This document shows, piece by piece, positions 1 through 64,000 of a stretch of 64,000 nt of DNA (its first letter is position 1; each line of letters opens with the position of its first letter). The position numbers and the translations under genes are program-made. The stretch covers positions 1 through 64,000 of the forward strand of contig NZ_WACR01000007.1 in assembly GCF_008806325.1 (NCBI RefSeq), given 5' to 3'. This DNA is from Salibacter halophilus (GTDB lineage: Bacteria; Bacteroidota; Bacteroidia; Flavobacteriales_G; Salibacteraceae). The notes below the pieces were generated by a model, which worked only from the letters and a program-made list of their open reading frames with translations, did not search any database and was not told where the DNA came from.

Positions 1-1482
1 ATAACAGACGGCAGCAACAATGTGTCAACATCGACAGCTATTGTTACAGTTGAAGACACAATAGCGCCTAATATCCAAACTCAAAGTGTAACACTTTACC
101 TCGATAGTTTAGGACAGGCGAGTACAACAGCTATGAGTATAGATGCTGGCAGCAGTGATAATTGTGCTATTGACACCATGTTCTTAAGTGAAAACAACTT
201 TGATTGTTCACACATCGGCACAAACACGGTACAGTTGATTGCTACTGATGTTAATGGTAATACAGATTCATCAAGTGCTGTTGTAACAGTTGAAGATACT
301 ATTGCTCCCGAGGTAATAACTCAGGGCGTAACCCTTTATCTGGATAGTACAGGAACGGCAGTACTAACGCCATCGGTATTTGATAATGGTTCTAATGATA
401 ATTGTTCAATAGACAGTATGAGCTTGAGTCAGGATACATTCACATGCTCTGATTTAGGCTTGCATGTTGTTGATTTACATGTAACAGATCAGAGTGGTAA
501 CGGTGCAACATCAAATGCTCTTGTTTCTGTTACAGACACCATAGCTCCCCTGTTGAGATCTTTCTCCAACATAACAGTTTATCTTGACAGCTCTGGCACT
601 GCTTCAATTGATGCGGGCATGCTCGATAGTAACTCAGTAGATAACTGTAGTTTAGATACTATTTATCTATCTCGCACAACGTTGGGATGTAACGATCTTG
701 GAAGTACAACAGTGGAGTTGATCGGAAAAGACGGATCCATGAATGAATCGCGAATATTGGTAAACTTAACGGTAGAAGACACACTAGCTCCAACGATCGA
801 ATGCCCATCAAGTTTTGATGCATGTGCCGGTATAGTGAACTTTCCTGATGCTGTAAGCAACGATAACTGTACCAGTACAGTAACTAATACAGGGAATGTT
901 TTTTCAGGAGACAGTTTAACAGAAGGTGAATATGTAACATCATTTGAGGCTGTGGATGGATCAGGTAATGTGGCTAGCTGTACAACAAGTTTTAGTGTCA
1001 ATGCTATTCCAGAAGTGGATCTTGGAGCAGACACAGCAGTTGGTCCAGGTCATGTTGTGAGTTTTTCAGTAAATGATACAGTCAGCGAATACCTTTGGAG
1101 TACAGGAGATACAACCAGATCTCTTGATCTAAAAGTATTGACAGACACAACCGTTTGGATTAGTGTAACAGACAGCAATAGCTGTACAGGATCAGATACA
1201 GCAACTGTAACCACCCTCACAAGTATAAAGAGATCTAAAAAAACTGTTAATGTGAGTGTTTATCCAAACCCAACCAGAGGTGAAGTAAAAGTTGAATTGC
1301 TTGGGGTAGAAAACTTGAACTACCATTTAATTGACATGGCAGGTAGAATACTTCAAAGCGGTAATATGCAAAATGGCTTGAATCGAATAGACTTGAGTCG
1401 ATATGCAACATCAGTTTATTATCTTCAGCTTCAAAATGAACAAGGAGAAGGTATAAAGGTTATGCGATTGGTTAAGCAGTAA
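1..1482 (+). CDS. C-terminal part of a T9SS-secreted HYR-like repeat protein (5' end outside window)
   Basis: The reading frame is open from the first base, so the gene begins upstream; about 493 residues are visible. The first 260 residues hold three repeats of roughly 80 residues. Each has a VEDTIAP-type boundary, a YLDS strand and a SDNC(S/A)(I/L)D loop with paired cysteines, resembling HYR/immunoglobulin-like modules of bacterial surface proteins. A further cysteine-bearing module and a PKD-like stretch (LGADTAVGPG) follow. The last 80 residues form a type A T9SS sorting domain: VYPNPTRGEV, a DMAGR turn, and a final KVMRLVKQ strand. Such proteins cross the outer membrane by T9SS and are anchored or released; the repeats suggest adhesion, but the function is unknown. 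A strong terminator follows the stop codon. Confidence 0.85.
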   Translation: MTDGSNNVSTSTAIVTVEDTIAPNIQTQSVTLYLDSLGQASTTAMSIDAGSSDNCAIDTMFLSENNFDCSHIGTNTVQLIATDVNGNTDSSSAVVTVEDTIAPEVITQGVTLYLDSTGTAVLTPSVFDNGSNDNCSIDSMSLSQDTFTCSDLGLHVVDLHVTDQSGNGATSNALVSVTDTIAPLLRSFSNITVYLDSSGTASIDAGMLDSNSVDNCSLDTIYLSRTTLGCNDLGSTTVELIGKDGSMNESRILVNLTVEDTLAPTIECPSSFDACAGIVNFPDAVSNDNCTSTVTNTGNVFSGDSLTEGEYVTSFEAVDGSGNVASCTTSFSVNAIPEVDLGADTAVGPGHVVSFSVNDTVSEYLWSTGDTTRSLDLKVLTDTTVWISVTDSNSCTGSDTATVTTLTSIKRSKKTVNVSVYPNPTRGEVKVELLGVENLNYHLIDMAGRILQSGNMQNGLNRIDLSRYATSVYYLQLQNEQGEGIKVMRLVKQ

Positions 1483-1523
1483 TTTCCAGGGTTTAGTTAA
1501 GTTTAACTATGTTTGTTAGGTAG

Positions 1524-1558
1524 AGCAGGCTTGATTTTTTTCAAGCCTGCTTTTTTTT
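1524..1558 (+). terminator. Rho-independent terminator after the HYR repeat gene
   Basis: An 11-bp perfect stem (AGCAGGCTTGA / TCAAGCCTGCT) with a six-T loop is followed by a run of T. It lies 41 bases after the stop codon of the upstream secreted protein and isolates it from the signalling locus. Confidence 0.93.
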
Positions 1559-1651
1559 AACTCAGGAGCAAAATCCAGTTAATCCAAGATCTTGCTAAGT
1601 AAAAATCATTCATTTGTTATAATTTAGCTAACTAAAGAAATTATAAACAAT

Positions 1652-3721
1652 TTGAAATTTAAATTAAGCAAAATAAAGCCTCAGGATATGGGGTTTTACG
1701 AAAAATTATTCAATTATTTCGAAAAGCCTGGCAAGGAGGTGTTTTGTTTTTTAGCGTTTGATTTAGAAGAATATGTGTTTTCTAACAAAATTAAAAGCCA
1801 TCTAAACCTAGATAATGAACAAATCACAGCTATACTAAATCAAAGTATTGACCCGGTTTATGAGGGTTACGTAGAGAGTGTGGGTAAATTCGGTATTGGA
1901 GAAAGAAGGAGGTTTCCACGTGTAGATTTAAATTTGAATCAAGAAACTAAACCATTTGTTACAACAAAATTAATTGACTTTACTGCTATTGGCCTAGATT
2001 TTGTGTTATTCCTGCTATTCCCTTCAGATTTGATTTTACCTGAAAAAATCAATGAGAATATTATTGAGTTGATATACGAACCCTCTTACTCTGTGGGCTT
2101 ATTGAACAAAGAGACTATCACTCTTTCAAATTCAACGAAATTAAAACTTGAAGATGTTAAAGTAAAGGCCGAGGCGGGGTATAAAGGAAAAAAAATACTG
2201 TTTTTTCAAAACCCAAATTCAACTTATTTCAACGAGTTTATTAAAGATTTTAGTGAAGTCCTCAAAAGTAGAGACGAGCAAATTCACTACAGAGAGTTGC
2301 TGACAGAGTCGATTTTCTCCGGTTTTTGGGATTGGAACATCACGACAAATTATGAGTATCTAAGCCCACAATTTAAAGCCATGTTTGGATACAATGTCGA
2401 TGAAATGGAAAACACTCCAGAATCATGGCAAAAAATTGCTTACAAAGAAGACTTACCTTCATTATTTAATGAATTTAACAAGCATATTGAATCTAAAGGT
2501 GTAAAACCTTTTTCTTCGATTACCAGATTTTATCATAAAGAAGGATATACCAAATACGTTTTATGTAGTGGGAGGGTGGTTGACTGGGATGAAGATTGGA
2601 ATCCCAAAAGAGCTATTGGAACTCATGTAGATTTAACAGAACAATTTGAAACTAGAAAAAAGCTAGATCAAAAAACAGAGGAAGCGGATAATATTTTCAG
2701 TTTTTCAAACTCATTATTCTTTTTAATTGATAAGGAAGGAGAAATAGTTTGGAACTCACCTAATATCAAGGAAAAACTCAAAACTTCTGAAGATGACTTA
2801 ACTGGTCAATCTGTTTTAACACTACTAAATCGAAAACCAGGCACGATAAACTCCTTTTTAGAAGATAAAATTGAAATCAAAACTTCACAAAATGAAAGGT
2901 GGTATGAAGTCTTTGCAACTGAAATTAGGCAGCATCTAGAAAATGAGAATGTTGATAGTGCAAAATATTTTTTTCAACTCCAAGATATTACTGAAAGAAA
3001 AAAAGCTGAAGATATTTATAAGAAAAATTTAGAAAAGGAAGAGAAAATTATAGAGCAGCAAAAAGTTTTTCTTTCTGCGAGTTCTCATATTTTGAGAACC
3101 CCACTTTCTGTAATTAACACCAATATTGAAATTATAAATGAGAAGGTCAAGGCTTTAGAACTATCTAAAAAGTTCACAAACATAGAGGTAATTCAAAATC
3201 AAGTTAAAAAGATCAATGGGCTGATCTCTGATATGACAGAGTATACCAATGTTAAAGAAAGAGAAAAATCAAAAGTTAATGCAGAAGAGTTAATCGACTT
3301 AATAGTTGAGGAAGCTAGAGATCATAAAATAGATTTCTCCGTAGAAAAAAAGACTTCTTTGAAAAACTACTATACTAAATCAAATAAGGTTAACCTGACA
3401 AATTTATTAAACTCATATTTTACTTTAATAAATGCAGGCGGAGAACAAAGTTATTCATATGAAATATACAAGTCTGGAAATGAGATTTATGTTGTTTACA
3501 CTGGCGGGATAATTGAAGGGTTTCACAATATTGTAAAGAACCACTTTAATGGAGATAGTACTTTTGATATAGATCATATGTCCAGTAAAATAATAGAGTT
3601 ACAGTTTAAATTTGAATTTTTTATAGAATTAGTCAATATTGAGCTATTAAAATTCAAATTTAAAGAGGCTGACGATAATTCAATCTCTTACACAATAGCA
3701 TTTAATCTATATGAAAACTAG
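1652..3721 (+). CDS. PAS-domain signalling protein with DHp domain and degenerate ATPase domain
   Basis: A 689-residue cytoplasmic protein with no membrane segment. Residues 1-215 are unassigned. A PAS fold covers about 222-335 (GFWDWNI...LSPQFKAMFGY...KEDLPSLF...GTHVDLTEQ) and a second PAS-like fold about 345-450. A HisKA/DHp helix follows with the phosphorylatable His at 479 (SSHILRTPLS). The region where a HATPase should lie (about 560-689) has no N-box, no DxGxG and no GxGLGL; instead it reads YTGGIIEGFHNIV. The acidic or amide residue normally after the H-box His is Ile. Autokinase activity is therefore unlikely; a role as a sensory phosphotransferase, like Spo0B or ChpT, is inference. 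The TTG at 1652 is taken as start; the first ATG is at 1688. It overlaps the next gene by 11 bases, suggesting coupled translation. Confidence 0.8.
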   Translation: MKFKLSKIKPQDMGFYEKLFNYFEKPGKEVFCFLAFDLEEYVFSNKIKSHLNLDNEQITAILNQSIDPVYEGYVESVGKFGIGERRRFPRVDLNLNQETKPFVTTKLIDFTAIGLDFVLFLLFPSDLILPEKINENIIELIYEPSYSVGLLNKETITLSNSTKLKLEDVKVKAEAGYKGKKILFFQNPNSTYFNEFIKDFSEVLKSRDEQIHYRELLTESIFSGFWDWNITTNYEYLSPQFKAMFGYNVDEMENTPESWQKIAYKEDLPSLFNEFNKHIESKGVKPFSSITRFYHKEGYTKYVLCSGRVVDWDEDWNPKRAIGTHVDLTEQFETRKKLDQKTEEADNIFSFSNSLFFLIDKEGEIVWNSPNIKEKLKTSEDDLTGQSVLTLLNRKPGTINSFLEDKIEIKTSQNERWYEVFATEIRQHLENENVDSAKYFFQLQDITERKKAEDIYKKNLEKEEKIIEQQKVFLSASSHILRTPLSVINTNIEIINEKVKALELSKKFTNIEVIQNQVKKINGLISDMTEYTNVKEREKSKVNAEELIDLIVEEARDHKIDFSVEKKTSLKNYYTKSNKVNLTNLLNSYFTLINAGGEQSYSYEIYKSGNEIYVVYTGGIIEGFHNIVKNHFNGDSTFDIDHMSSKIIELQFKFEFFIELVNIELLKFKFKEADDNSISYTIAFNLYEN

Positions 3722-4748
3722 AAATATTTTAGTCATAGAAGACGAACTGGATCTTTTAAACTCTATTAAAGATATATTAGAACTCAAAGGATATCATGTG
3801 TTTGACTTTTCTAAACCACAAAGTGCTCTAAATTATATCAACGAAAACAAAAATCAAATTGATCTCATTTTAAGTGATATAATGATGCCTGAAATGAGTG
3901 GTTTTGAATTATTGAGAGAAATAAGGTCTAACTCTCAGCTTGACCTAATTCCATTTGTTTTCTTAACTGCTAAAATTAAAGAGGATGATGTGAGACATGG
4001 ATTTGCCCTGGGGGCTGATGATTACATTAAGAAACCCTTTGAAATATCTGTTTTATCGAATTCAATTTCTGCTCAGCTAAAGAAAAGAGACTCTTTTCTA
4101 GCGCTACTTGAAGAGAATAGTAAAAAAGTAAAAGTTGCCACAAACACATTTGATCAATTGTCTTTTTTTAACAGTCATGTCTTGCGCGCACCACTTGCTA
4201 ATATTTTAACCATTTTAGAAGAAAAAAAACCTTTAAATGAAGAAGAAACATACTACATAAAGGAACAAGCAAAGAGAATTGATAGAGCAGTCATGTTATT
4301 GACCTCAAAAATGAGTAGGTTCAAGGGCGAAATTGATTACCAAATTAAAAAGTTGCCTGACTTTAACTTACTTGAGGAGGTAGTATTTGTAGATGATGAC
4401 AACTTCCAGGTGCAACACATTAAAATGTTGTTTGAAAGGTTTTTCCCTCACATAAAACTCAATTGTTTTTCAAACCCTTTAGAAGTAATCAATATCAAAC
4501 ATGAACCCCAGCTGCTGATTACAGATATCAATATGCCTGAAATGTCTGGTTTTGAGCTAATAGAAACGCTGTCCTCAAAAGAGTTTTTTCCTCCTACAGT
4601 AATACTTACCAGTAGCATTGATTTAGAAGATTTGGAAAAAGCTATGTCATTTGACAATGTCTTTCAATTTCTAAGAAAGCCTTTTACTCCTTCAGACTTT
4701 AAAAAGGCATTCATCAACAACAAAGGAGAACCAGGCAGTATAAATTAA
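3711..4748 (+). CDS. REC-DHp-REC two-component protein without kinase domain
   Basis: A 345-residue protein with two receiver domains around a histidine-bearing helical segment. REC1 (1-120) has acidic pocket E10/D11, phospho-acceptor D56 (LSDIMMPEMSG), T86 and K108. The linker 127-205 contains SHVLRAPLANIL with H156, which matches a HisKA H-box without an ATPase domain. REC2 (223-340) has DDD 228-230, acceptor D272 (ITDINMPEMSG), a Thr/Ser switch (LTSS) and KPF. Both receivers look intact. There is no output domain, so it should shuttle phosphate or signal by protein contact. It is translationally coupled to the upstream PAS/DHp protein and converges on the complete kinase gene with a 9-base gap. 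A phosphorelay role is inferred. Confidence 0.83.
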   Translation: MKTRNILVIEDELDLLNSIKDILELKGYHVFDFSKPQSALNYINENKNQIDLILSDIMMPEMSGFELLREIRSNSQLDLIPFVFLTAKIKEDDVRHGFALGADDYIKKPFEISVLSNSISAQLKKRDSFLALLEENSKKVKVATNTFDQLSFFNSHVLRAPLANILTILEEKKPLNEEETYYIKEQAKRIDRAVMLLTSKMSRFKGEIDYQIKKLPDFNLLEEVVFVDDDNFQVQHIKMLFERFFPHIKLNCFSNPLEVINIKHEPQLLITDINMPEMSGFELIETLSSKEFFPPTVILTSSIDLEDLEKAMSFDNVFQFLRKPFTPSDFKKAFINNKGEPGSIN

Positions 4749-4757
4749 AAATCAAAT

Positions 4758-6947
4758 TTATTTTTTGAATATAACAGAGCAGGTAGTACCCTTGTTGAGT
4801 TTTGACTTTATCATAATTTCAGCATCTTGCATGTTAGCTGCTTTTTTACAGATCAATAGCCCTAATCCGGTACCTTCATAATCTTTCGTGTTAGACCCTC
4901 TAAAAAAGGGTGTAAAAAGAGAAGCTTTATCTTTTTTGGGTATTCCTATTCCATTATCTGTAACACTTAATTTGATGAATTTCTCTTCTTTTTTGCAGTT
5001 GATTTTAACTTCATCTGTGGAGTATTTTAACGAGTTGTCAATGAAGTTTGTAAGGATTGTGGTTGTTAAATCAATATCCATTCTAACTTTTACCTCAATA
5101 CATAAGTCGAACTTGAGGCGCTTAAACTGATCCTCGTTGTTGAGAAAATAACTCTTTAGTGATTGCTCTAATTTTTTTAATGGAATTTTTTTCAAATGTG
5201 AAGCTCTGAAGTTATCGCTGTCCAACTTACTATTCTCTAAAAGGTTGGCAATTATGTCGAGAAGTTTATTCAGCTGTTTTTTTATTCGTAAAAAGTATTT
5301 GCTTTTGTCAATGTTTTTGAAAGATGAATTGAGTAATTCAAGGTTCGTTAAGATAGTTGAAATAGGGGTTTTAAGCTGATGGCTTCCCATATCAATTATA
5401 GACTTCTCTAAATTAATTAACTCTTGTGATTTACGAAGCACCTCCACTTTTTCTTTTTCGAGTTCTCTTCGCTTCGAGATGTCCCTGGATGTTGAAACTA
5501 TTTCGATTAGCCTCCCATCTTCATATATTCCTTTAGCATTAGTTTCAAGAATTATTTTATCACCATTTTTTCTAAACATTTCAATCTCACCTTCATAATG
5601 TGTGATCTCTTTATTTATCAATTTGACTAGCAAAGAATCCAATACTTCTCTTTGGGTCGAAGTGGTCAGTTCAAATGGGTTTTTACCAATCAGCTCTTCT
5701 GGTTCATAACCTAGTACATTTTTGGCTGATGCTCCAATAAATTTTATGTTAGCATTTGGTTTATGTAAACATATTATATCTGAATTATATTTAGAAATAG
5801 AGTTCAGTAATTTTGATTGATATTCCTTTTCTCTATTAAGCTTATACTCTTTTGTGATATCAATAAGTATGATCTCAAAGCTTTTTTCTGTTTTAGTTTC
5901 AAACTTATCTGCATATACTTGTAGCCATTTGTTTTCAACTTTTGATCTGGCTTTGAATTTAATTCTTTCGTGTTGAGAGTTATTTTCAAAGAATTTGCAA
6001 ATCTTATTTTTATCAAAGTCTGTTATTAAATCTTTTAACTTGTCTCCTTCAAGTTCACAATTATTTAAAATTTTATAAGCACCTCTATTGGCATAGTTGA
6101 TTGTACAATTTTCATCTAATTGAAGAAGCCCAACTGATGTTGTCTCGATTAATCTTTGATATTTTTTACGTAGTTTTTCTTCTCTTTCTTTAGAGTTTCT
6201 CAACTCAGTTACATTTTCAGAAACTGCAAAAATCATCCTTTCACCCCGGAAATTGAAAGGCGCTTTAGTTGTACGGTATATGCGATTTTCTCCCTTGTAG
6301 GTGGTGAAATCCTCATACTTGGTTAACGACTTGTTTTTGCTCAGAACCTCTCTTTCAAAGCTATCAAATTGATCCAGTTCACTTTTAACTTTATGAACTT
6401 CACTGTTACTAAAGTTTTCTATTTCTTCCTTATCTTTTCCAAACAGATCAGCAACAGCTTGATTTACTTTTATAAAGTCACCATTTGAATTCTTGACAAA
6501 AATCAAAGATGGACTTAGATCAAAAATGTTGTTTAAAAATTGAGCAGTTTCCCTCTGCAATTTATAATTTCTGTGTTCCTCATCAACGTTTCTCATTAAA
6601 CCAACTACATATACAGGCTTATTATTCTCAAATTTTGCCTTACCCTGGTGTTCAGTATAAATGATGGTTCCATCTTTTTTGACCATCCTGTATATTGTTT
6701 TCTCGAAGTAGTCACTTTGTTTTTTCAAATGCTCATTGACGGGCTTTAAGGCTTTCTCTAAATCTTCAGGAACAACGTGAGATTTATATGTTTCGAAAGT
6801 AGCTTCAAGTTCTGAAGAATCTTCATAACCCAGTAGTTGACACCAACTCTTAGAATAATAAACTGTGTCGGTACACAAATCCCACTTCCATATTCCAATG
6901 TTTTGTTTTTCAGTTAGCAGATCAAATAATTCTTTTTCGTAAAGCAT
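4758..6947 (-). CDS. Multi-PAS sensor histidine kinase
   Basis: A 729-residue soluble kinase. Four PAS domains lie in tandem at about 10-125 (GIWKWDL...), 130-250 (ILFDLSPSLIFVKN...), 260-370 and 380-495 (the last with a PAC-type QREVLDSLL...ISKRRELE end). The HisKA H-box is GSHQLKTPIS with H523, and the HATPase carries the N-box NFIDNSLKYS, DNGIGIP, FFRG and GTGLGL, so all catalytic motifs are present. No transmembrane segment is seen, so the signal is probably cytosolic (redox, small ligand or light through a PAS cofactor). It lies six bases downstream of the AraC-type response regulator on the same strand and is almost certainly its partner. Confidence 0.92.
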   Translation of the reverse strand: MLYEKELFDLLTEKQNIGIWKWDLCTDTVYYSKSWCQLLGYEDSSELEATFETYKSHVVPEDLEKALKPVNEHLKKQSDYFEKTIYRMVKKDGTIIYTEHQGKAKFENNKPVYVVGLMRNVDEEHRNYKLQRETAQFLNNIFDLSPSLIFVKNSNGDFIKVNQAVADLFGKDKEEIENFSNSEVHKVKSELDQFDSFEREVLSKNKSLTKYEDFTTYKGENRIYRTTKAPFNFRGERMIFAVSENVTELRNSKEREEKLRKKYQRLIETTSVGLLQLDENCTINYANRGAYKILNNCELEGDKLKDLITDFDKNKICKFFENNSQHERIKFKARSKVENKWLQVYADKFETKTEKSFEIILIDITKEYKLNREKEYQSKLLNSISKYNSDIICLHKPNANIKFIGASAKNVLGYEPEELIGKNPFELTTSTQREVLDSLLVKLINKEITHYEGEIEMFRKNGDKIILETNAKGIYEDGRLIEIVSTSRDISKRRELEKEKVEVLRKSQELINLEKSIIDMGSHQLKTPISTILTNLELLNSSFKNIDKSKYFLRIKKQLNKLLDIIANLLENSKLDSDNFRASHLKKIPLKKLEQSLKSYFLNNEDQFKRLKFDLCIEVKVRMDIDLTTTILTNFIDNSLKYSTDEVKINCKKEEKFIKLSVTDNGIGIPKKDKASLFTPFFRGSNTKDYEGTGLGLLICKKAANMQDAEIMIKSKLNKGTTCSVIFKK

Positions 6948-6953
6948 ATTAAA

Positions 6954-7697
6954 TCAGTTCTTTTGGCTAAACTTCTTAGGTGAAACTCTGTATTTGTCCT
7001 TAAAGCACTTTGAAAAATAAGATAGTGAGTTATATCCTACCATTGAGCTTATTTCTGAGATAGTGTTTGAATTCTGCTTAATCAAATGTGCAGCTCTTTC
7101 TAGTTTAAAGTTGTTAATAAACTCAGAGTAGTTTTGACCTGTCACGCGTTTAATTTTTTTCTGAACAGCTGAAGGGCTTAAGCTCAGTAGATCAGCCATT
7201 TTATCTAGACCAAAATCAGGATCATTACTGTGTTTTTGTACCTGATTTTTAACTTCTTCAAGGAATGAGATATCCTTATCTTTATGGTATTCGTGATCAG
7301 GGGTTTGTATTATCTTTTTTATTTGACCTCTTTTTCTTTCTATGATGTTATTAATAAGGTCAATGAATACTTCGTTATCAAAGGGCTTGTTCAAAAAATA
7401 GTCACTCCCTTTTTTAAGGGAGCTGCTGTAATCTTTATCTAATTTTCTAGCAGTAATGATAATAATTGATATATGATCGTATTGCTTTTTTGACCTTATT
7501 CGATCAAGTAGTGTTAAACCATCCATCTCAGGCATCATGATGTCTGAGATGATGATGTCTGGCTGATTGTGCTTAATTTCTTCAAGCACCTTGTTTGCCG
7601 AATCGAATAATGATACGTCAATATTCCTTAAGAGGAGTAATTCTTTTAAAGATTCTCCAAAACCTTTGTCGTCTTCGACTAAAATCACTTTTGACAT
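6954..7697 (-). CDS. Response regulator, REC domain plus AraC-type DNA-binding domain
   Basis: A 247-residue regulator. The receiver domain (1-120) has the acidic pair EDD near residue 8, the acceptor Asp in SDIMMPEMDG, a Thr switch (IIITAR) and KPF. The C-terminal 100 residues are an AraC/XylS helix-turn-helix pair: LADLLSLSPSAVQKKIKRVTGQNYSEFINNF followed by ISEISSMVGYNSLSYFSKCFKDKYRVSPKKF. It should be phosphorylated by the kinase encoded six bases downstream and bind target promoters. An inverted repeat (CAAATTT-TG-AAATTTG) about 30 bases upstream of its ATG may be an autoregulatory site. The first gene of its two-gene operon. Confidence 0.92.
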   Translation of the reverse strand: MSKVILVEDDKGFGESLKELLLLRNIDVSLFDSANKVLEEIKHNQPDIIISDIMMPEMDGLTLLDRIRSKKQYDHISIIIITARKLDKDYSSSLKKGSDYFLNKPFDNEVFIDLINNIIERKRGQIKKIIQTPDHEYHKDKDISFLEEVKNQVQKHSNDPDFGLDKMADLLSLSPSAVQKKIKRVTGQNYSEFINNFKLERAAHLIKQNSNTISEISSMVGYNSLSYFSKCFKDKYRVSPKKFSQKN

Positions 7698-7726
7698 TAT
7701 TGTACCAGAATTAATTGAATATTGCT

Positions 7727-7742
7727 CAAATTTTGAAATTTG
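7727..7742. promoter_or_regulatory. Inverted repeat upstream of the AraC-type regulator
   Basis: Perfect 7-bp arms CAAATTT and AAATTTG around a TG centre, starting 30 bases upstream of the regulator start codon. A possible operator; no experimental analogue is known to me. Confidence 0.35.
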
Positions 7743-7906
7743 GGCTTAGCCTTTCGGTATTTGCTTTAAATTTGATTTATTTTACTTCAAAATGAAAGCA
7801 GTTTTAAATTATACGGAATTTATAAAACTAATACTGAAATAACTTTAGGAAAGGGATATTGTTCGAGCCAATGGGAGCTTTTCGTTAATATGAATTAAGA
7901 ATAAAT

Positions 7907-7938
7907 AAAAAAGAGCAAGTGAAAACTTGCTCTTTTTT
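7907..7938 (-). terminator. Terminator of the tRNA-Leu gene
   Basis: A 14-bp stem (arms centred on AGAGCAAGT / ACTTGCTCT, loop GAAA on the plus strand) with T-runs on both strands. It begins five bases downstream of the tRNA 3' end. Confidence 0.85.
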
Positions 7939-7942
7939 GTTG

Positions 7943-8026
7943 TACCCAGGGCGGGAATCGAACCCGCACGGTATTGCTACCACTGGATTTTGAATCCAGC
8001 GCGTCTACCAATTCCGCCACCCGGGC
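7943..8026 (-). tRNA. tRNA-Leu, anticodon CAA
   Basis: Read on the minus strand, 84 bases fold as a class II tRNA. The acceptor GCCCGGG pairs with CCTGGGT (two G-U pairs). The D-arm begins GCGGAATTGGTAGAC, the anticodon stem CTGGA/TCCAG encloses the loop TTCAAAA with anticodon CAA, a long variable arm (TGGTAGCAATACCGT) follows, and the T-arm is GCGGG-TTCGATT-CCCGC. The discriminator is A; CCA is not encoded. It reads UUG codons. The 3' end faces the AT-rich signalling locus. Confidence 0.97.
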
Positions 8027-8112
8027 AGATGTATTTCAACACTTCTTTTAATGAAGTGGAGCGCGAATTTATCAAAAAAATAAAACTGCAAGTCCTTTTT
8101 TACAGATTGATT

Positions 8113-8188
8113 TACCTTTGCATTATCAAAACCACTCAATTTCATACGGTTAAAGTTTTGGATAAATAGTATTTATTTGGTTAATTTG
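8113..8188 (+). promoter_or_regulatory. Candidate promoter elements for prs
   Basis: Two possible Bacteroidota-type promoters. One is TACCTTTG at 8113-8120, an exact match to TAnnTTTG. The other is TTTTGG at 8156-8161, 19 bases before TTAATTTG at 8181-8188, which gives a -33/-7 pair with one mismatch and a short leader. Which one is used cannot be told from sequence. Confidence 0.4.
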
Positions 8189-8204
8189 CAGCCCTTTTTG
8201 GCAA

Positions 8205-8210
8205 AGGAGG
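8205..8210 (+). promoter_or_regulatory. Strong Shine-Dalgarno sequence of prs
   Basis: AGGAGG lies eight bases before the prs ATG. Perfect Shine-Dalgarno sites are rare in Bacteroidota and in this window, so high translation of this gene is suggested. Confidence 0.7.
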
Positions 8211-8218
8211 TCTAAGGC

Positions 8219-9157
8219 ATGGATAACAAAAGAGTTAAAATTTTCACAGGGTCTGCAAGTCCCGAGCTGGCAAAGAAAATTGCCGCTTCATTCGGTTCTG
8301 AACTGGGTAACCTCACTATTCAAAAGTTTAGTGACGGTGAATTTACAGCCAGTTTTGAGGAAACTGTTCGAGGTCAGGATGTATTTCTCATCCAACCTAC
8401 TTTCCCTCCTGTTGACAATCTTTTTGAGCTCTTACTCATGATCGATGCAGCCAAGAGAGCATCAGCGAGACAAATTGTTGCCGTGATGCCTTATTTTGGT
8501 TTTGCCCGTCAGGATAGAAAAGACAAACCTCGTGTGGCAATTGGTTCCAAAATGGTGGCTAACATGCTCACAGCTGCAGGTGTAACGCGGATCATGACGA
8601 TGGATCTCCACGCTGATCAAATCCAGGGCTTCTTTGAAGTTCCGGTTGATCACTTATTTGCCTCAACGGTATTTCTGCCTTACATCAAAGAAAATTACGA
8701 TCTCAGTAACCTCGTGATCGCAGCACCTGATACAGGTGGTACGAAAAGAGCAAATGCTTACGCCAAGTATTTTGATCTCGAAATGGCGATTTGTTACAAG
8801 CAAAGACGCGTTGCCAATGAGATTCAAAATATGATGGTGATTGGTGATGTAAAAGGGAAAGATGTTCTCCTTATAGATGATATCATTGATACAGCTGGCA
8901 CGCTTTGTAAAGCTGCTGATTTGATGGTTGAAGAAGGAGCAAAATCTGTAAGTGCAATGTGTTCTCACCCTGTACTTTCAGGACCAGCTTACGACCGATT
9001 AGAAGATTCACAAATCAGTGAATTGGTTGTGACAGACACAATACCGCTTAAAAAGCAAATAGATAAAATAAAGACGCTTACTGTTTCTGAATTATTCGCT
9101 GATGTAATTGAGAACATTGAAGCGCACAAATCGATAAGTTCAAACTTTATTATTTAA
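8219..9157 (+). CDS. prs: Ribose-phosphate pyrophosphokinase
   Basis: A 312-residue enzyme of normal length that makes PRPP from ribose 5-phosphate and ATP for purine, pyrimidine, NAD, histidine and tryptophan synthesis. Visible family features are the N-terminal IFTGSASPELA, KFSDGEF, the ATP-site region PYFGFARQDRKD, MDLHADQIQGFF, and the PRPP-binding loop VLLIDDIIDTAGT at about 219-232. It begins a housekeeping block with ctc and pth, a gene order commonly seen in Bacteroidota. The ATG is supported by an AGGAGG site. Confidence 0.97.
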   Translation: MDNKRVKIFTGSASPELAKKIAASFGSELGNLTIQKFSDGEFTASFEETVRGQDVFLIQPTFPPVDNLFELLLMIDAAKRASARQIVAVMPYFGFARQDRKDKPRVAIGSKMVANMLTAAGVTRIMTMDLHADQIQGFFEVPVDHLFASTVFLPYIKENYDLSNLVIAAPDTGGTKRANAYAKYFDLEMAICYKQRRVANEIQNMMVIGDVKGKDVLLIDDIIDTAGTLCKAADLMVEEGAKSVSAMCSHPVLSGPAYDRLEDSQISELVVTDTIPLKKQIDKIKTLTVSELFADVIENIEAHKSISSNFII

Positions 9158-9180
9158 AAGAAGATAAATAATCAACAGCC

Positions 9181-9828
9181 ATGAAAACGGTTACAATAAA
9201 AGGATCAGTCCGCGAAAAAATTGGTACTAAACATGCCAAAGATCACAGAAGAAAAGGGTTTGTTCCCGCGGTTATCTACGGAGCTGATGAAAACACGCAC
9301 ATCATAATTGATGAGAGAGAATTCAACAAAATTGTTTACACTCCAGATGTTTACAATGTGAAAATTGATGTTGAAGGCAAAGAGTACAGCACAATTTTCC
9401 AGGATGCTCAATTCCACCCCGTAACAGATGATGTTTTGCATGCTGATTTCCTCATGGTTCAGGATGGAAAACCTGTAAAACTCAAGATGCCGGTTAAGCT
9501 TACAGGAAGTGCAATTGGTGTTCGCAATGGTGGTAAACTTGCTCAACCAATGCGTAGAGTGGCAGTTAAAGGTATGATCGATGCACTTCCTGACGGAATT
9601 GAAATCGACATCACTAAACTCCGTATCGGTCAGTCAATCAAAGTTGGTACTTTGAAAATTGACGGTGTTGAATTCCTCGATCCTGAATCTAGTGTGATGG
9701 TTGCTGTAAGAGCTGCTCGTGGTGCTGTTGATGAGGATCTCGATGGTGAAGAAGACGAAGAAGGAGATGATGAAGAATCTTCTGAAGAAGGAGAGGAAAA
9801 GAAAGAAGAAGCTTCTTCTGAAGAGTAA
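9181..9828 (+). CDS. rplY: 50S ribosomal protein L25/general stress protein Ctc
   Basis: A 215-residue long-form L25 (Ctc type), which binds 5S rRNA in the large ribosomal subunit. The N-terminal L25 domain runs about 1-90 (VREKIGTKHAKDHRRKGFVPAVIYG), and the TL5-type C-terminal beta domain about 95-185 (MPVKLTGSAIGVRNGGKL...LRIGQSIKVG). The last 30 residues are almost entirely Asp, Glu and Ser, an acidic tail typical of Bacteroidota versions. It starts 23 bases after prs and ends 10 bases before pth. Confidence 0.95.
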   Translation: MKTVTIKGSVREKIGTKHAKDHRRKGFVPAVIYGADENTHIIIDEREFNKIVYTPDVYNVKIDVEGKEYSTIFQDAQFHPVTDDVLHADFLMVQDGKPVKLKMPVKLTGSAIGVRNGGKLAQPMRRVAVKGMIDALPDGIEIDITKLRIGQSIKVGTLKIDGVEFLDPESSVMVAVRAARGAVDEDLDGEEDEEGDDEESSEEGEEKKEEASSEE

Positions 9829-9838
9829 ATTTTAGATT

Positions 9839-10402
9839 ATGAAGTATCTCATTGCGGGCCTCGGTAATATTGGTTCGGAATACGAGAATACGCGACATAA
9901 TATAGGTTTTAAGATACTCGATGAGTTAGCAGACTCATCGGGTATTTTTTTTGAACAGGACCGCTACGCGTATAAAGCCGAATACAAGTTCAAAGGACGC
10001 ACTTTTGTTCTCATCAAGCCCACTACATACATGAATTTGAGTGGCAAGGCGGTCAACTACTGGCTCCAAAAGGAAAAGATTCCCACTGAGCGCGCTCTCG
10101 TCATTACTGATGATATTAACCTGCCATTTGGTAAGGTCAGGATCAGAGCCAAGGGAAGTGACGGAGGACATAATGGGTTAAAAGACATCCAAAAAATTCT
10201 CAATACCAGCAAGTATCCCAGACTCAGGTTTGGCGTGGGTGATGAATTCTCAAAAGGCAGCCAGGTGAATTATGTACTCGGGAAATGGTCTGCTGAGGAG
10301 GAAAAGGATCTGACTGAGAGAATCGATCTCTGCATTTCTGCGATTAAATCTTTTGGCACAATCGGACTGGCCAGAACGATGAACGAATTTAACAATAAGT
10401 AA
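9839..10402 (+). CDS. pth: Peptidyl-tRNA hydrolase
   Basis: A 187-residue hydrolase that releases peptides from prematurely dissociated peptidyl-tRNA. Family motifs are GLGNIGSEYENTRHNIGF with the catalytic His of RHN, KPTTYMNLSGKAV with the substrate-binding Asn, ITDDINLPFGKVRIRAKGSDGGHNGLK, and RLRFGVG. The stop codon abuts, with no gap, the stop of the convergent TM2 gene. Confidence 0.97.
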   Translation: MKYLIAGLGNIGSEYENTRHNIGFKILDELADSSGIFFEQDRYAYKAEYKFKGRTFVLIKPTTYMNLSGKAVNYWLQKEKIPTERALVITDDINLPFGKVRIRAKGSDGGHNGLKDIQKILNTSKYPRLRFGVGDEFSKGSQVNYVLGKWSAEEEKDLTERIDLCISAIKSFGTIGLARTMNEFNNK

Positions 10403-10813
10403 TTACGGCACGGACCACATGATCACCCGGTCGTTGTCAATGTATTTTTGCCAGTCATCTGTGACGAGAATAGCGACAATATCGCTAAGTGGTAAAAACC
10501 CGAGTCCGCCACCGAGTGTGAGCGTGTAGATCAACGGAACTTTTGTGGCTGTTCCCAAATAAAGCCGATGTACTCCAAATGGTCCGAGGGCAACTGCCAA
10601 AACCACAGCATAAAACTTCTTGTGTTTTGTCTCCGGGTTCTGAATTTTTGACTGTAAAAACGTTCCTATCTTAGCTTTCAGCCCTTTTACTTCCTGACTA
10701 TCATTTAAGGTCACATTTACAGAGTTGTCAAAAGAATAACTCATTGTTGATCCGGCACATAAATAGCCGGTTAACAAAAGCGAAATGACAAGCGTAAGTG
10801 TGAATCGAATCAT
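10403..10813 (-). CDS. TM2-domain membrane protein
   Basis: A 136-residue protein with an N-terminal signal or anchor helix (FTLTLVISLLLTGYLCA), a short polar region, and a TM2 domain at about 65-125. The domain shows KKFYAVVLAVALGPFGVHRLYLG followed by a second hydrophobic helix with a GGGLGFLPLSDIVAIL pattern. TM2 proteins are two-helix membrane proteins of largely unknown function; the GxHRFYLG-type motif is conserved here as GVHRLYLG. It is a single gene, convergent with pth. Confidence 0.85.
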   Translation of the reverse strand: MIRFTLTLVISLLLTGYLCAGSTMSYSFDNSVNVTLNDSQEVKGLKAKIGTFLQSKIQNPETKHKKFYAVVLAVALGPFGVHRLYLGTATKVPLIYTLTLGGGLGFLPLSDIVAILVTDDWQKYIDNDRVIMWSVP

Positions 10814-10911
10814 GCAGCGAAGTTATAATCTATTTCTCAATCTAAACCAACATTCAGTAATTTCAAAACATTGTGAAAATTGGCTTGTTTCACCAATAGA
10901 AAGGAATAGGT

Positions 10912-11289
10912 ATGAAACGTGATAATGAGTTAATGAGGATTAGGGGAATTGAAAGTGATGACAGTCAAAAGGACCTGGAAAGTTTTATCGAAATGAGGCT
11001 CAGGCCAACCATCGTATTTCAAAAACCGATACTGATTTCTTTAATCAGGCACTACGTGAAAGAGCGAAAAACAAATTTCAACGCATTCAATCAAAAAGTT
11101 CAAAAGAACATTGTCAAAGAATTTTTTCAGGGTGAAAAGGAGCTCAGGAAAATGCTCATTCAATCCGTGATCGGGCTTTTTACAATCAATGAACTCGAAA
11201 CGTATTATAAATACTCAACGCGTCTCGACACCGAGATCAATGATTATATTAAGACCGAAATCGTGAATAACATTGAACAGCTGTATTGA
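10912..11289 (+). CDS. Conserved small protein of unknown function
   Basis: A 125-residue, charged, probably helical protein with no signal peptide or membrane segment. It begins MKRDNELMRIRGIESDDSQ and continues with SFIEMRLRPTIVFQKPILISLIRHYVKERK. I recall similar short proteins in other Flavobacteria, without an established function. AAAGGAAT eight bases before the ATG may serve as a ribosome binding site. Its stop codon directly abuts the stop of the convergent photolyase gene. Confidence 0.7.
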   Translation: MKRDNELMRIRGIESDDSQKDLESFIEMRLRPTIVFQKPILISLIRHYVKERKTNFNAFNQKVQKNIVKEFFQGEKELRKMLIQSVIGLFTINELETYYKYSTRLDTEINDYIKTEIVNNIEQLY

Positions 11290-12822
11290 TTACAACGATT
11301 CAATATTTTCGAGGTAGTACTCTGCTTGTTTGAGGTATTCTGTTTTTCGGTCAGATCCCATTTTGTCCCAGGTCCTGTACATCATTCCAACCCTGTGGTT
11401 GTCTCTGAGTTTATCTCGATGACGTTCATAGAATTGCCAGTACAAACTGTTAAACGGACACGCCTTTTCTCCCGTCTTTTTTGATTGGCTATAATGACAC
11501 AATTTACAATAATCACTCATCTTATTGATGTAACTAGCCGATGAAACATAAGGCTTTGTGCCAATGACACCACCATCAGCAAACTGGCTCATTCCGCGCG
11601 TGTTTGTGATCTCTACCCATTGAATTGCATCGATGTAAATTCCGAGATACCAGTCATCCAGTTCGTCAGGATTGACACCAGCTAAAAGAGCAAAGTTACC
11701 CGTAATCATGAGTCGCTGAATGTGATGAGCGTAAGCGTGATCAAGGCTCTGATTGATAGCATGACTCATGCATTTCATTTTGGTTTCACCTGTCCAGTAC
11801 CACGATGGCAAAGAGTTATCATGGTCAAAGAAATTGAGCGATTCGTAGTCAGGCATCTTTGTCCAATAGATACCGCGCATGAATTCTCGCCAACCCAAAA
11901 TTTGGCGTACAAAACCTTCGAGTTGAGCAATGCTGATTTCGTCTTTTCTGTTTTCCCACTCTTCAATTGAGCGGTCAACAACTTCTTGCGGACTCAGCAT
12001 TTTAGTGTTAAGTGAAAATGAGAGTCGGGAGTGGAAGAGACTCCAATCGCGATCAGTCAAAGCATCCTGATATTTCCCGAAAAGCGGCAAACAATCAGTC
12101 ATAAAATGATCGAGCAATTCAAGTGACTGATTGCGGTTTATTGGCCAAACTAATTTTTCAGCATCAATATTTCCAAAGTAATCGATTTCTTTTTCATCGA
12201 TCATTTTCACTATCTCATCGACATTGTTGTCAAAAGACTTTGGAGCTGGGATTTGTTGATCTTTTGGAAGTTTTTTGCGGTTTTCCTTGTCGTAATTCCA
12301 CTTTCCGGTTATCGGTTCACTTCCGTTCATCAACACATCGTGTTTTTTGCGCATGTGACGATAAAAGCTCTCCAGCAGGTATTGTTTTTTGCCTTTGAAA
12401 AAGTCCTCTAGCTCTGTGCGGGATGTGTAGAAATGCTCGGTATCGAAAACTTCGGTCTCTATGTTGAGGTTCTGACAGAAATCTTTGAGCTGTTCATCCA
12501 GTCGGTATTCATCAGGAAGTTGATATTCAAACCTTTTTATTTTTTCCTTTTTGATGATTTTCTCGATCAGCTTGTTGAAATCATGTAAGTTTTCAGGATC
12601 ACTGAGTTCGTAATATTTAACGGAGTGTCCTTCAGATGTAAGCCAATTTGAAAACGCTCTCATGGCAGCAAAAAAGGAAGTAATCTTTTGAATGTGATGG
12701 CGAACGTAGTTGGTTTCCTGTTTTACTTCTGCCATCAGGTAGATGACGTCATCATCAACCTTTTGAAACCAGGAATGGTTGTAATTGAGCTGATCGCCAA
12801 GAATTAGCCGGAGTGTTTTCAT
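11290..12822 (-). CDS. phrB: Cryptochrome/photolyase of the Fe-S bacterial (PhrB) type
   Basis: A 510-residue protein of the deoxyribodipyrimidine-photolyase-related family. It starts with LRLILGDQLNYNHSWF, the Rossmann antenna domain of this group. The FAD domain contains TRGMSQFADGGVIGTKPYVSSASYINKMSDYC. Cysteines at 351, 439, 442 and 455 (KMKCMSH, DYCKLCHY, KACPF) have the 88-3-13 spacing of the 4Fe-4S ligands of Agrobacterium PhrB as I remember them. Known members repair (6-4) photoproducts. It lies head to head with a DUF429 gene, 35 bases apart, next to the carotenoid operon, and probably belongs to a light response. Confidence 0.92.
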   Translation of the reverse strand: MKTLRLILGDQLNYNHSWFQKVDDDVIYLMAEVKQETNYVRHHIQKITSFFAAMRAFSNWLTSEGHSVKYYELSDPENLHDFNKLIEKIIKKEKIKRFEYQLPDEYRLDEQLKDFCQNLNIETEVFDTEHFYTSRTELEDFFKGKKQYLLESFYRHMRKKHDVLMNGSEPITGKWNYDKENRKKLPKDQQIPAPKSFDNNVDEIVKMIDEKEIDYFGNIDAEKLVWPINRNQSLELLDHFMTDCLPLFGKYQDALTDRDWSLFHSRLSFSLNTKMLSPQEVVDRSIEEWENRKDEISIAQLEGFVRQILGWREFMRGIYWTKMPDYESLNFFDHDNSLPSWYWTGETKMKCMSHAINQSLDHAYAHHIQRLMITGNFALLAGVNPDELDDWYLGIYIDAIQWVEITNTRGMSQFADGGVIGTKPYVSSASYINKMSDYCKLCHYSQSKKTGEKACPFNSLYWQFYERHRDKLRDNHRVGMMYRTWDKMGSDRKTEYLKQAEYYLENIESL

Positions 12823-12840
12823 AAAAACAAAACACGCTTT

Positions 12841-12848
12841 TAAATTTG
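12841..12848 (+). promoter_or_regulatory. -7 promoter element of the DUF429 gene
   Basis: TAAATTTG matches the Bacteroidota -7 consensus TAnnTTTG. It covers a TTG that could be read as a start, and places transcription initiation only a few bases before the ATG at 12858. Confidence 0.55.
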
Positions 12849-12857
12849 TTGTTCACA

Positions 12858-13460
12858 ATGGTAATGGTTGGAATAGATTTAGGTTCACAGCTCGCGGGTA
12901 CAACCGCAATAGCTTTCTTGAATGGTGATGAAGTCATCATTAGGCAATCCAATAAAGGAAAATCTGCTGATGATTTCGTTCAGAACCAATTAAAGGAATT
13001 GCCCGTGGGTTCGCTCATTGGTATAGACGCACCGCTCAGCTTACCAGAGGTTTACAGCAAAGAAGCCCTGGATTTGACGGAAGAGCCTGATTTTCACTAT
13101 CGGGAATGCGACAAGGAGGTAAAAGCGATGTCGCCCATGTTCTTGGGCGGACTCACAGCAAGGGCGATGAAGTTATCGCATCATCTACAGCAAGAGGGAC
13201 TCAAAATATTTGAGGTTTACCCGAAGATGGTTTTTCAAAACTCCATTCAGAACCGAGGAGGCTACAAGAAAAAGTGGAATCGTGAGTTGGCGCTAAATTG
13301 GGTGAAAGAATTAGAAGATAAATTCGGTTTTCACTTACAATCAGATTTGGAAAACTGGCACCAGTTTGATGCTATTTTGGCTCTGACCGCTACGCTCAAA
13401 ATTTACAGGGGAGATGCACAAAAAGTTGGAGACGAAAATGAAGGGGTCATTTATTTTTAG
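12858..13460 (+). CDS. DUF429 family protein (predicted RNase H-fold nuclease)
   Basis: A 200-residue protein from the ATG at 12858; the TTG at 12846 lies in a probable promoter element, and a second ATG at 12864 is also possible. The N-terminus VGIDLGSQLAGTTAIAFL and LIGIDAPLSLP show the two acidic strands of the RNase H-like fold, with R(E)CD and RAMKLSHHL further on. Members are predicted nucleases of unknown substrate. It is divergent from phrB with a 35-base shared promoter region, and its 3' end overlaps the lycopene cyclase gene tail to tail by 14 bases. Confidence 0.82.
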   Translation: MVMVGIDLGSQLAGTTAIAFLNGDEVIIRQSNKGKSADDFVQNQLKELPVGSLIGIDAPLSLPEVYSKEALDLTEEPDFHYRECDKEVKAMSPMFLGGLTARAMKLSHHLQQEGLKIFEVYPKMVFQNSIQNRGGYKKKWNRELALNWVKELEDKFGFHLQSDLENWHQFDAILALTATLKIYRGDAQKVGDENEGVIYF

Positions 13461-14160
13461 GAACGTACCATTTTTCTTTAAAAGCCTCAAACAACCACAC
13501 ATTCATCATGATGAGTAGCATTCCGTAAAATAAATCTTCAAACGGAATTGTGCCCATTCTAAGGCCAATAAATTCTCGGGCATTGTACCATACAACCTCT
13601 TCTTCAATTCCGGTTCCGGTTAAAACTCCGTTAATTGCGAAAAACCCGATTAATGCTACCAGGTAAGCTCTGTAGAAATTCCCCAGCCATTCTACCTTTG
13701 CGAAGTAGTGCATATAGGCGATAAAAGCAGCTAAAAAGATAAAAGTCCAAAAAGTGTAATTGAGATCGTGATAGTAGATACCAACAACAATACTCACCGA
13801 AATAAGAATTAAACTGATATTTTCACTTTTATCATTGAACCAACTGTTCTTGGGCCAAAAGTAGTTGAGCACTTCATAGATAAATACACAGGCATAAGGA
13901 ATTGTAATGAAAAAAAGCCATTCCCCTAAAGGCAAATGCATCAATTCAATTCCGGTCAAATAGCGATCATTGAAACCCCAAACGCCTTTTTGGGTAAAGA
14001 TGGAATCCCAGGTTATAAAGAAAACACCCACAGCCAAAATAGCAGGGAAAAGCGCTTTCCATTTGCCCGCAAAATCGATTCTTGGTTCAAAACTCCTTAT
14101 CAGGGGAATTGAAATGGTAGCGAGGTTCAATAGCAAATACAGGTAAGGAGTGTCGAGCAT
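13447..14160 (-). CDS. crtY: Lycopene cyclase (CrtYcd-type heterodimer-fusion form)
   Basis: A 237-residue protein with about seven hydrophobic helices. It carries two lycopene cyclase domains of the CrtYc/CrtYd type: FFITWDSIFTQKGVWGFNDRYLTG followed by LPLGEWLFFITIPYACVFIYE in the first half, and a related pattern ending GTIPFEDLFYGMLLIMMNVWLFE in the second. The family forms beta-ionone rings on lycopene, giving gamma- or beta-carotene. The ATG at 14160 is chosen; a TTG lies six bases earlier. It is the last gene of the carotenoid operon, two bases after the crtZ stop. Confidence 0.9.
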   Translation of the reverse strand: MLDTPYLYLLLNLATISIPLIRSFEPRIDFAGKWKALFPAILAVGVFFITWDSIFTQKGVWGFNDRYLTGIELMHLPLGEWLFFITIPYACVFIYEVLNYFWPKNSWFNDKSENISLILISVSIVVGIYYHDLNYTFWTFIFLAAFIAYMHYFAKVEWLGNFYRAYLVALIGFFAINGVLTGTGIEEEVVWYNAREFIGLRMGTIPFEDLFYGMLLIMMNVWLFEAFKEKWYVPKNK

Positions 14161-14162
14161 AA

Positions 14163-14648
14163 TCAAGCTACTTTAGCGCGTTTCTTTTTGTGCCGTTGAT
14201 AGGCGTCTTTAAAAAATTCCCACGGCACAACGAGCATTCCAAACGACTCACCGTCTTTTTTTCCCTTGTGTTTATGGTGGGCGTTATGTCCTTTGCGCAA
14301 AGCGTTAAAGTACGGATTTTTTATTCCTCTAAACCATTTAAAACGCTGGTGAATCAATACATCGTGCACTAAAAAGTAGCACACTCCGTATACGAAAATT
14401 CCAATTCCAACAAAGAGCTTCCAGTCGTAACCGTGCATCATGCCAAACATAGTAAAGAGCCAGCTTGGAACGGCAAAGATTAGAAAGAACACATCATTTT
14501 TCTCGAAAAAACCGGGCTCTTTTTGGTGATGATCTTTGTGGAAATACCACATGAAGCCATGCATCACATATTTGTGCGTGAACCATGCCATGAACTCCAT
14601 GAAAAAGAAAGTTGCAATGACAATCAATATGGCTAAAACGGCATTCAT
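14163..14648 (-). CDS. crtZ: Beta-carotene hydroxylase
   Basis: A 161-residue membrane di-iron hydroxylase of the fatty-acid-hydroxylase superfamily. The histidine clusters are HKYVMH, HKDHH, HDVLIH and HNAHH, all intact, between hydrophobic helices (AVLAILIVIATFFFMEFMAW and others). It adds the 3-hydroxyl to beta-ionone rings. It overlaps the stop of cruF by one base (TAATG) and is followed by the cyclase gene, so the operon is translated in a coupled way. Confidence 0.95.
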   Translation of the reverse strand: MNAVLAILIVIATFFFMEFMAWFTHKYVMHGFMWYFHKDHHQKEPGFFEKNDVFFLIFAVPSWLFTMFGMMHGYDWKLFVGIGIFVYGVCYFLVHDVLIHQRFKWFRGIKNPYFNALRKGHNAHHKHKGKKDGESFGMLVVPWEFFKDAYQRHKKKRAKVA

Positions 14649-15277
14649 TACTGTAAAGATAAATTTAAAATTAAGAAGAAAACCAGCATAATACTATACA
14701 AAGACAATCCTAATTTGTTTGAACGCGAAACGTCAAGTTTTTGATACACAAAGTGCATCAAAAAGCCGATGAACCACCAGGCCAGGTAGTTTTCGGTCGG
14801 AACCGTAGCTGAACTGAATTCCCAAAAATCGAGCAGTGGAGCAACCGGCTCAATTGCGGCATCCAGCATAACCATCAAAGTAGCTCCAACAATAGAGCGA
14901 ACGAGTTTTGTAGCAAAGAGCATTTGAGCAATTGAAGCTGTTGAAACAACAAGTATCAACCAATTGACCCCGATCAATGGAGGCGTTCCCAAAATCTCAG
15001 GACCAAGAGCTGAGAGGTATTCATATTCTCCAAAGATGACACCGGTATTGATTCCGGCCACTTCAACGAGGAATCCTGCAACGTATATCCCGATTGCAGC
15101 CAACCACCATTTTGTGTTTTTTTCATGATGAACAATAAGCAGGATCAATGACAGAATAAGATTCACTGGAGTCAAAGTGATAAAAAGATCTCGATAAGGT
15201 GTTTGAAAGCCTATCAAGCCAATAAGGTGGAAAATGATCAATATAGCAATGCTGTGTTTGTAGCTGTACTTTTTCAT
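14648..15277 (-). CDS. cruF: Carotenoid hydratase (CruF family)
   Basis: A 209-residue integral membrane protein of the carotenoid biosynthesis family PF04240. The conserved core is VEVAGINTGVIFGEYEYLSALGPEILGTPPLIGVNW, and VMLDAAIEPVAPLLDFWEF lies further on. CruF enzymes hydrate the 1',2' double bond of the acyclic end of gamma-carotene. The start codon overlaps the crtD stop by one base. Placed between crtD and crtZ, it points to a monocyclic carotenoid of the saproxanthin or myxol type. Confidence 0.92.
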   Translation of the reverse strand: MKKYSYKHSIAILIIFHLIGLIGFQTPYRDLFITLTPVNLILSLILLIVHHEKNTKWWLAAIGIYVAGFLVEVAGINTGVIFGEYEYLSALGPEILGTPPLIGVNWLILVVSTASIAQMLFATKLVRSIVGATLMVMLDAAIEPVAPLLDFWEFSSATVPTENYLAWWFIGFLMHFVYQKLDVSRSNKLGLSLYSIMLVFFLILNLSLQ

Positions 15278-16737
15278 TACTCAATGAGTTCATCAACAAT
15301 TTTAGCTGATAACAGGCAGAGTGGAATTCCGCCACCAGGGTGAACACTTCCTCCACAAAAGTAGAGGTTTTCGATGCGGTTACTGAAATTTGGATGGCGG
15401 ATGAATGCTGCGAGCGGATTGTTTGATGCTGCTCCGTAAAGCGCTCCGCGATAAGAGGATGTTTGCGATTGAATGAGTCTAGGGTCTAAAACCGATTCAT
15501 TCTCGATCAATGGTTTTATGTCAATGCCAAGGGAGGTGTGAATTTTATCGTAAATCATTTTACGCGCTTTGTCGATCAACTGATCCCAGTCCTGGTCGTA
15601 ATCGGCAGGTGCATTGATCATCACAAACCAGTTTTCGCAACCTTTAGGTGCGTCAGTAGGATTGTATTTTGACGAAATGTTGATGTACACCGTGGGATCT
15701 GACTGTAGTGATTTTTTATTGAAAATCGAGTCGAACTCACCTTTGTAATCATTTGAAAAAAGGATATTGTGAAGATTGAGTTCTTTGAATTCACCCTTTA
15801 CACCCCAATAAAAAATCAGAGCGGAACTTGAGCGTTCTTGTTTGAGCGTTCGTTCAGGCGCTTTTTGAGTGGGCATTAGTTTGCGGTAAGTTGGTACGAC
15901 ATCCATGTTTGAAACGACCAAATCTGCAAATTCCTCTTTTCCTGTATCGAGCCTTACACCAGTTGCTTTATGATCATCGACAATGATTTCATCGATGTAT
16001 GATTCAAATTGAAATTCAACGCCAATATCCTTTGCGAGTTTGAAAATAGATTGTGTGATTTCATGCATTCCGCCTTTTGGAAAAAAGGTGCCTATTCCGT
16101 GTTCCAAATGCGGAATCATAGTCATAACTCCGGGGGCTTTGTAAGGGTTACTTCCATTGTAAGTCGCGTAGCGATCAAAAAGCTGAACCAGCTTTTTGCT
16201 GGAAAACTTTTGAGCATTAACCCTGTGCATGGATTTACCGAGGTTGAATTGCCATATTCTCAATAGAGCTTTTCCTACATGACTTTTTAAATAGTTCTTG
16301 ATTTTGTGTAATGATTGCTCGAGGAAAACAGGTGAGTTGTATTCGTACAGCTTGTGAGAATACTTCAGATAATCGAGGACTTCAACTTCAGGAACTGAAA
16401 ATACTTTTGCCGCTTCTTTTGCAAATTCTTTTGGGTTTGTAGAAGCATTGAAAATAGTGAGGTCATCCCAAAAGTAGTGGCAGGCGGTATCCAATTTAAT
16501 GTAGTCAAAGTAGTCTTTAGGGTTTTTGCCACTTAACTCAAATAGCTCATCAACTAAATAAGGCAAAGTGAATAATGAAGGTCCTGCATCGAAACGATAA
16601 CCTCCCTGTTGGAAGGCTGTAAGCTTACCTCCGGGGTAGTTATTGGCTTCGTGGACTTTTACTTCATAACCTTTAACTCTTAACCTGATAGCAGTGGCGA
16701 GTCCGGCTATACCTGCACCTATTACAATCGATTTCAA
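15277..16737 (-). CDS. crtD: Carotenoid 3,4-desaturase (CrtD type, CrtI superfamily)
   Basis: A 486-residue FAD enzyme. The N-terminal dinucleotide fold is GAGIAGLATAIRLRVKGYEV with PGGK, and the C-terminal FAD motif LYFCGGSVHPGGGIPLCLLSA. The region RFDAGPSLFTLPYLVDELF and RYATYNGSNPYKAPGV resemble flavobacterial 1-hydroxycarotenoid 3,4-desaturases more than phytoene desaturases. The adjacent cruF supports CrtD; CrtI remains the alternative. The start is TTG, overlapping the TGA stop of the preceding gene (TTGA). A phytoene desaturase, crtB and crtE are not in this window and must lie elsewhere. Confidence 0.85.
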   Translation of the reverse strand: MKSIVIGAGIAGLATAIRLRVKGYEVKVHEANNYPGGKLTAFQQGGYRFDAGPSLFTLPYLVDELFELSGKNPKDYFDYIKLDTACHYFWDDLTIFNASTNPKEFAKEAAKVFSVPEVEVLDYLKYSHKLYEYNSPVFLEQSLHKIKNYLKSHVGKALLRIWQFNLGKSMHRVNAQKFSSKKLVQLFDRYATYNGSNPYKAPGVMTMIPHLEHGIGTFFPKGGMHEITQSIFKLAKDIGVEFQFESYIDEIIVDDHKATGVRLDTGKEEFADLVVSNMDVVPTYRKLMPTQKAPERTLKQERSSSALIFYWGVKGEFKELNLHNILFSNDYKGEFDSIFNKKSLQSDPTVYINISSKYNPTDAPKGCENWFVMINAPADYDQDWDQLIDKARKMIYDKIHTSLGIDIKPLIENESVLDPRLIQSQTSSYRGALYGAASNNPLAAFIRHPNFSNRIENLYFCGGSVHPGGGIPLCLLSAKIVDELIE

Positions 16738-17249
16738 GAAACAGCTTTTCTGATTTGGGTTTTTGCAAGATTTAAATAATCTGGACGATCAGATGCGTAT
16801 TTGTGGATGAATTTTGAAATAACTTCACCATCATGTATCACGAAAACTCCCGGCATTTGCCAGCCATCACCCTGCTCTTTACCTACGAGGTGACCCTTAA
16901 ATATTCCTGCTACAATTGCTCTCCACCATACTTTAAAGCCAAATAGCTGACTCCAGCTACCCTTTTTCAAATGGAAGTAATCGTAAAGGTGTAATCCGGG
17001 GTCGCTTATTCGCTGTAGGTCATCCATGTGGTAAATTTTGAGGATTTGATCAGCATATTCATCATTCATTTGATGAACCAGTACAATCTCTGTATCCTCA
17101 TTTTCTATTTCTTCTCTAATGTTGAGTAATTCTGTGAGCGTTTCACGACAAAAAGTACAGCCAAAATGTCTTAGAAAGACCAGTAGCACTTTTCTGCCTT
17201 CAGATAGCTCGAGCAATGAAACGCCCTTATTTGTCATCATATTTTCCAT
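16734..17249 (-). CDS. Thioredoxin-fold AhpC/TSA-like (PRXL2-type) protein
   Basis: A 171-residue protein with a peroxiredoxin-like thioredoxin fold: KVLLVFLRHFGCTFCRETLTEL carries a CxxC-type pair, followed by IVLVHQMNDEYAD and a C-terminal PGVFVIHDGEVISKF strand. It belongs with the AhpC/TSA antioxidant family that includes PRXL2/SelL proteins; substrate unknown. It is the first gene of the carotenoid operon and overlaps crtD by four bases, suggesting a redox role linked to carotenoid production or photo-oxidative stress. A GAGAGGTG ribosome binding site precedes the ATG. Confidence 0.82.
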   Translation of the reverse strand: MENMMTNKGVSLLELSEGRKVLLVFLRHFGCTFCRETLTELLNIREEIENEDTEIVLVHQMNDEYADQILKIYHMDDLQRISDPGLHLYDYFHLKKGSWSQLFGFKVWWRAIVAGIFKGHLVGKEQGDGWQMPGVFVIHDGEVISKFIHKYASDRPDYLNLAKTQIRKAVS

Positions 17250-17286
17250 TCTGCACCTCTCTTCTCAATACCTTTTCTTTCAAACT

Positions 17287-17322
17287 GTAAGAATCCTTAC
17301 TTATGAATAAGCAAGTGTCAAC
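17287..17322 (-). promoter_or_regulatory. Candidate regulated promoter of the carotenoid operon
   Basis: On the minus strand TTGACA (17321-17316) is followed at once by a 20-base imperfect palindrome (16 of 20 positions symmetrical; arms CTTGCTTAT and ATAAGTAAG) and then GATTCT. A palindrome filling a long -35/-10 spacer is the layout of MerR-family operators, and MerR-type regulators such as CarH/LitR control carotenoid genes in other bacteria. The assignment is inference. Confidence 0.4.
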
Positions 17323-17330
17323 TTTTTTTG

Positions 17331-17345
17331 TTCAAAATTTTTGAA
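17331..17345. promoter_or_regulatory. Inverted repeat between divergent carotenoid operon and small membrane protein gene
   Basis: TTCAAAA-T-TTTTGAA, perfect 7-bp arms, lies ten bases upstream (relative to the crt operon) of the TTGACA element. A possible second operator. Confidence 0.3.
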
Positions 17346-17419
17346 AGTTTGTTTCAGAGACAAGTTTTATTCATGAAGTTGCTTTTAAACAAGCTCTATA
17401 GAGATTTGTTTTTTTAAAT

Positions 17420-17992
17420 ATGTTGAGAAACAAAAATAAGCTTCGATTTCTTTTTATAGGCTGGTTTTTAACAATGCTTGTTCTATTGATTATCTTTTTT
17501 CCTGAAGATAGACCTATCAGGTTAGATAAGGTGAATTTTCATGTAGCTGAACCTGAAGAACTTTTTTTTAAAAACGTGCGCAGCTATTATTACGATTTCG
17601 AAAAGAGAGAGGATGCAAATTTTCATCTCTACAGAATAAAAACCCGCAATAAGGATACAACCAAACCGGGCATTACTTTTTTCATTGCAAACAATTGGCT
17701 CAATGACGAAGCATATATCATGGTTGAACCCAATAGTGCGGTAGATACTACAAAATCGCTTGAGTTGCGGTACGCGGTTTCCGGATCTGACTGGGATACT
17801 ATTTCACTAAACACGCCAAATAGCTACAACAACTATCTGTTTGCGGGGAAGATTTACCTGGCAATGACTGAGGATGCTCGTTTTGAAATTCTCAACGGTG
17901 GAGAAACACGAGAGATTTTTGGTCCAGAAAACCGGCCGAGTGTGAAGAAAACACTAAAAGATTATTTCAAGCTGGTAGGCAAAATGCCCTAG
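17420..17992 (+). CDS. Membrane-anchored protein of unknown function
   Basis: A 190-residue protein with a single N-terminal membrane helix (FLFIGWFLTMLVLLIIFF) after a basic start, so the bulk is periplasmic. The rest is beta-rich with no motif I recognise (FFKNVRSYYYDFEKRED...NFHLYRIKTRNKDTTKPGITFFI...YLFAGKIYLAMTEDARFEI). It is divergent from the carotenoid operon across 170 bases, and its stop overlaps the Cry-DASH stop in CTAG. Its position inside the photoprotection block is the only functional hint. Confidence 0.75.
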   Translation: MLRNKNKLRFLFIGWFLTMLVLLIIFFPEDRPIRLDKVNFHVAEPEELFFKNVRSYYYDFEKREDANFHLYRIKTRNKDTTKPGITFFIANNWLNDEAYIMVEPNSAVDTTKSLELRYAVSGSDWDTISLNTPNSYNNYLFAGKIYLAMTEDARFEILNGGETREIFGPENRPSVKKTLKDYFKLVGKMP

Positions 17993-19383
17993 CGCCAATA
18001 TTCACTTTGGTAAATCATTTTTGGGTAATCAGGGGCCATTTCTTTTTGGTCAGATCCGGAATAATTGTGCCAGGTGAGAATGTTTTCGGCATCCAGGTGG
18101 CTGATCTCAGGAACCCAAAGCTTGATGTAATCTGCGTTTTTGTCGTATTTCTGAGCTTGCAGAGCTATGTTGAAACGTCTTTCTTTCCTCGGGTCAGATC
18201 CAACTCCTGAAACGTAATTCCAGTTTCCCCAATTTGAATAAACATCGTAATCGATGAGTTGAGACTCAAACCAGTCTGCTCCGTATCGCCAGTCGATTTT
18301 GAGGTCTTTCGTTAAAAACGATGCAACGTTTTGTCTCCCTCTGTTGCTCATGAATCCGGTGTAGAGCAATTCGCGCATATTGGCATCGATAAACGGAATG
18401 CCTGTTTGTCCAAGTTTCCATTTTTCAAACAACTCATTTGGCTTTTCCCATTCTTTGCGGACATTCCACAACCCTGTTATTTTGAAGATAGATGTTTTGT
18501 GCTTGACCATTAAAAAACGGAAGAAATCACGCCACATCAATTCAAAGATAAGCCAATAGGTGCTGGAGTTACTCTTTACTTCCTGCTCAAACTTTTTGAC
18601 TTCATGGTAGATCTTACGCGGAGAAATACAACCGGCAGCCAGATAAGGAGAAAATTTAGAGCTGTAATCTGCACCGATTAAGCCATTCCTTTTTTGCTTG
18701 TAATGAAGGAGTTCACGTGTTTCCCAAAAATAATGGTGTAGCCTTTCAAGCGCTGCGTTTTCACCACCATTAAAAGCAAGAGCCGTTCGGTCATCAGTTT
18801 TAGGCTCTTCTAAGCCTAGCTCTTCAAACTGTGGAACATTACCCGGATTGGTAAAAAGAGGGGTTTTTATTTCAGAAGGAGCTTGATGAGGTTCTCTTAC
18901 TTCAATTTTTTTATCCACTTTTTTCCTAAAAGGAGTGAAAACATCAGGCATTTCATTTGAGTTGAACGGGAGATCATGAGGATGAAAAAGTGATGCCTGA
19001 TGATAAAAATGAGTTTCGATGTCTAGATCTGAAAGTTGGTTCTGAAGGGTTTTTTCTTCCTGAGCTACTTCTGCTGAGGTATAGATTGCTGAGACTTCAA
19101 ATTCATGGATGAGGTTTTTGATGATGTCGATCGGGTTTCCGGATCTGACCATGAGCTCACCACCTTTAGACCTGAGGTTTTGACGCAGATTTTCAACGCT
19201 TTCTATGATAAATCGCGTTCTGAATGAACCCGTTCTCACGTGCCCAAATTTTGATTGATCCCAGTATTTATCATCAAAAATGAAAACAGGCAAAACCTGG
19301 TCGCTATTGTTAATCGCTGAAACTAATACTTCGTTGTCGTGTAACCTGAGGTCGTTCCTAAACCAAACTAGTGATGTTTTCAT
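17989..19383 (-). CDS. Cryptochrome/photolyase, Cry-DASH type
   Basis: A 464-residue flavoprotein. The antenna domain starts TSLVWFRNDLRLHDNEVL and the FAD domain includes GLIGADYSSKFSPYLAAGCISPRKIY, ELMWRDFFRFLM, TGIPFIDANMRELLYTGFMSNRGRQNVASFL and DWRYGADWFESQLIDYDVYSNWGNW. These match the DASH subfamily (length and NRGRQNVASFL signature). DASH proteins repair cyclobutane dimers in single-stranded DNA and may bind RNA or sense light. Two exact copies of the dispersed 10-mer lie in its 3' part and one near its 5' end. Confidence 0.94.
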   Translation of the reverse strand: MKTSLVWFRNDLRLHDNEVLVSAINNSDQVLPVFIFDDKYWDQSKFGHVRTGSFRTRFIIESVENLRQNLRSKGGELMVRSGNPIDIIKNLIHEFEVSAIYTSAEVAQEEKTLQNQLSDLDIETHFYHQASLFHPHDLPFNSNEMPDVFTPFRKKVDKKIEVREPHQAPSEIKTPLFTNPGNVPQFEELGLEEPKTDDRTALAFNGGENAALERLHHYFWETRELLHYKQKRNGLIGADYSSKFSPYLAAGCISPRKIYHEVKKFEQEVKSNSSTYWLIFELMWRDFFRFLMVKHKTSIFKITGLWNVRKEWEKPNELFEKWKLGQTGIPFIDANMRELLYTGFMSNRGRQNVASFLTKDLKIDWRYGADWFESQLIDYDVYSNWGNWNYVSGVGSDPRKERRFNIALQAQKYDKNADYIKLWVPEISHLDAENILTWHNYSGSDQKEMAPDYPKMIYQSEYWR

Positions 19384-19525
19384 ATTGTGAAAAGTACAAA
19401 AGGAAGCAAAATGTTTAAAAAGTCAGGGTTTGTAATTGTTTAGTCAAAAGCAATTGCCTGAGAAACAAACCCTGTATTTTGCTTTGTGGTTAATAAGCAA
19501 AATATTATTTTGGTTGCGTGTGTTT

Positions 19526-22500
19526 ATGAGAAGTTCAATTTTAATATTATTTGCTTTGATTGCAACAGGTGCGTGTTACGGTCAGAGCCAAAACAGCCAT
19601 AGCATCGCCAGAGTGTGGAACGATGCATTAATCGAATCTATTCGAAACGATTTTGCGCGTCCAACAGTGCATGCTCGAAACCTTTATCATTTGTCTGTGG
19701 CTTCATACGATGCCTGGGCGGCCTATGATCCAGCAAAAGAAACTGTATTTTTAGATAAATCATTTTTTGGCTATCAGGTTGATTTTAGTGGTGTTGTGAT
19801 CCCGCAAGACACTCATTCAGCCAGGGTTGAGGCCATTTCTTTTGCATGTTACAGGTTGCTGATGCACAGGTTTCAAAACTCTCCCGGCTACACTGGAGTT
19901 GTTAACAGGTCAGATAGCATCATGCAATCATTGAACTTTGATGTTTCTAATACCTCGACTGATTACGTGAATGGTGGTCCTGCAGAGTTTGGGAATTATC
20001 TTGCCCAGGAAATCATTAACTATGGACATCAGGACGGTTCTAACGAGCAGAATGGTTACGCCAATAATTATTACCAGCAGGCCAATCCGCCCATTGCCGT
20101 TGAGCAACCCGGGAACCCCAACATTAATGACCCTAACAGATGGCAGGCAATTTCATTAACTGTGGCAATCGACCAGGCGGGTAATCCGGTTCAATCTACT
20201 CCACCGCATCTCTCTCCCGAATGGGGAGATGTTGATCCATTTGCATTACCTGATACTTTGATTACGGTCAAAACCCGCAATAACAACGACTACAATGTTT
20301 ACATGGATCCTGGAGGTCCGTCTTTAATTGACACTACTGATACGGCAGGACTTAGCTCATTGTACAAATGGAATTTTTGCATGGTTTCAGTTTGGCAATC
20401 ACACAATGATCCAAATGACACAACTATGTGGGATATTTCTCCTGCATCGAGAGGGAATATTTCAGGATATCCTTTGAACAACGATAGTTTACCTAATTTC
20501 TATAATTTTTTTGACGGGGGAGTTAACGATCCCAATCAGGGTTACTCTGTAAATCCCAAGACTGGACAGCCGTACACACCTCAAATTGTTCCCAGGGGGG
20601 ATTATGTAAGAGTTTTAGCTGAGTTTTGGGCCGATGGTATCGATTCAGAAACGCCACCGGGTCACTGGTTTGAGATTATGAAACACACGATGGACGACAC
20701 CCTTTTTCAGCGAAAGTGGATGGGGCAGGGTCCTGTTCTTTCAGATTTAGAATTTGATGTAAAAGCCTTTTTAGCACTTGGTGGAGCCGTGCACGATGCA
20801 GCTGTTGTTTCGTGGTCAATTAAAGGATGGTATGATTTCATCAGGCCAGTTTCAGCTATTCGCTACATGGCTGAGAAAGGTCAATGTACAGATACCACTT
20901 TATCAAACTTTCACCCTGCCGGAATTCCTTTAATTCCCGGTTACATTGAAGTTGTTCAGCCAGGAGATTCACTCGCTGGTCAGAACCAACAACATGTAGG
21001 TAAAATCAAGCTGTATACATGGAGAGGGCCAGATCATATTGGAGATCCTAATGTTGATATTGCGGGAGTGGGCTGGATATTAGCAGAAAACTGGTGGCCC
21101 TACCAGCGTCCAACATTTGTTACCCCACCTTTTGCTGGTTATGTCTCTGGACACTCTACGTTTTCGAGTGCTGCTGCTGAGGTTCTGACACAAATGACTG
21201 GAGATCCTTTTTTCCCGGGAGGAATGGGAACTTTTGATGCTCCTCAAAACGACTTTTTACATTTTGAGGAAGGTCCGAGTGTAGATATTCAGCTAGAATG
21301 GGCCACTTACAAGGATGCGGCTGATGAATGTAGTTTGTCAAGGATTTGGGGAGGTATTCATCCACCGGTTGACGATATTGATGGTCGCAAAATGGGAATG
21401 GATATTGGCGATTTGGCTATTACAAAAGCAGATGAGTATGTTTCGAGGAAAAGGCCTGCTGCTGTGGCTATCACTTCTTCAGATCTTTATGTTTCAAGGA
21501 GTGACATTGGTACGTCACTGGCGTGTCAGGTAACATTTGATGAGAAAATGGATACCACAAAGCTTCCTACAATTAACTATTTAACAGATAACCCACTAAC
21601 GGTTGCTCTCGACTCAGTAAATTATTCATGGATTGATACAAATATTGTCGAGCTCAATTACCACGTGAATAATAGCATGACAGAACTCGATAGTATTACG
21701 GTTGAGGTTTCCGGTGCTGAGGATCATGATGGAGTTAAACAAACTCCGCGTTTATTTAGGAGTCCGTTCAGGGTTGATACTAAAAAGCCAGAAGTGGTTT
21801 CAGTATCGGTGGCTGATTCAATATTAAACAGCAAATCAGGACCGAATAAAACTATTGAAATAGTTTTTTCTGAACCGATGAATACTTCGTCTATGGTGCA
21901 AACTGGTTTTGTTTTTCCATCAAACATTCAGCAGGATTTAAGTTACTCATCAGGACCGAGCTATTGGGCTGATTCCCTTCATTTCATTGCTCATTTCAAT
22001 ACGCAGGATTTGAATAACGAGTATTACCAAACCATGTTTGTTGTTAGTTCCGGATCTGACCAATTTGGAAATCCCTTAAAAATTGATACAACCAATAATG
22101 TGGTTATTGTTGACACCAGGGAGCCGGTATTAGTTGAAAACACGATTAATGACACAGCACTTATAAAATCAGATATCGGTCAGAATGCTCTTACCATCAA
22201 CCTCGTTTTTGATGAAGTGATGGATACTTCAATAAAACCGGCACTAAGTTTTTCTGATTCGGCAGCACAAAACGCACTGACTCAATTATACCCGCTATGT
22301 GAATGGCTCAATGACTCTACTTACAAAGTTTCTTTTAGTTTAAATAATACGAGTTATGAATCCCACAACCTATCAGTTGTTATTGATTCAGTAGTTGATT
22401 TTGCAGCTAACTCTCCTCAACAACAATATGTTCCCCAACCTATTCATGTCGATACAAAGCAACCAACCATAGTTTTTACTGGGGTCACAGCTGATACAAT

Positions 22501-23410
22501 CTTTGATACTCATAAAGGGTTGGCCAATTATGAAATGGAATTTGGTTTTGATGAATCGATGGATACAACCCAATTACCGGCAATTTCTACTTCTGTTAGT
22601 TCTGTAGATGCAGGTTCTATGGTTTATAATCCTTTTGAAAGTCAATGGCTCAACGATTCTATTTTGATTGCCCGGTTTAATATTCAAGATCATGACATTG
22701 AAGTAGAGCATGTAGATGTCACGGTCAATTACGCTAAAGATTTGTTGGGTAATAGTCAGAGCCAGGGGGCTTTTTATGATCAGTTCTACTTTGACACACG
22801 CAATCCGCATGTTTTGTCAGCTATGACAAACACTTCTATTGTCAATAATGGAACAGATAAGTTGTCTGCCATTATTGTATTTGATGAGGATATGAGTTCA
22901 TCTGTGATACCTGAGCTTTCATTTAGTGATACATCAGTCAACAGTGCGTTCAGTATAGATTATAATGCTTCAATGTGGTTAAATAACACAACTTACAAGC
23001 TTGAGTACTCTATAAATCAGCAAACATTGTGGAGAAATAACTTAGAAATATACCTTGAAAAGGGATCAGATCTCGCAGGAAACACGGTCGTGATAGATAC
23101 TGTTATGTCAGAGTTTGAAGTTGATTTAGCAGCAACAGGAATAAATATGAATAATCCTAGCGGTGATATAAGAGTTTATCCAAATCCCGTTAAAAATGGA
23201 CAAGAAGTTATTGTTGAGTTACATTCTAATATCAGCAGAACAGGGGTAGCACTTAAAAATGTAGCAGGTAAAACGATTTTAAATCAGACTTTGGTTTTTG
23301 AAAATAGTCGTTCTGGCCTCAAGATGAGCAATATAGACTCGGGAATTTACTTTTTGACTTTATATCTTGAAAACGGCCCTGTTACCTTAAAACTAGTAAT
23401 TGTTGATTAA
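19526..23410 (+). CDS. T9SS-secreted vanadium haloperoxidase/acid phosphatase-like protein with Ig-like repeats
   Basis: About 1294 residues from the ATG at 19526, which gives a clean signal peptide (RSSILILFALIATGACYGQ); the frame is open further upstream from a TTG without signal character. Residues about 20-640 form a vanadium-dependent haloperoxidase-like domain. KGWYDFIRP (K-x6-RP) is near 432, the YVSGHSTFS motif near 538, and SRIWGGIHPPVDD near 604, giving all vanadate/phosphate ligands. Four to five bacterial Ig-like repeats follow with a recurrent (F)DExMDT element and VDTxxP boundaries. The type A sorting domain ends the protein (VYPNPVKNGQ...LKLVIVD). Whether it halogenates or dephosphorylates cannot be decided from sequence. 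The next gene overlaps by 11 bases. Confidence 0.86.
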   Translation: MRSSILILFALIATGACYGQSQNSHSIARVWNDALIESIRNDFARPTVHARNLYHLSVASYDAWAAYDPAKETVFLDKSFFGYQVDFSGVVIPQDTHSARVEAISFACYRLLMHRFQNSPGYTGVVNRSDSIMQSLNFDVSNTSTDYVNGGPAEFGNYLAQEIINYGHQDGSNEQNGYANNYYQQANPPIAVEQPGNPNINDPNRWQAISLTVAIDQAGNPVQSTPPHLSPEWGDVDPFALPDTLITVKTRNNNDYNVYMDPGGPSLIDTTDTAGLSSLYKWNFCMVSVWQSHNDPNDTTMWDISPASRGNISGYPLNNDSLPNFYNFFDGGVNDPNQGYSVNPKTGQPYTPQIVPRGDYVRVLAEFWADGIDSETPPGHWFEIMKHTMDDTLFQRKWMGQGPVLSDLEFDVKAFLALGGAVHDAAVVSWSIKGWYDFIRPVSAIRYMAEKGQCTDTTLSNFHPAGIPLIPGYIEVVQPGDSLAGQNQQHVGKIKLYTWRGPDHIGDPNVDIAGVGWILAENWWPYQRPTFVTPPFAGYVSGHSTFSSAAAEVLTQMTGDPFFPGGMGTFDAPQNDFLHFEEGPSVDIQLEWATYKDAADECSLSRIWGGIHPPVDDIDGRKMGMDIGDLAITKADEYVSRKRPAAVAITSSDLYVSRSDIGTSLACQVTFDEKMDTTKLPTINYLTDNPLTVALDSVNYSWIDTNIVELNYHVNNSMTELDSITVEVSGAEDHDGVKQTPRLFRSPFRVDTKKPEVVSVSVADSILNSKSGPNKTIEIVFSEPMNTSSMVQTGFVFPSNIQQDLSYSSGPSYWADSLHFIAHFNTQDLNNEYYQTMFVVSSGSDQFGNPLKIDTTNNVVIVDTREPVLVENTINDTALIKSDIGQNALTINLVFDEVMDTSIKPALSFSDSAAQNALTQLYPLCEWLNDSTYKVSFSLNNTSYESHNLSVVIDSVVDFAANSPQQQYVPQPIHVDTKQPTIVFTGVTADTIFDTHKGLANYEMEFGFDESMDTTQLPAISTSVSSVDAGSMVYNPFESQWLNDSILIARFNIQDHDIEVEHVDVTVNYAKDLLGNSQSQGAFYDQFYFDTRNPHVLSAMTNTSIVNNGTDKLSAIIVFDEDMSSSVIPELSFSDTSVNSAFSIDYNASMWLNNTTYKLEYSINQQTLWRNNLEIYLEKGSDLAGNTVVIDTVMSEFEVDLAATGINMNNPSGDIRVYPNPVKNGQEVIVELHSNISRTGVALKNVAGKTILNQTLVFENSRSGLKMSNIDSGIYFLTLYLENGPVTLKLVIVD

Positions 23411-25844
23411 GTTTAAAATTTACATATTAATAGTAGTCTTTTTAGCCACATCACTATTGACTTTTTCCCAGTCCTTTAATGATGTTGCAGGAGTACAGAA
23501 TATTCATACCGGACTTGTTTCAGGTGATCGATGGGGTAGTGGTGTTAGTTTTTACGATGTGAATAATGATGGTTGGGATGACTTGACCTTCGCTATGGAA
23601 AATGACAGCTTGCTACTTTACACTAATAAAAATGGAAGTTATGTAAAAAGAGATCTTTCTATTTATTGTAATGGGCCTGTTAAGATGGTGTTGTGGGTTG
23701 ATTACGATAATGATGGCGATAATGATTTATTCATGACCACTTTTGCTGGTCAATACGAACTTTATGAAAATGATGGTAATTTAAACCTAACTAATGTAAC
23801 TGTTCAAGCAGGAATTCATAGTCTCAGTTCTGGCTCTTATGGAGCCTCATTTGGGGATTTCAACCGGGATGGTTACTTGGATTTTTATGTATGCAAGTAT
23901 GAACATAATGCAAACGCTAGTTCTAACCCAACAAATGAGTTATACAAGAATAATGGTGATGGTACTTTCACAAATATTACTCAAAGTGCAGGAGTAGCCG
24001 ATGGAATTAAAACTACTTTTCAAAGTGTATGGATAGACTACAATAATGATGATTGGCCTGACTTGTTTGTGATGAATGACAGGCTACCCTTTAACAACAG
24101 GCTATTCATCAATAATCAGGATGAAACTTTTACTGACATAGCAGATAGTGTTGGAGTTGAGCAACCCCAACAATATCCTATGACATCAACATTTGGTGAC
24201 TTTGATAACGATGAAGATCAGGATTTATATTTAACTAATACCGGGAACGGTTTTTTTTCAGAGTTCTATGTAAAGGATGCTTCTGGATATCAGGAAATGG
24301 GTAGTCAATTTGGTGTTACAATTAATGAGTATTCCTGGGGAGCTACATGGGTAGATTTTGATAATGATATGTGGCGAGATCTTTATGTTGCTACAGCTCA
24401 TACAGATGATCCTAATTCTGTGCCTCAGCTAAGCAGTTACTTTTTTATTAATAATGGTGGTCAGAGCTTTAGTAATGGGAATTCAGTTTTTAATAATTCA
24501 ACAATAGCTGCTTCTCATGCTGTTGCCAGAGGTGATATCAATAATGATGGTTTTTATGATGTAGTAGCACATAATAGTATCAATAGTGACCCTTTCCTTT
24601 GGCAAAACACTGGGAATCAAAATAACTGGATCAAAATAACTCCAGAAGGAACAGCTTCCAATAAACAGGCTGTAGGCACTCTGGTTAAGGTTTATGCCGA
24701 CACCAACGTTTTTACAGAATATACTTTTTGCGGTGAACAATATGTAAGTCAGAATTCACAGCATTTAATTTTTGGACTTGGACAGTTAACAACGGTTGAT
24801 TCAGTCAAGCTTCGCTACCTCAGCGGACACACTGATACATATTACAACCCTTCAATAAATACACATCATTACTTTAAAGAGGGAGAGACATTGTCAGAAA
24901 ATGTTCAGATTATTGGCGATACAACAACATGTTTGGGTAATGATTACACTAAACTCGTTTTAGATGGTCAGGAATACCAATCTATTGTTTGGAGTAATGG
25001 GTTTCATTCTGATACTTTGTTAGTTACTAATACAGGTAGTTATTACGCTGAAATAACAACTTCTCATGGCGTTACTTTTACAACAGATACAATATCGGTT
25101 AATTATTATTCTCCTCCCTTTTTAACTGAAGCGGTTACTGATGTAAGTTGTTACGGGGACTCCACAGGAGAAGCAGTAGTAGAGCCTTATGATTCTAGCT
25201 TTTCAACTCCCTATGAGATAATTTGGTCAACCGGAGATACTGGTAACTCTGTAGCAAACGTTGATGAGGGTGAATACGAGTACTATTATTCTGATATTTA
25301 CGGGTGTTCAGATACAGGCTCAATTATAATAGACGAGCCGGAAGAGTTGTTTGTTCAGTCTTTAATCCAGGATGAGGTTGATGGAAATGATGGCTATGTA
25401 AATTTAATGGTTTACGGAGGAACACCGCCTTACAGCTATTTATGGAATGGTAATAGTCAGAGCCCACCATATGACAGCTTAAGTGCGGGACAGTTTTATT
25501 TAGAGGTGATTGATGCAAACTTCTGTTCAATGCTTGATACCATCACAATTGATTCGGTTGAATCCGGTCCTTCAACAGGATTAGCTGATGAAATAATAAA
25601 TAGTGACGCATTGATCTATCCCAATCCTGTAACTAACGATTTTGTTAATGTCAATATTCCTAAGTACTGGGAAGTGAGCCGCGTTGAGGTATTGGACCCA
25701 ACCGGCAGGCTTATTGTTGAAAAGCAAGCTGGCTCTGACCGAAAAATGAGTATCGATATTTCACAAGTTGGGAACGGGTTGTATTTCATCCGTTTTTATG
25801 ATGGCCGTGATATACTAACTACTAAGAAATTAATCAGGCATTGA
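23400..25844 (+). CDS. T9SS-secreted FG-GAP/VCBS repeat protein with ASPIC/UnbV domain (CRTAC1-like)
   Basis: An 814-residue secreted protein. The signal peptide IYILIVVFLATSLLTFSQ follows a TTG start at 23400 (a second TTG is at 23403; no ATG exists before the mature region). Residues about 40-400 contain seven or so calcium-binding-like propeller repeats of the form DxNNDGxxD (YDVNNDGWDD, DYDNDGDND, DFNRDGYLD, DYNNDDWPD, DFDNDEDQD). An ASPIC/UnbV segment follows (NWIKITPEGTASNKQAVGTLVKVY...YVSQNSQHLIFGLG). Two PKD-like or SprB-type modules precede the type A sorting domain (IYPNPVTNDFV...TTKKLIRH). Substrate unknown; likely surface binding. Translationally coupled to the upstream haloperoxidase-like gene. 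Confidence 0.87.
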   Translation: MLIKFKIYILIVVFLATSLLTFSQSFNDVAGVQNIHTGLVSGDRWGSGVSFYDVNNDGWDDLTFAMENDSLLLYTNKNGSYVKRDLSIYCNGPVKMVLWVDYDNDGDNDLFMTTFAGQYELYENDGNLNLTNVTVQAGIHSLSSGSYGASFGDFNRDGYLDFYVCKYEHNANASSNPTNELYKNNGDGTFTNITQSAGVADGIKTTFQSVWIDYNNDDWPDLFVMNDRLPFNNRLFINNQDETFTDIADSVGVEQPQQYPMTSTFGDFDNDEDQDLYLTNTGNGFFSEFYVKDASGYQEMGSQFGVTINEYSWGATWVDFDNDMWRDLYVATAHTDDPNSVPQLSSYFFINNGGQSFSNGNSVFNNSTIAASHAVARGDINNDGFYDVVAHNSINSDPFLWQNTGNQNNWIKITPEGTASNKQAVGTLVKVYADTNVFTEYTFCGEQYVSQNSQHLIFGLGQLTTVDSVKLRYLSGHTDTYYNPSINTHHYFKEGETLSENVQIIGDTTTCLGNDYTKLVLDGQEYQSIVWSNGFHSDTLLVTNTGSYYAEITTSHGVTFTTDTISVNYYSPPFLTEAVTDVSCYGDSTGEAVVEPYDSSFSTPYEIIWSTGDTGNSVANVDEGEYEYYYSDIYGCSDTGSIIIDEPEELFVQSLIQDEVDGNDGYVNLMVYGGTPPYSYLWNGNSQSPPYDSLSAGQFYLEVIDANFCSMLDTITIDSVESGPSTGLADEIINSDALIYPNPVTNDFVNVNIPKYWEVSRVEVLDPTGRLIVEKQAGSDRKMSIDISQVGNGLYFIRFYDGRDILTTKKLIRH

Positions 25845-27186
25845 GCCTAACTCTTTTCCGCAATTTCTTCGTGACATTATTAAAACGCCAAATCAAAAGA
25901 ATTGCGCTTACGGTCAACCCGCTCGCGAGTCCATACCAAATTCCATCAACACCAAACGGACCAACAATACCGGCTAAATAACCAACCGGCAACCCAAAAA
26001 CCCAATAGGCGATAAGCGTTATAAACGTGGGGATTTTAACATCTTCTAAGCCGCGTAAGGCGCCTAGTCCAATGACCTGAATTCCATCGCTAAGTTGAAA
26101 GAAAACTGCTACAATCAATAAACTGCTGGCAATTTGAATAACCGATTCATCAGTGACGTAAAGTTTGGGAAGAAGGTCTTTCCCTGCAAACAAGAGAACT
26201 CCAGCAATGAGCATGATCCAAATCACCATTTTAATACCGGTAAATCCGGCTGTGCGGAGGCTCTGAATATCTCGCCTTCCCAGTTGATTTCCAACTCTCA
26301 CAGTTGTAGCGGCAGCCAATCCGGTAGCTACCATATAACTGATTGATGCAAGATTAATAGCAATGTTATGAGCGGCTTGAGCTTGAGGAGATATCCACCC
26401 GGCCATCACTGCTGCTCCTGCAAAAGCACCAACCTCAAAAACCATTTGCATGCCGCTTGGTACACCAATTTTCAATATCCGATTGAAGGTTTCCCACTGA
26501 ATTCGCTTCCACTTGATCGCTTTCCAGTATTTTCTGAACGGATTATTTGCTATTACAAGCCATGCAATACCAGCCATCATTAAAACCCTTGCGATGAGGG
26601 TTGCGTAACCGGCTCCGTCAAGTCCCATAGCCGGGAGACCAAATTTTCCGTAAATCAGCAGGTAATTGAGAAAAATGTTGAGTGCATTGGTAACCAACGT
26701 GATAATCATTGCGGGCTTTGTACTCGAAAGTCCTTCAGCAAACTGCTTAAAAGCAAAAAACAGCATGGTAGGCAATAGAGACATGTTGATGATAAACATG
26801 TAACTGATAGCTGATTTTTCGACTCGTATATCCTGATCAAACCAGTGAAGGTTGAAGTTGAATATTAAAACAATACCGGTCAGAACCAATCCTAGCGCAG
26901 CATTTATGTAAACCGCGTGTTTGAGTAGAGAGCTTATCCGTTGAGCGTTTTTCTCGCCATCAGCATTTGCCACGAGCGGACTCACAGCATAGCTAATACC
27001 GATCCCAAAAACGAAGACGATCAAAAAGATACTGTTGGCAAGAGTTGAAGCGGCTAAAGGAATAGTGCCAACCCGGCCAACCATTATGCTATCTGCCGTT
27101 GCAACCATGATTTGGCCAAACTGGCTAAGCATAACTGGGTAAGCCAGTCGCCACGTTTTGATTCTATGCCAGGTGTTCCTTTTCAT
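25834..27186 (-). CDS. MATE family efflux transporter
   Basis: About 450 residues with twelve membrane helices in two homologous halves. AYPVMLSQFGQIMVATADSIMVGRVG opens the first and LKIGVPSGMQMVFEVGAFAGAAVMAGWIS the second, the NorM-type pattern. It exports cationic drugs, dyes or metabolites in exchange for Na+ or H+. The ATG at 27186 is chosen because the upstream TTG at 27198 lies inside a TACTTTTG promoter element. The 3' end overlaps the preceding plus-strand cargo gene tail to tail by 11 bases. Confidence 0.94.
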   Translation of the reverse strand: MKRNTWHRIKTWRLAYPVMLSQFGQIMVATADSIMVGRVGTIPLAASTLANSIFLIVFVFGIGISYAVSPLVANADGEKNAQRISSLLKHAVYINAALGLVLTGIVLIFNFNLHWFDQDIRVEKSAISYMFIINMSLLPTMLFFAFKQFAEGLSSTKPAMIITLVTNALNIFLNYLLIYGKFGLPAMGLDGAGYATLIARVLMMAGIAWLVIANNPFRKYWKAIKWKRIQWETFNRILKIGVPSGMQMVFEVGAFAGAAVMAGWISPQAQAAHNIAINLASISYMVATGLAAATTVRVGNQLGRRDIQSLRTAGFTGIKMVIWIMLIAGVLLFAGKDLLPKLYVTDESVIQIASSLLIVAVFFQLSDGIQVIGLGALRGLEDVKIPTFITLIAYWVFGLPVGYLAGIVGPFGVDGIWYGLASGLTVSAILLIWRFNNVTKKLRKRVRLNA

Positions 27187-27195
27187 TTTCCGCGG

Positions 27196-27203
27196 CAAAA
27201 GTA
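27196..27203 (-). promoter_or_regulatory. -7 promoter element of the MATE gene
   Basis: TACTTTTG on the minus strand matches TAnnTTTG exactly and ends nine bases before the ATG, implying a very short or absent 5' leader. Confidence 0.6.
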
Positions 27204-27248
27204 CAGAGGTGTGTTTTACCGCGGTGGCTCTGACCGTAATATTTTACT

Positions 27249-29147
27249 TTAGAGATTGAGTTTGCGCAATTCTTCTTCCAGACTTTGGTTGTGGTCGAGG
27301 TTGAGCTTCTTCCTGAGGTTAGAACGCAGATTGTTAACATATGAAGCTTTGCGGTTCAACGTAACAGCTATTTCTTTTGATGACATTCCTGATGTTATGA
27401 GGCGAGCAATCCTAATCTCTCTATCTGTAAGTTCAAGCTTATCTTTTGAAAGTAAAGACTCCTCTTGTGTAGTAACATCACTATTTACTTTTTCCTTTAA
27501 GTTGAGAAGTTTTTTAAGCCTTTCAAGGTTTTCCTGAAATGTGAGGTACTTTATTTTCGTTGATTTAGGAAGCTCAGGGAGCATTTCTTTGGTGTTTTGA
27601 TTGAGTTCATCAAAGAATGGAAGCAACTCCTTGAAAACGTTATTCTTGATTGAAACGAGCTCTTCTTTTGTTTTAGCTTCTTTGCTCTTGGCTTCAGCGA
27701 GTCGTTTTTGTTTTACAAGACTGGCTTCTCTTGCTTCATTGAGTTTGAACTTGTAAGAAGTTTGTTTTCTGTAGAGGATGAAGACTGTTGAGATAAGGCC
27801 AACAATTAAGGCTAAACTGATTATTGCAATAATTAAAAGCTGGTTTTCTCTTTCTGATTTTTTGACCTTTTTATCGAGAGATGAAATTTGAAACTCTTTC
27901 TTTTTAATGTCATTGTAAATGGAATAGTCTCGTTTTACTAGTGAATCATTAGAGCTAATGAAGTCTGAAACTTTATTGTGATATTGAGCGAATAGCTTCT
28001 CTTCAGGTTTAACCCAGTGGTCATTTTTGATCATGTAATGAATTATAGACTCAAACTTTGAGAAGCTTGAATTATTGGCATAATCAAAAAGCTTTTTAAG
28101 ACTTTGATCACTGAGCTTTAGAGTGTCTATATTGCTGTATAGCTCTATGACAAAATCGAGAAATAATGCAGTGTCTTTCATCATACTGTTTTCATTTGAC
28201 AGTATGAGGTTTAAAGCTTTATCACGTTGATTATTATCGTAATAATATTTAGCAACCTCAGTAATCATTGCGTTCTGATACGGGTTTGGCTCATTCATGT
28301 ACTTTTCAAGATAATTGTAGGAAATGGTCCTGATAGAGTCAGGTATTTTTGATGAATGGCAGCGCAATGAATTTAGGCATATTAAAGTATTTATATCAGA
28401 GAACTTTACTCGCTCATTTTTTTGCGGAAACTGTTCGAGAATATAAGATGCAGCTTCATCGTACTCTTCTATTGTAATGAGTATTGCAGACATGTTATTT
28501 TTCACATAACGGGTATCAAAGTCTGTGTAATGTTTGCTTACCTCAAGTGCTTCCTGGAAATAATAAAGAGCTGTACGGTAGGCACCTAAGCCATGATATG
28601 AGCTACCAATATTTACATTATTGGTGATAATTGAAACGGTGTCTTTTCTTTTAGATGAGATGTCTATAGCTTCCCTGAAATAGTAGATTGCAGAATCGTA
28701 CCGTTGCAAGTAGTAATTACCAGACCCTATTGCCTGGAGTAATATGTAGTGTTGCTTATCTGTTTTGCATTCTTTGGTGTTGATGAGTTTTCTAGCTCTG
28801 TTAATTCCTTTATTGATTTTACCTTTATCAATGGTGTCCTGAACCTGGAAAATTTCAACATGTAACCAATCTTCACAATCACCAACCTTTGATCGCAGGA
28901 TTTTAGTGGTTTTTTCCAGTGAAACGTTGGGGTAGTTTTTGGCTTTGAAGAACACCTTCAACGTTGGAGTAAGAAACTTTTCATCAGCGCTATTCAGAGC
29001 CTGGTTGAATTGCTCAATTTGTGATTGAGTCAATGAATCGGTTTTTTGGATAGACTTTAAAAGCGAGTCAAGGCTTGTTTCAGCTATCATTGATGAAAGT
29101 GTGATGAACTGAAAGATGAAAAGTATGAATGTGAGCTTTTTAAACAA
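27249..29147 (-). CDS. TPR-repeat membrane regulator with LuxR-type DNA-binding domain
   Basis: A 632-residue protein. It has a signal peptide (LTFILFIFQFITLSSMIAE) and a periplasmic region with TPR-like helices (DKQHYILLQAIGSGNYYLQRYDSAIYYFREAI, NNVNIGSSYHGLGAYRTALYYFQEALEV). One membrane helix near 440 (LLIIAIISLALIVGLISTVFILY) is followed by a coiled coil rich in Lys/Glu and a C-terminal LuxR/GerE helix-turn-helix (LTDREIRIARLITSGMSSKEIAVTLNRKASYVNNLRSNLRKKL). The layout suggests a one-component regulator that binds DNA from the membrane and senses envelope signals. Such TPR-LuxR proteins are frequent in Bacteroidota. Its target is unknown. Confidence 0.88.
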   Translation of the reverse strand: MFKKLTFILFIFQFITLSSMIAETSLDSLLKSIQKTDSLTQSQIEQFNQALNSADEKFLTPTLKVFFKAKNYPNVSLEKTTKILRSKVGDCEDWLHVEIFQVQDTIDKGKINKGINRARKLINTKECKTDKQHYILLQAIGSGNYYLQRYDSAIYYFREAIDISSKRKDTVSIITNNVNIGSSYHGLGAYRTALYYFQEALEVSKHYTDFDTRYVKNNMSAILITIEEYDEAASYILEQFPQKNERVKFSDINTLICLNSLRCHSSKIPDSIRTISYNYLEKYMNEPNPYQNAMITEVAKYYYDNNQRDKALNLILSNENSMMKDTALFLDFVIELYSNIDTLKLSDQSLKKLFDYANNSSFSKFESIIHYMIKNDHWVKPEEKLFAQYHNKVSDFISSNDSLVKRDYSIYNDIKKKEFQISSLDKKVKKSERENQLLIIAIISLALIVGLISTVFILYRKQTSYKFKLNEAREASLVKQKRLAEAKSKEAKTKEELVSIKNNVFKELLPFFDELNQNTKEMLPELPKSTKIKYLTFQENLERLKKLLNLKEKVNSDVTTQEESLLSKDKLELTDREIRIARLITSGMSSKEIAVTLNRKASYVNNLRSNLRKKLNLDHNQSLEEELRKLNL

Positions 29148-29186
29148 AATGTCGATTATTAGTTGAAGAGTTGGGTTATTATATCA

Positions 29187-29219
29187 CAAAGATAATCACT
29201 TCTCACATTTTCTCACATT
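29187..29219 (-). promoter_or_regulatory. Promoter of the TPR-LuxR gene with tandem direct repeats
   Basis: TATCTTTG at 29194-29187 matches TAnnTTTG, 40 bases before the ATG. Directly upstream lie two tandem copies of a 9-base unit (AATGTGAGA on the minus strand, 29201-29219) where the -33 element would be expected. This suggests that an activator bound to direct repeats replaces the -33 box. Confidence 0.45.
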
Positions 29220-29327
29220 ACAGTATTAATCTTTGATGAGAGAGGGATTAAAAAAATGATATCATTAGATTTGGAGCGTCTAAGGTTTATTGTTTTGGTT
29301 AAAGCAATGGTTAATTAGCTTTACTAG

Positions 29328-29418
29328 CAACGTACTTTAAATCTAACAGCTTGAATGTTTGAGTGCAAAGGGGGTACGTTGTCATAAAAAGGAGGCAGTT
29401 TTACTGCTTCCTTTTTTT
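29328..29418 (+). ncRNA. Candidate structured small RNA
   Basis: In the 269-base gap between two minus-strand genes, CAACGTAC (29328-29335) pairs perfectly with GTACGTTG (29374-29381), and a Rho-independent hairpin with a plus-strand T-run follows at once. A long-range helix followed by a terminator on the strand opposite to the flanking genes fits a small RNA or an antisense 3' element. No known RNA family was recognised and no clear promoter was found. Low confidence. Confidence 0.3.
29386..29415. terminator. Bidirectional Rho-independent terminator after the GH3 gene
   Basis: Stem AAGGAGGCAG / CTGCTTCCTT (one G-T pair) with T-runs on both sides. On the minus strand it starts directly after the stop codon of the GH3-family gene, which it terminates. 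Confidence 0.88.
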
Positions 29419-30913
29419 ATTTTAAGAAAGGTTTCATCAAATCTGCCAGCTCACGATTATCTGATAATCGGGGTATTTTATTTTGCCCACCGAGTTTCCC
29501 CCTTTTTTTCATCATTTCATTAAAACCACCTTTTTCAACTCTTGAAATAACCAGAGGTCTCAATATATTTCCCTGGATTAAGTCTTTGTAGTATGGATTC
29601 CGATCCTGAAGTGCCTTGTCGAGCTTTAGTCTAAAAGCATCTAGATTATGTGGTTCATCATCAAACTCGAAAAACCACTCGTGGTAAGGCAAACCATCTT
29701 CAGGATTGATTTGTGGAGCTAAATGGAATTCTTTCACCTGAGCATCAAAATGTGCAATCACTTCTTCTAAACTGCTTTCAACCTCTTCAGCAATAACATG
29801 CTCACCAAAAGCAGAAATGAAGTGTTTGATTCTACCCGTGACAACAATCCTGTATGGGTCGAGAGATACAAATTTTACTGTATCGCCAATGTTGTAACCC
29901 CAAAGACCGGCATTTGTACTGAGAATAATAGCGTAGTTTTTATTCAGCTCCACTTCACCTAAATGATAGCGGGGTGGGTTTTCTTCGAAAAATTGATCGG
30001 CCGGAATAAACTCGAAAAACATTCCGGCATTGATGTTGAGTCGTAATCCCGGCTCTGACTGTGAGTCCTGATAAGCGATGAACCCTTCACTGGCCGGATA
30101 GGTTTCTACAGAGTCGATGTCCTCGCCAATGAGCTTATCAAAAACAGGTTTGTATGGTGCGTAATTGAGTCCGCCATAAACGAATAGTGAAAAGTTTGGA
30201 AAAACCTCTTTTACATTATTTGCGCCTGTTTTTTCTAAAAGTTGCTCAAAATACATTTGAACCCAGCTAGGAATTCCGCTAATGAGGCGCATATCCTCAA
30301 CTCGGGTTTCTTTGATTACTTTGTCAACTTTCGTTTCCCAGTCATCAATACAATTGGTTTTCCAGGTTGGCATTCTGTTTTTTTGCAGGTAATTGGGCAC
30401 CCAGTGAGCTGTTATTCCACTCAACCTCCCAAGTGGGATGTCACCAATCTTCTCGAGCTCAGGGCTGCCCTGAAGAAAAATCATTTTTCCATCTAAGAAT
30501 GAACTGTTACCAGTTTCGGCAATGTAGCTGAGCAGCGCATTTTTAGCAGCATTTACATGGTAAGGAACCGAGTCTTTTGTCAAAGGAATATACTTCGCAC
30601 CTGAAGTAGTTCCTGACGTTTTGCAAAAATATGCCGGTTTTCCAGGCCACAACACATCGTTTTCTCCTTTGATAATGCGGTCAATGTATGGCTTGTGCCC
30701 TTCGTAGTCGTGGATGGGAACTCTGTTCTTAAAATCGGTGTGTGTTTCAATATTGGCAAAGTCATGGTCAGATCCAAAAGCCGTTTTTCGGGCTTTAGTC
30801 ACCAAACTACGCATTATTTTATGCTGTAAATCAACACCTCGTTTAGCATCGCGTTTAAGTGCGTTGCTAATTAAATGAGCGTATGGCTTGCTTAGAGTTC
30901 CTTTGATGCCCAT
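29417..30913 (-). CDS. GH3 auxin-responsive promoter family protein (acyl-adenylating enzyme)
   Basis: A 498-residue member of the GH3 family, which in plants conjugates amino acids to hormones through an acyl-adenylate. Visible motifs are the nucleotide-binding FCKTSGTTSGAKYIPLT near 106-122, VYGGLNYAPYKP, VETYPASEGFIAYQ, LWGYNIGDTVKF and VVTGRIKHFISAFGEHVIAEEVE. Bacterial members are common in Bacteroidota but their substrates are unknown. It is the last gene of a purN-marC-GH3 operon, two bases after marC. Confidence 0.9.
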   Translation of the reverse strand: MGIKGTLSKPYAHLISNALKRDAKRGVDLQHKIMRSLVTKARKTAFGSDHDFANIETHTDFKNRVPIHDYEGHKPYIDRIIKGENDVLWPGKPAYFCKTSGTTSGAKYIPLTKDSVPYHVNAAKNALLSYIAETGNSSFLDGKMIFLQGSPELEKIGDIPLGRLSGITAHWVPNYLQKNRMPTWKTNCIDDWETKVDKVIKETRVEDMRLISGIPSWVQMYFEQLLEKTGANNVKEVFPNFSLFVYGGLNYAPYKPVFDKLIGEDIDSVETYPASEGFIAYQDSQSEPGLRLNINAGMFFEFIPADQFFEENPPRYHLGEVELNKNYAIILSTNAGLWGYNIGDTVKFVSLDPYRIVVTGRIKHFISAFGEHVIAEEVESSLEEVIAHFDAQVKEFHLAPQINPEDGLPYHEWFFEFDDEPHNLDAFRLKLDKALQDRNPYYKDLIQGNILRPLVISRVEKGGFNEMMKKRGKLGGQNKIPRLSDNRELADLMKPFLK

Positions 30914-30915
30914 CG

Positions 30916-31494
30916 TTAAAATTGAATAAGAGAACTGATGTTACTCGTGAATAACTTGACCGATATTGCGAGAATAATCACTCCAAAAATCTTCCTGATA
31001 ATATCAATTCCTGAAGGCCCCAGGAAACGTTGCATCTTAGCTGATGACTTGAGAACCGTGTAAACAAACGCAATGTTGATTATTATTGCGACAATAATAT
31101 TTTCAGTTTCATACTCGGCTCTGAGCGAGAGAATAGTTGTCAAAGTTCCTGCCCCTGCAATTAATGGAAATGCAAGAGGAAATACAGCAGCCGTTTTGGG
31201 AGCATCATGTTTAAAAAGCTCAATGCCTAAAACCATCTCAAGCGCCATGAAAAACAGGACAAATGAGCCGGCAACAGCAAAAGAGTTGACATCTATACCG
31301 ATGAACTTTAAAAGTGTTTCACCTACAAAAACAAAAACGATCATGATAATCGCAGCCACGATACTCGCTTTTTCACTTTGAATATGGCCCAGCCTTTCTC
31401 TTAGATCAAGAACTATTGGAATATTTCCAATAGGATCGACAACGGCAAATAAAACTAATGTTACAGTGATAATCTCCTTTAAACTCAATTCCAT
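30916..31494 (-). CDS. MarC family integral membrane protein
   Basis: A 192-residue protein with six hydrophobic helices. The opening LKEIITVTLVLFAVVDPIGNIPIVLDL carries the DPIGN(I/L)P motif of MarC proteins, and FPLAFPLIAGAGTLTTIL the second conserved PLxxGPG-like motif. The family has the NAAT membrane fold; its transport role is not established. The start codon directly abuts the purN stop codon. Confidence 0.93.
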   Translation of the reverse strand: MELSLKEIITVTLVLFAVVDPIGNIPIVLDLRERLGHIQSEKASIVAAIIMIVFVFVGETLLKFIGIDVNSFAVAGSFVLFFMALEMVLGIELFKHDAPKTAAVFPLAFPLIAGAGTLTTILSLRAEYETENIIVAIIINIAFVYTVLKSSAKMQRFLGPSGIDIIRKIFGVIILAISVKLFTSNISSLIQF

Positions 31495-32058
31495 TTAGAG
31501 TGACCTTACAAGTTTTTGAATGATTTTAGGAAAATGTTCATGCTCGAGTTTTTGCACTCTCATCGCGAGAGATTCTGGAGTATCGGTTTGTTTAACCGGG
31601 ACACTTTCCTGAAAGAGAATTTTCCCTTCATCGTATTCCTCATTAACAAGGTGAATCGTAATTCCCGATTCTTTTTCGCCAGCCTCAATAACAGCCTCAT
31701 GAACTTTTTTGCCATACATGCCTTTTCCGCCAAATTTTGGCAAGAGAGCAGGATGGATATTGACAATTCTATCCTCAAACTCTTCCAGTAAAAAAGTAGG
31801 AACTTTACGCATAAAGCCAGCGAGAACGATTAGGTCTATTCCGCGGAGCATATTGAGCATGAACTCCTCGTCATTCAGTTGATCATTGGTGAAAACTGCG
31901 GTAGGTACACCGCGTTCAACAGCTTCATCGAGAACTCCTGCAGTTTCTTTGTTGCTGGCAACCAGCGAAACAAAAACTTCAGGGTTTCCTATAAAATGAT
32001 CCATTATTTTAGCAGCATTGGTGCCTGTTCCTGAGGCTAAGATGGCAATGTTCTTCAT
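31495..32058 (-). CDS. purN: Phosphoribosylglycinamide formyltransferase
   Basis: A 187-residue enzyme that transfers a formyl group from 10-formyl-THF to GAR in purine synthesis. Motifs are ILASGTGTNAAKI (phosphate loop), LAGFMRKVPTFLLEEF, the catalytic block IVNIHPALLPKFGGKGMYG with the N-x-H pair, and SGITIHLVNEEYDEGKI with the catalytic Asp. Length is normal. First gene of the operon with marC and GH3; divergent from the deiodinase-like gene. Confidence 0.96.
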   Translation of the reverse strand: MKNIAILASGTGTNAAKIMDHFIGNPEVFVSLVASNKETAGVLDEAVERGVPTAVFTNDQLNDEEFMLNMLRGIDLIVLAGFMRKVPTFLLEEFEDRIVNIHPALLPKFGGKGMYGKKVHEAVIEAGEKESGITIHLVNEEYDEGKILFQESVPVKQTDTPESLAMRVQKLEHEHFPKIIQKLVRSL

Positions 32059-32195
32059 AATTATAAGTTTTGTTTTCGGTCAGATCCAAAAACAAGCTTT
32101 TCGTAATTTATTAATATACAGCTAATTGATTAACTTTCGGCAAAATTAGTATTAATCAATTGGTTTGTTCTCAAATTCAACATTAAACTTAGAAC

Positions 32196-32858
32196 ATGGC
32201 AAAAGATTTCATACCCTATAATATACAGACGTTTTCAGAAGAGAAAATGTTGGAAAGATCACACGACTTTGCAGAATGGCTATCGACAAGGCGAACAGTT
32301 AGGCACTTTGCTAAAAAGCCGGTTCCGATCGAAGTAATCGAGAATATTATTTCGGCTGCCAATACTGCTCCATCAGGTGCAAACCTCCAGCCCTGGACAT
32401 TTTGTGTTGTTTCGGATCCGACCATTAAAAAGGAAATAAGAGAGGCTGCAGAAAAAGAAGAGTACGAAAATTATAAAGATCGAATGAGTGATGAGTGGCT
32501 CGAGGATATTGATCATCTTGGTACAGATCACAACAAACCTTTTCTCGAAGAAGCTTCTCACCTTATAGTTTTAATGAAGCAATCGCACGGCTACAATAAA
32601 GACGGAAGCCGAAAGCGACATTATTACGTAAACGAAAGTGTGGGAATTGCCTGTGGAATGCTTTTGAGCGCTATCCATAATGCCGGTTTAGTAGCCGTTA
32701 CTCATACTCCAAGTCCCATGGGTTTCTTGAAGAAAATACTCAACAGACCACGTAATGAACAGCCATTTTTACTCATTCCAGTGGGATTTCCAGCGGATAA
32801 TGTGGAGGTGCCAAACATCACCAGAAAGAGCTTAAGAGAGGTAATGAGCTGTTATTGA
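32196..32858 (+). CDS. Nitroreductase-fold flavoprotein of the iodotyrosine deiodinase type
   Basis: A 220-residue FMN protein of the nitroreductase superfamily. FMN contacts are seen in STRRTVRHFAKKP and NTAPSGANLQPWTFCV. The active-site lid has E89, Y93 (EYENYKDRM) and K114 (HNKPFLEEA). These match in type and spacing (4 and 21) the Glu, Tyr and Lys that bind the zwitterion of halotyrosine in mammalian iodotyrosine deiodinase as I recall them. ESVGIACGMLLSAIHNAGLVAVTHTPSPMGFL is also shared. Bacterial deiodinases have been characterised in Haliscomenobacter. A reductive halotyrosine dehalogenase is therefore likely; no cofactor reductase gene is adjacent. Confidence 0.85.
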   Translation: MAKDFIPYNIQTFSEEKMLERSHDFAEWLSTRRTVRHFAKKPVPIEVIENIISAANTAPSGANLQPWTFCVVSDPTIKKEIREAAEKEEYENYKDRMSDEWLEDIDHLGTDHNKPFLEEASHLIVLMKQSHGYNKDGSRKRHYYVNESVGIACGMLLSAIHNAGLVAVTHTPSPMGFLKKILNRPRNEQPFLLIPVGFPADNVEVPNITRKSLREVMSCY

Positions 32859-32934
32859 GATAGTAACAAAAATTTGTACCAATTAAAGGTTTTACTTTTC
32901 TTTGCAGCGTTTCTAAACTCTAAAATCAAGGAAA

Positions 32935-33174
32935 ATGTCTGACATCAAAAGTAAAGTTACTTCTATCATTGTTGACAAATTAGGCGTTGACGAAAGTGAA
33001 GTTACTCCTGAATCTTCATTCACTAATGATCTGGGAGCTGATTCATTAGACACTGTTGAACTCATCATGGAATTTGAGAAGGAATTTAATATCGCTATTC
33101 CAGATGATCAAGCTGAAAACATCTCAACTGTAGGAGAAGCTGTAAAGTACATCGAAGAGAACGCGGATAAGTAA
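32935..33174 (+). CDS. acpP: Acyl carrier protein
   Basis: A 79-residue acidic carrier protein for fatty acid synthesis. Ser37 in [11 protein letters not shown] is the 4'-phosphopantetheine attachment site, and the helical pattern ([17 protein letters not shown]...[22 protein letters not shown]) is complete. It is followed after 34 bases by fabF, the usual arrangement. Confidence 0.98.
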
Positions 33175-33208
33175 ACATCATCTTGCCAATTTTTAATACT
33201 ACTGTGGC

Positions 33209-34468
33209 ATGCAATTGAAACGAGTTGTAGTTACGGGTTTAGGTGCGCTTACACCCATTGGAAATTCTACTCAGGAGTACTGGGAAGGACTTATTAATGG
33301 AAAAAGTGGAAGTGCTCCAATCTCTAAGTTTGACGCTTCTAACTTTAAAACACAGTTTGCCTGTGAAGTTAAAGGCTTTGATCCTAAAGATCATTTTGAC
33401 CGCAGAGATGCGCGAAGAATGGACTTGTTCTCCCAGTATGCTATGGTGGTAGCTGATGAGGCAGTGAAAAATGCTAATCTGCTCGATAATGATGATATTG
33501 ATATCGGCCGTGTAGGAGTCATTTGGGGCTCCGGAATCGGTGGTATTCAAACATTTCAGGATGAAGTGCAGGGTTTTTACAGAAATGATGGAAACCCTCG
33601 CTTCAATCCGTTCTTTATTCCAAAAATGATCGCTGATATTGCAGCTGGTAATATCTCGATCAAGTATGGCTTTCGCGGACCAAATTACTCTACAGTATCT
33701 GCATGCGCATCTGCTACCAATGCATTGATCGATGCTTTTAATCTCATTCGATTGGGGAAAGCTGATGTCATTGTTTCCGGTGGATCTGAAGCGGCAGTGA
33801 ATGAAAGTGGAGTTGGTGGATTCAATGCTCTACAGGCATTGTCTACACGAAATGATTCTCCCGAAACTGCTTCAAGACCCTTCGACAAAGACCGAGATGG
33901 TTTTGTGTTAGGTGAAGGTGCTGGAGCTATTATTCTGGAAGAATACGAACACGCAGTAGCAAGAGGTGCCACGATTTATGCAGAAATTGCCGGTGGCGGA
34001 CTCAGCGCTGATGCTCATCACCTTACGGCCCCACACCCTGAAGGATTAGGTGCTACAAGTGTGATGGAAAATGCTCTCAATGACTTCAGTGATATCAAGA
34101 AAGAAGATATCGATTATGTGAATGTTCACGGTACATCTACCCCATTGGGTGACGTAGCTGAAGTCAAGGCAATCAAAAAAGTATTTGGTGATCACGCTTA
34201 CAAGATGAATATTTCATCAACAAAGTCAATGACAGGTCACCTGCTTGGAGCTGCCGGAGCTATTGAAGCGATTGCTTCTATTATGGCGGTAAAAGAAAAC
34301 ATTGTTCCGCCAACAATCAATCACTTTACCGATGATGAAGAGATTGACGATAAGCTCAATCTTACATTCAACAAAGCAGAAGAAAGAGAAGTAAAAGCGG
34401 CTCTGTCAAATACATTTGGTTTTGGTGGCCACAACGCTTCTGTGATCTTCCGCAAATTTGTGAAGTAG
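33209..34468 (+). CDS. fabF: Beta-ketoacyl-ACP synthase II
   Basis: A 419-residue condensing enzyme that elongates acyl-ACP with malonyl-ACP. The catalytic Cys is in STVSACASATNAL, and the two catalytic His residues in VNVHGTSTPLGD and STKSMTGHLLGAAG. The C-terminal glycine-rich SNTFGFGGHNASVIF is present. Full length. It lies between acpP and rnc; only four bases separate its stop from the TTG start of rnc. Confidence 0.98.
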   Translation: MQLKRVVVTGLGALTPIGNSTQEYWEGLINGKSGSAPISKFDASNFKTQFACEVKGFDPKDHFDRRDARRMDLFSQYAMVVADEAVKNANLLDNDDIDIGRVGVIWGSGIGGIQTFQDEVQGFYRNDGNPRFNPFFIPKMIADIAAGNISIKYGFRGPNYSTVSACASATNALIDAFNLIRLGKADVIVSGGSEAAVNESGVGGFNALQALSTRNDSPETASRPFDKDRDGFVLGEGAGAIILEEYEHAVARGATIYAEIAGGGLSADAHHLTAPHPEGLGATSVMENALNDFSDIKKEDIDYVNVHGTSTPLGDVAEVKAIKKVFGDHAYKMNISSTKSMTGHLLGAAGAIEAIASIMAVKENIVPPTINHFTDDEEIDDKLNLTFNKAEEREVKAALSNTFGFGGHNASVIFRKFVK

Positions 34469-34472
34469 CACC

Positions 34473-35195
34473 TTGGCACTCAGTCGGTTTATCAAGAACT
34501 TTTTAGGGATTTCACCGTCAGAGCCTGAATTACAAAAGGTTGGTGAAATATTCGGTTATGTTCCTGAAAATGTTGAGCTTTTCAAATTAGCTTTTAGGCA
34601 CAAGTCTGTTTTTGAAGAGCGAAATTCCAACAACGAACGACTCGAGTTTTTGGGTGATTCAGTCCTTGATGCTATCGTAGCAGACTATCTCTACAAGCAT
34701 TATCCCGAAAAAGATGAGGGGTTTTTAACCAAGATGCGCTCCAAAATCGTGAGCCGCAACACGCTCAATAAAATGGCGAGAGACCTTGGAATAAACTCGT
34801 TGATTGTAGCCCGCGTTGAGCGTTCCAGGCATGAAACATCTCTGGGTGGAAATGCAATGGAAGCATTGATTGGAGCTGTTTACCTCGATCGTGGTTTTGA
34901 TGTCGCCAATCAATTGATCCAGGAAAGGTTACTGCTGAAGTTTGTCGAGCTGTCAAAATTTGAAAAACTCGATTTTGACCCCAAAAGCAATTTGATCGAA
35001 TATTCTCAAAAATCACGTTTCAAGCTTGTCTTTGAAACAATAGAAAACTCCCAAGAGGGCGATACATTTAGAACTTACAAATCAACCGTTAAAATTGACG
35101 GGCGAAATGTTAGTGAGGGAACAGGAAGATCTAAGAAAAAGGCAGAACAAGCTGCTGCTAAAATTGCCCTTAATCAAATCGCAAAGGAGAAATAA
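34473..35195 (+). CDS. rnc: Ribonuclease III
   Basis: A 240-residue double-strand-specific endoribonuclease. The signature NERLEFLGDSVLDAIVADYLY (about 51-71) and the second acidic site NAMEALIGAVYLDRGF supply the metal ligands. The C-terminal double-stranded RNA-binding domain runs about 168-238 (DPKSNLIEYSQKSRFKLVFETI...GRSKKKAEQAAAKIALNQI). TTG is the only start that keeps the N-terminal helix. It acts in rRNA processing. Confidence 0.97.
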   Translation: MALSRFIKNFLGISPSEPELQKVGEIFGYVPENVELFKLAFRHKSVFEERNSNNERLEFLGDSVLDAIVADYLYKHYPEKDEGFLTKMRSKIVSRNTLNKMARDLGINSLIVARVERSRHETSLGGNAMEALIGAVYLDRGFDVANQLIQERLLLKFVELSKFEKLDFDPKSNLIEYSQKSRFKLVFETIENSQEGDTFRTYKSTVKIDGRNVSEGTGRSKKKAEQAAAKIALNQIAKEK

Positions 35196-35246
35196 TATTC
35201 AGTATTACCTCTTAATCCTATCAGAGTAGTAATTTCGAAGCCTGAA

Positions 35247-35672
35247 ATGGCTAAGAAAAAGTTAGTTCTCGATACGGGTGATCAACAAGATTACTTTTTG
35301 GCAGGAATCAGCTGTCACCAAAAAGAGTTTCGGTTTGTTTGGGGACTCGATCAGGTACTGGAAAGCAAATTTGAAAAAGAACCCGACTACCAAATCAAAA
35401 CCTCTTCAGGGGAGGATGCTTCATTTCCCTTTTATATTTGGGAAGAGCCTGAAGGACACTTTACTTACTTTGTTCTCGGGAATAGAAGTCCGGCCGGTAC
35501 ATTGATTCCTGAATTTAAACACGCTGATTATATCTTTGCAATTACCGGCCTTTACGGTCAGCTAGATACGGATGCTATTTGTGAACAAATAGGTTCGCTA
35601 AAAATGGTTCTGACCGTTTTTGAGATTGACCCACAAAAAACAAAGTCGACAAAAAATTTGATATTAGAATGA
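35247..35672 (+). CDS. IPExxxVDY family protein
   Basis: A 141-residue protein of a Bacteroidota-specific family named for its IPExxxVDY motif, here LIPEFKHADYIF near 93-105, with Ala in place of Val. The function is unknown. It is nearly always next to rnc and pyk, as here: it begins 51 bases after rnc and overlaps pyk by four bases (ATGA). An exact copy of the dispersed 10-mer lies in its 3' part. Confidence 0.88.
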   Translation: MAKKKLVLDTGDQQDYFLAGISCHQKEFRFVWGLDQVLESKFEKEPDYQIKTSSGEDASFPFYIWEEPEGHFTYFVLGNRSPAGTLIPEFKHADYIFAITGLYGQLDTDAICEQIGSLKMVLTVFEIDPQKTKSTKNLILE

Positions 35673-37096
35673 ATAGATTGAGGAATAAAACAAAAATTGT
35701 AGCAACTCTTGGACCTGCTTCAGATTCAAAGGAACAGATAAAAGGGTTGATCGAAAATGGGGTCAACGTGTGTCGATTGAATTTTTCGCACGGTGAACAC
35801 GAGCATGTAGCTAAAATAATTGATAGAATTCGAGAGGTAGATCGTGAATTGGGGTCGTTTACCGCTATTTTGGCTGATTTACAGGGGCCAAAAATCAGGA
35901 TTGGAGAAGTTGAGAATGGGAAGGTGAATCTCAAAGATGGCGCTGAAGTAACATTTACCGTAAAGGAGCAACTGAGTAATGCCGATAAGATTTACATCAA
36001 TTACGAGCAGTTTCCAACTGATGTTAGCAGAGGTGAGCGAATTTTGATCGATGATGGAAAACTGATGTTTGAAATTGTTGATACTGATGGAAAACAAGAT
36101 GTGAAAGCTAAAGTTTTACACGGTGGCGAGCTCTCATCAAAAAAAGGAGTGAACTTACCCAATACGCTTATCTCGCTTCCCTGCCTAACAGAAAAGGATC
36201 GCAAAGATCTCGATTTTATCCTCACGTGTGACGTGGATTGGATAGCACTTTCATTCGTGCGCAAAGCGAGTGATATTGATGAGTTGAGAGACTTGATTAA
36301 AGATGCGGGGCAAGACATCAGGATAATTGCGAAAATCGAAAAACCTCAGGCAATCGATAATTTAGATGGTATAATCGATACTACTGATGGCGTCATGGTT
36401 GCTCGCGGAGATCTTGGTGTGGAAATCCCCATGCAGGAAGTGCCGCTCATTCAAAAAGAAATTGTGCGCAAGTGTCAGCTTCAGGCTAAGCCGGTGATCA
36501 TCGCAACGCAAATGATGGAAACGATGATCGAGAATATTACGCCAACACGAGCCGAGGTAAACGATGTGGCAAATGCAGTGATGGACGGAGCTGATGCGGT
36601 AATGCTCAGCGGAGAAACTTCTGTAGGGAAACATCCTGATGAAGTGATCAAAGCGATGTACAAGATTCTCATTGAAGTTGAATCTTTTGAAGGCATTTAC
36701 TACAAAGAGTTTGAGCCAGATATCAACCAGGATCGGTTTATCTCAGATAACGTTTGTTTTTCGGCAGTTCGGTTGTCTAAAAGGACAGGCGCATCAGGCA
36801 TTGTGACCATGACCTTTAGTGGTTATACAGCTTTCAAAATTTCATCTTTCAGACCCAAATCTCACGTGTTTGTGTTTACAGGAAACATCAAGCTACTCAA
36901 CACACTCAGCTTGCTTTGGGGAACGCGCGCTTTCTTCTACGACAAGTTTGTGAGTACAGATCAAACAATCGATGACATCAAGTTTGAACTCAAGAAAAAA
37001 GGCTATCTCGATGAAGATGATCTCGTCATCAACATTGCGAGCATGCCTATTGCGAATAAAGGCATGTCAAACATGCTTCGCCTTAGTTATGCTTAA
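35669..37096 (+). CDS. pyk: Pyruvate kinase
   Basis: A 475-residue glycolytic enzyme that converts phosphoenolpyruvate and ADP to pyruvate and ATP. It starts NKTKIVATLGPASDSKEQIKGLI, has CRLNFSHGEHEHV, the metal-binding catalytic IIAKIEKPQAIDNLDGII with the general-acid Lys, VMVARGDLGVEIP, and PVIIATQMMETMIENITPTRAEVNDVANAVMDGADAVMLSGETSVGKHP. Length is typical. A terminator follows the stop codon. Confidence 0.98.
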   Translation: MNRLRNKTKIVATLGPASDSKEQIKGLIENGVNVCRLNFSHGEHEHVAKIIDRIREVDRELGSFTAILADLQGPKIRIGEVENGKVNLKDGAEVTFTVKEQLSNADKIYINYEQFPTDVSRGERILIDDGKLMFEIVDTDGKQDVKAKVLHGGELSSKKGVNLPNTLISLPCLTEKDRKDLDFILTCDVDWIALSFVRKASDIDELRDLIKDAGQDIRIIAKIEKPQAIDNLDGIIDTTDGVMVARGDLGVEIPMQEVPLIQKEIVRKCQLQAKPVIIATQMMETMIENITPTRAEVNDVANAVMDGADAVMLSGETSVGKHPDEVIKAMYKILIEVESFEGIYYKEFEPDINQDRFISDNVCFSAVRLSKRTGASGIVTMTFSGYTAFKISSFRPKSHVFVFTGNIKLLNTLSLLWGTRAFFYDKFVSTDQTIDDIKFELKKKGYLDEDDLVINIASMPIANKGMSNMLRLSYA

Positions 37097-37111
37097 ATAA
37101 TTTACTGTCAG

Positions 37112-37136
37112 AGCCGGGCGAAAGTCCGGCTTTTTT
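37112..37136 (+). terminator. Rho-independent terminator after pyk
   Basis: Stem AGCCGGGC / GTCCGGCT (one G-T pair), loop GAAA, then six T. The 5' arm overlaps a 9-of-10 match to the dispersed 10-mer (TGTCAGAGCC at 37106-37115). Confidence 0.92.
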
Positions 37137-38529
37137 ATTGCCGCGGAACTGTAATCTCAACTCGCGTGAACTCGTTCGGTTCTGACTGTAAAGTGAGTTT
37201 TCCTCCCATGTTCTCTATTATTCCTCTAGCGATGTAGAGGCCGATTCCAGCTCCCGTACTTTTTGGATTTCCGCGGTAGAAAAGATCAAAGATTTTGTCT
37301 TTAATTTCTTTGTCAATTCCTTCTCCATTGTCTTCTATGGACATAATTAAAGAGTTGTTGTCTATATCGATGTCAACAGAAACTCTGTTCTCTCCCTCAT
37401 CCTTTTGATAGATAACGGCATTGGATAAAATTGACCTCAAAACAACATTGAGTTTTTTGGAATCTCCAATGAATAATTGGTCAGATCCGGTTATTGTCAA
37501 CTCAACATTATTTTCGTGCATGAACCTGAGCTGTTTCCACAAGTTGTCGATCAACTGTTTAGGATTGAACTCCTCTACTTCAATTTCCTTTTCCCAATAA
37601 ATGGAATAACTGTTCATGTCGTTGAGAAGGTTATCAAACCTGTTGAGGCTGCCATTCATCTCTTTGTACAAGACATCGAGCTGCTGTTTGTCGTCAGTTG
37701 ATCTCACCAGTTCGAGCAGCCCGCGAAGGTTGACGAGCGGAGTTTTAAAATCATGAGACAAGCTGTAAACAAGCCTGTTCATTTCATCATTCGACTTTCT
37801 CAGCTTTTTTGTTCGTTCGTTAACTGTTTCTTCCAGATCGTCATTAATACGTTCTATTTCTTCTTTAGCAGCGTGGAGTTCTTTTGTTTGTTGTTCCAGT
37901 TTTTCTTTTTGTTCAGCATTAATGCGCAAGTTTTCTTTTAGTCCCAGCCTTGCTTTGATCTCCAACTTACGTAATCGGTAGCGTGCCTGAACGAGGAGAA
38001 TCGTGAAAATAGCACCGGTAGAAAGCAATAGACCTCCTTCTCTGGCAAATTCATTCAAATCGAGTGCTGGGTTCTGGAGGACAAAAATGACTGTAGCAAT
38101 AAACGATGCCCCAACAGCTATAATCGAAAATATTGCCGGCCAAACAAGAAATAGAGCGGCTCCCATGAAAAGCGCCAGGTAGTTTAGGTTGTGCGTCATT
38201 AAATTCGATGTTTCTAACAACGAATAGGTAAATGCATTTTGGAAAGAGATGAGAGCAAACGGAATAGCAACTAATGTGTAAACCGAGATATTTCCGCGCT
38301 TAAATTGCCACAGCGTTATGAGGGAAAGAACTGAAACCGACAACCTGAATATCATGATGTAGTGCCAGTCATCAGGGAAATTAAGATAATCTGTAAATCC
38401 AAAAACTGGGTCAAACAAAATGGCGACCCATACCCCTATAACATGAAAGTTTTTAGCTCCGGCTTTTAGTTCCTCCTCAATTGCCTTTTTGGTAGGGATA
38501 TGTTGTTGATTGTCGGTTAGACTTTCCAT
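37135..38529 (-). CDS. Membrane-bound sensor histidine kinase
   Basis: A 464-residue kinase. Five or six membrane helices fill about 25-185 (NFHVIGVWVAILFDPVFGF, YTLVAIPFALISFQNAFTY, LALFMGAALFLVWPAIFSIIAVGASFIATVIFVL, LLLSTGAIFTILLVQ). A long coiled coil (about 190-245) leads to the H-box SLSHDFKTPLVNLRGLL. The HATPase has LRSILSNAVIYQ (N-box), IEDNGEGI, FDLFYRG and GAGIGLYIARGI. All catalytic motifs are intact. No response regulator is adjacent, so it is an orphan kinase. It converges on pyk. Confidence 0.92.
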   Translation of the reverse strand: MESLTDNQQHIPTKKAIEEELKAGAKNFHVIGVWVAILFDPVFGFTDYLNFPDDWHYIMIFRLSVSVLSLITLWQFKRGNISVYTLVAIPFALISFQNAFTYSLLETSNLMTHNLNYLALFMGAALFLVWPAIFSIIAVGASFIATVIFVLQNPALDLNEFAREGGLLLSTGAIFTILLVQARYRLRKLEIKARLGLKENLRINAEQKEKLEQQTKELHAAKEEIERINDDLEETVNERTKKLRKSNDEMNRLVYSLSHDFKTPLVNLRGLLELVRSTDDKQQLDVLYKEMNGSLNRFDNLLNDMNSYSIYWEKEIEVEEFNPKQLIDNLWKQLRFMHENNVELTITGSDQLFIGDSKKLNVVLRSILSNAVIYQKDEGENRVSVDIDIDNNSLIMSIEDNGEGIDKEIKDKIFDLFYRGNPKSTGAGIGLYIARGIIENMGGKLTLQSEPNEFTRVEITVPRQ

Positions 38530-38706
38530 TAATAGTTATTGCTTTTGGAGGTGGGAGTATAAGTATTAAAAATCGGGAACGCTAATTGTTTAACCAATAG
38601 TGATATTCCAGCGTATAAAAAGAGAACAAATATGTTACTATAAAAACTATGATGCTCAAAAAAAGAGCAATTCTAGCTTTATCACCTGAAAAAGACAGTA
38701 TTTGTT

Positions 38707-39912
38707 TTACTTGTTTTGAATATACTCCTGAAGTTCACTTATTGAAGACTCAAACGAAAAGGCATTATTCAATTTAAAGTAATTGTCAATGTCGTAAGTG
38801 TGTTCGTAAGCAAATTTTGCAAATTCAAGTTTGGTGTCTTCAAAACTGAATTGATTCATCAAGCCTTTTACCTGATCTACTGTCAAGCATTTTGAAGTAG
38901 CAAACTGCTTTGCTGTATTGAGTTTTGTGTCAGAGAATGACTGATTCTCAATTGTGCTGATAATACTCGAATATTCCTGGTCAGATGCCGGCCAATCACA
39001 ACCAATAGCTCCAGTGTAACCGGGCATTTGGTAATGAGTTGGTTCTTGTGGTTCTGAATATGTAGGCTCTGGAACATCAGCAGTTGATCCTGTCGATTGC
39101 AAGAAAGTTAATAGTGATTCTCTTTTGCTTTTGGAGTCAAAGGTATTTACTACCACCATGTAGTCTTCAGTGTTGAAAGTGCTCCTGTAACCAAGACGGG
39201 CTATTCTCATGTTATCAACTGTGCTGTATTCAAGTTTGAGAAGAGCAGCGATTTGCTCAGCTAGAAAACACTGATGATCAAAAGCATTTTCAATAGCATC
39301 TTCCCGCTTAAACATGTTTTCCTCTTCCAGGTTGTATTTGAAATCCATAAACTCTTTAGCGTTCATCGAAGGTGAAGAGCACATAGTTCCGTTTGCAACA
39401 AACTGACCGTTATAGCTTTGCGCAGAATGTTTTACCTCCGTTTTTTCAACACTTTTATCTATTCGTTGAGCATTATCGATACGTCTAAACCCGGTTTTTA
39501 CTTCACCTTCTCTGTGTGCTGGCTCCGTTATATCAGGCTCAGTTTGAAAGCTTGTAACTTTTTCTTCACCAACTGGCATCCCCGTTAAAGAGGATTCGCT
39601 ATGCCAGCGCATAACATACCTCCCGTTATTTTTCATTTTTATGGCATAAACTGATACCATACCGGGTTTCAGGAATACGTTTTTATCAATGACTCCCTTG
39701 CTCTTGTCTTTAAACTCAATCTTGACAGAATATCGCGGCTGGTTGAGATTTTTAATCTTTACATTAGATTGAGCCGAGTCGGTTTTTTGAATGCCATTTA
39801 TCGTGAGATGAAATAACTCTCCTGATTCTGAAAAGACAATGAGGTCGCTTTTTTGACCGTAAGTGGATAACACCAGAAAGAGGCCTAAAATCATCGAAGC
39901 TAAATATTTCAT
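38707..39912 (-). CDS. Secreted DUF4476-domain protein
   Basis: A 401-residue exported protein. The signal peptide is KYLASMILGLFLVLSTYGQ. A beta-rich region follows (SDLIVFSESGELFHLTINGI, YSVKIEFKDKSKGVIDKN), then a linker. There are two DUF4476-like alpha-helical units, about 190-275 (MNAKEFMDFKYNLEEE...AFDHQCFLAEQIAALLKL) and 310-400 (YSSIISTIENQSFSDTKLNTAKQFATSKCLTVDQVKGLMNQFSFEDTKLEFAKFAY). The domain is common in Bacteroidota with unknown function. A TACTTTTG promoter element lies 28 bases before the start. Single gene. Confidence 0.85.
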   Translation of the reverse strand: MKYLASMILGLFLVLSTYGQKSDLIVFSESGELFHLTINGIQKTDSAQSNVKIKNLNQPRYSVKIEFKDKSKGVIDKNVFLKPGMVSVYAIKMKNNGRYVMRWHSESSLTGMPVGEEKVTSFQTEPDITEPAHREGEVKTGFRRIDNAQRIDKSVEKTEVKHSAQSYNGQFVANGTMCSSPSMNAKEFMDFKYNLEEENMFKREDAIENAFDHQCFLAEQIAALLKLEYSTVDNMRIARLGYRSTFNTEDYMVVVNTFDSKSKRESLLTFLQSTGSTADVPEPTYSEPQEPTHYQMPGYTGAIGCDWPASDQEYSSIISTIENQSFSDTKLNTAKQFATSKCLTVDQVKGLMNQFSFEDTKLEFAKFAYEHTYDIDNYFKLNNAFSFESSISELQEYIQNK

Positions 39913-39939
39913 AATTGTTGTTTTTGAATAAGGAGATCA

Positions 39940-39947
39940 CAAAAGTA
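39940..39947 (-). promoter_or_regulatory. -7 promoter element of the DUF4476 gene
   Basis: TACTTTTG on the minus strand matches TAnnTTTG; it ends 27 bases before the ATG. Confidence 0.55.
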
Positions 39948-40116
39948 CTGCCAAAATATTTAAATATCTAGAAATCAGGCGGGTGTTGTTTTGTTCTTTT
40001 TATCGAAAAAGGTTGAGTATTAAAAATGAATTGAGACTCTGGCTTTATTCTTTAAATAGTAAGTTATTTAAACCAAATAAGAGTGGCTCCGTTTCTTCAA
40101 TAGTCAATCTGAATAT

Positions 40117-40124
40117 TAAATTTG
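40117..40124 (+). promoter_or_regulatory. -7 promoter element of the C-terminal protease gene
   Basis: TAAATTTG matches TAnnTTTG and ends 22 bases before the ATG at 40147. Confidence 0.55.
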
Positions 40125-40146
40125 TCCTTCTTAGCAAAAACACGAC

Positions 40147-41781
40147 ATGTCTAAAAACAAAGCATACATTCCCATTATCATATCACTTGCTGTAGCAGTA
40201 GGATTTCTTTTGGGCATCAATCTCAATTCCGGGTCTTCTTCAATTTCATTTCAAAAGATCAATCCGGGAGAGAGTAAGAACTTCAATATACTCAATGAAG
40301 TAATCGGATACATAGAAAGTGAGTACGTGGATACAGTCCAGCGTCAAAAGCTCGTTGACGAAACTGTTCAGTACCTGCTCCAGGAACTCGATCCGCATTC
40401 ATATTACATCAGTGCCAAAGAGCTCCAGGCAATGAATGAGCCACTCGAAGGAAATTTCGAGGGAATCGGGATACAGTTCAATATTCAAAAAGATACAGTT
40501 GTTGTGATCAATCCCTTGCAGGGTGGCCCATCAGAGAAAGTTGGGGTGAAAGCCGGAGATCGTATCATAAAAGTAGAAGAAGAGTTAATTGCCGGGAATG
40601 GAATCACCAACAGTAAAGTCCTAAAGCTTTTAAAAGGTGATAAAGGAACTAAAGTGGATATCACAGTAAAGCGAAATGCTCAAAAGCTCGACTTTACAAT
40701 TACACGCGATAAAATTCCAATTCACAGCGTTGATGTGGCTTACATGATGACCGGTAAAACAGGTTACATCAAAGTAATTCGCTTTGCAAAAACGACTTAT
40801 CAGGAGTTCATGGATGTAGCAAATGAGCTCAAGTCAAAAGGAATGGAAAACCTGATAATCGATTTGCGCGGTAATGGAGGAGGTTTTCTCGATGCCGCTG
40901 TAGACATGAGCGATGAACTTCTCGAAAGTGGAAAAATGATCGTTTACACAAAAGGAAGGGCGAGACCAAAAGAAGTTTACAAATCAGGATCTGACAATTC
41001 ACTTACAGAGACTTCGCTGGCTGTTTTAATCGATGAAAGCTCGGCCAGTGCCAGTGAAATTTTGGCGGGAGCTGTTCAGGATAATGACCGCGGACTCGTA
41101 ATCGGGCGTAGGTCATTTGGTAAAGGTCTTGTACAGGAACAAACAATGTGGCCTGATGGTAGCGCTACGCGATTGACTGTTGCTCGCTATTACACGCCAA
41201 CGGGAAGGTGCATTCAGCGCCCTTACGATGAAGGTGTTGAAGCTTATCGCGAAGAGATCTATGACCGCTACAAGCATGGTGAAATGATGCATCCTGATAG
41301 CACGAATTTTCCCGATTCATTGAAATACGAAACACCTGAGGGGAAAACTGTTTACGGAGGTGGCGGAATTTTCCCTGATATTTTTGTTCCCTACGACACG
41401 GTTGGTGGTTCAGCTTTTTTAAACAGGCTCGTTTACCGCGGAGTTGTTTATCAGTGGGCATTTGATTATGCTGATACGCACCGTGAGCAACTCAATGGAA
41501 ACTATGAAACCGCAAGAGAGTTTCAGGAAAAATTCAGTATCGGTCAGAGCCTAATCGATGATTTCGTCAGCTTTGCTAAAAGCGAAGGAGTTGAACCGGC
41601 TGATGGTGAGCTCGAAGAGTCAAAAGCAGAAATCAAACACCGATTAAAAGCCTACGTAGCTCGTAATATCTGGAATAATGAAGGTTTCTACCCTATTTGG
41701 AACAAGAACGATAACGTGGTAAACAAAGCGCTTGAAAGTTTGGAAAGTGGAAAACCACTATCGGCCTTGAGAGCAAAGTGA
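40147..41781 (+). CDS. Carboxy-terminal processing protease (S41 family)
   Basis: A 544-residue periplasmic protease with an N-terminal membrane anchor (AYIPIIISLAVAVGFLLGINL). A PDZ domain occupies about 105-190 (GNFEGIGIQFNIQKDTVVVINPLQGGPSEKVGVKAGDRIIKVEE). The S41 catalytic domain has Ser301 in ESSASASEILAGA and Lys326 in SFGKGLVQ, 25 residues apart, as in Prc/CtpA Ser-Lys enzymes. A C-terminal helical extension of about 120 residues follows. It probably trims or degrades envelope proteins. Single gene with its own promoter. Confidence 0.94.
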   Translation: MSKNKAYIPIIISLAVAVGFLLGINLNSGSSSISFQKINPGESKNFNILNEVIGYIESEYVDTVQRQKLVDETVQYLLQELDPHSYYISAKELQAMNEPLEGNFEGIGIQFNIQKDTVVVINPLQGGPSEKVGVKAGDRIIKVEEELIAGNGITNSKVLKLLKGDKGTKVDITVKRNAQKLDFTITRDKIPIHSVDVAYMMTGKTGYIKVIRFAKTTYQEFMDVANELKSKGMENLIIDLRGNGGGFLDAAVDMSDELLESGKMIVYTKGRARPKEVYKSGSDNSLTETSLAVLIDESSASASEILAGAVQDNDRGLVIGRRSFGKGLVQEQTMWPDGSATRLTVARYYTPTGRCIQRPYDEGVEAYREEIYDRYKHGEMMHPDSTNFPDSLKYETPEGKTVYGGGGIFPDIFVPYDTVGGSAFLNRLVYRGVVYQWAFDYADTHREQLNGNYETAREFQEKFSIGQSLIDDFVSFAKSEGVEPADGELEESKAEIKHRLKAYVARNIWNNEGFYPIWNKNDNVVNKALESLESGKPLSALRAK

Positions 41782-41893
41782 GTTTTTGGTTCGTAATTTC
41801 AGGATCTGACATAAACCAAATTTCAAAAAAGTTTGGTAGTCAATAAAAACCGCGTTTAAAGGGAAAAATCGTTTATCTGGCATCTAATTTGCC

Positions 41894-41901
41894 TAACTTT
41901 G
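41894..41901 (+). promoter_or_regulatory. -7 promoter element of the aminotransferase gene
   Basis: TAACTTTG matches TAnnTTTG, 39 bases before the ATG at 41941. It overlaps the TTG at 41899 that would otherwise extend the reading frame. Confidence 0.55.
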
Positions 41902-41940
41902 TCGCCAGGCAAAAGAAAAACGTTTTATCACTCCTTTGTT

Positions 41941-43095
41941 ATGAAGTATCCAGAGAGTTTGAGTTCCAAATTACCCAAAGTTAGCACCACTATTTTTACA
42001 GTGATGTCTCAGTTGGCAAAGGAGCACAATGCGATTAACCTCTCTCAGGGATTCCCTGATTTTCCGGTTGCTGAAAGCCTTGTTGACAAGGTATATGAAT
42101 ACATGAAAAAAGGGTTTAATCAGTATGCTCCCATGCAGGGTGAAATGGCTTTGCGTGAGGCGGTAGCTGAAAAAATGGAAAACATGTATTCTCAGCCTTA
42201 CAATCCCGATACTGAAATTACCATAACTGCCGGAGGAACACAGGCAATTTTCTCAGCGATTACGGCTCTGATCAAGGAAGAGGATGAAGTGATTATTTTC
42301 ACTCCGGCCTATGATTGCTACGCGCCAACCGTTGAGTTGAGCGGGGGAAAAGCAATTTATTTTCCTTTACGTGCTCCCAACTACGATATCGACTGGAATG
42401 AGGTGAAAAAACTGATCACGCGCAGAACGAGGATGATCATTATCAATACGCCTCACAATCCAACAGGTCAGGTTTTGAGTGCGGGAGATATGCAACAACT
42501 CGAGCGAATTACGAAAGACAATGAAATTGTCATTTTGAGTGATGAGGTTTACGAGCACATTATTTTTGATGGTTATGAACACCAGAGCGTTGCGCGCTAT
42601 CCAAAACTCGCAGAGCGATCGTTCATCGTTGGCTCATTTGGGAAAACATTTCACGCTACGGGTTGGAAAGTAGGATATTGTGCTGCTCCTGAAAACTTAA
42701 TGAAGGAATTCAGAAAAGTTCACCAGTACAACGTATTTGCTGTAAACAGGCCCGTTCAATTAGCACTGGCTGATCATCTAAAAGATCCGTCAAACTATCT
42801 TGAAGTGAGCGAGATGTATCAGGAAAAACGAAATGTGTTTGTTTCATCGCTCAAGGGGAGTAGATTCAAAATAAATCGCTCAGCGGGAACATATTTCCAG
42901 CTTTTAGATTACAGCGAGATTACGGATGAAAAGGATACTGATTTTTCTGTTCGATTGACAAAGGAACACGGGGTAGCTTCCATTCCCGTATCTGTTTTCT
43001 ACAACAATCCTGTTCACGATAATATGTTGCGCTTTTGCTTCGCCAAGGAAGAAGAAACATTGAAGCGAGCTGCAGAAATTCTCGTAAAACTGTAA
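41941..43095 (+). CDS. Class I aminotransferase, methionine aminotransferase-like
   Basis: A 384-residue PLP enzyme from the ATG at 41941. Motifs are INLSQGFPDFP, the ring-stacking and phosphate-binding AGGTQAIFSAI, IINTPHNPTGQV, LSDEVYEHIIFDG, and the Schiff-base Lys in GSFGKTFHATGWKVGY. These match the YbdL/kynurenine transaminase subgroup, whose members prefer methionine and aromatic amino acids; exact substrate is inferred. It is followed four bases later by the ClC gene. Confidence 0.92.
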   Translation: MKYPESLSSKLPKVSTTIFTVMSQLAKEHNAINLSQGFPDFPVAESLVDKVYEYMKKGFNQYAPMQGEMALREAVAEKMENMYSQPYNPDTEITITAGGTQAIFSAITALIKEEDEVIIFTPAYDCYAPTVELSGGKAIYFPLRAPNYDIDWNEVKKLITRRTRMIIINTPHNPTGQVLSAGDMQQLERITKDNEIVILSDEVYEHIIFDGYEHQSVARYPKLAERSFIVGSFGKTFHATGWKVGYCAAPENLMKEFRKVHQYNVFAVNRPVQLALADHLKDPSNYLEVSEMYQEKRNVFVSSLKGSRFKINRSAGTYFQLLDYSEITDEKDTDFSVRLTKEHGVASIPVSVFYNNPVHDNMLRFCFAKEEETLKRAAEILVKL

Positions 43096-43099
43096 AACC

Positions 43100-44902
43100 T
43101 TGCAGATATCAGAATATAGAAAAAAAGCGAATAGTTTATTAAAACAGTTTCTCGTTTGGCGAGCTAAACACATAAAAGATCGCCAGTTTATCTATATTTT
43201 GAGTGTTGTCACGGGGTTGCTTTCAGGATTGGCTGCAGTTGTCATCAAAAACACCGTTCATCTCGTAGAAATTCTATTGACAGAGGGAATCAGCGGAGTT
43301 CACTCATTTCTTTATTTCGTTTACCCGCTCGTTGGTATTTTACTCTCAGTTGCATTTGTACTGTTTGTTATTCGCAAGCCGGTTGGGCACGGTATTCCAA
43401 ATGCCCTTTATGCGATATCCCGTGGAAATGGTAATATACACAAGCGAGATACCTGGACTTCAGTAGTCACATCAGCATTGACTGTTGGGCTCGGAGGTTC
43501 TGTAGGTTTGGAGGGTCCAACAGTTGCAACATCAGCAGCATTGGGATCAAATCTCGGACAGAGGTTCAAAATGACCCGCAAGACAAAAGTCTTGCTCATA
43601 GCATGTGCTTCATCAGGTGCGCTATCAGCCATTTTCAATGCGCCTGTAGCGGCAATTGTATTTGCCCTGGAAGTAATAATGATTGACCTTACAGCCGTCT
43701 CACTGGCTCCAGTATTATTGGCAAGTATTTCAGCAGTTCTCACTTCACGGCTGTTTTTAGGAGAGGAAACACTTTTTCATTTCAATCTGTCAGATCCATT
43801 TATTGTAGGCGATACATTATTCTATGTGTTGTTGGGAGTTGTTTGCGGGTTGCTATCGGTATACTTCACGAGAGTCTATTTTTTCGTTGAAAAATACATG
43901 CAAAAAATCAGCAATAAACTGTGGAGAGCCATTTTGGGTGGTGCCATAGTTGGCGGACTCATTTTTCTTATGCCGCAACTTTACGGTGAAGGTTACGGAC
44001 TCATAAACGCATTGATTGAGGGCGATGAGGAAAAGGCTCTGATAGGAACATTTCTCAAAACAATTGGAGAAAATGCCTGGAGCATAATTCTCTTCCTGGC
44101 TGTACTCGTTCTGGTAAAGGCTTTTGCAACCTCTGTGACACTTCAAAGTGGAGGTGTGGGAGGAATCTTTGCTCCAACACTTTTCATGGGAACAACTGTT
44201 GGATACCTATACGCCAAGTTTTTTCGCGAATCAGGAATCGCAGATCTGTCATCGAGTAATTTTACGCTTGTCGCAATGGGCGGAATGATGGCCGGAATTC
44301 TGCACGCACCGCTCACAGGAGTCTTCTTAATTGCAGAAATCACGGGTGGATATGAACTTTTTCTTCCACTCATGATCACAGCGGCTATCGCTTTTATCAC
44401 GGTGAAATACGGGGTAAAAAACTCTGTCTATACAATGCAGCTCGCAAAACGCGGAGACTTGCTTACTCACCACAAAGATCAGGCAGTTCTCACGCTCATG
44501 AACCTGAAAGAGGAAATAGAACAAGACTTTGTGAAAGTTCATCCTTACGACAAGCTCGAAGGCCTTGTAAAAGCCGTTGCTGATTCTTCCCGAAACCTTT
44601 TCCCAGTGGTAGATGAAGACAACACTTTCCTGGGTGTAATCACACTCAATGACATTAGGCAAATCATGTTTGACCGCGACCAGTATGACAAAGTGCTCGT
44701 TCACGAACTCATGACCTCGGCTCCGGAGTATATTTACTATACCGATTCCATGGAGTCTGTAATGAATAAATTTGATCGTAGCGGAGCCTGGAATTTACCC
44801 GTAATCGATGCTGATAATCACTACGTGGGCTTTGTTTCCAAGTCAAAATTATTCTCCGGCTACCGCAGCCGACTAAAAGATTTCTACGATGAAGATGATT
44901 GA
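43100..44902 (+). CDS. ClC family chloride channel/antiporter with CBS domains
   Basis: A 600-residue membrane protein. The ClC domain (about 30-440) has GHGIPNALYAIS (variant of GSGIP), GGSVGLEGPTVATSAALGS with the gating Glu, and GGVGGIFAPTLFMG (GxFxP). Two CBS domains close the protein (about 465-590: LVKAVADSSRNLFPVVDEDNTFLGVITLNDIRQIM and VMNKFDRSGAWNLPVIDADNHYVGFVSKSKLF), likely nucleotide-regulated. The gating Glu suggests a Cl-/H+ exchanger. The start is TTG, since the first in-frame ATG lies well inside the membrane domain. Convergent with the next gene, 11 bases apart. Confidence 0.93.
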   Translation: MQISEYRKKANSLLKQFLVWRAKHIKDRQFIYILSVVTGLLSGLAAVVIKNTVHLVEILLTEGISGVHSFLYFVYPLVGILLSVAFVLFVIRKPVGHGIPNALYAISRGNGNIHKRDTWTSVVTSALTVGLGGSVGLEGPTVATSAALGSNLGQRFKMTRKTKVLLIACASSGALSAIFNAPVAAIVFALEVIMIDLTAVSLAPVLLASISAVLTSRLFLGEETLFHFNLSDPFIVGDTLFYVLLGVVCGLLSVYFTRVYFFVEKYMQKISNKLWRAILGGAIVGGLIFLMPQLYGEGYGLINALIEGDEEKALIGTFLKTIGENAWSIILFLAVLVLVKAFATSVTLQSGGVGGIFAPTLFMGTTVGYLYAKFFRESGIADLSSSNFTLVAMGGMMAGILHAPLTGVFLIAEITGGYELFLPLMITAAIAFITVKYGVKNSVYTMQLAKRGDLLTHHKDQAVLTLMNLKEEIEQDFVKVHPYDKLEGLVKAVADSSRNLFPVVDEDNTFLGVITLNDIRQIMFDRDQYDKVLVHELMTSAPEYIYYTDSMESVMNKFDRSGAWNLPVIDADNHYVGFVSKSKLFSGYRSRLKDFYDEDD

Positions 44903-44913
44903 TATATTATCGG

Positions 44914-46635
44914 TCAGAACCGATAGCGCCTGAGGATGTAGGATCTGACCGGTAAACCTTGATAGCGAGCAGGATTCCATGCCGGCATTTGCGATAAATA
45001 CGCGATAACGGCTTTGTCAACAGCCGGATGCACAGACCGAATGATATCCACTTCATCGATGATTCCAAATTCATCAACGGCAAACCGAACCAGGACAGAA
45101 CCTCGAATGTTTTCCTCTAAGGCTACTTCAGGAACGAGCTGATTTACTTCAAAGTAATCCCTCTCGTTTCCCGGGAATTTGGGTTTCACAAAAACAGGTT
45201 CATAGGTGAAATCTCTGTCCCGATAATCTGGGTCTAGTTCTACTTCACTGTCGTAAAAATCAAAACCTCTTTCGAGTAGTTCTGTACCTGCAATTTTTGG
45301 GATGAAATACGCTCCGGTTATAAATTGATTGAGCGTATCATTTATTGGGTCGTTGATGACAAAATTGAGGCTATCTGTCGTTACCGGAATGAAATTCTGT
45401 GGAACATTATTGAAAGGCTCATTGAGCTTTATTTCATTGTTGAAGCTCTGCTCGTAAACTGTTTGCCCCATTTGGTTGAAGTATTTCCAGGTACCTGTTT
45501 TTGAACCGTTTTTGTATTCACCTAGAATGCGAGTAGATGTTGAATTTGGCTGATAGGTTTTCACTTTTCCATTTAATAATCCCTTTTCATAATTGAATTC
45601 AACATTCTTTTGGCCATATGGGTTTTTTTGAATCCACTTTCCGGTTCGGTATCCATTTGATAATCTTCCTTCTTCAACCTCCTGATCACTTGGTGATAGC
45701 GACTTTGAAACAAAGGCTCCTTTAGCATCAAACTGGAAAGTAGCTATCTTATTAAAATACTCTGACTTTACTGTCCAGTTGCCTGCCGGCTTGTCGTTGT
45801 TGTACTTTCCTGTTACATAAAGCCGATCTCCTGATCGAGAGGAATAAGAGCCGTTTTTGAGGCCATTTTCGTATTCTGTTTGAGAGTATAACAATCCGGT
45901 TGAAAAGTATTTCCTTACGCTTCCGTTTCCGTTTTTATAACTTCCAATATTCCTCGGTTGGCCCTGATCACTCCGCATGATGTTTACGCTAATGAGTTGA
46001 TCATCTAGATAAGTGAAATGTTCCCAGGCTGCGCCAGTTCTGTGGTAATAGTTGACGCGTCCGTTTAGCTCCTGGTTTTTCAGCTCTTTATAGCTGTGGA
46101 TTTTTTCGTTTTCGTAATAGTAGGATCTGAACGTTAAAGTGTCCTTGTTTTTGATCTCTTTTTCAGTGTTTACACGAATTCTGCCCGATGCATCGTAAAG
46201 AACTGTTTGCATGGGCAATCCTTTGTTTGAAAACACGATGTCGAGTCTGTTTTCCCCGGCTACGTAAGTTGTCCAGTGACTAATAGCCGTGTCGTTTCGG
46301 AAGTACCACTCGGCTTTGAGCTCCTGGTTCTGACCGTAATACCGCCATTTTCCGTGCTTTTTGCCATGGATGTACCTTCCTGTAACTCTCGGATTTCCTT
46401 TGTTGTTAAACAGCGTCCATTTTCCGTGACGGAGCCCGTTTTCATTGTTGCCTTCTACCCGAAGCCTGTTGTTGAAATAGAGCTTGTAATAGCCGTTTGG
46501 GACTTTGGAATCTTCAGATTTGTATTCAGCAACGAGCCTTACTGCATCGTTGAACTCTGTGCTCACTCTTTTTTGAGCCAGGGTTTGCAGAAATAGGGCT
46601 GATAAAAATAATGTTACGAGCGTTTTATTGATCAT
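44914..46635 (-). CDS. Secreted MORN/YwqK-repeat protein with TonB C-terminal domain
   Basis: A 573-residue protein. The signal peptide is KTLVTLFLSALFLQTLAQ. About ten MORN/YwqK-like repeats follow (NGLRHGKWTLFNNKGNPRVTG, HGKKHGKWRYYGQNQELKAE, NGLKNGSYSSRSGDRLYVTG, NGSKTGTWKYFNQMGQTVYE). The last 80 residues are a TonB C-terminal domain (EENIRGSVLVRFAVDEFGIIDEVDIIRSVHPAVDKAVIAYLSQMPAWNPARYQG), probably a periplasmic interaction module. The stop codon lies inside an exact dispersed 10-mer. The start codon directly follows the T-run of the upstream terminator. Confidence 0.88.
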   Translation of the reverse strand: MINKTLVTLFLSALFLQTLAQKRVSTEFNDAVRLVAEYKSEDSKVPNGYYKLYFNNRLRVEGNNENGLRHGKWTLFNNKGNPRVTGRYIHGKKHGKWRYYGQNQELKAEWYFRNDTAISHWTTYVAGENRLDIVFSNKGLPMQTVLYDASGRIRVNTEKEIKNKDTLTFRSYYYENEKIHSYKELKNQELNGRVNYYHRTGAAWEHFTYLDDQLISVNIMRSDQGQPRNIGSYKNGNGSVRKYFSTGLLYSQTEYENGLKNGSYSSRSGDRLYVTGKYNNDKPAGNWTVKSEYFNKIATFQFDAKGAFVSKSLSPSDQEVEEGRLSNGYRTGKWIQKNPYGQKNVEFNYEKGLLNGKVKTYQPNSTSTRILGEYKNGSKTGTWKYFNQMGQTVYEQSFNNEIKLNEPFNNVPQNFIPVTTDSLNFVINDPINDTLNQFITGAYFIPKIAGTELLERGFDFYDSEVELDPDYRDRDFTYEPVFVKPKFPGNERDYFEVNQLVPEVALEENIRGSVLVRFAVDEFGIIDEVDIIRSVHPAVDKAVIAYLSQMPAWNPARYQGLPVRSYILRRYRF

Positions 46636-46667
46636 AAAAAAGCCGTGCTTGATTAAAACACGGCTTT
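46636..46667 (-). terminator. Terminator downstream of hpd, abutting the next start codon
   Basis: On the minus strand the 9-bp stem AAAGCCGTG / CACGGCTTT with an 11-base loop is followed by a T-run that ends immediately before the ATG of the MORN/TonB protein gene. Confidence 0.88.
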
Positions 46668-46698
46668 AAAGTACAAAATGTTTTGTTATGCCGCCTGA

Positions 46699-47844
46699 TT
46701 AAAGCGTTCCGCGGAGTTCCTGCTCGCGCTCAATCGCTTCAAACAGAGCTTTAAAGTTTCCTTTACCAAATGATTGCGCACCTTTACGCTGGATGATTTC
46801 GATAAACATCGTTGGTCGGTTTTGCAATGGCTTGGTAAACAGTTGAAGTAAGTATCCTTCATCATCGCGATCCACAAGGATTCCGAGCTTTTTAAGCGGC
46901 TCTAAATCCTCATCAATTTTACCAACGCGCTCTTCGAGGTCATCGTAATAAGTTGATGGAACCTGAAGGAATTCAACACCACGATCTTTTAATTTACTTA
47001 CCGTATCGATGATGTCATCAGTTGCTACAGCAATGTGCTGAACGCCTGAGTCGTGATAGAAATCGAGGTATTCCTCAACCTGAGATTTTTTAACGCCTTC
47101 AGCCGGTTCGTTAATCGGGAATTTGATGCGGCCATTTCCGTTCGTCATCACTTTACTCATGAGAGCAGTGTACTTGGTTGAAATGTCTTTATCATCAAAT
47201 GAGAGCAGCTGAGCAAAGCCCATTACATTTTTGTAGAAATCAACCCATTTGTCCATTTCATTCCAGCCAACATTACCAACCATGTGGTCGATGTATTTTA
47301 ATCCAACCGGATCTGGCTTGTAATCAGTTTTGTGTTCTACGAATCCGGGTAAGAAAATACCGTTGTAGTTCTTGCGCTCAATAAATACGTGAACTGTTTC
47401 ACCGTAAGTGTAAATACCCGATCTCATGATGTGACCGTGCTTATCTTCCACTTTTTCTGGCTCCATGTAACTTTTGGCGCCACGCTTTGTCGTTTCTTCC
47501 CACGCTTTAGTAGCGTCATCAACCCAAAGAGCAACAGTTTTAACACCGTCACCGTGTTTGTTGATGTGTTCGTTCATCCAACCATCAGGACTCATAGGGC
47601 TGGTCAGAACCAGGCGAATTTTGCCTTGTTGAAGAACGTAAGAATTGCTGTCTTTCATTCCGGTTTCAAGTCCGGCATAAGCCATGTCCTGAAATCCGAA
47701 TGCTGATTTATAAAAATGAGCTGCCTGTTTTGCATTACCCACGATTAATTCAACGTAATCAGTTCCATTAATCGGGAGAAAATCTTCAGCTTTAGGGTAA
47801 ACCTTGTCGAGCTCTAGTGAAGTTTTGTCTTTTACAGTTGCCAT
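46699..47844 (-). CDS. hpd: 4-Hydroxyphenylpyruvate dioxygenase
   Basis: About 381 residues from the ATG at 47844; a TTG 21 bases upstream could extend it. It is a two-domain vicinal-oxygen-chelate iron enzyme that turns 4-hydroxyphenylpyruvate into homogentisate. Visible motifs are GTDYVELIVGNAKQAAHFYKSAFGF, KYIDHMVGNV (first iron His), DSGVQHIAVATDDI (second His), and the C-terminal LLQLFTKPLQNRPTMFIEIIQRKG with the Glu ligand. It follows hmgA on the same strand, 49 bases downstream. Confidence 0.96.
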   Translation of the reverse strand: MATVKDKTSLELDKVYPKAEDFLPINGTDYVELIVGNAKQAAHFYKSAFGFQDMAYAGLETGMKDSNSYVLQQGKIRLVLTSPMSPDGWMNEHINKHGDGVKTVALWVDDATKAWEETTKRGAKSYMEPEKVEDKHGHIMRSGIYTYGETVHVFIERKNYNGIFLPGFVEHKTDYKPDPVGLKYIDHMVGNVGWNEMDKWVDFYKNVMGFAQLLSFDDKDISTKYTALMSKVMTNGNGRIKFPINEPAEGVKKSQVEEYLDFYHDSGVQHIAVATDDIIDTVSKLKDRGVEFLQVPSTYYDDLEERVGKIDEDLEPLKKLGILVDRDDEGYLLQLFTKPLQNRPTMFIEIIQRKGAQSFGKGNFKALFEAIEREQELRGTL

Positions 47845-47893
47845 AACTTTATCTGTTTTGAGCAAAGTTCAAAAAATAATTCAAATAGCGGCC

Positions 47894-49063
47894 TTACTTG
47901 TCTTCGTCTTCAAGCCATGAACGGTAATAATCCTGATCGGCAATTTTCATTGCGTCTTCAGTTAGCATGAGTGGCTTGAATGTGTCAACCATAACAGCCA
48001 TCTCTTCAGTTTCTTTTTTACCAACACTTCTCTCATAAGCGCCCGGATGTGGTCCGTGTGGAATTCCAGCCGGGTGTAAAGAAATGTGTCCTTTATCGAT
48101 GTCATTTCTACTCATGAAGTCTCCGTCAACATAGTACAGTACCTCGTCAGAATCGATGTTACTGTGGTTGTACGGAGCAGGAATTGCCTCGGGATGGTAA
48201 TCGTAGAGGCGCGGACAGAAAGAACAAATCACAAATCCTGCTGCTTCAAAAGTTTGATGAACCGGTGGCGGTTGGTGTACACGACCGGTAATCGGTTCAA
48301 AATCCTGAATGTTGAAAGCGTACGGATAGTTATAGCCATCCCAGCCAACAACATCAAAAGGATGTCGCGTGTAGATGAGTTCGTGGATCTCATCCTGTTT
48401 TTTGATCTTGAAAAGGAACTCGCCTTTTTCATCGTGAACCTCTAATTCTTCAGGTCTTCTGATGTCGCGCTCGCAATACGGAGAATGCTCGAGAAGCTGT
48501 CCAAAGTAGTTGCGATAGCGTTTAGGCGTGTAAATAGGGCTGCTGCTTTCCACGATAAACAGGCGATTGTCAGATCCGTCAAAATGCATTTGGTAGATCA
48601 TTCCTCTCGGGATCACTAAATAATCGCCATAACCGAACTTGATGTTCCCGAGTTGAGTTTTGAGCGTACCCGATCCACGGTGTACGAAGATAACCTCGTC
48701 AGAGTCGGTGTTTTTATAAAAATAATCTGTGTTCGATTCTTTTGGTGCAGCTAAAGCAATACTCGCGTCACTGTTCGTCATGACTACCTTGCGGCTGTCG
48801 AGAAAATCGTTTTCGGGTTTTACATTGAATCCGTGAAAACGAAAAGATTGCATATTATTTTCAACAGCAATTTTTGGCTTTACACTGTATTGCTTCACGA
48901 TTTTCTTAACCTGTGTGGGTCTGTGAAGATGATACATCAATGACGACATACCGTCAAAACCGATAGTTCCAAAAAGTTGCTCGTAATGCAATGAACCATC
49001 AGGCTTCTTGAATGTGGTGTGTCGCTTATGCGGTATTTTTCCTAATTTGTGATATATCGGCAT
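47894..49063 (-). CDS. hmgA: Homogentisate 1,2-dioxygenase
   Basis: A 389-residue cupin-fold iron enzyme that opens the ring of homogentisate to maleylacetoacetate in tyrosine and phenylalanine breakdown. It has FIVESSSPIYTPKRYRNYFGQLLEHSPYCERDIR, HPFDVVGWDGYNYPYAFNI, PPPVHQTFEAAGFVICSFCPR, and HPAGIPHGPHPGAYERS, which carry the metal ligands. Its length is slightly under the roughly 430 residues of the human enzyme and usual for the Bacteroidota form. A TATATTTG promoter element lies upstream. It forms an operon with hpd; fumarylacetoacetase is not in the window. Confidence 0.95.
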   Translation of the reverse strand: MPIYHKLGKIPHKRHTTFKKPDGSLHYEQLFGTIGFDGMSSLMYHLHRPTQVKKIVKQYSVKPKIAVENNMQSFRFHGFNVKPENDFLDSRKVVMTNSDASIALAAPKESNTDYFYKNTDSDEVIFVHRGSGTLKTQLGNIKFGYGDYLVIPRGMIYQMHFDGSDNRLFIVESSSPIYTPKRYRNYFGQLLEHSPYCERDIRRPEELEVHDEKGEFLFKIKKQDEIHELIYTRHPFDVVGWDGYNYPYAFNIQDFEPITGRVHQPPPVHQTFEAAGFVICSFCPRLYDYHPEAIPAPYNHSNIDSDEVLYYVDGDFMSRNDIDKGHISLHPAGIPHGPHPGAYERSVGKKETEEMAVMVDTFKPLMLTEDAMKIADQDYYRSWLEDEDK

Positions 49064-49080
49064 AATACTGAAATTTCGTT

Positions 49081-49088
49081 CAAATATA
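49081..49088 (-). promoter_or_regulatory. -7 promoter element of hmgA-hpd
   Basis: TATATTTG on the minus strand matches TAnnTTTG and ends 17 bases before the hmgA ATG. Confidence 0.55.
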
Positions 49089-49120
49089 CAGTCGTGATCT
49101 GACCAAAAAAATGACGATCA

Positions 49121-50206
49121 TCAGCTTTCCTTTTGCTTGAGCGGGCTCTCGATGATTTCGCCATTTTGCACAAATTCATCGAGATGTGGGCGCAAGCGTC
49201 CTTTTTTGTAAACGTTTCGCTGTTCGCCAGTTTTGTTTTGGTTCTTCCTTAGCTTACGTTGTTCTTCTACAGGAAGTTTTATAATGTCAGAGCACGTTTT
49301 AGAGCAGCAACCGTCATATTTCTCAGCACACTCTTCACACTGGATGAAAAGTAGGTGACAATCATCATTTTTGCAGTTGGTATGCGTGTCGCAAGGCTTG
49401 CCACACTGGTGACAATGAGCAATTACTTCATTTGAAATTCGCTCTCCGAGTCTTTCGTCAAACACAAAGTTTTTCCCGATGAATTTATTGTCGAGTCCCT
49501 CAGCATCAATTTGTCGCTTGTAGTCGATTATTCCGCCAAGCAATTGGTTGACATCATTGTATCCGTGATGTTTGAGGTAAGCGCTGGCCTTTTCACACCG
49601 AATTCCGCCCGTGCAATAGAGAAGTACTTTCTTATCTTTTTTGTCTTCCAGCTCTTTCAGAACCATAGGAAGTTCCTCGCGGAAGGTGTCGCAATCTGGA
49701 GTGACGGCACCTTTAAAGTGGCCCACTTCACTCTCGTAGTGGTTGCGCATGTCGATCACTACGGTGTCTTCGTTGTCCATCGCCTCGTTCCATTCTTTAG
49801 CAGAAAGATGCTTCCCGATGTTCGTTACATCGTAATCCTCGGGCTTTAAGCCATCAGCTACGATATTCTTGCGGACCTTTATGATGAGTTTGTAAAATGA
49901 CTTCCCGTCATCTTCAACGGCAACTTTGAACGGAATATCTTTAAACTCTTTGCGGGCGTAGAGTTTTTCTTTGAATTCTTCCCAGTTGTGCTCGGGAACG
50001 CTCATTTGGGCGTTGATTCCTTCTTTTGCCAGGTAGATGCGGCCAAAACAATTGAGATCTGACCATTCGAGGAATAATTCATCCCTGAGTTCTTCAGGGT
50101 TGTCGATAATGATGTAACGATAGAACGACAGGGTGACGCGTTTGAAGTCTTCCTGCATCAAGCGCTCTTTGAGCACTTTTTTGTCTACCTTATTATACAG
50201 TTGCAT
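49121..50206 (-). CDS. trhO: tRNA uridine-34 hydroxylase (rhodanese family)
   Basis: About 361 residues from the ATG at 50206 (a TTG nine bases earlier is open). The N-terminal acylphosphatase-like domain (VTLSFYRYIIIDNPEELRDELFLEW...GRIYLAKEGINAQMSVP) is followed by a rhodanese domain (about 140-240) with the active Cys in LYCTGGIRCEKASAYL. A C-terminal Cys-rich cluster follows (HCHQCGKPCDTHTNCKNDDC, CEECAEKYDGCCSKTC), all typical of TrhO/YceA. The enzyme makes 5-hydroxyuridine at tRNA position 34. A TACCTTTG promoter element precedes it. Confidence 0.95.
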   Translation of the reverse strand: MQLYNKVDKKVLKERLMQEDFKRVTLSFYRYIIIDNPEELRDELFLEWSDLNCFGRIYLAKEGINAQMSVPEHNWEEFKEKLYARKEFKDIPFKVAVEDDGKSFYKLIIKVRKNIVADGLKPEDYDVTNIGKHLSAKEWNEAMDNEDTVVIDMRNHYESEVGHFKGAVTPDCDTFREELPMVLKELEDKKDKKVLLYCTGGIRCEKASAYLKHHGYNDVNQLLGGIIDYKRQIDAEGLDNKFIGKNFVFDERLGERISNEVIAHCHQCGKPCDTHTNCKNDDCHLLFIQCEECAEKYDGCCSKTCSDIIKLPVEEQRKLRKNQNKTGEQRNVYKKGRLRPHLDEFVQNGEIIESPLKQKES

Positions 50207-50247
50207 GCTATACAATTTAAGGTTTTACAATTGAGAAATTTGAACTG

Positions 50248-50255
50248 CAAAGGTA
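50248..50255 (-). promoter_or_regulatory. -7 promoter element of trhO
   Basis: TACCTTTG (followed by C in the next 5' to 3' position as GCAAAGGTA on the plus strand) matches TAnnTTTG, 41 bases before the ATG at 50206. Confidence 0.55.
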
Positions 50256-50330
50256 GCGTTTTTGAACAATGTTGGTTTCCCGTCAGATTAGTAGAGTTGT
50301 TATATTTGATGAGGTTAATTGCTTCTACTG

Positions 50331-51155
50331 ATGAAAACATACCTTTTACTCAGCCTTATTCTACTGCCATTTTTTTGTCTCAGTCAGCAGGTTTGTGTAT
50401 TAAATTCTGCAGATAGTGCCGCGATAAAAAACGTCCATATTTACTGTGAAAATTATGGTGAAATCACCGGACCTGATGGCATGGTTGACCTTGCAAAACT
50501 CAAAACATGTGATTCTATCGAGTTTAGCAAAGTAGGGTATGAGTCAGTGAAACTGGAATTAATGAAAATTCCAGATACTGTTTTTCTCGAGAAAGAAGTT
50601 GTGGATTTGAACGAGTTTGCTCTCAAAGCTGAAGATGAGAAAGAATGGATTGGTTTCACCCAAAGAAGATGGCTTCCCGGTCAAATTGGGAATATGATTG
50701 GCCATACTAACGGGTTGATACAAAAAAATATTCCCAGGGGAAGATTATCCAAAGTCGAAGTATTTGTCAAGAATAGCTGCGATCATCCTGAAAATAAATT
50801 GTTTTTAAAAGTGATGAGTTTGGATTCGTCTTTTACACCTAAAGATGATTTACTTTCCAATCAAGTTGAAATTCCTGCTGAAAAAAGAGGATGGGTTACC
50901 ATCGATATACAAGATGAGTTTATACTAGTCAGGGACAAAATATTTCTAGGTGTCCAAGTTACGAGAAATTCCGGGTTAAAAGAAAATGAAAATAGTTGCT
51001 TTAACATGATAGGGATGCAATTTGTAGAGGTAGACTCTAATTACAAAAGGTGTTGGAAGAATGACTCTATTGGTTGGATCATAAGGGCTCATGAAGAAAA
51101 ACCTATCAAGGATAAGCTATCGATTCCCATGATTCGAGCTGAGGTGCTTCATTGA
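50331..51155 (+). CDS. Exported protein with carboxypeptidase-regulatory-like domain
   Basis: A 274-residue protein from the ATG at 50331, which begins a signal peptide (KTYLLLSLILLPFFCLSQ). Residues 20-95 look like a CarboxypepD_reg-like beta sandwich (VCVLNSADSAAIKNVHIYCENYGEITGPDGMVDLAKLKTCDSIEFSKVGYES...VFLEKEVVDLNEF), a module often found at the N-terminus of outer-membrane proteins. The remaining 180 residues (KLFLKVMSLDSSF..., GWVTIDIQDEFILVRDKIFLGVQ) have no motif I recognise. The TTG twelve bases upstream is not needed. Function unknown. Confidence 0.8.
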   Translation: MKTYLLLSLILLPFFCLSQQVCVLNSADSAAIKNVHIYCENYGEITGPDGMVDLAKLKTCDSIEFSKVGYESVKLELMKIPDTVFLEKEVVDLNEFALKAEDEKEWIGFTQRRWLPGQIGNMIGHTNGLIQKNIPRGRLSKVEVFVKNSCDHPENKLFLKVMSLDSSFTPKDDLLSNQVEIPAEKRGWVTIDIQDEFILVRDKIFLGVQVTRNSGLKENENSCFNMIGMQFVEVDSNYKRCWKNDSIGWIIRAHEEKPIKDKLSIPMIRAEVLH

Positions 51156-51164
51156 GATTTTTTT

Positions 51165-51172
51165 TATCTTAG
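51165..51172 (+). promoter_or_regulatory. Variant -7 element before the Kazal lipoprotein gene
   Basis: TATCTTAG differs from TAnnTTTG at one position. The same octamer recurs at 51484-51491 before the next gene, at a similar distance from its ATG. Confidence 0.35.
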
Positions 51173-51183
51173 CGGATACGCAA

Positions 51184-51423
51184 ATGATTCATTTTATGAA
51201 AGGTAAACGGGTTGTGCGAGATGTAATGTTGTTGTCAATCTCATTTTTGACAATTCTTGTTTTTATTTCCTGCGAAAAGCTGTGTATTGAAAAGAGAAAC
51301 AAGGATTGCGCTTGTTTTATGATTTATGACCCTGTTTGTGGTTGCAATGACCAGACTTACAGTAATCCTTGTAAAGCTGAATGTGCCGGGATAACTGAAT
51401 ATTCTGAAGGCGCTTGTGAGTGA
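51184..51423 (+). CDS. Small lipoprotein with Kazal-type serine protease inhibitor domain
   Basis: A 79-residue protein (75 if the ATG at 51196 is used). The N-terminal hydrophobic stretch ends in the lipobox VFISC, so the mature protein should be a lipoprotein. The rest is one Kazal domain with the six-cysteine pattern: CACFMIYDPVCGCNDQ, TYSNPCKAECAG, ITEYSEGAC, including the conserved PVCG, TYxNxC and C-A-x-C-x-G elements. Kazal domains inhibit serine proteases; bacterial examples are uncommon. The target could be an external protease of a host, grazer or competitor. This is inference. Confidence 0.85.
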   Translation: MIHFMKGKRVVRDVMLLSISFLTILVFISCEKLCIEKRNKDCACFMIYDPVCGCNDQTYSNPCKAECAGITEYSEGACE

Positions 51424-51483
51424 TTGAGGCAAACCTGAAGTTCAACCTTACCTGATTCAACTATCACTTTTTTGAGAAATACC

Positions 51484-51491
51484 TATCTTAG
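51484..51491 (+). promoter_or_regulatory. Variant -7 element before the 51507 gene
   Basis: TATCTTAG, one mismatch to TAnnTTTG, ends 15 bases before the ATG; same octamer as at 51165. Confidence 0.35.
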
Positions 51492-51506
51492 CACAAACCC
51501 CACGAT

Positions 51507-52226
51507 ATGAAACTACATATTTTTCGTCCTGAAAATGACTTGTATTGGCTCCGCAGAATGCACGTAAAAGCCAATGGCAAAACAATTTCAAAGTTACATC
51601 CCGAAGGTGTCGATAATGTTGAGATTGAGGAAGAAACTCTAAAGATCAGTTGTAGAATAGATATTTATTCCGGTAAATCGTTGCAGTTGAAAAGCAATGA
51701 AGAAGATGTTTATTTGATCGTTTACCACGAGACAAAATCTGTTTTACAATCGATCAATCCATTGTGGTGGTTTCGCTTTACGCATGTAGCAGAAGTTAGT
51801 AAGCTTGAGTTTGAAAACGCTGTAGCTAATGGTGGATCTGATTATTGCTTTAAGCCACAGCCTGTTTCCAGAGAACATGAAATAGCTTACAAGCTTTTAG
51901 GCGCAAATTATTTGATGTGGTGTTTCGCGCTTATCTATTATTTCAATTACTACGAGATTTCAGGAATTATGGCGTCAGACTGGTTTTTGGCTGCTATTAC
52001 TTTGAGTTGCGGGCTCAGTGGTTTGAGCATCTTGAGTAGAAAAATCAATTCTCGCGATAAGGTTTTGGATCAGGCACTGTTGTCAATGGTTGGGGGAGTA
52101 TTTTTCTACTCTCAATATGATGGTCAGAGCCCTGTTCTATTCTTATTTTCGGCAATTTTCTCAGCCCTGGTTTTTATGGGTTATCGTTTTTTGAAAAATA
52201 GAAATGTAGAAGTGCTGAATGGGTGA
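51507..52226 (+). CDS. Membrane protein of unknown function
   Basis: A 239-residue protein. The first 130 residues are soluble and beta-rich (KLHIFRPENDLYWLRRMHVKANGKTISKLHPEGVDNVEIEEETLKISCRID) and may bind a ligand on the cytosolic side. The last 100 residues contain about four hydrophobic helices (GANYLMWCFALIYYFNYYE, ASDWFLAAITLSCGLSGLSIL, ALLSMVGGVFFYS, PVLFLFSAIFSALVFMGY). I do not recognise the family. An exact copy of the dispersed 10-mer encodes DGQSP near the C-terminus. Confidence 0.75.
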   Translation: MKLHIFRPENDLYWLRRMHVKANGKTISKLHPEGVDNVEIEEETLKISCRIDIYSGKSLQLKSNEEDVYLIVYHETKSVLQSINPLWWFRFTHVAEVSKLEFENAVANGGSDYCFKPQPVSREHEIAYKLLGANYLMWCFALIYYFNYYEISGIMASDWFLAAITLSCGLSGLSILSRKINSRDKVLDQALLSMVGGVFFYSQYDGQSPVLFLFSAIFSALVFMGYRFLKNRNVEVLNG

Positions 52227-52243
52227 GAGTTTAATGTTTTCTA

Positions 52244-52279
52244 CTAAAAAATCCCTCAGCACGAATTGTGTGAGGGATT
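52244..52279 (-). terminator. Terminator of the bacilliredoxin gene
   Basis: On the minus strand AATCCCTCA and TGAGGGATT form a 9-bp stem followed by a T-run. It lies about 40 bases after the stop codon; an exact dispersed 10-mer (52293-52302) sits between stop and stem. Confidence 0.85.
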
Positions 52280-52317
52280 CTGAAATTTGTTTGGCTCTGA
52301 CCGAGACGAACTAACGA

Positions 52318-52731
52318 TTACACAATCTCGTCATAAGCTGCTTTGAGGTTTTCAGCGATTGCTTCAGCCGGGCGACCTTCAATGTGGTGACGCTCGAGCA
52401 TGTGAGCTAATTTTCCGCCCTTGAAAACAGCAATTGCCGGAGATGATGGCGGATAAGGTAGCATGTACTTGCGCGCCTGATCTGTCGCCTCTTTGTCAAC
52501 ACCTGCAAAAACGGTTACCAGTTTGCCTGGTTTTTTGTCGTTTTCGAGCGACATCTTAACTCCCGGGCGAGCATTTCCTGCTGCACAGCCGCAAACTGAG
52601 TTTACAACTACTAATACCGTTTCGTCTTTATCTTTGAGCACCTCATCAACCTGATCTGGAGTTGTGAGTTCATCAAATCCCACGCTTGTGAGATCTTCTT
52701 TCATCGGTGCTACTACTTCTGCTGGATACAT
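52318..52731 (-). CDS. Bacilliredoxin, BrxA/BrxB family
   Basis: A 137-residue thioredoxin-fold protein. It starts YPAEVVAPMKEDLTSVGF and has the family active site VVNSVCGCAAGNARPG (CGC), followed by KLVTVFAGVDKEATDQAR and PPSSPAIAVFKGGKL. In Bacillus these proteins remove bacillithiol from oxidised proteins. A TACATTTG promoter element (52772-52765) lies upstream and a terminator downstream, so it is a single-gene unit. Confidence 0.94.
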   Translation of the reverse strand: MYPAEVVAPMKEDLTSVGFDELTTPDQVDEVLKDKDETVLVVVNSVCGCAAGNARPGVKMSLENDKKPGKLVTVFAGVDKEATDQARKYMLPYPPSSPAIAVFKGGKLAHMLERHHIEGRPAEAIAENLKAAYDEIV

Positions 52732-52764
52732 ATTATCTTGTTTTATTAAGTCTTGATTATTTTA

Positions 52765-52772
52765 CAAATGTA
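52765..52772 (-). promoter_or_regulatory. -7 promoter element of the bacilliredoxin gene
   Basis: TACATTTG on the minus strand matches TAnnTTTG, 33 bases before the ATG. Confidence 0.55.
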
Positions 52773-52793
52773 TTAAGTTAATTTACTTCCAAA

Positions 52794-53237
52794 TTAGCGT
52801 TTTGTTGCAAAAAAGGACTTTAAAAGTTCACTGCATTCTTCCTCTAAAACACCACCTTTAACTTTTGTTTTAGGATGGAGGAGTCCGCCAAACTTCGAAT
52901 AACCGCGTTTTGGATCCGGAGCTCCGTAAACGATCTTGCCGATGTGACTCCAAAACGAAGCTCCTGCGCACATCACACACGGTTCAAGCGTGACGTAGAG
53001 CGTACAATCTTTGAGGTATTTTCCGCCCAAGGCTTCAGCTGCTGAGGTGAAAGCCTGCATCTCTGCGTGGGCAGTAACATCGTTCAATCGTTCAGTGAGG
53101 TTGTGAGCACGAGCAATAATTCTTTTGTTTCCCACAATGACAGCTCCCACCGGAACTTCATCGAGTTCGAGTGCGCGGTGTGCTTCTTTCAGAGCCTGCT
53201 TCATGAAATGCTCATCACTGTGAACGCTCAATGTCAT
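52794..53237 (-). CDS. tadA: tRNA-specific adenosine deaminase/nucleoside deaminase
   Basis: 147 residues from the ATG at 53237; a TTG at 53264 extends the frame but lies in a promoter element. The zinc deaminase motifs are VTAHAEMQAF (HAE) and TLEPCVMCAGA (PCxxC), with the fold strands EVPVGAVIVGNKRIIARAHN and KIVYGAPDPKRG. The length and the EVPVGAV element fit TadA, which converts A34 to inosine in tRNA-Arg. A related guanine/cytidine deaminase is the alternative. Confidence 0.9.
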   Translation of the reverse strand: MTLSVHSDEHFMKQALKEAHRALELDEVPVGAVIVGNKRIIARAHNLTERLNDVTAHAEMQAFTSAAEALGGKYLKDCTLYVTLEPCVMCAGASFWSHIGKIVYGAPDPKRGYSKFGGLLHPKTKVKGGVLEEECSELLKSFFATKR

Positions 53238-53261
53238 TTTATCCTCTTTTGGTTCTGATAA

Positions 53262-53269
53262 CAAATCTA
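53262..53269 (-). promoter_or_regulatory. -7 promoter element of tadA
   Basis: TAGATTTG on the minus strand matches TAnnTTTG; it overlaps the last codons of the upstream MFS gene (stop at 53267-53269). Confidence 0.5.
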
Positions 53270-54496
53270 CTCATTTCCTTTTGCCACTTTTAAACGAGGT
53301 GCCAATAAAAAGCTCGTTGCCGATACACAAATCGATAAGATTCCAACCCAATTGTAGTTGTGAAACAGCCCATCATCACCAATAACCATAATTGCACCAC
53401 TCACGAGCGAAGCAAGCGCTGCACTGAGCTGTTGAATACTCGATTTAAAACTCATGAAACTACCGCGTGTCTCAGGACTCACAGCAGCAGTAATCATCGT
53501 GTTGGCCGGAATCATACGTCCGTTTACCATCATGAAGAATATCGTTGTTAAAATGAGGGCGATGTAGATCGGTACTTTTGGTAAATTGGTAATGGTCAGA
53601 ACCAGTACAAATGAACTCAAAAGGAATATTGTAAACACTTTCAATGGTCCTATCCTGTCAGTCAGCCTACCCACGAGTGGAGCCGAAAACACTACTGCGC
53701 CACCGCCAAACAGGTAAATCAATGTCACGGTTTCTTCGCTGAATCCCACGTTACGCATCATGTAAGGTGTGAGAAACGGAACGAGTAAGAATTGTCCTAA
53801 AATAATTGTCATTCCCATTAAAAGTGCGTAAACCTGATTGCGATCGCTGATGACGTTTTTGATAACCTGCAAAGGTTTTGGTTTGGGCAATGAGCTGATG
53901 TGCCCCTTCATCTTTGGAAAGACGAAAGCAGTCACAATAGTAAAGACAGACGCGAGTCCGCCCACCATGAAAAATGGAGCGTGCCAGGAGAATTGGCTGG
54001 CTAGATACAGTCCAATTGGAACTCCGATAACTGATGCCAGAGCAAAAGCTGCACTCACAACTCCCATTGCTTTTCCGCGCTCACGGTAGCTGTACAAATC
54101 GCTCACGACAGACAAGACCAGTGCTGCAACCAGTCCGCCAAAAATTCCGGTGAGTGACCTTGCCGCCACGAGTAGTAAATACGAGTTCGCTAGTCCCACC
54201 AACACGGTTCCGACCGAGAAGCCTGTAAACGTAAAGATCAAAGCAGTTTTACGATCGAATCGATCGATTAGGAATGCGGCAAAAAAGCTCGAAATACCTG
54301 CGCTAAACGTGTAAGCCGATACGATTACACTAAATTCACCCGGACCAATATTGAATGAATTCATTAGATAATCACCCAGTGGCATCATGATCATGAAGTC
54401 CACAATGTGTGAAAAGTTCATTGCAGCAAGCAGGTAGAGGAGAAGATCGCGCTTTTCGAATTCCCGGTTCCTTATTTTTAAAATTGGATTGGTCAT
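53267..54496 (-). CDS. Major facilitator superfamily transporter
   Basis: A 409-residue protein with twelve predicted helices. LLYLLAAMNFSHIVDFMIMMPLGDYLMNSFNI opens the first, and the signature between helices 2 and 3 is FFAAFLIDRFDRKTALIF. RSLTGIFGGLVAALVLSVVSDLYSYRERGKAMG is typical of drug/H+ antiporters and sugar-efflux-type MFS. The second half repeats the loop as VGRLTDRIGPLKVF. Substrate unknown. An AAGAGGAGA ribosome binding site precedes the ATG, and a 26-bp near-perfect palindrome lies about 100 bases upstream, suggesting repressor control. Confidence 0.92.
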   Translation of the reverse strand: MTNPILKIRNREFEKRDLLLYLLAAMNFSHIVDFMIMMPLGDYLMNSFNIGPGEFSVIVSAYTFSAGISSFFAAFLIDRFDRKTALIFTFTGFSVGTVLVGLANSYLLLVAARSLTGIFGGLVAALVLSVVSDLYSYRERGKAMGVVSAAFALASVIGVPIGLYLASQFSWHAPFFMVGGLASVFTIVTAFVFPKMKGHISSLPKPKPLQVIKNVISDRNQVYALLMGMTIILGQFLLVPFLTPYMMRNVGFSEETVTLIYLFGGGAVVFSAPLVGRLTDRIGPLKVFTIFLLSSFVLVLTITNLPKVPIYIALILTTIFFMMVNGRMIPANTMITAAVSPETRGSFMSFKSSIQQLSAALASLVSGAIMVIGDDGLFHNYNWVGILSICVSATSFLLAPRLKVAKGNE

Positions 54497-54597
54497 TCTA
54501 TTGGTCTCCTCTTTTGAAACCTTCTGTTGTAGAGGTTTTTATAATAGAGCTATATGTTGTTATTCGTCCTGTTAAAATCACGGCACAAAATTGCCTT

Positions 54598-54623
54598 CAT
54601 TTGTTTGTATATACAATCAAATG
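54598..54623. promoter_or_regulatory. 26-bp palindrome, candidate operator upstream of the MFS gene
   Basis: A perfect 12-base core TTGTATATACAA is flanked by perfect arms CATTTG and CAAATG, with one T-T mismatch pair in between: 24 of 26 positions are symmetrical. There is no T-run, so it is not a terminator. The shape suits a dimeric MarR-, PadR- or TetR-type regulator; no such regulator gene is adjacent. Confidence 0.6.
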
Positions 54624-54667
54624 AGTGATAAAGTTTTAATAGAATGATAAAGAAAAGTGATTAGCTC

Positions 54668-57600
54668 TTATTTCACTGTGAATTTCGTTTTCTTCGAATT
54701 ACCGTTTTGAAGGGTTATGACACTGATGTAAAATCCTGCTTGTTGGATTTTAGGTGTATATATTTTCTTGTTTTGAGTTGAGTTAAACACCTCTTTTCCC
54801 TGTACATCATAAATATTGACTTGCTCTATTGTACTCGAAGTGTTGTTTTGCACGACAAGGTTGCTTCTCGAATAAAAAACTTTTAGATTGGATTCAATTT
54901 TTTCGTTTAGTCCATTGATTACAGATGAATCCTCGCTAGTTTCAGCATCGATTTCAGAAAATCTGGTATTGAGAATAATGCTAAAACGAGCGTTGTATTT
55001 GCCTGAGTCGAGTGTTGTGGTGTAGCTGTTTGTCTTAATGTCAATCAACGAATCGAGTTGTCGATCTTTGAGCAGTATTTTCGTGTTTTCATCGATGAGT
55101 TCGATAGAGTCGAGTTGGAAGCTCACTTCGCTCATTTTATCGAGTTCAACTAGTAATGCTATTTCTTTTTCATCATTAACTCCAACCGTTTCCATTCCCT
55201 GAATGACCATTGCAGAAGAATCAGCAGGTAGTTGAGACGAGATGTTCAGGTGGTTCTGACCGTAATAGCGAGGAGCATCGTAATTTTTTTCAAATTCATC
55301 TGATGCATCACCAGGAAATGCGATCAACAATTGACTTGAGATGCGGTTGTCGTTGAGCGATAACCAAAAGCGCGGCAATGACTGACTACTTCTAAACTGG
55401 TCGTTTCCGGTTGTGCGCATCGAGTTTGTGAATGTAATATTTCCGCCAGATCCCGTTCCCTGAACAAAGAATCCCTGCGTTGAAGCGATATTTCCGTTTG
55501 TTATGTTGCTTCCATTTACTGCTCCTGTTGAACCTGAGGAATTGACAGTTATATAATCAGATTCAGTGTACCCCGATCCTGAAGTGCCGTCATCTGACCA
55601 AACGTAAACTGCACTAGTTGTGAGGTTTGAAGAGTTTGCAGTTAAGAAACTACTCACGTCAATTGCGCTGGGATATGGATTACCGATGAGGTTCCAGTAA
55701 TCATCAGACCAATTTGAGAGCGGGTCGTTTGGGTTCGTGCCAGTTCCCAGCGAATAAGTAAAATCTCCATTATTTATTGTGTTTCCGCTAAATGATCTTG
55801 TTGAAGTGGCGTTTCCGGGGATCAGGTATCCACGAGCTGCATCCATATTTCCATCGGCTCCCGAAATAAGAAACTGACTAGTGAACGTAACTCCGTTACC
55901 ATTGCACGTTGTGCTGTAGTTCGTTGGGAAATCGTATTTCCAGCTTTGGTCAGATCCATCAAAAGCAAAAATATCGCAAGGATTTGAGCTGCTGAACACT
56001 CCGCTGTTATCGTGAAGACTCACTCCGTCTATTGGCGTTGACCAGCCGTTGTAGGCTGATGCTGAGCTTCCACCAGTTCGTTCTACGGTGTATGTGCCAA
56101 TTCCAGTGTTGTTGTCAGTTGATCCTGTTTGAATGATTGCGGCATCATCTCTTACCATTACATTTCCATTGTTTTCAATGAATGTGTTAACGGTGAGGGC
56201 ATTGCCAGCTATTTCCAGGGTAGCCTCTTTTTTAACTACAATTTGATCAATTGTAGCATTTGAATTGATTGTTGCTGTGTTTTCTAAAACAGCTGCATTG
56301 TCAGATCCGGTGGTGCCATCAGGAGGGTTAGGTGTCCATGAGTTATTCACGTAAATGAGTCCGTTTGGTGTACCCAACAATTTAAAGCTGTCAAAAGCAA
56401 AGTCTTCATCTCCAGAATTGACAGCAACTGTAATTCTTAAGTCTAATCGATCTCCAGTGGCAGGAATAGATTTATTGAATTTCTTCGCATAAGAAGTTAA
56501 TCTTCTGCCATCACCTGTGCCATTGAAGTCAGTATCTTCCAGGAAGTATGTATTAAATGTTGATCCTTCATTTCTAAAGAACAATAAATTGTTCCATCCA
56601 CCACCATCAATTTGGTATTCTATATTTACGTAATCACTGTTGTCAATAAAGTTTTGACTACTCGAGGCAAAAAGACCTGAGAATGTTAGATCAGAGAATG
56701 CAGTAATGTTGATATTTGACCAGGTTAATGTTGAAGGGTTGGCACTTCCTGTCCAGCCTCCATCGTCTACATCCTGAGCCGCGTAAAAGTCTCCTGTAAA
56801 CCCGTTGTAGGAAATATTGATATTTGATCCATCAGTTCTTTGGAAGTAATCTGCCGTACCATCATTTCCTTCACCTCCTGCAGTAACAGAGTATTGGGTG
56901 TTATCGTCAAACGGTTCATCAAAAAAAGAATAGAGCTCAATAGGCGTTTCATTGAGCGATACCCCTGAACTCCAGGAAGTCCCTTTTCTGGCAAATATTT
57001 TGAAGTAGAATGTTGTGTTATTCGTCAATCCGGTAATGGTTGTTTCATTTAATGACCCTTTGTAAACAGCGTATTCATTGGTTCCAATATCAGTTCCTGA
57101 TCCAAATGTTTGGTTTGCTGTAATTGAGCTTCCATCACCAGAAGGGGTTGCCGTAACTGATGATCCGGCTTTGGCAACAACTAAGATTTCATCGTAGCAC
57201 AGTCCGTTTTCCCAATACAATTCTACTTCCTGGTTTCCCGGAAAGCTAAATTCACCACTGATATCAGTTGGTGTTGTGCAGGGAACCCTTCCAAAATCCT
57301 CTAGACCTCCAGCTGAAGTTGGGCTCGTTGAAACAGTCTCGTATCGTGTGCTCGGATCTGACCAGCCAGTTGTGTCACCATTTGAAATTGAAGTGAGAAG
57401 TTTGATGTTTTGGTCAGAAGTTGATACACCGTTTCCATCCCAGCTCGATCCCGGGTCAACACCGGGAGTTCCAAAAATATCGGTTGTGTCACCGTTATAA
57501 ATTACCTGGAGTGCATCATCTCCGTTAAAAGTAAATGGCTTTTCTACGAAGAAAAATTCATTTTGACCAAAGGTATTAGTGAGGTATGTTTCAATATCAG

Positions 57601-57874
57601 AAGAGCCAATCACCATCACTTCATCTACTCCAAGTGTGCCGCTACTCACCGTTATATCTACTGAAGGCGCTGCTCCGTTAGTTCCTTTTTCAATTATGAG
57701 ATTATTTGAGGAGAAGTCAAGATCAGATCCCGTGTTATTCCATATCTCTATCCCTTTTGGCGTTGTTCCGCTATCAGTATCTACATACTGACTAATGATT
57801 TGGGAACTGGAAATTAATGGGGAAAATAAGAGAGCAATGAGAATAGGGAAATAGTACATTTTGGTCGAGAGCAT
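54668..57874 (-). CDS. T9SS-secreted protein with lamin-tail domain
   Basis: A 1068-residue cargo. The signal peptide is YYFPILIALLFSPLISSSQ. Residues 25-200 are a lamin-tail-like domain (ISQYVDTDSGTTPKGIEIWNNTGSDLDFSSNNL...FNGDDALQVIYNGDTTDIFG), which in secreted bacterial proteins often sits beside nucleases. A fibronectin-type-III-like module with TTITGLTNNTTFYFKIFARKG follows, then a carbohydrate-binding-like region (about 325-510). About 380 residues are shared with the neighbouring cargo gene, and a type A sorting domain (SNLVVQNNTSSTIEQVNIYDVQGKEVF...KFTVK) ends the protein. No catalytic domain was recognised. Three exact dispersed 10-mers lie inside. Confidence 0.88.
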   Translation of the reverse strand: MLSTKMYYFPILIALLFSPLISSSQIISQYVDTDSGTTPKGIEIWNNTGSDLDFSSNNLIIEKGTNGAAPSVDITVSSGTLGVDEVMVIGSSDIETYLTNTFGQNEFFFVEKPFTFNGDDALQVIYNGDTTDIFGTPGVDPGSSWDGNGVSTSDQNIKLLTSISNGDTTGWSDPSTRYETVSTSPTSAGGLEDFGRVPCTTPTDISGEFSFPGNQEVELYWENGLCYDEILVVAKAGSSVTATPSGDGSSITANQTFGSGTDIGTNEYAVYKGSLNETTITGLTNNTTFYFKIFARKGTSWSSGVSLNETPIELYSFFDEPFDDNTQYSVTAGGEGNDGTADYFQRTDGSNINISYNGFTGDFYAAQDVDDGGWTGSANPSTLTWSNINITAFSDLTFSGLFASSSQNFIDNSDYVNIEYQIDGGGWNNLLFFRNEGSTFNTYFLEDTDFNGTGDGRRLTSYAKKFNKSIPATGDRLDLRITVAVNSGDEDFAFDSFKLLGTPNGLIYVNNSWTPNPPDGTTGSDNAAVLENTATINSNATIDQIVVKKEATLEIAGNALTVNTFIENNGNVMVRDDAAIIQTGSTDNNTGIGTYTVERTGGSSASAYNGWSTPIDGVSLHDNSGVFSSSNPCDIFAFDGSDQSWKYDFPTNYSTTCNGNGVTFTSQFLISGADGNMDAARGYLIPGNATSTRSFSGNTINNGDFTYSLGTGTNPNDPLSNWSDDYWNLIGNPYPSAIDVSSFLTANSSNLTTSAVYVWSDDGTSGSGYTESDYITVNSSGSTGAVNGSNITNGNIASTQGFFVQGTGSGGNITFTNSMRTTGNDQFRSSQSLPRFWLSLNDNRISSQLLIAFPGDASDEFEKNYDAPRYYGQNHLNISSQLPADSSAMVIQGMETVGVNDEKEIALLVELDKMSEVSFQLDSIELIDENTKILLKDRQLDSLIDIKTNSYTTTLDSGKYNARFSIILNTRFSEIDAETSEDSSVINGLNEKIESNLKVFYSRSNLVVQNNTSSTIEQVNIYDVQGKEVFNSTQNKKIYTPKIQQAGFYISVITLQNGNSKKTKFTVK
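54955..56098 (-). repeat. Paralogous segment, copy 1
   Basis: This segment encodes a domain nearly identical to that at 58345-59480 (shared SGADGNMDA, GNPYPSAI, TTSAVYVWSDDGTSGSGYTE, TTGNDQFRSSQSLPRFWLSL, PRYYGQNHLNISSQLP). Identity extends to long DNA stretches, indicating duplication or gene conversion. Confidence 0.85.
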
Positions 57875-57995
57875 AGCGCTATTTATTTGGGGTCTTTGCT
57901 AATTTACAAAAAATTATGACCAAATAATTATAGCATAGCGTTTTAAGCTTGAAGAATGACTGTTTTCCCTATTTGAATTTGAGAGTAAATTCAAA

Positions 57996-58040
57996 TAAAA
58001 AAGGCTCTGAGAAATGGAGGTAAACCACTAATCAGAGCCT
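57996..58040 (-). terminator. Terminator made from two inverted copies of the dispersed 10-mer core
   Basis: On the minus strand AGGCTCTGA (58040-58032) pairs with TCAGAGCCT (58010-58002) over a 21-base loop and is followed by a T-run. It lies 24 bases after the stop codon of the 58064 cargo gene. The arms contain GGCTCTGA, the core of the dispersed GGTCAGADCC element. Confidence 0.8.
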
Positions 58041-58063
58041 AGTTAAAGGGAGGCATATATGTT

Positions 58064-61000
58064 TTAATGAATGATGAACTTCACCTGGTAATGTTTCTTG
58101 TCTTTAAATGTGAAGTCAACGAAGTACATTCCATTTGAGAGGTTTGGTGTGTAGTAAGCAGATTTATTTTTTGAAGAATAAAATACAACTTTACCACTTA
58201 CGTCATAGACCTTGCATTCATCAATCGTTTTAGAGCTGTTGTTTTGTATGTGAATAGCCTGATTTGCATAGTAGCTCTTGAAGTTGTTTTCTATTTCTTC
58301 AATTCCTGTTTGGCCACCATTTCCAGAGTCTGAGCCGTCATCTATCCTCGAATCGAGGACGATGCTAAATCTAGATCTGTACTTGCCGGAGTCGAGAGTT
58401 GTTATATAGCTATTTTTTCTGATGTCGGTCAATGAATCGTGTAGTTGATCTTTGAGGTAGATTTTAATATCCTCATCAATGAGTTCGATTGAGTCTAAAT
58501 CAAAAACAACTTCTTTTGTTGTATCAACTTCAACTAGCAAGTTGATTTCCTTAATAGTATCTGCTCCTATCATTTCCATCCCCTGTATAACCATTGCCGT
58601 TGAATCGGAAGGGAGTTGTGACGAGATATTTAAGTGGTTCTGACCGTAATAGCGTGGTGCATCGTACATTTTTTCAAATTCGTCAGTTGCGCCTCCCGGA
58701 AAAGCAATCAGCATTTGACTTGAAATGCGGTTGTCGTTGAGCGACAGCCAAAAACGCGGTAATGATTGACTACTTCTAAACTGGTCGTTTCCGGTTGTGC
58801 GCATGGAGTTTGTAAATGTGATATTTCCGCCAGACCCAGTTCCCTGAACAAAGAATCCTTGAGTAGAAGCGATGTTTCCGTTTGTGATATTGCTACCGTT
58901 TACCGCTCCCGTTGAACCAGATCCATTGATGGTGATATAATCAGATTCAGTATAACCAGAGCCGGAAGTGCCATCATCTGACCAAACGTAAACCGCACTT
59001 GTTGTGAGATTTGATGAGTTGGCTGTAAGGAAGTCACTCACGCTAATTGCACTTGGATATGGATTACCAACGAGGTTCCAGTAATCATCTGACCAGTTAG
59101 TTGATCCTCCCGGATTCATGCCTGTTCCCAGTGAATGAGTGTGATTTCCATTATTGATTGTGCTTCCGCTAAATACTCGCGTTGCTGTTGAGTTTCCCGG
59201 CACTAAATAACCTCGACCAGCATCCATGTTTCCGTCAGCTCCTGATATGAGGTACTGGCTTGAAAAAGTAACGCCATTTCCATTGCAGGTTGTGCTGTAG
59301 TTTGTCGCAAAGTCGTATTTCCAACTTTGGTCAGATCCGTCAAATGCGAATATGTCACATGGATTTGAGCTGCTGAACACACCGCTGTTATCGTGAATGC
59401 TCACTCCGTCTATAGGTGTTGACCAGCCATCATAAGCTGATGAAGAATTACCCCCTGTACGTTCTACTGTGTAAGATCCGGAACCACAGTTGTTATCTGA
59501 AGAAGCTGTTTGAATCAATGCTCCGTCATCTTCAATGGTTACCGTTCCGTTGTTTACGAATATTCCATTAACTGTTAAAGAATTGCCTGAGCTTACGGTT
59601 AGAGAAGCTCCTGAGTTTAAAACAAGTGTATCGCAGGTAAAATCTCCGTCAATTGTGAGATCGTTCTTGACGGCAATATCATTTGTGCTCGTTGGGAGAG
59701 TCCCTGCAATCCATGTGCTTGTTGAGCTCCAGTTGCCGTTTTGAGTAGTGGAGGATTGGGCAGCACCACCTGGTTGATCCCAGGTTAGGTCATCCATAGC
59801 GACTCTGTCACCGTTTCCTTGATTGTCAATGACTAACGTGAAATTTCCTGATACATTAATGTTGTTAATCGTTGATGTTTGAGAGCTTCCACTATAAGGA
59901 ATAGTACCTACGGTGCTGCCGTTAACCTTTACAGTTAAATTACCTGATCCTCCTGAAAACTGCCTTTCTGTTGTTAGTGTTAGATTATCGATCCCCCCTG
60001 AAATTGTTGGACTTGTTAGTTCTCCGTTTTCTACAGTAATAGCTGCTCCGTTAATTGTTCTATCGGTTCTTGCGTCAGTGGCGGTCCATGTTCCAAACCC
60101 GTTGTCACCACTCCATGTTTCAGTTTGGTAACCACCATATGGGCCTAAATTAGAGAAGGTCTCGGTGTAAGTGGCTCCCCCACCACCAGAAATTTCTTTA
60201 GTTGCAGTTGTTGCATCATCGCTCAACTCTGAAGAGTAATCATCATTGCTGTCAAAAGACCATATTTGATAAAAGTATTGTTGATCACCATCGAGACACT
60301 CATCAATATAAGATGTAGCACCGCCTTTGTAAATGATTTCAGCACCGCCTAATGTATTTCCCACAGAGTAGCTCGTTCCATCTGAAGGAGTTCCAAAAGA
60401 GTTACTTGTATTTTTCGCAATGATAACATCATTATTATCGCTGTTTTTCGTCCAGTCGAGTGAGGTGGTAGAGATGTTGGTTGAATTGGCTTCAAAGGTT
60501 GAGGGAGGAGCAATGCCTGTCCCTCCATTATGTGTTACTTCAATGTTGTCAAAATAAAGCCCCTCATCACTTGACGTGCAATTGATCGCTGTTAACCGTA
60601 TATTTAATATACTGCTACCACTCAATCCAGTTATTGTGGTGGAGAAAGTTGCAAAATCACTTGAGCTTGTTGAGCATCCAGAAGAGCCAGTTGTTAATGC
60701 TGGAAGAGTTCCTGCTCCACAGTCCCCAATGCCATCAAAGTCTGTGTCTAGAGAAGGGAGCTCATTATATGTTCCCCCATTGTTTCTAACGTGCATTAAA
60801 GGAGTGTAAGGACCACCATCTATACTGTAGTCAATTTCAAATGCATCAGAATTATCCCAGTCATTATAATGGTGAGCAACCATGTCAATTGAAAAGGTGA
60901 ACTCAGTACCACCGGTAATATTTATTTGATCGAGATTCATAACCTTATTACCAGATGTCATATCCTCAAACCCCCAGAAATAACCATCTTCATTATTGCA

Positions 61001-61180
61001 GCTGGGTAGATTTGAATTAGTCCTATTAAAAAAGTCTTCATAACCAGAACCATAATCATCAGATGTAGAATATCCATCATTTGCTGTTTCGAAGTCAATG
61101 GATATTGTCGTCTGCCCTAAAGCAATTCCGTTAAGAATACTCAAAACCGCAATTGCGAAAAAACTGAAATACGTTTTCAT
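58064..61180 (-). CDS. T9SS-secreted multi-domain protein
   Basis: A 1038-residue cargo. The signal peptide is TYFSFFAIAVLSILNGIALGQ. The N-terminal 220 residues form a beta-sandwich like those binding sugars or calcium (FNRTNSNLPSCNNEDGYFWGFEDM...FDNIEVTHNGGTG). A fibronectin-like module, a second jelly-roll-like region (YTETFSNLGPYGGYQTETWSG) and a G8/beta-helix-like stretch (NGNWSSTSTWIAGTLPTSTNDIAVKNDLTIDGDFTCDTLVLNSGASLTV) follow. The C-terminal 380 residues shared with the 54668 gene and a type A sorting domain (YYANQAIHIQNNSSKTIDECKVYDVSGKVVF) close it. A TACTTTTG element (61267-61260) is upstream. Function unknown. Confidence 0.87.
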   Translation of the reverse strand: MKTYFSFFAIAVLSILNGIALGQTTISIDFETANDGYSTSDDYGSGYEDFFNRTNSNLPSCNNEDGYFWGFEDMTSGNKVMNLDQINITGGTEFTFSIDMVAHHYNDWDNSDAFEIDYSIDGGPYTPLMHVRNNGGTYNELPSLDTDFDGIGDCGAGTLPALTTGSSGCSTSSSDFATFSTTITGLSGSSILNIRLTAINCTSSDEGLYFDNIEVTHNGGTGIAPPSTFEANSTNISTTSLDWTKNSDNNDVIIAKNTSNSFGTPSDGTSYSVGNTLGGAEIIYKGGATSYIDECLDGDQQYFYQIWSFDSNDDYSSELSDDATTATKEISGGGGATYTETFSNLGPYGGYQTETWSGDNGFGTWTATDARTDRTINGAAITVENGELTSPTISGGIDNLTLTTERQFSGGSGNLTVKVNGSTVGTIPYSGSSQTSTINNINVSGNFTLVIDNQGNGDRVAMDDLTWDQPGGAAQSSTTQNGNWSSTSTWIAGTLPTSTNDIAVKNDLTIDGDFTCDTLVLNSGASLTVSSGNSLTVNGIFVNNGTVTIEDDGALIQTASSDNNCGSGSYTVERTGGNSSSAYDGWSTPIDGVSIHDNSGVFSSSNPCDIFAFDGSDQSWKYDFATNYSTTCNGNGVTFSSQYLISGADGNMDAGRGYLVPGNSTATRVFSGSTINNGNHTHSLGTGMNPGGSTNWSDDYWNLVGNPYPSAISVSDFLTANSSNLTTSAVYVWSDDGTSGSGYTESDYITINGSGSTGAVNGSNITNGNIASTQGFFVQGTGSGGNITFTNSMRTTGNDQFRSSQSLPRFWLSLNDNRISSQMLIAFPGGATDEFEKMYDAPRYYGQNHLNISSQLPSDSTAMVIQGMEMIGADTIKEINLLVEVDTTKEVVFDLDSIELIDEDIKIYLKDQLHDSLTDIRKNSYITTLDSGKYRSRFSIVLDSRIDDGSDSGNGGQTGIEEIENNFKSYYANQAIHIQNNSSKTIDECKVYDVSGKVVFYSSKNKSAYYTPNLSNGMYFVDFTFKDKKHYQVKFIIH
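58345..59480 (-). repeat. Paralogous segment, copy 2
   Basis: Partner of the segment at 54955-56098. Both copies keep two exact dispersed 10-mers at equivalent places (55254 and 58636; 55948 and 59329). Confidence 0.85.
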
Positions 61181-61259
61181 AACTATATATATTAGTAGTT
61201 AATTGTATGTTTTAAAAATATTTCAACTAACGGAATAGAAAACGAGTATAAGGATATTT

Positions 61260-61267
61260 CAAAAGTA
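61260..61267 (-). promoter_or_regulatory. -7 promoter element of the 58064-61180 gene
   Basis: TACTTTTG on the minus strand matches TAnnTTTG, about 80 bases before the ATG. Nothing else was recognised in the gap 61181-61369. Confidence 0.45.
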
Positions 61268-61369
61268 TTAGTAAGTAGTTTGTGTTTCCGCTTAGTTCGA
61301 TTTACGGTTTTGTTACGATAACATTATGAACCCTTTTTTAAGCTTCAGGAGGATTTTAACTATCTCAGA

Positions 61370-62377
61370 TTAAAATTTTGTTGAGAATCGGTTACGCCAT
61401 AATTTCATTTTAAGAGTTATCTCATGACCTCCGCGTTGATATGGTTGAAGCTGTGAAGTAGGTAGGTCATAGGCATAGTAGAGCTCAGCTGTTTTACCAA
61501 GGTAGACACCTGCCCAAAATGCCATCGCGTTGTTCATGCGCCAGGTTGTACCTATTTTCAATCGCTGTTCAAAGTCCACTTCTAAGCTGAGGTCAAGATT
61601 TACAGGGGCACCAGCTTTATAGCGGATCATTGCTCCGGGATGCAATACGATATTGCGGGATTCGAGATCGTCAAAGTCTTTGGCGTGGTAAACGATGTAG
61701 CTGTAGCCTAACATCAATTGGTGATGGGCTAGCATTTTAGCTTCTTTCGATACATCGGCAGGGGTGAGGTTATTGGGGATTAGCTGAATCATAGAGTAAC
61801 CGGCATAGAGCCTGTCAGAGTAGAACCATAAACCCAAATCCAAGTCAAAGCTGTTTTTGTTTTCTCCCTGTGCTAAAAAGTACTGGTAAGTGGGGTCGTC
61901 CTGAATCTTGAGTGAAACTTTTCTGTCGTCAATTGCGGTACCACTCCATCCAACACGAGGAGAAAAGGAAATGCGATAAGGACCTGTTACGGGAAGATGA
62001 AAAGCGTAAGATGCCTGAACTCTTGTTTTTTGAAATGCACCAAACTCATCCTTGGACACCATTATACCAATGCCGTGATGTTGCTTGTATTTGTTGTTAG
62101 AATAGTAAAATTGTCTGGCTCTTTTATTTTTGAATGTTTTGTTTTTCTGCTTGTTGATGGGGATGTTCGCTGTTAAGTAGAAGCTTTCGGGAGCGCCCTC
62201 TAAATCCAGCCACATTTGTCTGTATCCTGATACTATTTCAGTGTGATCGTCAACTCCGCTCGCAGCCGGGTTGAGCAGATATCGGTTTACCTGGTATTGG
62301 GTGAACTGGTAAACTTGCTGGCTCATGGATCTGACCGATAATAATAGCAGAAGAAGGAATAGTATATGTTTCATCAT
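61370..62377 (-). CDS. PorP/SprF family T9SS outer-membrane protein
   Basis: A 335-residue outer-membrane protein. The signal peptide is KHILFLLLLLLSVRSMSQQ, and the family opening is QFTQYQVNRYLLNPAASGVDDHTEIVSGYRQMWLDLEGAPESFYLTANIP. Alternating beta strands continue to the end (INLDLSLEVDFEQRLKIGTTWRMNNAMAFWAGVYLG). PorP/SprF proteins bind type B cargo at the surface and stand next to the cargo gene, as here: its start overlaps the stop of the type B cargo by four bases. An exact dispersed 10-mer lies within the signal peptide codons. Confidence 0.94.
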   Translation of the reverse strand: MMKHILFLLLLLLSVRSMSQQVYQFTQYQVNRYLLNPAASGVDDHTEIVSGYRQMWLDLEGAPESFYLTANIPINKQKNKTFKNKRARQFYYSNNKYKQHHGIGIMVSKDEFGAFQKTRVQASYAFHLPVTGPYRISFSPRVGWSGTAIDDRKVSLKIQDDPTYQYFLAQGENKNSFDLDLGLWFYSDRLYAGYSMIQLIPNNLTPADVSKEAKMLAHHQLMLGYSYIVYHAKDFDDLESRNIVLHPGAMIRYKAGAPVNLDLSLEVDFEQRLKIGTTWRMNNAMAFWAGVYLGKTAELYYAYDLPTSQLQPYQRGGHEITLKMKLWRNRFSTKF

Positions 62378-63372
62378 CGCCTGATTAAATTGATGTAACC
62401 ACTAATTTTTTCAGCGCGTTCATCCTTTGGATCTATTACATAGTAATAAGCTCCTACAGGAAGGGGTGTTCCGTTCCATGTACCATCCCACGGATTGGAA
62501 TAGCCTGTTGATTTGTAAATGACATCTCCCCAGCGGTTGTAGATTTCAACTAATGCATTGGGGTAATACTCGATTTTATCAATCTCAAATTTATCGTTGA
62601 TGCCATCACCGTCAGGGGTAAAGGTGTTGTATGGAATGAGGTTTCGGCATTCGCCAACGGTTACTGAATCAAAAGCTTCGCATCCATCCAAATATGCAGT
62701 AACTTCATAAGTTCCATTTTTGGTGACTTTTTGCCTGCTTCCCCAGCCCAGAGAAGACCAGAAATACTCTGTTGCATCTCCGCTCGCTACTATCTGAGTT
62801 TGCTCACCTTCACAGATGAATTTTTTCCCGTTAATTTCAATACTAAAAACAGGTTTAGGTTTTACAGTAATGCCATAATTTGTGGCATCATTACCGCATT
62901 TTGTATTGCTAACAACTGAATAAGTTTGTGAAGTAGTAGGGTTTATTGTTACAACCGCACCAGTATCACCTGTGTTCCACACATAATCGATTCCACCACT
63001 AGCGGTGAGTTGAGCTGTGTCGCCTTCGCAAACTCTTTTTGGTCCGCTTATTTGGAGGTTTGGAGGATCAATGATCAGAACCTGAGCATACTGAGTGTCG
63101 CCAATACAACCATTAGCACTTGTTTCCACCACGCTGATCGGATAAGTTCCAGGAGTTGAGTTCCATGTGACTGAGATTGAATCAGAACCTGAGCCACGAG
63201 TGATCTGACCATCAGGTACAATCCATTCAAATGTACTTCCCGGCCAGCCGTCAACGTGATAGTCACCTGTAGGGTCAGAAACGCAAAGCGTATCAACCAC
63301 CTGGGCTAATACACTTTGCGATCCAACTATACAGATGAAAAGTATCAGGAGTTTATATTGGCAACTTTTCAT
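62374..63372 (-). CDS. Secreted protein with type B T9SS (gliding motility-associated) C-terminal domain
   Basis: A 332-residue protein. The signal peptide is KLLILFICIVGSQSVLAQ. PKD-like Ig modules with conserved Cys follow (CVSDPTGDYHVDGWPGSTFEWIVPDG, VCEGDTAQLTASGGIDYVWNTGDTG, ICEGEQTQIVASGDATEYFWSS). The last 90 residues are the type B domain: YNTFTPDGDGINDKFEIDKIEYYPNALVEIYNRWGDVIYKSTGY, WDGTWNGTPLPVGAYYYVID, ISGYINLIRR. It should be exported by T9SS together with the PorP/SprF partner encoded directly downstream, possibly as the anchoring subunit of a surface filament. Confidence 0.92.
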   Translation of the reverse strand: MKSCQYKLLILFICIVGSQSVLAQVVDTLCVSDPTGDYHVDGWPGSTFEWIVPDGQITRGSGSDSISVTWNSTPGTYPISVVETSANGCIGDTQYAQVLIIDPPNLQISGPKRVCEGDTAQLTASGGIDYVWNTGDTGAVVTINPTTSQTYSVVSNTKCGNDATNYGITVKPKPVFSIEINGKKFICEGEQTQIVASGDATEYFWSSLGWGSRQKVTKNGTYEVTAYLDGCEAFDSVTVGECRNLIPYNTFTPDGDGINDKFEIDKIEYYPNALVEIYNRWGDVIYKSTGYSNPWDGTWNGTPLPVGAYYYVIDPKDERAEKISGYINLIRR

Positions 63373-63393
63373 TCAGGTTGTTAGCTCCGGTTC

Positions 63394-64000
63394 CTAGTTG
63401 TGGAATATTGGAGATGTTGTCGGTTTAGCATTGATTGTAATTGTCATGGTATCAGTTGCGTCACCGCAAGATCCGTTTCCGGTTGCTGTAAGTGTCAATG
63501 TAACTGATCCGTTAGCGATGTCATTTGGACCCGGAGTGTAAATCGGGTTCAAAGTGTTGGCATTATTGAATGATCCATCACCTGAAGTTGTCCATGTTAA
63601 ACCAGCGTTATTACTTGCTGATGGAGTTGTTCCAGAAGTGCTGAGGTCAACTGTTTCGCCTTCACAAATTGTTTGGTCAGATCCTGCATCAGCAGTAGCT
63701 GCCGGGGTAACTTCGATGGTTCCGGTCTCTGTAACTGATCCACAACCGCCCGTCAAAGTGATTGTGTAGTTGAATGTACCCGTAGCTGTTGGAGTACCAC
63801 TGATTGTGATATTTCCTCCGGAGAAGTTACCTGTTACACCAGTAGGAAGACCAGAGAAAGTAGCTCCGGTAGCCCCTGTAGTGCTGTAAGTAATATTTGT
63901 AATCGCTGAGCTTTCACAAACCGTTTGGTTATCTGTTCCGGCAGCTGATGTCAATGAAATTGTGTTGTCAGGAGTAACATCAATAGTTCCTGTTTCAGTA
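63394..64000 (-). CDS. C-terminal part of a large repeat surface protein (5' end outside window)
   Basis: The frame is open to the window edge, so about 202 C-terminal residues are seen. They form modules typical of giant SprB-like adhesins: [72 protein letters not shown], and [68 protein letters not shown]. The protein ends [12 protein letters not shown] without a sorting domain. It lies 21 bases upstream of the type B cargo and is probably co-transcribed with it and the PorP/SprF gene. Confidence 0.88.

Follow-up and report, generated by a model that had tools for sequence, protein, structure and literature searches.

What does a protein do that carries receiver domains on both sides of a HisKA-like helix, with no kinase domain and no output domain? 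The question is raised by a gene at 3711-4748 in a 64,000-nt stretch of the Salibacter halophilus genome (contig NZ_WACR01000007.1, positions 1 to 64,000; hereafter the window). The reading we favour, to which we give an even chance, is that the protein is a kinase-less soluble phosphorelay intermediate, in which phosphate would pass from a kinase to D56, then H156 and then D272, and that it fuses into one chain what in other Bacteroidota is a module of separate kinase, REC-DHp and REC genes. The gene and its parts are laid out as follows.

3711..4748, forward strand: gene of the REC-DHp-REC protein, 345 aa, ATG at 3711, stop at 4746-4748 (ORF, Pfam, AlphaFold)
3726..4067, forward strand: REC1, residues 6-119, with phospho-acceptor D56, acidic E10/D11 and K108 (Pfam, invariant residues)
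4044..4331, forward strand: predicted hairpin of DHp type, residues 112-207, with helices at 112-170 and 177-207, H156 and R159 (AlphaFold, profiles, conservation)
4377..4712, forward strand: REC2, residues 223-334, with phospho-acceptor D272, acidic D228/D229 and K323 (Pfam, AlphaFold)

The two receivers described as intact in the initial annotation are confirmed in position and in catalytic residues by Pfam (two Response_reg domains, combined E 2.1e-42), by the homologues and by the DNA, where D56 is encoded at 3876-3878, D272 by GAT at 4524-4526, and the intervening H156 by CAT at 4176-4178. The reported lack of an ATPase and of an output domain also holds: Pfam finds no HATPase in the protein and no DNA-binding, enzymatic or other output domain. 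The identities of a hybrid histidine kinase (no HATPase_c/CA with N, G1 and G2 boxes), of a response regulator with an output domain and of an HPt phosphotransfer protein (no Pfam match to Hpt, PF01627) were rejected on these grounds. The same genome has two Hpt matches elsewhere, separate from this gene.

The nature of the linker is less obvious from Pfam, where its HisKA match is sub-threshold (E 0.4, residues 155-192, with H156 near the start of the match). The initial annotation had seen a HisKA-like helix with H156 here and proposed structure prediction as a check. The AlphaFold monomer model (mean pLDDT 87.5; alignment of 22 sequences, all from the window and the fetched loci) yields a DHp-type hairpin: REC1 (1-119) is predicted to run into a 59-residue helix, 112-170, which bears H156 and is followed by a loop, a second helix (177-207) and REC2 (223-334), with a low-confidence stretch at 207-212. 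Between the DHp and REC2 the model places a 15-residue linker and no degenerate CA-like domain. A search of PDB folds with the full model returned mostly receiver domains, PleD and PorX among them, and says nothing on the hairpin. Residues 120-215 were scored against two profiles. One, of CA-less DHp domains from other genomes with the window and its nearest relatives left out, gives 30.3 bits, where 5000 shuffles reach at most 13.6; the other, of canonical HisKA DHp domains, gives 19.1 bits (best shuffle, 12.0). The CA-less profile, in a version that includes the window, matches the canonical one with 98.8% probability (E 1.3e-16, profile-profile comparison), and in one genome, G124, the REC-DHp homologue reaches 36.3 bits with the HisKA model of Pfam, above the cut-off of 26.9. 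From profiles and model we take the linker to be a true relative of the DHp domain. The protein appears to possess the HisKA-homologous hairpin and the phospho-histidine of a DHp histidine phosphotransferase, and because a HATPase match is absent, and with it a functional CA, no autokinase activity is predicted.

The three phospho-sites are conserved throughout the homologues, down to 27% identity. E10, D11, D56, K108, H156 and R159 are invariant in all nine, H156 thus showing the conservation that the initial annotation had asked for, and D228, D229, D272 and K323 are invariant in the eight that have REC2. Within the linker, invariance is limited to H156 and R159 and the remainder varies in sequence and length; in 22 CA-less DHp-REC sequences, too, the H-box keeps its H and R without exception. 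The residue at H+1 is V, K, K, K, I, V, V, V and E in the nine homologues, and E or D in 81 of 83 CA-bearing kinases, a sample drawn from the fetched loci by regular expression, whose 'CA-less' column includes real kinases with a missed G2 box and was not used as a count. Kinases of like layout, REC-DHp-CA, retain HE at the H-box in most cases. The V, K or I found at H+1 in 8/9 homologues would fit a lost autokinase constraint with phosphotransfer retained. A separate family of REC-DHp-CA proteins (L090, L105 and L112, relatives of L002 961-2055 of the window's own genome) presents the opposite picture to the invariant His of the REC-DHp-REC proteins: the phospho-His is apparently replaced by Lys or Glu in some members, as in ITKEISSPL, IGKELQEPL and IGEELREPL.

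A search for the architecture in other genomes, also proposed at the outset, shows it to be rare but not unique. Among 35 genomes of the family, REC-DHp-REC proteins occur only in the window genome and in G008, which has two copies; two genomes of the same genus (83% and 94% complete) lack them. Two Persicobacter plasmids carry one full-length homologue each. The homologue of Persicobacter psychrovividus (WP_332920209.1, about 31% identity, H-box SHKVRAPL) has a coiled coil about 30 residues longer than that of the window protein and is annotated only as 'response regulator'. A whole-protein scan of the genome contigs gave no REC-DHp-REC among its 80 loci, receiver domains dominating the matches. 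The second G008 copy (L119 355-1341) contains an in-frame TAA within REC1, and is either a pseudogene or an assembly error.

In another Bacteroidia family, f13, the parts of the window protein are distributed over three adjacent genes. In genomes G274, G320 and G248 the first gene codes for a kinase of 897-920 aa whose CA is intact, the second for a REC-DHp protein (about 211 aa, H-box NNSHVLRAPLLKILGL) and the third for a REC of 121-124 aa; the three follow one another in the same direction, overlapping or separated by 1-2 bp. In G124 a kinase gene is followed by a REC-DHp gene. Residues 1-212 of the window protein share 36-37% identity with the split REC-DHp proteins.

The immediate neighbourhood of the window gene comprises three further genes of two-component signalling.

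1652..3721, forward strand: upstream HisKA protein, PAS-PAS-HisKA, H479 at 3086-3088, HisKA over the cut-off (4.1e-7), no HATPase (Pfam)
4758..6947, reverse strand: complete histidine kinase, PAS repeats-HisKA-HATPase, convergent, candidate phosphodonor (Pfam)
6954..7697, reverse strand: REC-AraC (HTH_18) response regulator, adjoining the complete kinase (Pfam)

A HisKA protein is encoded immediately upstream of the REC-DHp gene in all six loci that have such a neighbour (the window, G008, G274, G320, G248 and G124), and in five of these its CA is intact. The exception is the window, where the upstream gene overlaps the REC-DHp-REC reading frame by 11 bp. The initial annotation spoke of a neighbouring kinase, but this upstream gene does not qualify as the working kinase of the operon: it has no HATPase match, the N, G1 and G2 boxes are absent from the C-terminal 156 aa of its product, and with two CA profiles this tail reaches only 2.4 and 1.1 bits, within the range of shuffles. 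The alignment leaves room for a degenerate CA; the AlphaFold model made without an alignment has a pLDDT of 38, too low to interpret. The upstream product resembles a pseudo-kinase or a second kinase-less DHp protein of the same operon. A complete kinase is at hand in the convergent gene at 4758-6947; the kinase next to the REC-DHp-REC gene of G008 is a homologue (E 1e-26). The adjoining REC-AraC regulator shares 29% identity with its G008 counterpart (E 4e-32), and in G008 the homologues of both lie directly upstream of the REC-DHp-REC gene. Between a hybrid kinase and a REC-DHp-REC gene of G008 lies a 116-aa reading frame (L119 1364-1711) that looked HPt-like by eye and was discarded as such, having no Pfam Hpt match. 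Farther along the window, 11290-12822 encodes a 510-aa protein that looks, by eye only, related to bacterial cryptochromes and photolyases.

In the relay we favour, D56 of REC1 would be phosphorylated by another protein, a histidine kinase that is probably the complete one at 4758-6947, and the phosphate would move to H156 on the hairpin, expected to form a dimer as DHp domains do. From H156 it would reach D272 of REC2, held on a flexible linker (residues 208-222), and phosphorylated REC2 would then act on a further partner or pass the phosphate to that partner. The relay is supported by the invariance of all three phospho-sites. Transfer from Asp to His to Asp within a single protein was proposed in the initial annotation; the f13 genomes with kinase, REC-DHp and REC as separate adjacent genes strengthen the relay as such, but direct passage from D56 to H156 in one chain is questionable, because the monomer model predicts about 44 residues of continuous helix between REC1 and H156, and REC1 may be unable to get to H156 within its own dimer. 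Besides this long helix, what counts against the relay is the occupancy of the REC1 position by PAS or GAF sensors in relatives, the loss of the H-box proline in the G008 copies, and the flanks of the Persicobacter copies, where no recognisable kinase gene is annotated within 6 kb on either side.

The sensor domains are at the core of a serious rival. Most CA-less DHp-REC relatives have PAS or GAF where the window protein has REC1, so that REC1 could be a gate and not a donor: its phosphorylation would alter the coiled coil and thereby control exchange between H156 and REC2 or outside receivers, as PAS would in the relatives. The predicted continuation of the last REC1 helix into helix 112-170 is consistent with such control. 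The spacings from K108 to H156 (41, 48, 52, 79 and 80) agree weakly, fitting half-heptad steps of a coiled coil only roughly: the coils of 41, 48, 48 and 48 residues share one phase, those of 52 and 79-80 are off by about half heptads, and the independent lengths are few. REC1 retains all its catalytic residues, which is compatible with gate and relay alike, but in the f13 genomes the REC-DHp gene has an intact kinase gene on one side and a REC gene on the other, as a relay would lead one to expect, and we consider an allosteric REC1 rather unlikely, if well worth weighing.

That the protein drains the neighbouring kinase or the REC-AraC regulator, with its DHp serving as a receiver phosphatase, seems quite improbable. 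HisKA phosphatases need Thr or Asn at H+4. This position is A, A, A, S, K, A, A, A and S in the nine homologues, as opposed to T or N in 65 of the 83 CA-bearing kinases, so classical HisKA-type phosphatase action is less likely. The lack of an output domain, the presence of two receivers beside a kinase/REC-AraC pair and the phosphatase activity suggested for HATPase-less HisKA proteins (PMC5847659) would suit a drain of this kind; the pure phosphate sink, which the initial annotation had offered as an alternative, loses ground given the invariant His. A hairpin that serves only for dimerisation, with H156 as a relic, is very improbable: the sub-threshold HisKA match and the weak scores of the two G008 linkers (15.2 and 13.3 bits, DHp profile) would agree with it, but H156 and R159 alone have been kept in a linker that otherwise varies.

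The relay we favour has a close parallel in Spo0F/Spo0B of Bacillus sporulation (PMC6136694), where phosphate likewise passes from a kinase to a REC, to a DHp His and to another REC, and where the DHp protein is without kinase activity. The window protein differs in uniting REC, DHp and second REC in one polypeptide, in having no CA-like domain after the DHp, and in a terminal REC without an output domain; its membership of the Spo0B family was judged by Pfam only. Kinase-derived DHp domains also move phosphate between two receivers in SdrG-PhyT-PhyR of Sphingomonas (PMC5898713) and through ChpT of Caulobacter (PMC3433190, PMC9981736). PhyT and ChpT are separate proteins that keep a degenerate CA, whereas the window protein has both receivers fused to its DHp, and we do not file it with them because the degenerate CA is absent.

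In the papers listed by our search, which was confined to the open literature, we found no characterised REC-HisKA-REC protein or Spo0F-Spo0B fusion. The initial annotation, too, knew of no characterised protein with this order, but the order recurs in G008 and Persicobacter, and the broader class of HisKA proteins without HATPase has already been catalogued. P2CS lists such proteins as 'possible incomplete histidine kinase', and archaeal examples include the regulators AF_1472 and Lokiarchaeum RHH-HisKA-REC (PMC5847659); regulators of the AF_1472 type were described from sequence and called unstudied in the same paper. With a HisKA-like domain, a conserved His, a REC partner where others have PAS, GAF or REC, and no HATPase, the window protein belongs to this class (PMC5847659), for whose members response regulator or kinase is the usual annotation. 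It differs from the published examples in having REC on both sides of HisKA, in its Bacteroidota origin and in the operon evidence of kinase, REC-DHp and REC genes. The fused protein offers a compact object for testing whether a single chain can move phosphate from Asp through His to Asp, and whether phosphotransfer needs more than a DHp.

Judged by sequence, the window protein is one of a larger group of CA-less DHp-REC modules in Bacteroidota, most of which are PAS-DHp-REC proteins or PAS-DHp proteins with a REC gene alongside. A query with DHp and REC2 recovers PAS(n)-DHp-REC proteins from other Bacteroidia, each a single polypeptide lacking CA, and a class-wide profile search matches from DHp through REC in at least about 22 of 295 genomes (an approximate count by eye), some matches holding a stop in between, that is, a DHp gene beside a REC gene. 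No HATPase was found by Pfam in the REC-DHp(-REC) homologues scanned. The conserved His, the loss of residues linked to autokinase activity and the kinase/REC-DHp/REC operons suggest that Bacteroidota have a functioning class of phosphotransfer modules without a kinase. More tentatively, and at somewhat under even probability, the window protein, with three relay sites (Asp, His, Asp) on one chain and its CA wholly lost, may be the fused end-member of a Bacteroidota class of PAS-, GAF- or REC-gated kinase-less DHp-REC proteins that would be signal-controlled phosphotransferases and not broken kinases. Two more CA-less DHp genes lie in the window's own genome: L217 151-1056 and, accompanied by a REC gene of its own, L118 6276-5407. 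Together with L150 140-1480 of the same genus, these encode PAS/GAF-DHp proteins that end about 60-70 residues past the H-box (for example WTQSHVVRAPLAKIMGLV); two of the three adjoin a REC gene, so that the module recurs in this split form.
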